Shown here piece after piece: positions 1-20,258 of a stretch of 20,258 nt of DNA. The notes below the pieces were generated by a model that worked only from the letters and a program-made list of their open reading frames with translations, ran no database searches and was not told where the DNA came from. The DNA comes from a virus, in the IMG/VR virus record IMGVR_UViG_3300050821_007957, positions 1 to 20,258 of that record, one strand, 5' to 3'. Within the stretch, counting starts at the first letter, position 1; each line of letters starts with the position of its first letter. A program made the position numbers and the translations under genes.

Positions 1-2
1 TC

Positions 3-176
3 TTTGGGTTAACCACCCAAACCTGCCATTGGCCGCTATGGGACGGCCCTGAGACCAAGGACAAGCGGTATTGTGGGGCACCTACTGAGGGTAAGGTCTA
101 CTGCAAACAGCACACACTTACGGCTACGGCTATTCACAGGAGAGCTGTGACCCTGAAGCCGTTTTTACTACCGTAA
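3..176 (+). CDS. GcrA-like regulator, C-terminal fragment (5' end outside window)
   Basis: This is the only convincing plus-strand gene; it enters from the left edge in the frame starting at base 3 and stops with TAA at 174-176. The visible 57 residues contain C-H-W-P, then D-G-P, then Y-C-G, then Y-C-K-Q-H. This is the spacing of the C-terminal Cys/His motif of GcrA-family cell-cycle transcription factors (CxWP..D..FCG...YCxxH). GcrA proteins bind promoters and sigma-70 RNA polymerase in alphaproteobacteria, and phages carry homologues. The N-terminal helix-turn-helix would lie outside the window, so the family call rests on the C-terminal motif alone. The gene converges on the SbcC-like gene and the two 3' ends overlap by 47 bases. 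The last dozen residues after the motif look unconserved. Confidence 0.6.
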   Translation, partial: FGLTTQTCHWPLWDGPETKDKRYCGAPTEGKVYCKQHTLTATAIHRRAVTLKPFLLP

Positions 177-1719
177 TGGTGCCAGTGAAGCCAAAATCTA
201 TCAGATTGTGGTCAACTAGAAAGATAACCTTTTTGTCGGCAAGGGCACGCTGCATCAGCGTTTCTGCCAGGTCCAGCTGCCCTTCCTCACTTAGGTGTCT
301 CGACGGTTCGTCATAGAACTCTACTGTGCTGGTCAACCCAGCTCTCACCATGATCAGGTTGGCCAGCCCCAGGTCCCCAGCCATACGCAGACGCTGCGTA
401 GCCCCACCGGACCATGCCTCAAACCGCACTGGCTCGTCACGCCCTGGGGCATAAACAAACACCACAAAGCCCTTGGTGATGCCGCCTGACTTGTTCTCAC
501 GTTCAACGTCAAACTCTATCCTCCAGTCAGTCAGCCCCAAATTGCTCAGGTTGTTGTTCACTTCCAGCTCCAGCTGGCGCAGTGTTTCTTCCACAAGAAA
601 CAGCCGCACCCGCTTAAAGCCACCCACCCAGAAATTCACTGCAGCGTGATCTTTCTCTGCAGTTTCTATCTGTGAAATCAGGTCAGCCTGTTGCTTCTTG
701 CAAGAAGCCAGACTGGCCTGTTTTTGTCTGATCTGCTCACCGTAGGGGTTCAGGCGCTCACCTTCAGTCCGGATCGACAGTTCAATGTACTTCAGCTTAC
801 CATTGTCCACGGCTTGGTGACTTCTTAGCTGGATCAGCTGGCGCTCGAAATCCCTGCGATTTTTCTCAAGAGCTTCCTCGTCTGCTTTTGCTTTGGAATT
901 TGGTATGATCTGCTGGCATGAAAGGCACACCTTTTTGCCTTTCTGTATCTTACTCAATTTATTGTCTATGTTTTTAATAGCATCTTCAGCGAATTTGATG
1001 CCTTCAGCATTCTTTTTGACCACAACTGTGTCTGCTGCCAGATCAGCTTTGAGCGTAGCAATGACTTTCTTCTGCGTGTCAGTGTATGCCCGCTGCCTGG
1101 TGGCAAGATAAGCCAAGTCAGCCGTCATGGTTTCTATCTGCGCCTCACACCTGTTTTCTTCCAGGTTGGCTTCTTCTACTTCAGCCCAGATTTCATTGGC
1201 TGTTTCTGCAGCTTCTTGGCTCTTTTCCAGCCAGTAATCCAGCCCCATGATCTGGCTGAACAGGGTCAGCTTGGCTGCCGGTGACAGGTCAAAGAAGCTC
1301 TCACCAAACTGCGGCAGCATCATTGAGTACAGGAAAGCATCGGGGCCTACCCCACCAAGAGTGCTGTGTATATTTTCCTGAGTATGGGGGATGCCGTTTC
1401 TGGTCAAGCTGTTGGGATTTTGTGTGCGTCTGACTTGCACTTGATGATTTGCAAGGTACATGGTTACCTGAACGGCGCAGTGCTTCTCATCCCAGTTGAC
1501 TACATCGGCAGCTTTCAGGCCGCGCGACGTGCGCCCGTACAGGCACCAGAAAATAGCATCTAGTAGGGTACTCTTTCCACAATCATTCGTGCCAAGCCGT
1601 GGTTCTACTTCGTTGCGCCCGGTGAGCAGGTAGAGGCCTGGCTCTGTGGGCAGGTTGAAGGTATGTTTCCCCCGGTATGACCTGAAGTTTTCTAACTCAA
1701 CGCTCTCAATCTGAAACAA
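130..1719 (-). CDS. SbcC/gp46-like recombination exonuclease ATPase subunit
   Basis: ABC-type ATPase partner of the SbcD nuclease, forming an Mre11/Rad50-type complex that processes DNA ends for recombination. Numbered from the TTG start at 1719 (529 aa): Walker A G-T-N-D-C-G-K-S-T at about 43-51, coiled coil, zinc-hook C-L-S-C at 265-268, second coiled coil, ABC signature W-S-G-G-A-T-Q-R-L-R at 436-445, Walker B E-F-Y-D-E-P near 467-472, and H-loop D-H-N at 503-505. The length fits T4 gp46, about half of bacterial SbcC. The frame stays open to an ATG at 1806. I prefer TTG 1719 because AAGGA lies 8 bases before it and the protein then starts FQIESVELENFRSY, the usual family N-terminus. The extra 29 residues overlap the 64-aa gene upstream. 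Confidence 0.9.
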   Translation of the reverse strand: MFQIESVELENFRSYRGKHTFNLPTEPGLYLLTGRNEVEPRLGTNDCGKSTLLDAIFWCLYGRTSRGLKAADVVNWDEKHCAVQVTMYLANHQVQVRRTQNPNSLTRNGIPHTQENIHSTLGGVGPDAFLYSMMLPQFGESFFDLSPAAKLTLFSQIMGLDYWLEKSQEAAETANEIWAEVEEANLEENRCEAQIETMTADLAYLATRQRAYTDTQKKVIATLKADLAADTVVVKKNAEGIKFAEDAIKNIDNKLSKIQKGKKVCLSCQQIIPNSKAKADEEALEKNRRDFERQLIQLRSHQAVDNGKLKYIELSIRTEGERLNPYGEQIRQKQASLASCKKQQADLISQIETAEKDHAAVNFWVGGFKRVRLFLVEETLRQLELEVNNNLSNLGLTDWRIEFDVERENKSGGITKGFVVFVYAPGRDEPVRFEAWSGGATQRLRMAGDLGLANLIMVRAGLTSTVEFYDEPSRHLSEEGQLDLAETLMQRALADKKVIFLVDHNLIDFGFTGTITVVKTASGSQLSCE

Positions 1720-1900
1720 ACTGTTTTTCCTTTGCAAGGGGTTCAACCACCTGGCAGTCACACAGCCAGACACCATGAACTGAATACCATCCGTGATGGG
1801 TGCCACGAAATGTCGGCAGGATCAGCCATCCAAGCAGTAAATAATCCATTGCCCGCTCAATTAGTATATAGCGGTGAAGTGAGTTGTCACGGATTTTCAA
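1706..1900 (-). CDS. small phage protein, 64 aa, function unknown
   Basis: A 64-residue reading frame starting at TTG 1900, whose first bases overlap the TGA stop of the 71-aa gene (TTGA). AAGGA lies 6 bases upstream. It ends 14 bases inside the preferred TTG start of the SbcC-like gene, so the three genes form a translationally coupled chain. The protein has a short hydrophobic stretch (YLLLGWLILP, about residues 20-29), then G-T-H-H-G-W-Y-S-V and W-L-C-D-C-Q-V-V-E-P, which looks like a folded Trp/Cys-containing small protein rather than a chance frame. No family is recognised. If the SbcC-like gene really began at 1806, about 100 bases would be read in two frames, which is less economical. 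Confidence 0.6.
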   Translation of the reverse strand: MKIRDNSLHRYILIERAMDYLLLGWLILPTFRGTHHGWYSVHGVWLCDCQVVEPLAKEKQFVSD

Positions 1901-2112
1901 TCTTCATCCTTGCTGAACTTGAACGGGCGTCGGCTGTTCGCTGTAGCCACCGGATGTTGAACCACCCTCATGTAGAGTAAACGTCGTTTCCCTTTAGTAA
2001 TTATCTTATAGTCATGATCGTGCGCAAGCCCGCAGTGACAGCACAATATGCGTTCACCGCGTAATGTCATCCTGATCCACTGGCCATCATAAATCTGCTT
2101 TGCCCGTGCCAT
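1897..2112 (-). CDS. small Cys-rich protein, 71 aa, function unknown
   Basis: 71 residues, basic, with an internal C-C-H-C-G-L-A-H-D-H cluster (about 24-33) that could bind one metal ion, followed by basic segments (K-G-K-R-R) and an acidic tail (SKDED). Small proteins of this kind are common in phage early regions; no function can be given. It overlaps the end of the 152-aa gene by 26 bases and its stop overlaps the TTG of the 64-aa gene. No good SD is seen before ATG 2112. A later ATG (residue 15) that keeps the Cys/His cluster is possible. Confidence 0.7.
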   Translation of the reverse strand: MARAKQIYDGQWIRMTLRGERILCCHCGLAHDHDYKIITKGKRRLLYMRVVQHPVATANSRRPFKFSKDED

Positions 2113-2545
2113 GGATTATTCTGCTTGAGAAAACAGGGCGGGTCCTGACGTTTGTCGTAATGTGCATGTATCTTTTCTTTGCCATTTGCTTACCCCTGCG
2201 CCCTATGCGGATTGGGTCATGTTTCTTGACGTGGTTCAAGCGATTCGACTTGAACGGGACTAGGAGCATGTACTCGCCAGGATCAAAAGTGCCGCCACGG
2301 TCAAACGCTATAATCTCCCTGCCAACACAAGCTGGCGTGCGGTAGCGCAACCAATGATCTTTTTGTAGAACATAGCTGTAATTGATGTGAATCCTGACGT
2401 CCTTGGAATGCTGTTCACGTTTGCAGGCCAATGCCATTGCACAACTTTCAGGGTCTTTAATCCCCCCTTTGTTTGCATCCCGTTTGGTTACCGTGAACGT
2501 GATTGGCTCGGTTGCGTCGTAAACCGGAAGACCTTCGAGTTTCAT
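2087..2545 (-). CDS. conserved-looking phage protein, 152 aa, function unknown
   Basis: A 152-residue soluble basic protein. The visible pattern D-P-E-S-C-A-M-A-L-A-C-K-R, then R-I-H-I-N-Y, W-L-R-Y-R-T-P, E-I-I-A-F-D-R-G-G and D-P-G-E-Y resembles hypothetical proteins I associate with phages, but I cannot name a function. The start ATG overlaps the TGA stop of the metallophosphoesterase gene (ATGA, 2542-2545), indicating translational coupling. No signal peptide, membrane helix or catalytic motif is visible. Confidence 0.8.
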   Translation of the reverse strand: MKLEGLPVYDATEPITFTVTKRDANKGGIKDPESCAMALACKREQHSKDVRIHINYSYVLQKDHWLRYRTPACVGREIIAFDRGGTFDPGEYMLLVPFKSNRLNHVKKHDPIRIGRRGKQMAKKRYMHITTNVRTRPVFSSRIIHGTGKADL

Positions 2546-3693
2546 GACATTCTCCTTGACGTGATGTTGGGTATATTGATCGCAGGCATTTTTGAACTCA
2601 TATCTTTGGGGCCTTGGTAGATTGTCCCCTCAGATGGGTGCCCCACATGGATGTCTTTGACCGTGGTAATTCCCCGTTTTGGGTGTACCGACAGGAAGAG
2701 CTGCGAAGCAGGGTGTGGCACCATTCTCCAATCACGGGAAAATTCAGATGGGCCGACCAGTGACGCTGAGCTATAACCCTCGTCCAGTTTATAGCTGCTG
2801 TGAAAATGACCGCAAATGATGTAGTCCAGCTGAATTCTTCTGGCTGCGTAATCCTGAGTTAGCCGTTTGAACCCCCGTGCGATGGTGTAAATAGCGCCAC
2901 CAAACCCCGTGCCGCCCCGCGACCCCATGCGGTCCCCGTGTGTGATAAGAAAGTTCCACCCATATAAGGACAAAAAGGCGTCGCCTGATGCAGGTGTATA
3001 GAATTTCGGGATGCGTTTTTGCTTACTTGACTGGTAGTATAATTCAATGAAATCGCCGACGAGATTGTCGTAGCTGGTCAGTGCGTGAAGTTTGCTTTCT
3101 GGCCGTCGTGTGGTCCTGCCGTGATTTCCAGGGATTACAATAATATCGATAGGGCAATCAAGTTTTTTAAGGAGCAGGTTAACCCCTGCAATAATGTATG
3201 CAACCACATCCTTGAGTGCTGGCAATGACAATAGCTCGTTGGTTTTTGTTAATTCTTCATGAATTTCACCCGAAATCATGTCACCGCCCAGAACTAGGAT
3301 CAGCCGTTGTGGGGGTGGTCCGGTCCAGTATGTTGTACTCAATTCAAGGGCTGACTTGAAGAACCTTTCGGCGCGTTTCCTAGCAATGTCAATGTTATAA
3401 GAATTAACCCCATCCATGGCATGAAGATCAACAACCTCACCCCATTGCCAATCTGTTGCTACAAGAATGATGGCTTCTGCGGTAAGTTGATGTTTGGTAC
3501 TTGGGATAAAAGATGGAGGTTCACGCATCGCCTCGGACAAACCTAGTACAGACTTACGGATTGTCCCCGACTTATGCATCATCAGATGCATTTCCTTAGC
3601 CTGTTTTTCAAGGACAAGGATGTACTCTTGCAGGGCGAGAATACGCCCCTCGTATTGTTGTTTGACTTCGGCGTAAGCCTGGTCTTTGTTCAT
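2542..3693 (-). CDS. calcineurin-like metallophosphoesterase
   Basis: A 383-residue protein with a short N-terminal coiled coil (about 5-40) and then a metallophosphoesterase core: T-D-W-Q-W-G-E (80-86), G-G-D-M-I-S-G-E (136-143), G-N-H-G-R (189-193), T-H-G-D (251-254) and G-H-F-H (295-298). These are the five metal-binding blocks of the calcineurin/Mre11 superfamily. The first block is D-W rather than the usual D-x-H. The substrate is unknown; a DNA nuclease or phosphatase role is possible. The start is ATG 3693 because GAGGAG sits 5 bases before it; a GTG two codons upstream abuts the SD. A perfect hairpin overlaps this SD. It is a second metallophosphoesterase directly after SbcD and is not a duplicate of it in sequence. 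Confidence 0.85.
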   Translation of the reverse strand: MNKDQAYAEVKQQYEGRILALQEYILVLEKQAKEMHLMMHKSGTIRKSVLGLSEAMREPPSFIPSTKHQLTAEAIILVATDWQWGEVVDLHAMDGVNSYNIDIARKRAERFFKSALELSTTYWTGPPPQRLILVLGGDMISGEIHEELTKTNELLSLPALKDVVAYIIAGVNLLLKKLDCPIDIIVIPGNHGRTTRRPESKLHALTSYDNLVGDFIELYYQSSKQKRIPKFYTPASGDAFLSLYGWNFLITHGDRMGSRGGTGFGGAIYTIARGFKRLTQDYAARRIQLDYIICGHFHSSYKLDEGYSSASLVGPSEFSRDWRMVPHPASQLFLSVHPKRGITTVKDIHVGHPSEGTIYQGPKDMSSKMPAINIPNITSRRMS

Positions 3694-3700
3694 GACCACT

Positions 3701-3720
3701 CCTCAACCGTTTGGTTGAGG
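3701..3720 (-). promoter_or_regulatory. 8-bp perfect hairpin overlapping the SD of the metallophosphoesterase gene
   Basis: Arms CCTCAACC and GGTTGAGG with a 4-base loop. On the transcribed strand the 3' arm ends in GAGG and runs directly into AG, so the GAGGAG ribosome site for ATG 3693 is partly inside the stem. It could hide the ribosome site or mark RNA processing. A terminator is less likely because no T-run follows. It lies in one of the few real gaps (3694-3763). Confidence 0.55.
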
Positions 3721-3763
3721 CATATCACAAAGATTATGTTGTTGCAATGACAGCAGTACCTCA

Positions 3764-4768
3764 CTATTTCAGTAATTCTTCCCCTACTTCTTTGATGTTC
3801 ACTGGTACCTGTTCGGCTTGGCAAAATCGTCCAAATATTTCTTTTGGTGTTCGATCGTGTATAACAGGTTGCTGGCCAGCAGCTCCCTTTGTCTTTTCGC
3901 CTGCAATTTCCAGTTCAACACCGAAAACCTGTACTTCCATCTCCCTGCAGGTGTCAAGTATGCGGCGTTTAACTGCAGCCCACTCCACAACCTCCTCAGG
4001 CGGTAACGTAACGATGATTTTGACATGATCACCTGCCTTTGCATCTACGAAGGCCATCATTTGTGGTGGGGCACTCCCCCTGATCCGTATGGTAAACTTC
4101 CTGAGACAAGGGAAGTGCAGATCGGTCATACTGTTGCCAATTAGCAACACCCTGGGTTCAAAGTCGTCACCAAACCGTACATGGTACGGCGCACCCACGT
4201 AGGTTAGCCCGCATTTGAGCGTCTGTGGGCTATGCACGTCGCCGCTTAGCCACCTAAGGGGCTGGCGAGCCTCAATCAGCGGGGCGCTCAGGCCCGACAA
4301 ACGGGCACCGGTTTCAGCCATAGCCCCGTCAAGGGTTTGGTGCATCATAACCCCAGGCATTTTATGCCCTACAAGGCCGCAGGCGCGGTCAAGGGCGGCT
4401 TGGTTTGGCTGGTGCGGTATCAGCACCACCCCCATGGCAGGGCCGTGCCCATACACAAAAGGCTTGACCACAAAGTGTATCCCTTCAATGGTACTCAAGA
4501 ACCGGAAAAAGGGGTTGTTGGGGTCAATGCCGTCATGATTGCCGCGAAGTATGTAGACCGGGGGCTTTAGCTTCAGCAGTTCATCTATGACCCGGTTGAC
4601 CAGGGCTGATGAATGATTGTCCTTGCGGTCAGTCAAATCACCCAGGATGAAAGTGGCGTCGACTTTGTGCTGTTTCTGCTGCTTGGCCAGCCAATCAAAG
4701 ATGGGCCAGCGGTAAGCATCTCGTGAGCGGTCACTCAGATGCAAGTCGGATGTCACAACCCACGTCAT
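3764..4768 (-). CDS. SbcD/gp47-like exonuclease subunit (Mre11 family)
   Basis: 334-residue nuclease partner of the SbcC-like ATPase. Metallophosphoesterase motifs run in order: S-D-L-H (7-10), G-D-L-T-D-R-K (43-49), R-G-N-H-D-G (75-80), M-M-H-Q-T (141-145) and S-G-D-V-H-S (175-180). A C-terminal capping/partner-binding region follows. The length matches phage gp47/SbcD proteins. The start ATG overlaps the stop of the 173-aa gene (ATGA). The SbcC partner is not adjacent: the second metallophosphoesterase and three small genes lie between them on the same strand. The complex is expected to trim double-strand ends for recombination-dependent replication. Confidence 0.9.
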   Translation of the reverse strand: MTWVVTSDLHLSDRSRDAYRWPIFDWLAKQQKQHKVDATFILGDLTDRKDNHSSALVNRVIDELLKLKPPVYILRGNHDGIDPNNPFFRFLSTIEGIHFVVKPFVYGHGPAMGVVLIPHQPNQAALDRACGLVGHKMPGVMMHQTLDGAMAETGARLSGLSAPLIEARQPLRWLSGDVHSPQTLKCGLTYVGAPYHVRFGDDFEPRVLLIGNSMTDLHFPCLRKFTIRIRGSAPPQMMAFVDAKAGDHVKIIVTLPPEEVVEWAAVKRRILDTCREMEVQVFGVELEIAGEKTKGAAGQQPVIHDRTPKEIFGRFCQAEQVPVNIKEVGEELLK

Positions 4769-5286
4769 GGGGTAATGTTGCCTGCAATGGTGTTATAGAT
4801 TTGGCTCCACAGCCCTCCTTGATATGTGGTTTGTGCGTTTTGTGCGTTTTGTGCGTTTTGTGATTGGCTGCCAAGTAGTTGTGTAGCCGGGGGCAACACG
4901 GTTCCATATCCAAATCCTCCTGGTTGCACCACCGGGATGTAAGGTCGCCAACCCCACGAAAGCGGTGTGAGCTGCGCATACAAGCAATTGCCAGGCTGGG
5001 CTGGGTCCAGTTTCCCCAGTTGGGCAGCCCCCCAAGGTATATCAGCACTGCGCATCCTGATGAAGTGGCCGCACGACATGATGGCCTGCATGGGGCGCTC
5101 GAAGTGCTGCCCAATCCGCATCTCAAATACCCATAGCAATGGACTGACTTCCTCTTCCTCATGGAGAATTGTCTGGGCGTGGTCGTGAAGCAGCAACCGA
5201 CCATCCGGCATCGCCTCAAAGTCTTCCCAAGTTTTGTCTTCGGATATTCTTATCAGCTGGTCCAAACTGATTTTGTCTTTGCTCAT
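4765..5286 (-). CDS. hypothetical protein with C-terminal QNA repeat, 173 aa
   Basis: 173 residues with no recognised domain. The N-terminal half is acidic and looks globular (H-D-H-A-Q-T near 34-38, E-E-E-E-V, M-S-C-G-H-F near 90-95). The C-terminal third is Gly/Pro/Gln-rich and contains Q-N-A-Q-N-A-Q-N-A-Q, encoded by a 9-bp tandem repeat. It is coupled on both sides by ATGA overlaps, to the PD-(D/E)XK gene upstream and SbcD downstream. This suggests co-regulation with recombination genes but gives no function. The tail may be a disordered linker. Confidence 0.75.
   Translation of the reverse strand: MSKDKISLDQLIRISEDKTWEDFEAMPDGRLLLHDHAQTILHEEEEVSPLLWVFEMRIGQHFERPMQAIMSCGHFIRMRSADIPWGAAQLGKLDPAQPGNCLYAQLTPLSWGWRPYIPVVQPGGFGYGTVLPPATQLLGSQSQNAQNAQNAQTTYQGGLWSQIYNTIAGNITP
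4830..4862 (-). repeat. 9-bp tandem repeat, about 3.7 copies
   Basis: Unit TTTTGTGCG on the plus strand, perfect over 33 bases, in frame with the 173-aa gene, so that each unit adds Q-N-A. A repeat whose unit is a multiple of three can change length without breaking the frame. Confidence 0.9.
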
Positions 5287-5792
5287 GTTGGCCTCGTGGC
5301 GTATTGAACAAACTCATGCAGGGGGATTATACGCAGATTTTGCTTGGGCGCTATAAGCAGCGCCCGCTTGTCCAGCCCCAGTTCCCTGGACCCTATGTTG
5401 CACAGGCATACCATGGTCAGCATGCGGTTCTGCTTGGCAATGAGCAGCGGCAGCTTGCTGTAGGCAGCAGCCTGGACCAATGCCTCAAGCCAAAACTCTA
5501 TCAGCTTGCCTTTGCCGGTCAGCAGACCTAGGAAATTCAAGTCAGCGTAGAACTTGCACTCCACCAGAAACTTGCTGGCAAAGGCATAGCCTATTTCGTG
5601 CACACAGGAAAGATCGCCGGACTGGGCTGCCAACCGTTTGCCCTTGAGGGCTGCTACCGTAGAGCGCCCGCCTGACATTGCACTCCGCCAATACACGTCT
5701 TCCTGCTTGCCGTGGCTCACCCACAGCGACAATTCCCTACATACGTCTCTCTCAAACTGCGCCCCCTTTTGCTTGCCGCCCCCTTTACGCAT
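5283..5792 (-). CDS. PD-(D/E)XK nuclease-like protein, possible Holliday junction resolvase
   Basis: 169 residues. The pattern K-G-A-Q-F-E-R-D-V-C-R-E-L (Glu14), a Ser/Gly/Arg loop (M-S-G-G-R), G-D-L (Asp60) and V-E-C-K-F-Y (Glu78, Lys80) fits the E...D...ExK active site of PD-(D/E)XK nucleases such as archaeal Hjc-type resolvases. Its place directly after the RecA-like gene (8-base overlap) and before SbcD supports a recombination role, perhaps cutting branched intermediates. The family assignment is from motif reading. Another PD-(D/E)XK activity, for example a nicking or replication-repair nuclease, remains possible. The start ATG is followed by a basic, Gly-rich leader. Confidence 0.6.
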   Translation of the reverse strand: MRKGGGKQKGAQFERDVCRELSLWVSHGKQEDVYWRSAMSGGRSTVAALKGKRLAAQSGDLSCVHEIGYAFASKFLVECKFYADLNFLGLLTGKGKLIEFWLEALVQAAAYSKLPLLIAKQNRMLTMVCLCNIGSRELGLDKRALLIAPKQNLRIIPLHEFVQYATRPT

Positions 5793-6801
5793 ATTTGCTC
5801 CGTGTAGGCAAAAAGCTGGTTTCCACTACTGCCCAAGCCTGTTTGACTTGCTTGGACAATTGCTGGCGCTCCTTGTTGTAATCAGCATCTGACATCTCAG
5901 CAAGCAATTCAATATATTCTTTGGGCTTAACATCACCCTCTAAATGGCCCACTTCGTTGAGCCAGCGGACACTGGCCCCTACGTCATCAACGCCAAACCC
6001 GAAGATAAAGTCAAATGACGCTTCCCGGAACTGCAAGCCAACCTTGTTCTTCTTGACTTTGGCCAAGATCATCACGCCGTAGGTCCGCTCAATCTTGGCA
6101 ATAGTACGTTTCAGGGGCTTGACTGCTGACAGCCAGAAAATCTGTGAGGCATAGAAGTCCAGTGCCTTCCCGCCCGCACGGCGGTATTTCTCACCAAACG
6201 TGACCCCTATGTTCTCACGCACCTGACTGACCACCAGCAGTAATACCTGGCTCTGCTCAATTCTCCTGGCAGTTTTCCTGAAAAACTCACTTAACATCTT
6301 GGCCTTGGCCATGCCGTAACTGGCTTCACCTACGTCACGTTCCATCTCAGCTTCGTCACTGAGGGCGTCAAGGCTGTCCAGCACGTAAATGCCGGGTATT
6401 TTGGCTTTGATCAGGGTGTCGAGGAAGCTGTCAAAGTCACGGGCAAATTCTTCAACCGTCGTGATTGGTTTGTCTGGGCTACCAAAATTGACCTTTTCTA
6501 TTTGCAGACCCATAGCGGCAGCATAGCTGGAGTCAAATGCTGCTTCGGTTTCACAGTAGCGAACTGCCCCCTCAGGGTACTTCAGCAAGAAGTTGATCAT
6601 GGCTTCGGCAGCTAATGCTGTCTTGGCGGTGGATTTATCCCCGACAATATTGACGATACGCCCCATGGCATAGCCACCACCCAGGGCACAATCCAGCAGC
6701 GTGCAGCCGCTGGAAATGAAATTGATCCCCGGCTTTTCACTGACGAAGTAGGACGTTTTGGCTAGTTTAGGTCTTTCGCGCTTCTTTTGCCCAGCGTTCA
6801 T
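5785..6801 (-). CDS. RecA/UvsX-like recombinase
   Basis: Strand-exchange ATPase. In the 338-residue version: Walker A G-D-K-S-T-A-K-T (54-61), catalytic Glu in E-T-E-A-A-F-D (about 86), Walker B Y-V-L-D-S (139-143), S-Q-V-R-E-N (192-197, the Gln sensor), then R-R-A-G-G-K-A-L-D-F-Y-A-S, matching the GGxALxFYAS box after loop L2 of RecA. Only a short C-terminal region follows. The Walker A has Ala where Gly normally precedes Lys. The start is uncertain: ATG 6813 directly abuts the SD GGAGG (6814-6818), while ATG 6801 is 12 bases from it, long but workable, so I chose 6801. It follows the SSB gene and precedes the PD-(D/E)XK gene. Confidence 0.88.
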   Translation of the reverse strand: MNAGQKKRERPKLAKTSYFVSEKPGINFISSGCTLLDCALGGGYAMGRIVNIVGDKSTAKTALAAEAMINFLLKYPEGAVRYCETEAAFDSSYAAAMGLQIEKVNFGSPDKPITTVEEFARDFDSFLDTLIKAKIPGIYVLDSLDALSDEAEMERDVGEASYGMAKAKMLSEFFRKTARRIEQSQVLLLVVSQVRENIGVTFGEKYRRAGGKALDFYASQIFWLSAVKPLKRTIAKIERTYGVMILAKVKKNKVGLQFREASFDFIFGFGVDDVGASVRWLNEVGHLEGDVKPKEYIELLAEMSDADYNKERQQLSKQVKQAWAVVETSFLPTRSKYA

Positions 6802-6877
6802 AGGGGATTTCATCCTCCAAAATTTGAGAAAGGGGGCGGCGATCCATACTCACTGGATCAATACCGCCCCTACGCAT
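6767..6877 (-). CDS. possible 36-aa small ORF bridging SSB and the recombinase
   Basis: From ATG 6877 (or the TTG just before it at 6880, which has AGAGGA 8 bases upstream) a frame of 36 codons runs to TAA at 6767-6769. It reads MRRGGIDPV, then LSQILEDEIPYERWAKEARKT at its end, which looks protein-like. It starts right after the SSB stop and overlaps the first codons of the RecA-like gene, so it could couple translation between the two. The same stretch also holds a nested stem-loop, so the signal could be RNA structure rather than a peptide. Unproven. Confidence 0.35.
   Translation of the reverse strand: MRRGGIDPVSMDRRPLSQILEDEIPYERWAKEARKT
6833..6870 (-). promoter_or_regulatory. nested stem-loop between SSB and RecA-like genes
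   Basis: Outer arms GGGGCGG (6833-6839) and CCGCCCC (6864-6870). Inner arms GATCCA (6841-6846) and TGGATC (6854-6859) enclose a 7-base loop, and a small asymmetric internal bulge separates the two stems. It lies just after the SSB stop and before the recombinase SD. On the transcribed strand it is followed by CTTTCTC and then AAATTTT, a poor T-tract, so it could be a weak terminator, an attenuator or an RNA-processing or stability element. Confidence 0.5.
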
Positions 6878-6881
6878 CAAC

Positions 6882-7871
6882 TCAATCTTCCTCTGAGGAC
6901 TTACTACTCGCCTGATGCCGCTGCCTGATACGGTCCCTGATGCTGCCGCTTTTGGGGCCGGGATCAGCGGTCTCCTCAGCTACCCGTGGTCTGGCACGGC
7001 GTGAGGCAGGTGTAGGCTCAGATTCCTCCTCAGTTTCAGGGTGTTCCTCAGACTCAGCTTCTTCATCCGGCTCAGGCTTAGCTTGAACCCTTGGTCGTCT
7101 CACTTCATCACCATCAGTTCTGGATGGACGGCTACGGGGTGCAGGCTCAGGGTCCCCCTCATCTTTGGGTGCTGCCCCACCGCCAAACACCTTGGCGATG
7201 TGGTCATAACTGTAGAAGTTAAGGCAGTCAGGGATCGGGTTCTCAGTGATGTATTCCAGCCACTTCTCTTGCTTTTCCTCATCGCTAGACAATGGGCTGG
7301 TTTCCAGCAGCCGCATTTTGGCTGCCGGGTAGTCGGTTCCTGTCTGACCCTGCCCGGTTTTGTAGAAACGGATATCACACCCTTCATCAGGATGATCCAC
7401 TTCCACAATCTCACCAGTTTCTGGATCACGGGCAAGGTCGATGAATGCCTTATCCACTTTGGTGAAAGGTGCTGGGTACAGCATTGGCCCCTCATCCTCT
7501 TCAAGCCGGTCAATAACCCACATGAGGATGTGGTGAGCGGGGCTAAGTTCTTTGGCCAGGGCTTCATCGCCTTCTCGTTGAGCTTGTAGTCTGGCTTCAG
7601 CTATGGGGTCACGCCCTTGCCCCATCTTAGACAGCGATAGATAGCGATTGTTGTCCGGCCCGATCCTGTAGTTGACATAAATATCGTAGCCATAGTGCCT
7701 AGCCCCCTTCCAAGTAGGGGGCATGACGCGAATCACGTTCTTGCCGTCCTTAGCCTTGTAGAGCTTGTAGGCAGGCTTGATATAGCTGTCGAACTGGCCG
7801 CCACGCATATTGGCCCGTTCTGACCAGTCCTCTTTTGGCCTGCTTTTGTAGGTAAACTTACGTTCTGCCAT
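6882..7871 (-). CDS. gp32-like single-stranded DNA-binding protein
   Basis: 329 residues arranged like phage gp32-type SSBs. There is a basic N-terminus (F-T-Y-K-S-R-P), an OB-fold-like region from about 35 to 225 (N-V-I-R-V-M-P-P, Y-G-Y-D-I-Y-V-N-Y, H-I-L-M-W-V-I-D-R, C-D-I-R-F-Y-K-T-G-Q-G). A long disordered tail rich in Glu, Pro, Arg and Ser begins near 231 and ends S-S-E-E-D, the acidic tip such proteins use to recruit partners. I see no zinc-binding Cys/His set like that of T4 gp32. SD GAGGAG lies 6 bases before the ATG. The gene sits between the UvsY-like/60-aa genes and the recombinase, the expected neighbourhood for coating ssDNA during replication and strand exchange. Confidence 0.8.
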   Translation of the reverse strand: MAERKFTYKSRPKEDWSERANMRGGQFDSYIKPAYKLYKAKDGKNVIRVMPPTWKGARHYGYDIYVNYRIGPDNNRYLSLSKMGQGRDPIAEARLQAQREGDEALAKELSPAHHILMWVIDRLEEDEGPMLYPAPFTKVDKAFIDLARDPETGEIVEVDHPDEGCDIRFYKTGQGQTGTDYPAAKMRLLETSPLSSDEEKQEKWLEYITENPIPDCLNFYSYDHIAKVFGGGAAPKDEGDPEPAPRSRPSRTDGDEVRRPRVQAKPEPDEEAESEEHPETEEESEPTPASRRARPRVAEETADPGPKSGSIRDRIRQRHQASSKSSEED

Positions 7872-7888
7872 TGCCGGCTCCTCTCTGT

Positions 7889-8071
7889 TTAATTTTTATG
7901 TGCCAGTACATATGCCAAAGCCCCCAGAAGTCTCTTCTCCTGGTGACGCGACATGGTTTTTAAGGCATTCAGGATTGTGTGTGCCCTCTCCTCCCTTGCA
8001 CCGTTCTTCAGCCACTCAATGACTTTGTGATGGGCAAGGTGCCCATACAAATCCCACTCAGTTTCACTCAT
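7889..8071 (-). CDS. small protein, 60 aa, function unknown
   Basis: 60 residues, predicted helical, starting MSETEWDLYGHLAHHK and ending A-L-A-Y-V-L-A-H-K-N, with several His residues but no clear metal site. The start ATG overlaps the stop of the UvsY-like gene (ATGA). The SSB gene follows after 17 bases that carry the SSB ribosome site. Position suggests a role with SSB or the recombinase, which is inference only. Confidence 0.7.
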   Translation of the reverse strand: MSETEWDLYGHLAHHKVIEWLKNGAREERAHTILNALKTMSRHQEKRLLGALAYVLAHKN

Positions 8072-8544
8072 TTCTTCTTCTCCCTTTGTATAGCTAGGCG
8101 TTCCCGCTGTCGCTGGTAAACCATGGCATCAGTACTCTGTGTCGAACGCACTGAAGTCTGTTCAAAGTAGTTACTGGCATGCAGCCTGCCCAGGGTTTTC
8201 AGCATCTCACTTCGCTGAAAAAAGGAATCCTTCAGTGCGGCCAGCCGGTCAGCATGCTCCTTGGCCTCAAGCCACTCGGTGAATGCTTTCTGGTGCTTAG
8301 GATCAACAGCAACACGGCTTTTTATTGCTGTGTCCGTGGCTTTGGGGTCACCTCCACGCTGATAGACAAATACCTTGGCATCAATGGCGTTAAGCTCCTC
8401 CTTGAGGGCATCACGCTCAGCCACTGCTTGGGCGTAAGCCTCAGACACTTCAAAGAACAATGCAGGCTGCTGCATGACTTCATCATCCAGCGCCTGCTTG
8501 TCTATGGCCAGGTATTTCTTGAATTCGTCAATGTCCACGGTCAT
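8068..8544 (-). CDS. UvsY-like recombination mediator candidate
   Basis: 158 residues from ATG 8544, strongly helical. The order of parts (D-I-D-E-F-K-K-Y-L start, D-D-E-V-M-Q-Q-P-A-L-F-F-E, a coiled-coil A-E-R-D-A-L-K-E-E-L, a middle K-A-T-D-T-A-I-K-S-R-V-A-V-D-P-K-H-Q, and a second long helix ending in L-K-T-L-G-R-L-H) resembles T4 UvsY and phage proteins annotated near it. UvsY loads UvsX on SSB-coated DNA. The placement two genes before the SSB and three before the RecA-like gene fits. Sequence identity to UvsY is low by eye, so this is a structural and context guess. ATG 8544 is preferred over ATG 8568 because it overlaps the stop of the 48-aa gene as ATGA. Confidence 0.5.
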   Translation of the reverse strand: MTVDIDEFKKYLAIDKQALDDEVMQQPALFFEVSEAYAQAVAERDALKEELNAIDAKVFVYQRGGDPKATDTAIKSRVAVDPKHQKAFTEWLEAKEHADRLAALKDSFFQRSEMLKTLGRLHASNYFEQTSVRSTQSTDAMVYQRQRERLAIQREKKK

Positions 8545-8687
8545 GGCAGGAACACCGACACTAAACATGCTACCAATTTAAGGCGGTATGGCCCTCGTCG
8601 CCAACGCCAGCGCCTGCCAGATGTGCGCCAATCATGCCTCGCCCAAAATACATACCACCCATCATCAAGTTTGGTGATTCGTGCCAT
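8541..8687 (-). CDS. short gene, 48 aa, basic Trp/Arg-rich protein
   Basis: ATG 8687 to TGA 8541-8543. The protein begins MARITKLDDGWYVFWARHDW, has an R-R-W-R-W-R-R-G-P-Y-R segment, and ends in a hydrophobic stretch (LVACLVSVFLP). AGGT lies 7 bases before the ATG, inside the stop codon region of the clamp-loader gene. Its stop overlaps the preferred ATG of the UvsY-like gene as ATGA, the junction style used across this window. It fills what would otherwise be a 125-base gap. The function is unknown; the Arg/Trp run could contact nucleic acid. Confidence 0.6.
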   Translation of the reverse strand: MARITKLDDGWYVFWARHDWRTSGRRWRWRRGPYRLKLVACLVSVFLP

Positions 8688-8692
8688 TTGGA

Positions 8693-9637
8693 TTACCTGT
8701 CCAGATTTATAGCCATTGCGATACTGTACAACAGCGGGGCTAGACGGTCACTGGCATTGTAGGACAACCTGAATGGTTCCATGAGTGTCAGCACTTGCCG
8801 TGCCTTGTCATCTCCGTTGGTGTTGAGCAGCACACTGGCGAAGTAGTTGCATAACATTATACGTATACTTTCCGGTTCGGTGCCTTCAAGGGCCTTAACA
8901 TACTTACAGGCTTCCACCCAAGTTTGACCCTGACCGGAGAGTAGCCATCGTGCCAGATCAACCGCCTCACGGCTTTGCGTTGCACTGCGTATGATGACAC
9001 GGGCTTCTTGGGCACTTTTCGCATGGGCGCAGGCTTCCAGCCATACCAGCGCCTGACGTGGGCTACCGCCTGCATCTTCGGCAATGGCCGTAATGACTTC
9101 GTCGGGGGTGTCAAACCCTTCAACCTCAGCCACAGATTGTAATAGTTCACGGGTTTGCCCCTCATCCACGGGTTTGAGATCATATTTCAGGCACCTTGTT
9201 TGAATGGTTTTGGGTATTTTTCCAGGTTCGGTCGTGCACAGCATCCAGTAGACGTGCTTGGGTGGTTCCTCTATCGGTTTTAGCAGGATTGTCCATGCTG
9301 CTGCTGACAGTCTATGCGCTTCGTCAAGTATAATAGACTTAACCCCTGAATTGCCAATAGCCCGATAATGGCTACGGTTAACGATGTCACGCATATTTTC
9401 AGCCCCCGAATTTGTTGCTGCATCGATTTCCTCGATGTTGGCTACGGTAGCCTGACCACCGGCGAACTCATTGGCCAGGATACGTGCTAGGGTGGTTTTG
9501 CCGGTGCCGGACGGCCCTGTGAAGATGTAGCTGTGGGCGCGGTTGCCTTTGATCGCCTGTTTGAGCGAAGCAACGGTTTGGTCCTGACCCAAAACTTCGT
9601 CAAAAGTTATGGGTCTGTATTTTGTGTGGAGACTCAT
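8693..9637 (-). CDS. sliding-clamp loader ATPase (DnaX/RFC/gp44-like)
   Basis: 314-residue AAA+ protein. It begins with H-T-K-Y-R-P-I-T-F-D-E-V-L-G-Q, the classic clamp-loader opening, then Walker A G-P-S-G-T-G-K-T (41-48), Walker B I-I-L-D-E-A-H (102-108), sensor region L-C-T-T-E (133-137) and Q-T-R-C (146-149), the SRC-type arginine-finger motif. A helical collar domain follows. It lacks the four-Cys zinc module of bacterial DnaX, so it looks closer to phage gp44. No separate small (gp62-like) subunit is recognised nearby; the complex may be homomeric or the partner is elsewhere. It would load the clamp encoded about 3 kb upstream in the same transcription unit. Confidence 0.88.
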   Translation of the reverse strand: MSLHTKYRPITFDEVLGQDQTVASLKQAIKGNRAHSYIFTGPSGTGKTTLARILANEFAGGQATVANIEEIDAATNSGAENMRDIVNRSHYRAIGNSGVKSIILDEAHRLSAAAWTILLKPIEEPPKHVYWMLCTTEPGKIPKTIQTRCLKYDLKPVDEGQTRELLQSVAEVEGFDTPDEVITAIAEDAGGSPRQALVWLEACAHAKSAQEARVIIRSATQSREAVDLARWLLSGQGQTWVEACKYVKALEGTEPESIRIMLCNYFASVLLNTNGDDKARQVLTLMEPFRLSYNASDRLAPLLYSIAMAINLDR

Positions 9638-9852
9638 CTGAAGAACATCAAACGAAGTGTGACCTTCAACAAACTAGGTAAGGTAGTGTTTTTCCGTTTG
9701 AGCAATTCAAAATCCCCATTCACAATCTTGTTCCTATTTATTAGACCAATCATATCCCATGTCGCTGTTATCTGCTTAGATGCACGATTTAGACAAACTA
9801 CAAACCATCCCAAGAGGGCGTAGCCTGCTATTATGAGCCAGGTACTAGACAT
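9634..9852 (-). CDS. small single-span membrane protein, 72 aa
   Basis: 72 residues with one likely N-terminal transmembrane helix (W-L-I-I-A-G-Y-A-L-L-G-W-F-V-V-C-L, about 5-21) followed by a basic soluble part. It overlaps the polymerase stop by 8 bases at its start, and its stop overlaps the clamp-loader ATG (ATGA), so it is wired into the operon. No family recognised. It could be an inner-membrane anchor or a host-directed early protein; that is only a guess. Confidence 0.6.
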   Translation of the reverse strand: MSSTWLIIAGYALLGWFVVCLNRASKQITATWDMIGLINRNKIVNGDFELLKRKNTTLPSLLKVTLRLMFFR

Positions 9853-12418
9853 CTTTATGACTCCAGAACTTGCCTATTTCCTGCATGCCGTACCAAGCAG
9901 GCCCAATTGATACCTTGACCGAGAGCGGCACATTCACCTCCTTATAAGGTGGGGTCAGCATGACCTTGTAGATGCTGGTGATGGCTTCCTCCAATAGGTC
10001 ATCATTGTCGGGGATAACGAAGGTGAGATCATCGTGAATGTTCAGCACCGGGTGCAGGTGCCACTGGCCAGTCTCAACAGCCATGGCGGACAATTCATTC
10101 ATGGCATTGCACACAATGTCGCAAGCAAAACTTTGGACTGGATGGTTGATGGCCTGGTTCCTGGTCAGCGGGTAGTGGTGACGCCTACCAGTCGGGGACG
10201 CTACCCAACCATGCTCGTAGTAATGCTGCATCAGCTGATCCTGCCATTTGGCCAGTCCGGTAAAGGTTTCCCAAAACTCATCCATCAAGTCGTCAATTAC
10301 ATCCTCAGGTGCATTCAGGTACCCGGCAATAGACTTGTTCTGTGCACCAAATATGGCAGGGAACACCAACTTATTCTTGATACGTGATCGGTCAGGGGGG
10401 CCAGCAGCTGGGTATTTTGCCGTGAATTTCTCAGCCCATTCCTGGTGAATGTCATAATCTTCCCAAAGGGCTTTAACCAAAACCTTGTCCTTGCTACACA
10501 TGGCGGCAGTGCAGCCTTCTAGCTGCCCGTAATCAAATGCCACCAATACGTGACCCTTTGGAGCCACGATCTGCTTCCTGACCCAGGCGTCTTTGCGCTG
10601 GGGGAAGTTTTGCATGTTAGGTTCGTCGCTGCTTGTGCGCCCGGTTTCAGCGAAGGTAGTATTGAAGTTACAATGTATTCTTCCGTCAGGGTAGACCAAT
10701 AACCCCCTTCCTGATTCCAAACCATCAACATAGGTGGATTTGAGTTTGGTTCTGTTCCGCAAATCCACAATAAGTTTGGCGAGAGGGTGTTTAATTCCAT
10801 CAAGTACATTTTTGTCAACTGACTTCTCCACGCTTTTGTACTTCAAGTAGTCTTTAAAGATGTTGAGGGCGTCTGGGCCAGCTGCGAAGTTGACTTCCCG
10901 GTGATCGGCTTTGTATTCACGCACCACAGGCAGAGCGTCAATCTCAGCTTCTATAGCAGCTATTTCCTTGCCCAGCTTGGCCTGGTTGCGCTTGACTTCA
11001 GCCTGGTCCACCAGCACCCCAAGGGTCTGCATCAAAGCAACTGAAGTCTGTCGGGGGAGTGCCTCAAGGTAGGCGTCGTGCAGTCCACGTTCCTTCAGCA
11101 GCTTGGTTTGGGCGTGCCAGAGCTTGAGGGTGTATTTGGTATCCAGGGCATTGTAAATCAGCATTTCACCCAGGTCAGACTTTGACATATCCTTCTTGTT
11201 CAGCTTCTTGAACAGGGACTTGTACTCAATGCCGAAGTGTTGCTTAACCAGGAACTTCAGGTTTTGGTAGGGGGCTCTTCTGTCGCCGTCGACATCACGA
11301 CCCTGCTTACCGCGCCGTTCATCAAGCACATGCGCTTGTAATTGTGTACACTCCCAGGAAACATGGCTAACAATCTGCCTCCCATACGTGTTAATAAACC
11401 ACTCGATTTCGAAGGGCGAATTATGCGCGACCCTAACCAATCGTTCATCTCTAAGTATCCCTTCAACCAAGCTTTCAAGTTTTCCTCTTTGCTGAACACT
11501 AAAGGATCGTCCTGGATGCGAAACTGCAAACGAGAAATTATGTGTTGCAGTTGAGATGGCGATAGACATAATGGCTGCCCCGTCACTGAAGGGTCGGAGG
11601 CCCTTGGTTTCAATATCAATGGCGATGGCGTCAGCCTTACCAGCATGATCAAGTAGCGCACATAGTTTTCCGTAATGACTGGGGTCTGATCCGTCAAAGC
11701 ATTGCACTCCTGATCTGATTTCTGGCTCAGTCTCAATATGCGTTGGTCTAAGATTCTGACTTGTGTTGCAAGCATGTCGGACATCAAGTCTAAAACAATG
11801 CCCAAGCTTCGAATTGAGGGGCTTTTTCTTGTCATAGGCAGTCCTCAAGATGAATGACGGGTGATAAGTGGGCATGAACCAGCATTCGTGGCTGCCTATT
11901 TTGACCGCGAACAGCCTGCCGCGCATCCCTGACAGATCACTGGAACCCAGTATAGCACCCAGTGGCACCGCCCCCAGGCCAACTATCAGCTTGGGCTTGG
12001 CCTGTTCTATGAATTTGACCCGTCTGGGCTGGCAACATTCTATTTCTTGCCAGACTGGTGCACGGTTTCCTTTGGCGTCGGTTGGTCTACAGTTACAGAC
12101 ATTGTCAAATGAAGATACAGCCAAGCTGCTACTAGGTATGCACTGCCGAAGTAGAGAACCACTGGGACCCGTAAGCGGTTTCCCTGTATTTTCATCCTCA
12201 TCCCTCCCTGGGGCTTCTGCCAAGAAATACACGTCAGTTTGACGTGCCAACGTAGGCAGCATTTTTGGGGTTATTATATCAGCCCTATTAAGCGGGCATG
12301 CGGCGCAGCCCAAGCGGCGCAGGGCAGCCACACTGGCAGCCTTGCGCGGGGCACCCATAGGCTTGCCAGCAGGCTTAGCGGCAGCCTTGCGGTCCTGCTT
12401 GCTGAAGAAAAATGACAT
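9845..12418 (-). CDS. uracil-DNA glycosylase / DNA polymerase I (family A) fusion
   Basis: An 857-residue protein from ATG 12418. Residues 38-200 form a family 4/5-like uracil-DNA glycosylase: C-A-A-C (38-41), E-A-P-G-R-D-E-D (68-75), N-C-R-P (Cys110), E-C-C-Q-P (Cys128/129) and Y-H-P-S (185-188). The four Cys positions fit a 4Fe-4S cluster. A 3'-5' exonuclease follows: D-I-E (268-270), H-N-S-P-F-E (332-337, Glu at the usual Asp), Y-N-A-L-D (422-426). Then comes the polymerase: motif A D-Y-G-Q-L-E-G (629-635), motif B F-P-A-I-F-G-A (686-692), motif C H-D-D (795-797; HDE in E. coli Pol I). There is no 5'-3' exonuclease. This is the probable replicative polymerase. The frame is open to TTG 12448; ATG 12418 is chosen because it starts one base after the stop of a 29-aa ORF. 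Confidence 0.92.
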   Translation of the reverse strand: MSFFFSKQDRKAAAKPAGKPMGAPRKAASVAALRRLGCAACPLNRADIITPKMLPTLARQTDVYFLAEAPGRDEDENTGKPLTGPSGSLLRQCIPSSSLAVSSFDNVCNCRPTDAKGNRAPVWQEIECCQPRRVKFIEQAKPKLIVGLGAVPLGAILGSSDLSGMRGRLFAVKIGSHECWFMPTYHPSFILRTAYDKKKPLNSKLGHCFRLDVRHACNTSQNLRPTHIETEPEIRSGVQCFDGSDPSHYGKLCALLDHAGKADAIAIDIETKGLRPFSDGAAIMSIAISTATHNFSFAVSHPGRSFSVQQRGKLESLVEGILRDERLVRVAHNSPFEIEWFINTYGRQIVSHVSWECTQLQAHVLDERRGKQGRDVDGDRRAPYQNLKFLVKQHFGIEYKSLFKKLNKKDMSKSDLGEMLIYNALDTKYTLKLWHAQTKLLKERGLHDAYLEALPRQTSVALMQTLGVLVDQAEVKRNQAKLGKEIAAIEAEIDALPVVREYKADHREVNFAAGPDALNIFKDYLKYKSVEKSVDKNVLDGIKHPLAKLIVDLRNRTKLKSTYVDGLESGRGLLVYPDGRIHCNFNTTFAETGRTSSDEPNMQNFPQRKDAWVRKQIVAPKGHVLVAFDYGQLEGCTAAMCSKDKVLVKALWEDYDIHQEWAEKFTAKYPAAGPPDRSRIKNKLVFPAIFGAQNKSIAGYLNAPEDVIDDLMDEFWETFTGLAKWQDQLMQHYYEHGWVASPTGRRHHYPLTRNQAINHPVQSFACDIVCNAMNELSAMAVETGQWHLHPVLNIHDDLTFVIPDNDDLLEEAITSIYKVMLTPPYKEVNVPLSVKVSIGPAWYGMQEIGKFWSHKDV

Positions 12419-12419
12419 T

Positions 12420-12509
12420 TTAGTGCTTAGCCCCCAATAGCATCCCAAGTACCAAGATCCATATAGCGGCTGAAACTACGTACCAGCCATCCCAATACAT
12501 CCATTCCAT
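12420..12509 (-). CDS. possible 29-aa membrane peptide upstream of the polymerase
   Basis: ATG 12509 to TAA 12420-12422, with the polymerase ATG one base later. The protein begins MEWMYWDGW and then has a clear transmembrane stretch (VVSAAIWILVLGMLLGA). A second frame of equal length (12427-12516) starts with an ATGA overlap on the clamp stop and reads MTHGMDVLGW; only one is likely real. I favour the hydrophobic one because chance rarely gives a clean helix and because its stop meets the polymerase start. The SD is weak for both. Confidence 0.45.
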   Translation of the reverse strand: MEWMYWDGWYVVSAAIWILVLGMLLGAKH

Positions 12510-12512
12510 GGG

Positions 12513-13529
12513 TCATCCCAAGTTACCTGACAGGATGAAGAGCTTGCTGCCTGAGCGGAAAGTGCAGCAATTCTCAGCAACCGACATTTCATCACACAGG
12601 CTGATGCATCGTTGGATACACTCAGCTGAGACATTAGCTTGCACGTCACTGTGGCCGGTGAATGGCAGGGCATCGTTGATAACACCCATTGAGGCTGTTG
12701 TCAGTAATTTTAGCCGACCAGCTTCTACAGTGAACACGGTTTTGGCGGACTCAGCGTCGGCTACTACTCTAGCCCTGGACAGGGCATGATGCAGGTTGCC
12801 TGGTATCTTGACGTACTCAGGTTTGGCCTTCATGGTCCTTTTGATCAGCCCTTCGTGATCTGTTGGGGTGTCATTGACCATAAGCCTGCCATAGGCAGTG
12901 AACTTGCTATCCAACTCCACCAGTACCCATTCTTCGCTGATAACGACCAGCCCTTTGGTGGCCTCAGATTCCTTGGCTACCCGGATCAAGGCATTGCAGA
13001 AACTGTTGGGAAGCATGCAGCTGTGTTTAACATCATTTGTAACGAACCGGGTGAGGGCATCACCATCAGTGGAGTACATGGTGCCGTTGGTGAACTGGAC
13101 CCCCATCAGGGCCGCCCGTGCCGTGTCTGTGCCCGTTGTGAGCAGGCACGCTTCCAGACCGGTGATGAAGTCTGCATCCAGGTTGAATTGTGCCTTTGGC
13201 TCAGCACTGGGGATCAGCCACAAGAAGTCCTCAACTGGGAACCAGGGCAGCTTGAAAACTGACTTCCCGGCTTTGACGATGAGGTCATCATCCTTGATGC
13301 TGAATTCCACGGTTTCTGAATGACTGTTCTCGAGCAGGCCCTTTAGGGTTTCCCCGTGCACACAAAATGCCTGTTCTGTGACACAAGGCGAAGTAATGGC
13401 CAAGGTGTCGTTGCAGGCCATCACATTTTCTTCAGTGAAGGCAAAACACTTGAAGATTGGTATTAGGTCATCCTTGGCCAGTGCCTGACCAACCATTCCC
13501 AGCTTCTTTACCAACGCTTCGCGGTTCAT
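12513..13529 (-). CDS. DNA sliding clamp (DnaN/beta-clamp-like)
   Basis: 338 residues. The opening M-N-R-E-A-L-V-K-K-L-G-M-V-G-Q-A-L and L-I-P-I-F-K-C-F-A-F-T, followed by M-A-C-N-D-T-L-A-I, recall the first domain of beta clamps (a helix, then a strand reporting on ligand or substrate). Alternating strand and helix segments follow. Near the end is M-G-V-I-N-D-A-L-P-F-T-G. The length is close to the 360-370 of bacterial DnaN and longer than T4 gp45 (228), so it belongs to the three-domain bacterial type. It does not end in the typical bacterial M-P-M/L-R-x tail. The start overlaps the methyltransferase stop (ATGA). It is the processivity factor for the polymerase just downstream. Confidence 0.7.
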   Translation of the reverse strand: MNREALVKKLGMVGQALAKDDLIPIFKCFAFTEENVMACNDTLAITSPCVTEQAFCVHGETLKGLLENSHSETVEFSIKDDDLIVKAGKSVFKLPWFPVEDFLWLIPSAEPKAQFNLDADFITGLEACLLTTGTDTARAALMGVQFTNGTMYSTDGDALTRFVTNDVKHSCMLPNSFCNALIRVAKESEATKGLVVISEEWVLVELDSKFTAYGRLMVNDTPTDHEGLIKRTMKAKPEYVKIPGNLHHALSRARVVADAESAKTVFTVEAGRLKLLTTASMGVINDALPFTGHSDVQANVSAECIQRCISLCDEMSVAENCCTFRSGSKLFILSGNLG

Positions 13530-14419
13530 TGGGGTGTCCTGAATACGAGGAGAAATTCATGGGCGGGGACGAGCTTGTGGCCCTTCCATGAGTTAGTCGA
13601 ACGTTTGGCAGCTGACGCAAAGTTCTTGCTCAGCACAATCTGCTGCCAATAGATGAACCCGGCATCCTGGAAGTTCATTACAGTGTGTGCTGGGAAATCA
13701 ATCAGCTCCCCTGTTTTCTTGTCCCTGAACGGCCCGACCACGATACAGACAAACGCCCCCGGCTTCATGTGCTTGCGGTGTGCCCTAGCGCAGTTGTACA
13801 TGGCATCGCTGAAGGTTCCGTAATCCTTCATGCTACTGAGGTCGCTGGGCAGGTCGCTGTATTGTTCTAAATTCCAATAGGGAGGGCAAGTCAGGGCACA
13901 ATCGAAAGTTTCACTAAGACCCTCCAAAAGACATCCATCGCCCAAATGATAATGGCAATTTCTATCAAGGCCAAGATCAATAAGAACAGATTTGTCCTCA
14001 TCTATTTGCTCCTGCCTGATGTCGAAGCCTACGTACTCGTAACCCATTATGGCAGCAACGACAGCCCTCGGAGGGCCGCCAGCAAAAGCATCAAGGATCC
14101 TAGATCCGGGTGGTGCGTACCGAAGCAATACCCACTCGACCAGAGGAGCAGGGAAAACGCTGTGAGTACCAGTATAAACCGAGTCATGATCTGCCCTCAT
14201 GGTTTCGGTGCGGGTGCCGGTATGACCGTCCTCCCCCAACAGTCTGCGCCAGTCCCTGACCCGCCTGCGTATGATTTCATCCACCCGCCAAACAGTGGTG
14301 GTGGTTTGAAACCAGGCTTTGCCTGGGTCCGGACGTGAATACCCCTCCTTAGCGGTGATAAGGAGGGGCCTGGTTTTGTGCAAAACTTTGCCCATTGGGC
14401 CTTTAGTTTTGTACAGCAT
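13526..14419 (-). CDS. DNA amino-methyltransferase (N4-cytosine/N6-adenine type)
   Basis: 297 residues. SAM-binding motif I is I-L-D-A-F-A-G-G (about 108-115), preceded by H-S-V-F-P-A-P-L-V-E-W. Acidic motif II is V-G-F-D-I (130-134). Catalytic motif IV is L-T-C-P-P-Y-W (176-182), the (S/D/T)PPYW form of amino-methyltransferases that is frequent in N4-cytosine enzymes. Motif I precedes motif IV. No restriction endonuclease is adjacent, so it probably protects phage DNA or regulates rather than being part of a full restriction-modification pair. It starts with a TAATG overlap on the 66-aa gene and couples to the clamp by ATGA. The target sequence cannot be told from the protein. Confidence 0.85.
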   Translation of the reverse strand: MLYKTKGPMGKVLHKTRPLLITAKEGYSRPDPGKAWFQTTTTVWRVDEIIRRRVRDWRRLLGEDGHTGTRTETMRADHDSVYTGTHSVFPAPLVEWVLLRYAPPGSRILDAFAGGPPRAVVAAIMGYEYVGFDIRQEQIDEDKSVLIDLGLDRNCHYHLGDGCLLEGLSETFDCALTCPPYWNLEQYSDLPSDLSSMKDYGTFSDAMYNCARAHRKHMKPGAFVCIVVGPFRDKKTGELIDFPAHTVMNFQDAGFIYWQQIVLSKNFASAAKRSTNSWKGHKLVPAHEFLLVFRTPQ

Positions 14420-14619
14420 TACAACGTGTCCTTTGCACCTATTGCTTTAACAAGGGACTCAAATACCCGATCAAGTGCTTCTGTTGGGAGGAAAATTGAA
14501 GTGTGGTAACTCACTTCTTCACCTACATTTTCGCCAAATGTTATCCGTGCTCCATCTTTGTACACACTTACTTGAGCTAAAGAGGCATGAAGCGCCACCA
14601 CTTCAATTGGCCGCTTCAT
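14419..14619 (-). CDS. small protein, 66 aa, function unknown
   Basis: 66 residues starting MKRPIEVVALHASLAQVSVYK, with alternating hydrophobic segments suggesting a small beta-rich fold and a C-terminal helix (L-D-R-V-F-E-S-L-V-K-A-I). ATGA overlap with the 277-aa gene upstream and TAATG overlap with the methyltransferase downstream support it as real. No family recognised. Confidence 0.7.
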   Translation of the reverse strand: MKRPIEVVALHASLAQVSVYKDGARITFGENVGEEVSYHTSIFLPTEALDRVFESLVKAIGAKDTL

Positions 14620-15449
14620 TTGCCTTTCCCCTTCTTGGAAAGATCATCTTTGTGGGTCAGCTTGAGAACACCGTTTTCCAGCTTCTCAATCCGGTGACCA
14701 TTCTTGTCCAGCTTCCGCAAGATGACGTAGTAGTTGTCACCCAGTTCAAGGTTTGCGTCGCGCATGGTGCAGCCCTTTTCAAACATCTTCAGGGCCATGC
14801 TGGTTTTGGTGCCTTCAGTCACGCCGTAGCGGTCCTTCGTGCCGGTGATTTTCTTGTAGTCCGGCTCTTTACCCGGCTTGTTCTTGGGCTGGATGTCTGG
14901 CTTGCCCTTTTTCTTTTTGAGGTACTTGCCGCCAGCCCCTTTCCTGGGTTTGCGGGGCTTCTTAGCTGGCTCAGCCTCCTCAGATTCAGGGACCTCACCA
15001 GCAGGCTCAGCTCCTTCCGGTTCAGCACTATCACCTTCAGGCTCAACTTCTTCAATTGTTTCTTCCTCAGGCTCTTCTTCAGGCGTTTCTTCATCCACTT
15101 CGGCGGGTTCACTTTCTTCACTATTAGTCTCCTGGGCTGGTGCCCGGCGTAATGGGTTGCGTGGGTCGGTCAATGGCAGATCGGTGGTTTCTTCCACTGT
15201 ATCAGGATCTTCGGCACCTTCAGGTTCCGCATCCGTGAAGTCAGGTATTTCCCGCTTCTTGTTTTTGGCCTCAACTGCCTCAGTTAGCCAGTCATAGGTT
15301 TCCTCCTGCATGGAATCCCATGTTTTGTCATCCTTGATCTTCTCAACGCACAGTACCAGTTCTGACAGGTACTCCTGATGGTCCTCAAAGTCCTCAGGGC
15401 TTTTCTTGAATTTGAACAACTTGACCAGTTCTGCTTCAATCGCACTCAT
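14616..15449 (-). CDS. acidic-linker protein with C-terminal DNA-binding-like domain, 277 aa
   Basis: Three parts are visible. Residues 1-70 are a helical domain (E-L-V-K-L-F-K-F, T-W-D-S-M-Q-E-E-T-Y-D-W-L-T-E-A-V-E-A). Residues 71-160 are a very acidic Glu/Pro/Thr linker, followed by a Lys/Pro-rich basic stretch (163-200). Residues 205-268 are compact: D-R-Y-G-V-T-E-G-T-K-T-S-M-A-L-K-M-F-E-K-G-C-T, then V-I-L-R-K-L-D-K-N-G-H-R-I-E-K, a helix-turn-helix plus hairpin look like a winged helix. It could bind DNA or a replication partner. AAGGAG sits 5 bases before the ATG. Function unknown. Confidence 0.75.
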   Translation of the reverse strand: MSAIEAELVKLFKFKKSPEDFEDHQEYLSELVLCVEKIKDDKTWDSMQEETYDWLTEAVEAKNKKREIPDFTDAEPEGAEDPDTVEETTDLPLTDPRNPLRRAPAQETNSEESEPAEVDEETPEEEPEEETIEEVEPEGDSAEPEGAEPAGEVPESEEAEPAKKPRKPRKGAGGKYLKKKKGKPDIQPKNKPGKEPDYKKITGTKDRYGVTEGTKTSMALKMFEKGCTMRDANLELGDNYYVILRKLDKNGHRIEKLENGVLKLTHKDDLSKKGKGK

Positions 15450-15479
15450 GTTGTCTCCTTGTTTTGAGTGAGAAGTATC

Positions 15480-15848
15480 CTAGCCTACGCCTACCGGGAA
15501 ATGCCAGTCAATGGCAAAACCGGATTGTTCCAAATGATTTGCATATGCCCAAGCATGCCAGAAATTGCTGAAGATGTAGCCTCTTGTAATAGAACTTTCT
15601 AGATAGTCGGAGGTGGGGTTTATTCTTAAGTGGAAAACGCTTACGGGCCTTGAATTCTCAAGAGTCCAATCCCCAAGCGCTCCATTATCATGGTCAGAAA
15701 CTTTAGTATCCGTATTCAATCTAATTTTGAAGACGTTGCCTTCTTCATTGACCAAATACAGATTGCTACCTTTCTTAAACCTTTGGTCAAGCAATTTCTC
15801 AAAGCTCTCTTTGCCCTTTATGGCCCCATTAGGGTAGAAGTTGTTCAT
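15480..15848 (-). CDS. 122-aa protein with YxFxNxWHAxAY motif (paralogue 1)
   Basis: 122 residues: N-terminal F-Y-P-N-G-A-I-K-G-K-E-S-F-E-K-L-L, a middle of alternating strands, and near the end G-Y-I-F-S-N-F-W-H-A-W-A-Y-A. The same ending (N-Y-F-F-T-N-Y-W-H-A-Y-A-Y) and a similar P-x-G-A-I start occur in the 112-aa protein at 17075-17413, so the two are paralogues from one phage family. AGAGG lies 7 bases before the ATG, and the ATG overlaps the stop of the zinc-ribbon gene (ATGA). No function known to me. Confidence 0.75.
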   Translation of the reverse strand: MNNFYPNGAIKGKESFEKLLDQRFKKGSNLYLVNEEGNVFKIRLNTDTKVSDHDNGALGDWTLENSRPVSVFHLRINPTSDYLESSITRGYIFSNFWHAWAYANHLEQSGFAIDWHFPVGVG

Positions 15849-15997
15849 TGATCAACCTCTTTCCTCTTAACCCTACTTGATCTCGGTCTGAGATTTCCCA
15901 TGCCGCAATCTTTATCGTCGCAGGTCGCAGCAATATCTTCAGCTTCGGTGATAGTCTTCGCTATCTTACCGCAGTCGGGGCACCGAAAGGTAGGCAT
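15845..15997 (-). CDS. zinc-ribbon small protein, 50 aa
   Basis: ATG 15997 to TGA 15845-15847. It begins MPTFRCPDCGK, with a second Cys pair in A-T-C-D-D-K-D-C-G, giving CxxC...CxxxxC, enough for one zinc ion, then a basic tail (R-P-R-S-S-R-V-K-R-K). AGGAG lies 7 bases before the ATG, the gene overlaps the primase end by 32 bases, and its stop overlaps the next ATG. Such mini zinc ribbons are common in phages; the role is unknown. Confidence 0.75.
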   Translation of the reverse strand: MPTFRCPDCGKIAKTITEAEDIAATCDDKDCGMGNLRPRSSRVKRKEVDQ

Positions 15998-16922
15998 TGA
16001 TCAACTCCTGTACTTGTTCCTTAGACAGTTCCCCTGGGTCTTTGACCCCTTCAGGGAGGTGCCCCACGGTGACGGTAGATGAAGGCAGCCAATCCTTGGC
16101 AATAAAGGCCGGTTCCACCGCATCACGGTCAAACAAGATTACAGTTTTCTTGAAGCGGTTTCTGCGGCTGTTCAGCAGCACAATCTGCTCCATGCTCAAG
16201 CTGATGCCAAACCCACAGGTAGCCCTGACCCCCTGACCCCTGCCGTAGTAGTCCAGCTTCATGGCGTCAAACACACCCTCAGTGATGAACAGCAGCTTCC
16301 CACCTTCCATGAGATCATCCTCATTGAAGATGGTTTCCTTGACCCGCTTGGAACTCAGGTAGCGGGGTGCAAACACCGGGTTGCCCAAGGCACGGCCAGT
16401 CCAGGCAATCAGGCTGCGGCGCTTATACAACGGTACAATCAAGCGGTCCTTGAACGGACCGGTTAGACAACATTGCAGTTTGTATTGGTGGATTGCAGTA
16501 CCTGGGATGTCAAAGCCTCTATCCTGAAGATAGTTCCAAAACCTTTCGGTACTGCTTTGTGGCTTGATTGGCCGCAATTCAGGCAATGCCTCAGGCTCAG
16601 CAGCGCCTGGCGTCGAATCCGCAATTGGCGACAATTCGCCTAGCTGGTCTGGATCGCTTCTATTGTACTGGTCGACAATTATCCTGGCCTGATGCTGGGA
16701 ACAACCCAGCAAGTAGCCAATCAGGTAGGTGGTTGAGTGGCCGCGATGCTCAGGGTTGCGTAAACAACCCCAGCTTCCTCCGATCAGATTGATGCCCAAG
16801 TGCTGTGAAGGGTCTTCGTCCCCACACCACGGGCATTTAATGCTGATCTCACCACGGGCCGTGTTTGGCCCGCGTGAAACCCACTCAATCTGATTGTCAG
16901 TTAGGAAACCTTGCCAATCCAT
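15966..16922 (-). CDS. DnaG-type primase (CHC2 zinc finger plus TOPRIM)
   Basis: 318 residues. The N-terminal zinc-binding domain has C-P-W-C-G-D-E-D-P-S-Q-H and G-S-W-G-C (Cys30, Cys33, His41, Cys53). A low-complexity linker lies at about 90-120. The catalytic region follows, with F-K-D-R-L-I-V-P-L-Y and A-P-R-Y-L. The TOPRIM domain has F-I-T-E-G-V-F-D-A (212-220, Glu215) and L-F-D-R-D-A-V (263-269, Asp265/Asp267). There is no helicase domain, so it would work with the separate DnaB-like helicase as in T4 gp61/gp41. It is much shorter than bacterial DnaG (about 580), lacking a long C-terminal helicase-binding part. The ATG follows the stop of the 50-aa CxxC gene by three bases. Confidence 0.88.
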   Translation of the reverse strand: MDWQGFLTDNQIEWVSRGPNTARGEISIKCPWCGDEDPSQHLGINLIGGSWGCLRNPEHRGHSTTYLIGYLLGCSQHQARIIVDQYNRSDPDQLGELSPIADSTPGAAEPEALPELRPIKPQSSTERFWNYLQDRGFDIPGTAIHQYKLQCCLTGPFKDRLIVPLYKRRSLIAWTGRALGNPVFAPRYLSSKRVKETIFNEDDLMEGGKLLFITEGVFDAMKLDYYGRGQGVRATCGFGISLSMEQIVLLNSRRNRFKKTVILFDRDAVEPAFIAKDWLPSSTVTVGHLPEGVKDPGELSKEQVQELINAYLSVPRLR

Positions 16923-16925
16923 GGT

Positions 16926-17078
16926 TTAGACGTAACTCCCGCAAGTTGGGCAGTTTCTACGTATCTTAGCGTTGATCATTTCCCACTGTTGCATCCATTG
17001 TGATCTGCTGATGTAACTGGGCCGCCTGATGGTCTGGCCCTCGATGATCACATGATCTGTGTAGACATCTATTTTCAT
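16926..17078 (-). CDS. small protein with C-terminal CPTCG, 50 aa
   Basis: ATG 17078 to TAA 16926-16928. It starts MKIDVYTDHVIIEGQTIRR, has S-Q-W-M-Q-Q-W-E-M-I-N, and ends R-N-C-P-T-C-G-S-Y-V. One CxxC only, so metal binding would need a partner or a dimer. GAGGA lies 7 bases before the ATG, the ATG overlaps the stop of the 112-aa gene (ATGA), and the primase begins three bases after its stop. Clear gene by context; function unknown. Confidence 0.7.
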   Translation of the reverse strand: MKIDVYTDHVIIEGQTIRRPSYISRSQWMQQWEMINAKIRRNCPTCGSYV

Positions 17079-17413
17079 AGATCTGTCCTCAGTTTGTAGG
17101 CATAAGCATGCCAGTAGTTGGTAAAGAAGTAGTTCCCCATCGGTTCATCAATACTGAAACGTCCCAGTTCAACATCTTCCGAGTGATCAGGTAGGTCATC
17201 GAAAAATACGTATTCTAAGTGCCTTGAACCCATGTGTGCCCTGCGCACATCAACCACAAACAGCATTGCTGGGCCATAAATTGTTAAACCATCTGACGCT
17301 GGGTTTCCAGTAGTGATAACTGCGTAGAGCTTGTCTCTGGAATTGATGGCCTCTTTTAGATCCTTCCTTGTAACTATTGCCCCTTCAGGCACGGTTTTAT
17401 ATATCTGATCCAT
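17075..17413 (-). CDS. 112-aa protein with YxFxNxWHAxAY motif (paralogue 2)
   Basis: 112 residues from ATG 17413, preceded by GGAGGAG with 7-base spacing. The N-terminus has V-P-E-G-A-I-V-T-R-K-D-L-K-E-A-I. The C-terminus has G-N-Y-F-F-T-N-Y-W-H-A-Y-A-Y-K. It is a paralogue of the 122-aa protein at 15480-15848. The frame stays open upstream to 17587, but that part lies inside the helicase gene in another frame and looks random, so it is excluded. The start overlaps the end of the helicase gene by 17 bases. Function unknown. Confidence 0.75.
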   Translation of the reverse strand: MDQIYKTVPEGAIVTRKDLKEAINSRDKLYAVITTGNPASDGLTIYGPAMLFVVDVRRAHMGSRHLEYVFFDDLPDHSEDVELGRFSIDEPMGNYFFTNYWHAYAYKLRTDL

Positions 17414-18941
17414 CAAGTAACTCCTCCAGTAGTGATTTGCCTGCCAAGTTGGCAGCGTGCATGCGCTGGTCTGCTGTGCCTTTGACCAGCAGATCATAGA
17501 TAAACACCCGTTGCTGCTGCCCGGGACGCCACAGCCTGGCTTCGCCTTGCTTGCGGTCAATGGGCGAGTCAGGCTGCTCATACACAATCATGTAGTTGGC
17601 GTGTTGCAGGTTCAGCGAGCTGGACCCGCTGCGCCAGTTCAGCACCAGCACCCGGCACGCGGGATCCGATTTAAATCGCCGCAATTCGCCAATGGGGTCT
17701 TTACTACCACCCCAGACGCGGGCGCATGGTACCCCCAGCTTAGCAAGGCGATCTGCAAGGACACCATTGCTATAGATGAAATGATGAAAGATAACACATT
17801 TGTTGTCAGGCGGCATATCCTCGATAAGTTGAACAACTGCTTCAAGTTTTGGGTTGTCGTCAAACTGGACCTGTAGTTTGTCATTGTCTTCCCCCTTCAG
17901 TGTCATGAAGCCTGATGATAGTTGACGAAGTTGCAGGTAGCTGGACTCAACTACCTGGTACTGTTTGCCTTTTATAGCATTACGAAGTTCATGCATCGCC
18001 CGTTGCATGTAACCAGAACTATCTTTTGGCTGGGGCAGGCTACGCTGCACATACTCCTTGCTGGGCATGTCGGCAAATTCATCTATGGTGTACCTGATGC
18101 TACGGTGCTTGATGAGACGCTGCAAATCTGGCATCAGCCTCTGCTTGAACGTGTAGTCAAATCCACCCCAGTAGTTTTTCTTTTCCTTGAAGAAAGCACC
18201 ACGATACAGGCCCAAGGTTTCACCTAGTGTCTCACCAAAATCAATCAGGTAGAACTGCGCCCACAGGTCCTGCAGATCACGGCCAAACGGGGTGCCGGTC
18301 AGGCCCAAGACATACTCACTGGTAGATGAAATGGCCCTGCACATGCGGTAGGTCAGGGCTGCGTGGTTCTTGCAACGGTGAATTTCATCACATATCAGGA
18401 TGTCAAAACCTTTGAAATAGTCCCTGATCTGGGTGGCATTTATGTCCCACTTCTTCTTGCCATTTTTCGTGGTCACCGGGTAGCTGACCATAGCCACAGC
18501 CGACTGATAGCAGATCACAAACAGGTCCCCTGAATTACTTAGTTGACTAAGGTTCTCTGCGGTGGTGCCCAACAGGGGCACACATTTGAGGTCGGGGGCG
18601 TGCTTGGCCACTTCGTCAACCCAGGTGCTTACACTGGTAATGTATGGCACAAAGACAATGGACCTTGGCTTCTTGCCACACTGCTTCAGGTACTTCAGCA
18701 GCATCAGGCTTAGCATTGTCTTGCCACCGCCCATGTCCCAAAAATACATGAAGCGTTTAAGCTCCAACGCCAACAACAGCCCAGCCTTCTGGTGTGCCCA
18801 CGGTTTCATGCCGTTGAAGTCCGGCCTGGGCCTGAGCATCTTCAACTCAGCGTCAAGCTTCTCAACCGGTATGGTTTTAAGCCAGTCATGAGACCCCAAG
18901 TCCCTTGATAGAAAATCACGTACTGCTTCTTTGCTAATCAT
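17397..18941 (-). CDS. SNF2-family DEAD-like helicase/translocase
   Basis: 514 residues from ATG 18941. Q-like P-W-A-H-Q (47-51), Walker A D-M-G-G-G-K-T (69-75), D-E-I-H box (185-188), motif III T-G-T-P-F-G (215-220), motif V L-N-W-R-S-G-S-S-S-L-N-L-Q, and motif VI Q-G-E-A-R-L-W-R-P-G-Q-Q (465-476), the SNF2 hallmark. It is likely a dsDNA translocase that remodels protein-DNA or branched DNA during replication or recombination, in the manner of T4 UvsW only by broad role. The frame is open to 19061, but ATG 18941 overlaps the preceding stop as ATGA and has AGGGG 5 bases upstream, while the extra 40 residues are Ala/Arg/Gly-rich shadow of the upstream coiled-coil gene. Confidence 0.9.
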   Translation of the reverse strand: MISKEAVRDFLSRDLGSHDWLKTIPVEKLDAELKMLRPRPDFNGMKPWAHQKAGLLLALELKRFMYFWDMGGGKTMLSLMLLKYLKQCGKKPRSIVFVPYITSVSTWVDEVAKHAPDLKCVPLLGTTAENLSQLSNSGDLFVICYQSAVAMVSYPVTTKNGKKKWDINATQIRDYFKGFDILICDEIHRCKNHAALTYRMCRAISSTSEYVLGLTGTPFGRDLQDLWAQFYLIDFGETLGETLGLYRGAFFKEKKNYWGGFDYTFKQRLMPDLQRLIKHRSIRYTIDEFADMPSKEYVQRSLPQPKDSSGYMQRAMHELRNAIKGKQYQVVESSYLQLRQLSSGFMTLKGEDNDKLQVQFDDNPKLEAVVQLIEDMPPDNKCVIFHHFIYSNGVLADRLAKLGVPCARVWGGSKDPIGELRRFKSDPACRVLVLNWRSGSSSLNLQHANYMIVYEQPDSPIDRKQGEARLWRPGQQQRVFIYDLLVKGTADQRMHAANLAGKSLLEELLDGSDI

Positions 18942-19189
18942 CTCAGCCCCTGGCATAAATGGCCAATCAACAAGGCATCGGTAGCAATCCGTGCTTCTGC
19001 TTCCCCCAGCCGTTGCTGCAGCCGCTCGATCTCGGCGTGAGTTTCCACTAGCTGCGCCCATTCTGCTTTGCGGAGGCTGTTAAGTTCCGCCTGCAGCCGC
19101 TCGATCTCGTCGGCGGCCTCGTCGCACAGAGTGTTGTCGCTTGGAACCACGGCATGACGCAATCGCAGCCGCTCCACAATGTCGGTCAT
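18938..19189 (-). CDS. small coiled-coil protein, 83 aa
   Basis: 83 residues beginning MTDIVERLRLRHAVVPSD. The rest is a heptad-like coiled coil with A-A-D-E-I-E-R-L-Q-A-E-L and H-A-E-I-E-R-L-Q-Q-R-L. Proteins of this type (MTDIVERLR...EAADEIERL) are frequent in phages and of unknown function. ATGA overlaps join it to the 75-aa gene upstream and the helicase downstream. It shares the E-I-E-R-L element with the 75-aa neighbour. Confidence 0.75.
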   Translation of the reverse strand: MTDIVERLRLRHAVVPSDNTLCDEAADEIERLQAELNSLRKAEWAQLVETHAEIERLQQRLGEAEARIATDALLIGHLCQGLR

Positions 19190-19267
19190 TTTTCCGCTCC
19201 GTAGGCAACGTTATGCCGGAGCTTAACCTCTAATTTCTTATTTTCCGCCCGTAGCCGCTCGATCTCG
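19016..19267 (-). repeat. three dispersed copies of an AGCCGCTCGATCTCG element
   Basis: Copies at 19016-19034 and 19091-19109 share 19 bases (CTGCAGCCGCTCGATCTCG), and 19253-19267 shares 15 of them. All encode E-I-E-R-L in frame in the two coiled-coil genes, so they may reflect duplication or conversion of a coiled-coil segment. Confidence 0.7.
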
Positions 19268-19413
19268 GCCAGGATTTCATCACGTTCCCAGGCCCCAATG
19301 ACAACAGAGGCGTGGGGACTTGGGTCACAATATCGAAGGGCCTCCTCGTCCACTAAAACAGTTTTGGCCTTCTTAACACCCTCAAGGGCACGTTCCAATT
19401 GGGTTTTCATCAT
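19186..19413 (-). CDS. small coiled-coil protein, 75 aa
   Basis: 75 residues: M-M-K-T-Q-L-E-R-A-L-E-G-V-K-K-A at the start, a mixed middle (Y-C-D-P-S-P-H), and a C-terminal coiled coil with I-L-A-E-I-E-R-L-R-A-E-N-K-K-L. ATGA overlaps couple it to the DnaB-like gene upstream and the 83-aa gene downstream. The first ATG is at 19413; a second ATG follows directly. No function recognised. Confidence 0.7.
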   Translation of the reverse strand: MMKTQLERALEGVKKAKTVLVDEEALRYCDPSPHASVVIGAWERDEILAEIERLRAENKKLEVKLRHNVAYGAEK

Positions 19414-20258
19414 GGTTCCTCCTCAGCAACCGGCAAGTTCTGCCAGTAAGTTCCACGCATAAGGGAACTGTCAACCACAAACTGGCCGGTGTTGTATGCC
19501 TGTGAGATCACGATAGTGAACTTGTCACGGTCGTTTCTACCGGCAGCTACATGCAGCCGTGCCAAGCCCAGCTTATGCTCGGCAGCGGTCTGGGTGTAGG
19601 TTATAACCACGTCTGAGTGGGCTATTTTGCTGTAGGCTTCAGCCACGTTCTCAACCCCTACCTGCTTGGCTTTGGCCGCACTTCTATGTGATTGGCTGAC
19701 CGCAGCCAAGGCAATATTGCGACTCACTGCCAGCCCGCGCAGCTCCTTGAATACTTCATCCAGGGCCAGCCGGTAATTGTCCTTGTCCAGCTTCATCAGG
19801 TCAGGGTAGTCCACAATCAGCAAGTCAGGCACAAACTTCTCACTGGCCTCAAGGTTGTCCAGGTAGGCCCGCAACTGCAATACGCTCATTTGCCCGGTAG
19901 GGAATTCTTTTACCAAGATATTGTCCAGTATCCTGCTGGACCACCTGTCAATCCGGTACTCAAGCTTCTTGCGTATTTTGGGGTCGTCCATGGACAGGGC
20001 TGGCCTGGACTTTGCGGTGTCAAAACCGTTGATCCTGCCAAGCGTGTCACGCTGAAACCTGGTAATGCCAAATTCATCTTTCCTCTTGGCCATGGCAAAC
20101 AGCGACTGGAAGTAACGCTGTGACGTGCGCTTTTCGCTCATCTCAAGGGTGATGTGTACCACCCGGTAGCGGTGCCTCAGAGCCGACTTGGCCAATTGCC
20201 CCAAAGCCCACGATTTCCCAGCCTTGGCGTTGCCTATGAACAGCCACAGCTCTTTGCG
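19410..20258 (-). CDS. DnaB-like replicative helicase, C-terminal part (5' end outside window)
   Basis: The frame runs through the right edge; 282 codons are visible. Walker A G-N-A-K-A-G-K-S (visible residues 9-16), H-I-T-L-E-M-S-E (35-42, the DnaB-type H-x-x-x-E-M-S block), Walker B L-L-I-V-D-Y-P-D-L-M (146-155, compare IIDYLQLM), A-V-S-Q-S-H-R (186-192, sensor Gln), and further on T-I-V-I-S-Q-A-Y-N-T-G. This is the RecA-like ATPase core of hexameric replicative helicases such as DnaB and T4 gp41. The N-terminal primase-binding domain would lie outside the window. Confusion with other RecA-like ATPases of the KaiC type is possible but the motif set favours DnaB. It ends with an ATGA overlap on the 75-aa gene. 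Confidence 0.82.
   Translation of the reverse strand, partial: RKELWLFIGNAKAGKSWALGQLAKSALRHRYRVVHITLEMSEKRTSQRYFQSLFAMAKRKDEFGITRFQRDTLGRINGFDTAKSRPALSMDDPKIRKKLEYRIDRWSSRILDNILVKEFPTGQMSVLQLRAYLDNLEASEKFVPDLLIVDYPDLMKLDKDNYRLALDEVFKELRGLAVSRNIALAAVSQSHRSAAKAKQVGVENVAEAYSKIAHSDVVITYTQTAAEHKLGLARLHVAAGRNDRDKFTIVISQAYNTGQFVVDSSLMRGTYWQNLPVAEEEP

Follow-up and report, generated by a model that had tools for sequence, protein, structure and literature searches.

The window analyzed here is the whole of a 20,258-base virus record, and it contains the replication part of a phage genome with nearly all of its genes on the minus strand. Genes for SbcC- and SbcD-like proteins, a RecA-like protein, a clamp loader, a Pol I-type DNA polymerase and a sliding clamp were identified together with those for a methyltransferase, a primase, an SNF2 helicase and a DnaB-like protein (the names of genes without a profile match were assigned by inspection). 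The part of the window around two small proteins, A and B, contains the following features:

17397–19061, minus strand: SNF2-family helicase (Pfam SNF2-rel_dom, E = 1.5e-18).
17075–17413, minus strand: family member B, 112 aa, ATG start, MDQIYKTVPEGAIVTRKDLKEAI...NYFFTNYWHAYAYKLRTDL, ORF confirmed.
17096–17119, minus strand: codons of the C-terminal motif of B, NYWHAYAY (DNA pattern match).
16926–17078, minus strand: 50-aa gene with one CPTC pair, which in relatives directly follows the SNF2 gene without B.
15966–16922, minus strand: primase (PHROG 47, E = 8e-33).
15845–15997, minus strand: 50-aa zinc-ribbon-like gene between the primase and A; not in this position in the relatives L005 and L008, where paralog G follows the primase.
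15480–15848, minus strand: family member A, 122 aa, ATG start, MNNFYPNGAIKGK...RGYIFSNFWHAWAYANHLEQ..., ORF confirmed.
15543–15566, minus strand: codons of the C-terminal motif of A, NFWHAWAY (DNA pattern match).
14616–15449, minus strand: 277-aa acidic, E/P-rich protein downstream of A, the ortholog of which follows G in relatives.

The gene order is thus SNF2 helicase, B, CPTC gene, primase, zinc-ribbon-like gene and A. This agrees with the preliminary description, which had placed the primase and two small Cys-rich genes between A and B; the term Cys-rich was generous for the CPTC gene, which possesses two Cys residues. The start of the SNF2 gene used in relatives is an internal ATG at 18941. 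The B frame opens within the tail of the SNF2 gene and closes with a stop that overlaps the start of the following gene (CTATGAAA). The GC3 of the A gene is 0.48, whereas the window's large replication genes range from 0.56 to 0.62. Further, the gene of the 277-aa protein is conserved downstream of the slot occupied by A or G, and its best PHROG match is weak (phrog_38529, E = 0.001).

The two ORFs had been reported to share a C-terminal motif, and this was borne out at the positions listed above: BLASTP aligned A with B, the alignment being confined to the motif (YIFSNFWHAWAY and YFFTNYWHAYAY; 8/12 identical, E = 3e-5). A DNA pattern for N[FY]WHAxAY matched exactly two sites in the window and none in 100 dinucleotide-preserving shuffles. 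In IMG/VR the pattern occurred in only 3 contigs among 2.9 million, and the motif strings had no match in the literature searched. The three contigs belong to the same phages as those found by a scan with the primase, whose primases are 76–81% identical to that of the window. Relatives were reached only via the primase and motif scans; A or B alone as query against IMG/VR yielded none.

Pattern and profile searches, together with the reading of ORFs in the relatives, revealed six further paralogs, C–H, giving eight paralog types in total. All six are present in both the 96-kb and the 63-kb relatives. When an HMM was run over the six-frame ORFs of the two contigs, exactly C–H were found in each and no others scored above noise (in the 96-kb contig, 19.9–21.6 kb was covered by the pattern and profile searches instead). 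The six paralogs are as follows:

C: 113 aa.
D: 92–99 aa, overlaps C, variant motif NWWLAWARSL.
H: 107 aa.
E: 84–88 aa, overlaps H, immediately precedes the DnaB-like gene.
G: 94 aa, immediately follows the primase.
F: 94–99 aa, about 10 kb upstream of C in the 96-kb contig, with the nearest other member about 10 kb away.

The proteins of the family are 84–122 aa long and, apart from their conserved ends, approximately 15–35% identical. The C-terminal motif of the family, N-[YFW]-W-x-[AF]-x-A, is present in both A and B, and in all eight paralogs the motif lies in frame near the C-terminus. The His of the motif varies, being Tyr or Phe in F, Leu in D and Phe in H. A catalytic His is argued against because this residue is not invariant. 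B, A and E are acidic; the one strongly basic member is F. The 96-kb relative also holds two other groups of small ORFs that are paralogous (L048, 12663–13673 (+) and 15964–16536 (−); BLASTP E = 2e-5 to 3e-10), which suggests that duplication of small genes is general in this phage.

The relationship among the paralogs was examined with leave-one-out HMMs against 4222 ORFs. C, A, E, B, F, H and G were recovered (E = 8e-12 to 6e-4) and no shuffle scored as well; D was marginal, with E = 1.1 over its full length and 0.04 on the motif. On the motif alone, A and B were recovered with E = 1.8e-7 and 1.2e-10, respectively. When the motif was cut away, C was still clear (5e-7) and G, H and A exceeded every shuffle, or every shuffle except one, whereas B, D, E and F did not stand alone. 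Outside the motif, then, D and B are linked to the family by weak sequence homology. The preliminary description had made the kinship of A and B depend on alignment outside the motif and on the predicted folds. C, A, G and H do align with each other in the N-terminal part, whereas A and B compared by themselves align only at the motif. With the motif removed, only the P-x-G-A element aligned between the group of A, C, G and H and B (hhalign E = 0.0035, calculated for this one comparison, but probability 9%).

The N-terminal element had itself been described as common to A and B (P-x-G-A-I). In a leave-one-out block test of P-x-G-A-[ILV] and the following helix, A, H and C outscored every non-family ORF among the 4222; the element is weaker in B, which four non-family ORFs among the 4222 equaled, so that the claim holds clearly for A and less firmly for B. 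The N-terminal element of G was not resolved by the ungapped block, and D, E and F are without the full PxGA form. A second block (GETVKVY-like) is common to C, D and E and is weaker in F.

We predicted the structures of G and B using AlphaFold2, both from the same 11-sequence alignment; note that a common alignment can push folds together. The model of G had a pLDDT of 73 and a pTM of 0.63, and that of B a pLDDT of 68 and a pTM of 0.64. At moderate confidence the two models agree in a strand-helix-strand ... strand-helix arrangement, the last helix opening with the motif. The PxGA element forms a short strand in each model, and a helix and another strand come after it; a further short strand, made of the residues that precede the motif Asn, runs into the C-terminal helix, with Asn and Trp at the helix start. 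Judged from this position, the role of the motif Asn and Trp may be structural rather than catalytic. For the family as a whole, the outcome that would have spoken against kinship (no alignment outside the motif, and different folds) was therefore not observed, the fold comparison covering B and G. We concluded that the A–H family is real, with A as a sound member and B included on the strength of its motif, its N-terminal element and its predicted fold. A fold shared throughout the family may be suggested at the confidence of these models.

Within the databases that we searched, from which records closely resembling the window may have been hidden, the family is undescribed and restricted to this lineage. 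Pfam-A, PHROGs v4, NCBIfam 20 and PADLOC-DB gave no significant family match (judged by the curated cut-off where there is one); the best scores were 14.6 bits for TIGR04313, against a cut-off of 40, and E = 0.31 for phrog_23361. Searches of INPHARED phages returned weak matches only and no relative of A–H outside the clade. Matches of B by tblastn in Acinetobacter phages of that collection (E about 1) were attributed to chance, since they fall in the N-terminus of a putative glucosyltransferase and lack the full motif. Weak matches of C in Klebsiella and other phages (E = 0.4–8) were not counted as kin, and a profile search of the Klebsiella phage genome was negative. Plasmids, searched with one family member as query, gave no match, and two profile scans of GTDB genomes gave 25 and 67 stretches with the motif pattern and no relative. 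Further, no member of A–H was found at E ≤ 10 in phages with primases at most 49% identical to that of the window, including the whole records of 13, nor was one found in L009 (49% primase), a 9.5-kb fragment; absence from fragment records is weak evidence. Foldseek searches of BFVD and PDB with the models of B and G gave no match at E ≤ 0.001 (none below 0.08 for the B model), and their VIA matches were at noise level (Z ≤ 5.4).

Comparison of the window with its relatives revealed that the family genes come and go as units. In L005 and L008 the stop of the SNF2 gene directly overlaps the start of the 50-aa gene (CTATGAAG) with no B between them; in the window B lies exactly between these genes, and its own stop makes the same CTATGA overlap. 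After the primase, L005 and L008 possess G, and the window possesses the zinc-ribbon-like gene and then A. The sequence GTTGATCAATG occurs at the start codons of A and the zinc-ribbon-like gene (window 15846–15865 and 15995–16014) and of G (L008 10933–10943), and the C-terminal tail of the primase changes exactly at GTTGATCAATG, from QELINAYLSVPRLR in the window to QELINGQT in L008. From these junctions, it looks as if whole genes were exchanged at start codons. Thus the family genes are overlapping, exchangeable cassettes that are gained and lost among related phages.

Other differences among these genomes were noted. At the polymerase/clamp-loader junction, L005 (17530–17883) and L008 (17626–18123) carry two different HNH-type homing-endonuclease-like genes (identified by inspection), and the window carries a 72-aa ORF instead. 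The polymerase and the clamp loader of L005 and L008 are unusually divergent (776/868 and 318/339 aa identical, respectively). In L008, the segments 3301–3900, 5301–5900, 7501–8300 and 10901–11300 are approximately 100% identical in DNA to L005 and alternate with divergent stretches. This pattern is a mosaic arising from recent exchange that covers C, H and G.

In the comparison of L005 with L008, nonsynonymous and synonymous changes numbered 16/3 in E, 20.5/8.5 in F and 11.5/9.5 in D, compared with 32/100 in the reference DnaB-like, SNF2 and primase genes (Fisher test against those three genes: E, 7e-7; F, 4e-6; D, 5e-3); this signal comes from one genome pair, in which recent exchange confuses rate estimates. 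In E, pN/pS exceeded 1, and the replication genes are conserved (dN/dS 0.06–0.14). The nonsynonymous changes of D, E and F were concentrated in the middle segment (39, versus 9 in both ends; p = 2e-7) and the synonymous changes were not (11 in the middle; p = 0.27), with the borders between middle and ends chosen after the alignment was seen. Between the two genomes C, G and H hardly differ, so the variation is not found in every member and segments have been exchanged recently. Other small genes nearby vary as well, for example an unrelated 70-aa gene (L008 2707–2919; 16.5/8.5), and thus the signal is not unique to the A–H family.

We tentatively favor the view that A–H constitute an undescribed family of small binding proteins, not enzymes, that are aimed at different or changing host or defence targets and whose copies are gained, lost and swapped. 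The predicted architecture would open with a short strand (P-x-G-A-[IV]), its helix and a further strand; after the variable middle would come another short strand and the C-terminal helix, which starts at the invariant Asn and carries N-[YFW]-W-x-A-x-A. The two ends may form one scaffold that displays the variable middle. Genes arranged as translationally coupled cassettes in the replication operon would be produced early in infection, and the proteins would act by binding host or defence proteins that differ or change from member to member. Most likely, they would be accessory proteins that serve in host interaction or against host defences, and not factors of core replication. We prefer proteins that bind host or defence targets to fixed parts of the replisome because the proteins are small, do not look catalytic, are lineage-restricted, are encoded in cassettes, and combine conserved ends with a variable middle.

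The main competing view is that these proteins are replication accessory factors with the phage primase, SNF2 helicase or DnaB-like helicase as their binding partners, the paralogs tuning or recruiting parts of the replisome. The placement of A or G after the primase, of B after SNF2 and of E immediately ahead of the DnaB-like gene, in overlapping or tightly spaced frames, would suit such factors, and a replication role accords just as well with the location amid replication genes. The family is, however, not conserved together with the replisome genes: relatives with a 76–81% identical primase are without B and have G instead of A, L009 and more distant relatives yielded no member, F is remote from the other members, and D, E and F vary fast whereas the replication genes are conserved. 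The preliminary description had suggested an undescribed, expanded family in a replication operon, for host takeover or as replication accessories; the expansion stands with eight paralog types, but its replication-accessory part is weakened by the unconserved position, the absence of B from relatives, the distance of F and the variation resembling more that of host-interaction genes, so that host takeover or anti-defence would be the better guess. We consider the replication view possible but doubtful. It is also unlikely, more so than a replication role, that the genes are dispensable duplicates under weak constraint, spreading within the clade with little function, their variation reflecting relaxed selection. 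Gain, loss and swapping, tandem copies, the other tandem small paralogs of the same genome and the pN/pS of E would be expected of such duplicates, but every copy is intact, conservation of the ends extends over paralogs that otherwise differ widely, and the concentration in the middle holds for nonsynonymous and not for synonymous changes.

Two further readings concern what the shared parts are. That A–H are small nucleic-acid-binding proteins with an SH3/Sm-like barrel fold and an added C-terminal helix appears improbable. On a second look at the Foldseek list, the B model aligned with an SH3-like barrel of designed origin (61 residues, 2.8 Å, Z = 5.2; noise level) and with Hfq/Sm proteins (Z = 3.8–4.9, likewise noise level), but models without a clear match commonly score Z = 7–8, no Foldseek match of the B model reached an E below the value given above, and the G model had no SH3/Sm-barrel match; the acidity of B, A and E argues against nucleic-acid binding. 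Least credible of all is that the shared stretch is a DNA element, a recombination or replication site translated by chance. Over 36 nt, A and B share 78% identity, but third codon positions vary among members (AAT/AAC, CAT/CAC, GCT/GCC, GCA/GCC), the protein motif is kept in frame in every paralog, and a reversed control pattern had no match; the codon pattern largely refutes this reading.

If the preferred reading, binding to host or defence proteins, is correct, a more specific form of it can be entertained as a speculation: an expandable set peculiar to this phage clade, built on a single scaffold whose ends are fixed and whose face varies, and duplicated and swapped at start and stop codons inside the replication operon, each copy neutralizing a different host protein. 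In any case, a family with a diagnostic motif and up to six paralogs per phage genome was absent from the libraries searched. Its conserved ends and variable middle suggest, in testable form, where orphan phage proteins of this sort bind, and its members could be screened jointly against host defence systems.

Among known systems, the Mardecavirus-type replication module of Vibrio phage MAR10 and Edwardsiella phage vB_EpM_ZHS resembles the window in its primase/helicase, sliding clamp, Pol I-type polymerase, clamp loader, RecA and SbcC/D-type nuclease, and MAR10, like the window, also carries an SNF2-type helicase. However, the polymerases are 30–33% identical, and these phages possess no member of A–H at E ≤ 10. 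The small beta barrels of the Sm/SH3 type (Hfq, Sm) share with the B model a helix followed by four or five strands; they differ in that their scores are at noise level, A–H has an extra C-terminal helix, and the likeness is not seen in the G model. T4-like and other phages carry small lineage-specific families of early genes, among them host-takeover and anti-defence genes. These early-gene families are alike in that they encode small orphan proteins, many per genome, that are gained and lost as cassettes beside replication genes; they differ in that no sequence or fold match to A–H was found among such proteins in the libraries searched, and none of these contained the conserved C-terminal helix motif of A–H. 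Thus, expanded families of small accessory phage proteins are a known kind, and what is new is the A–H family itself.
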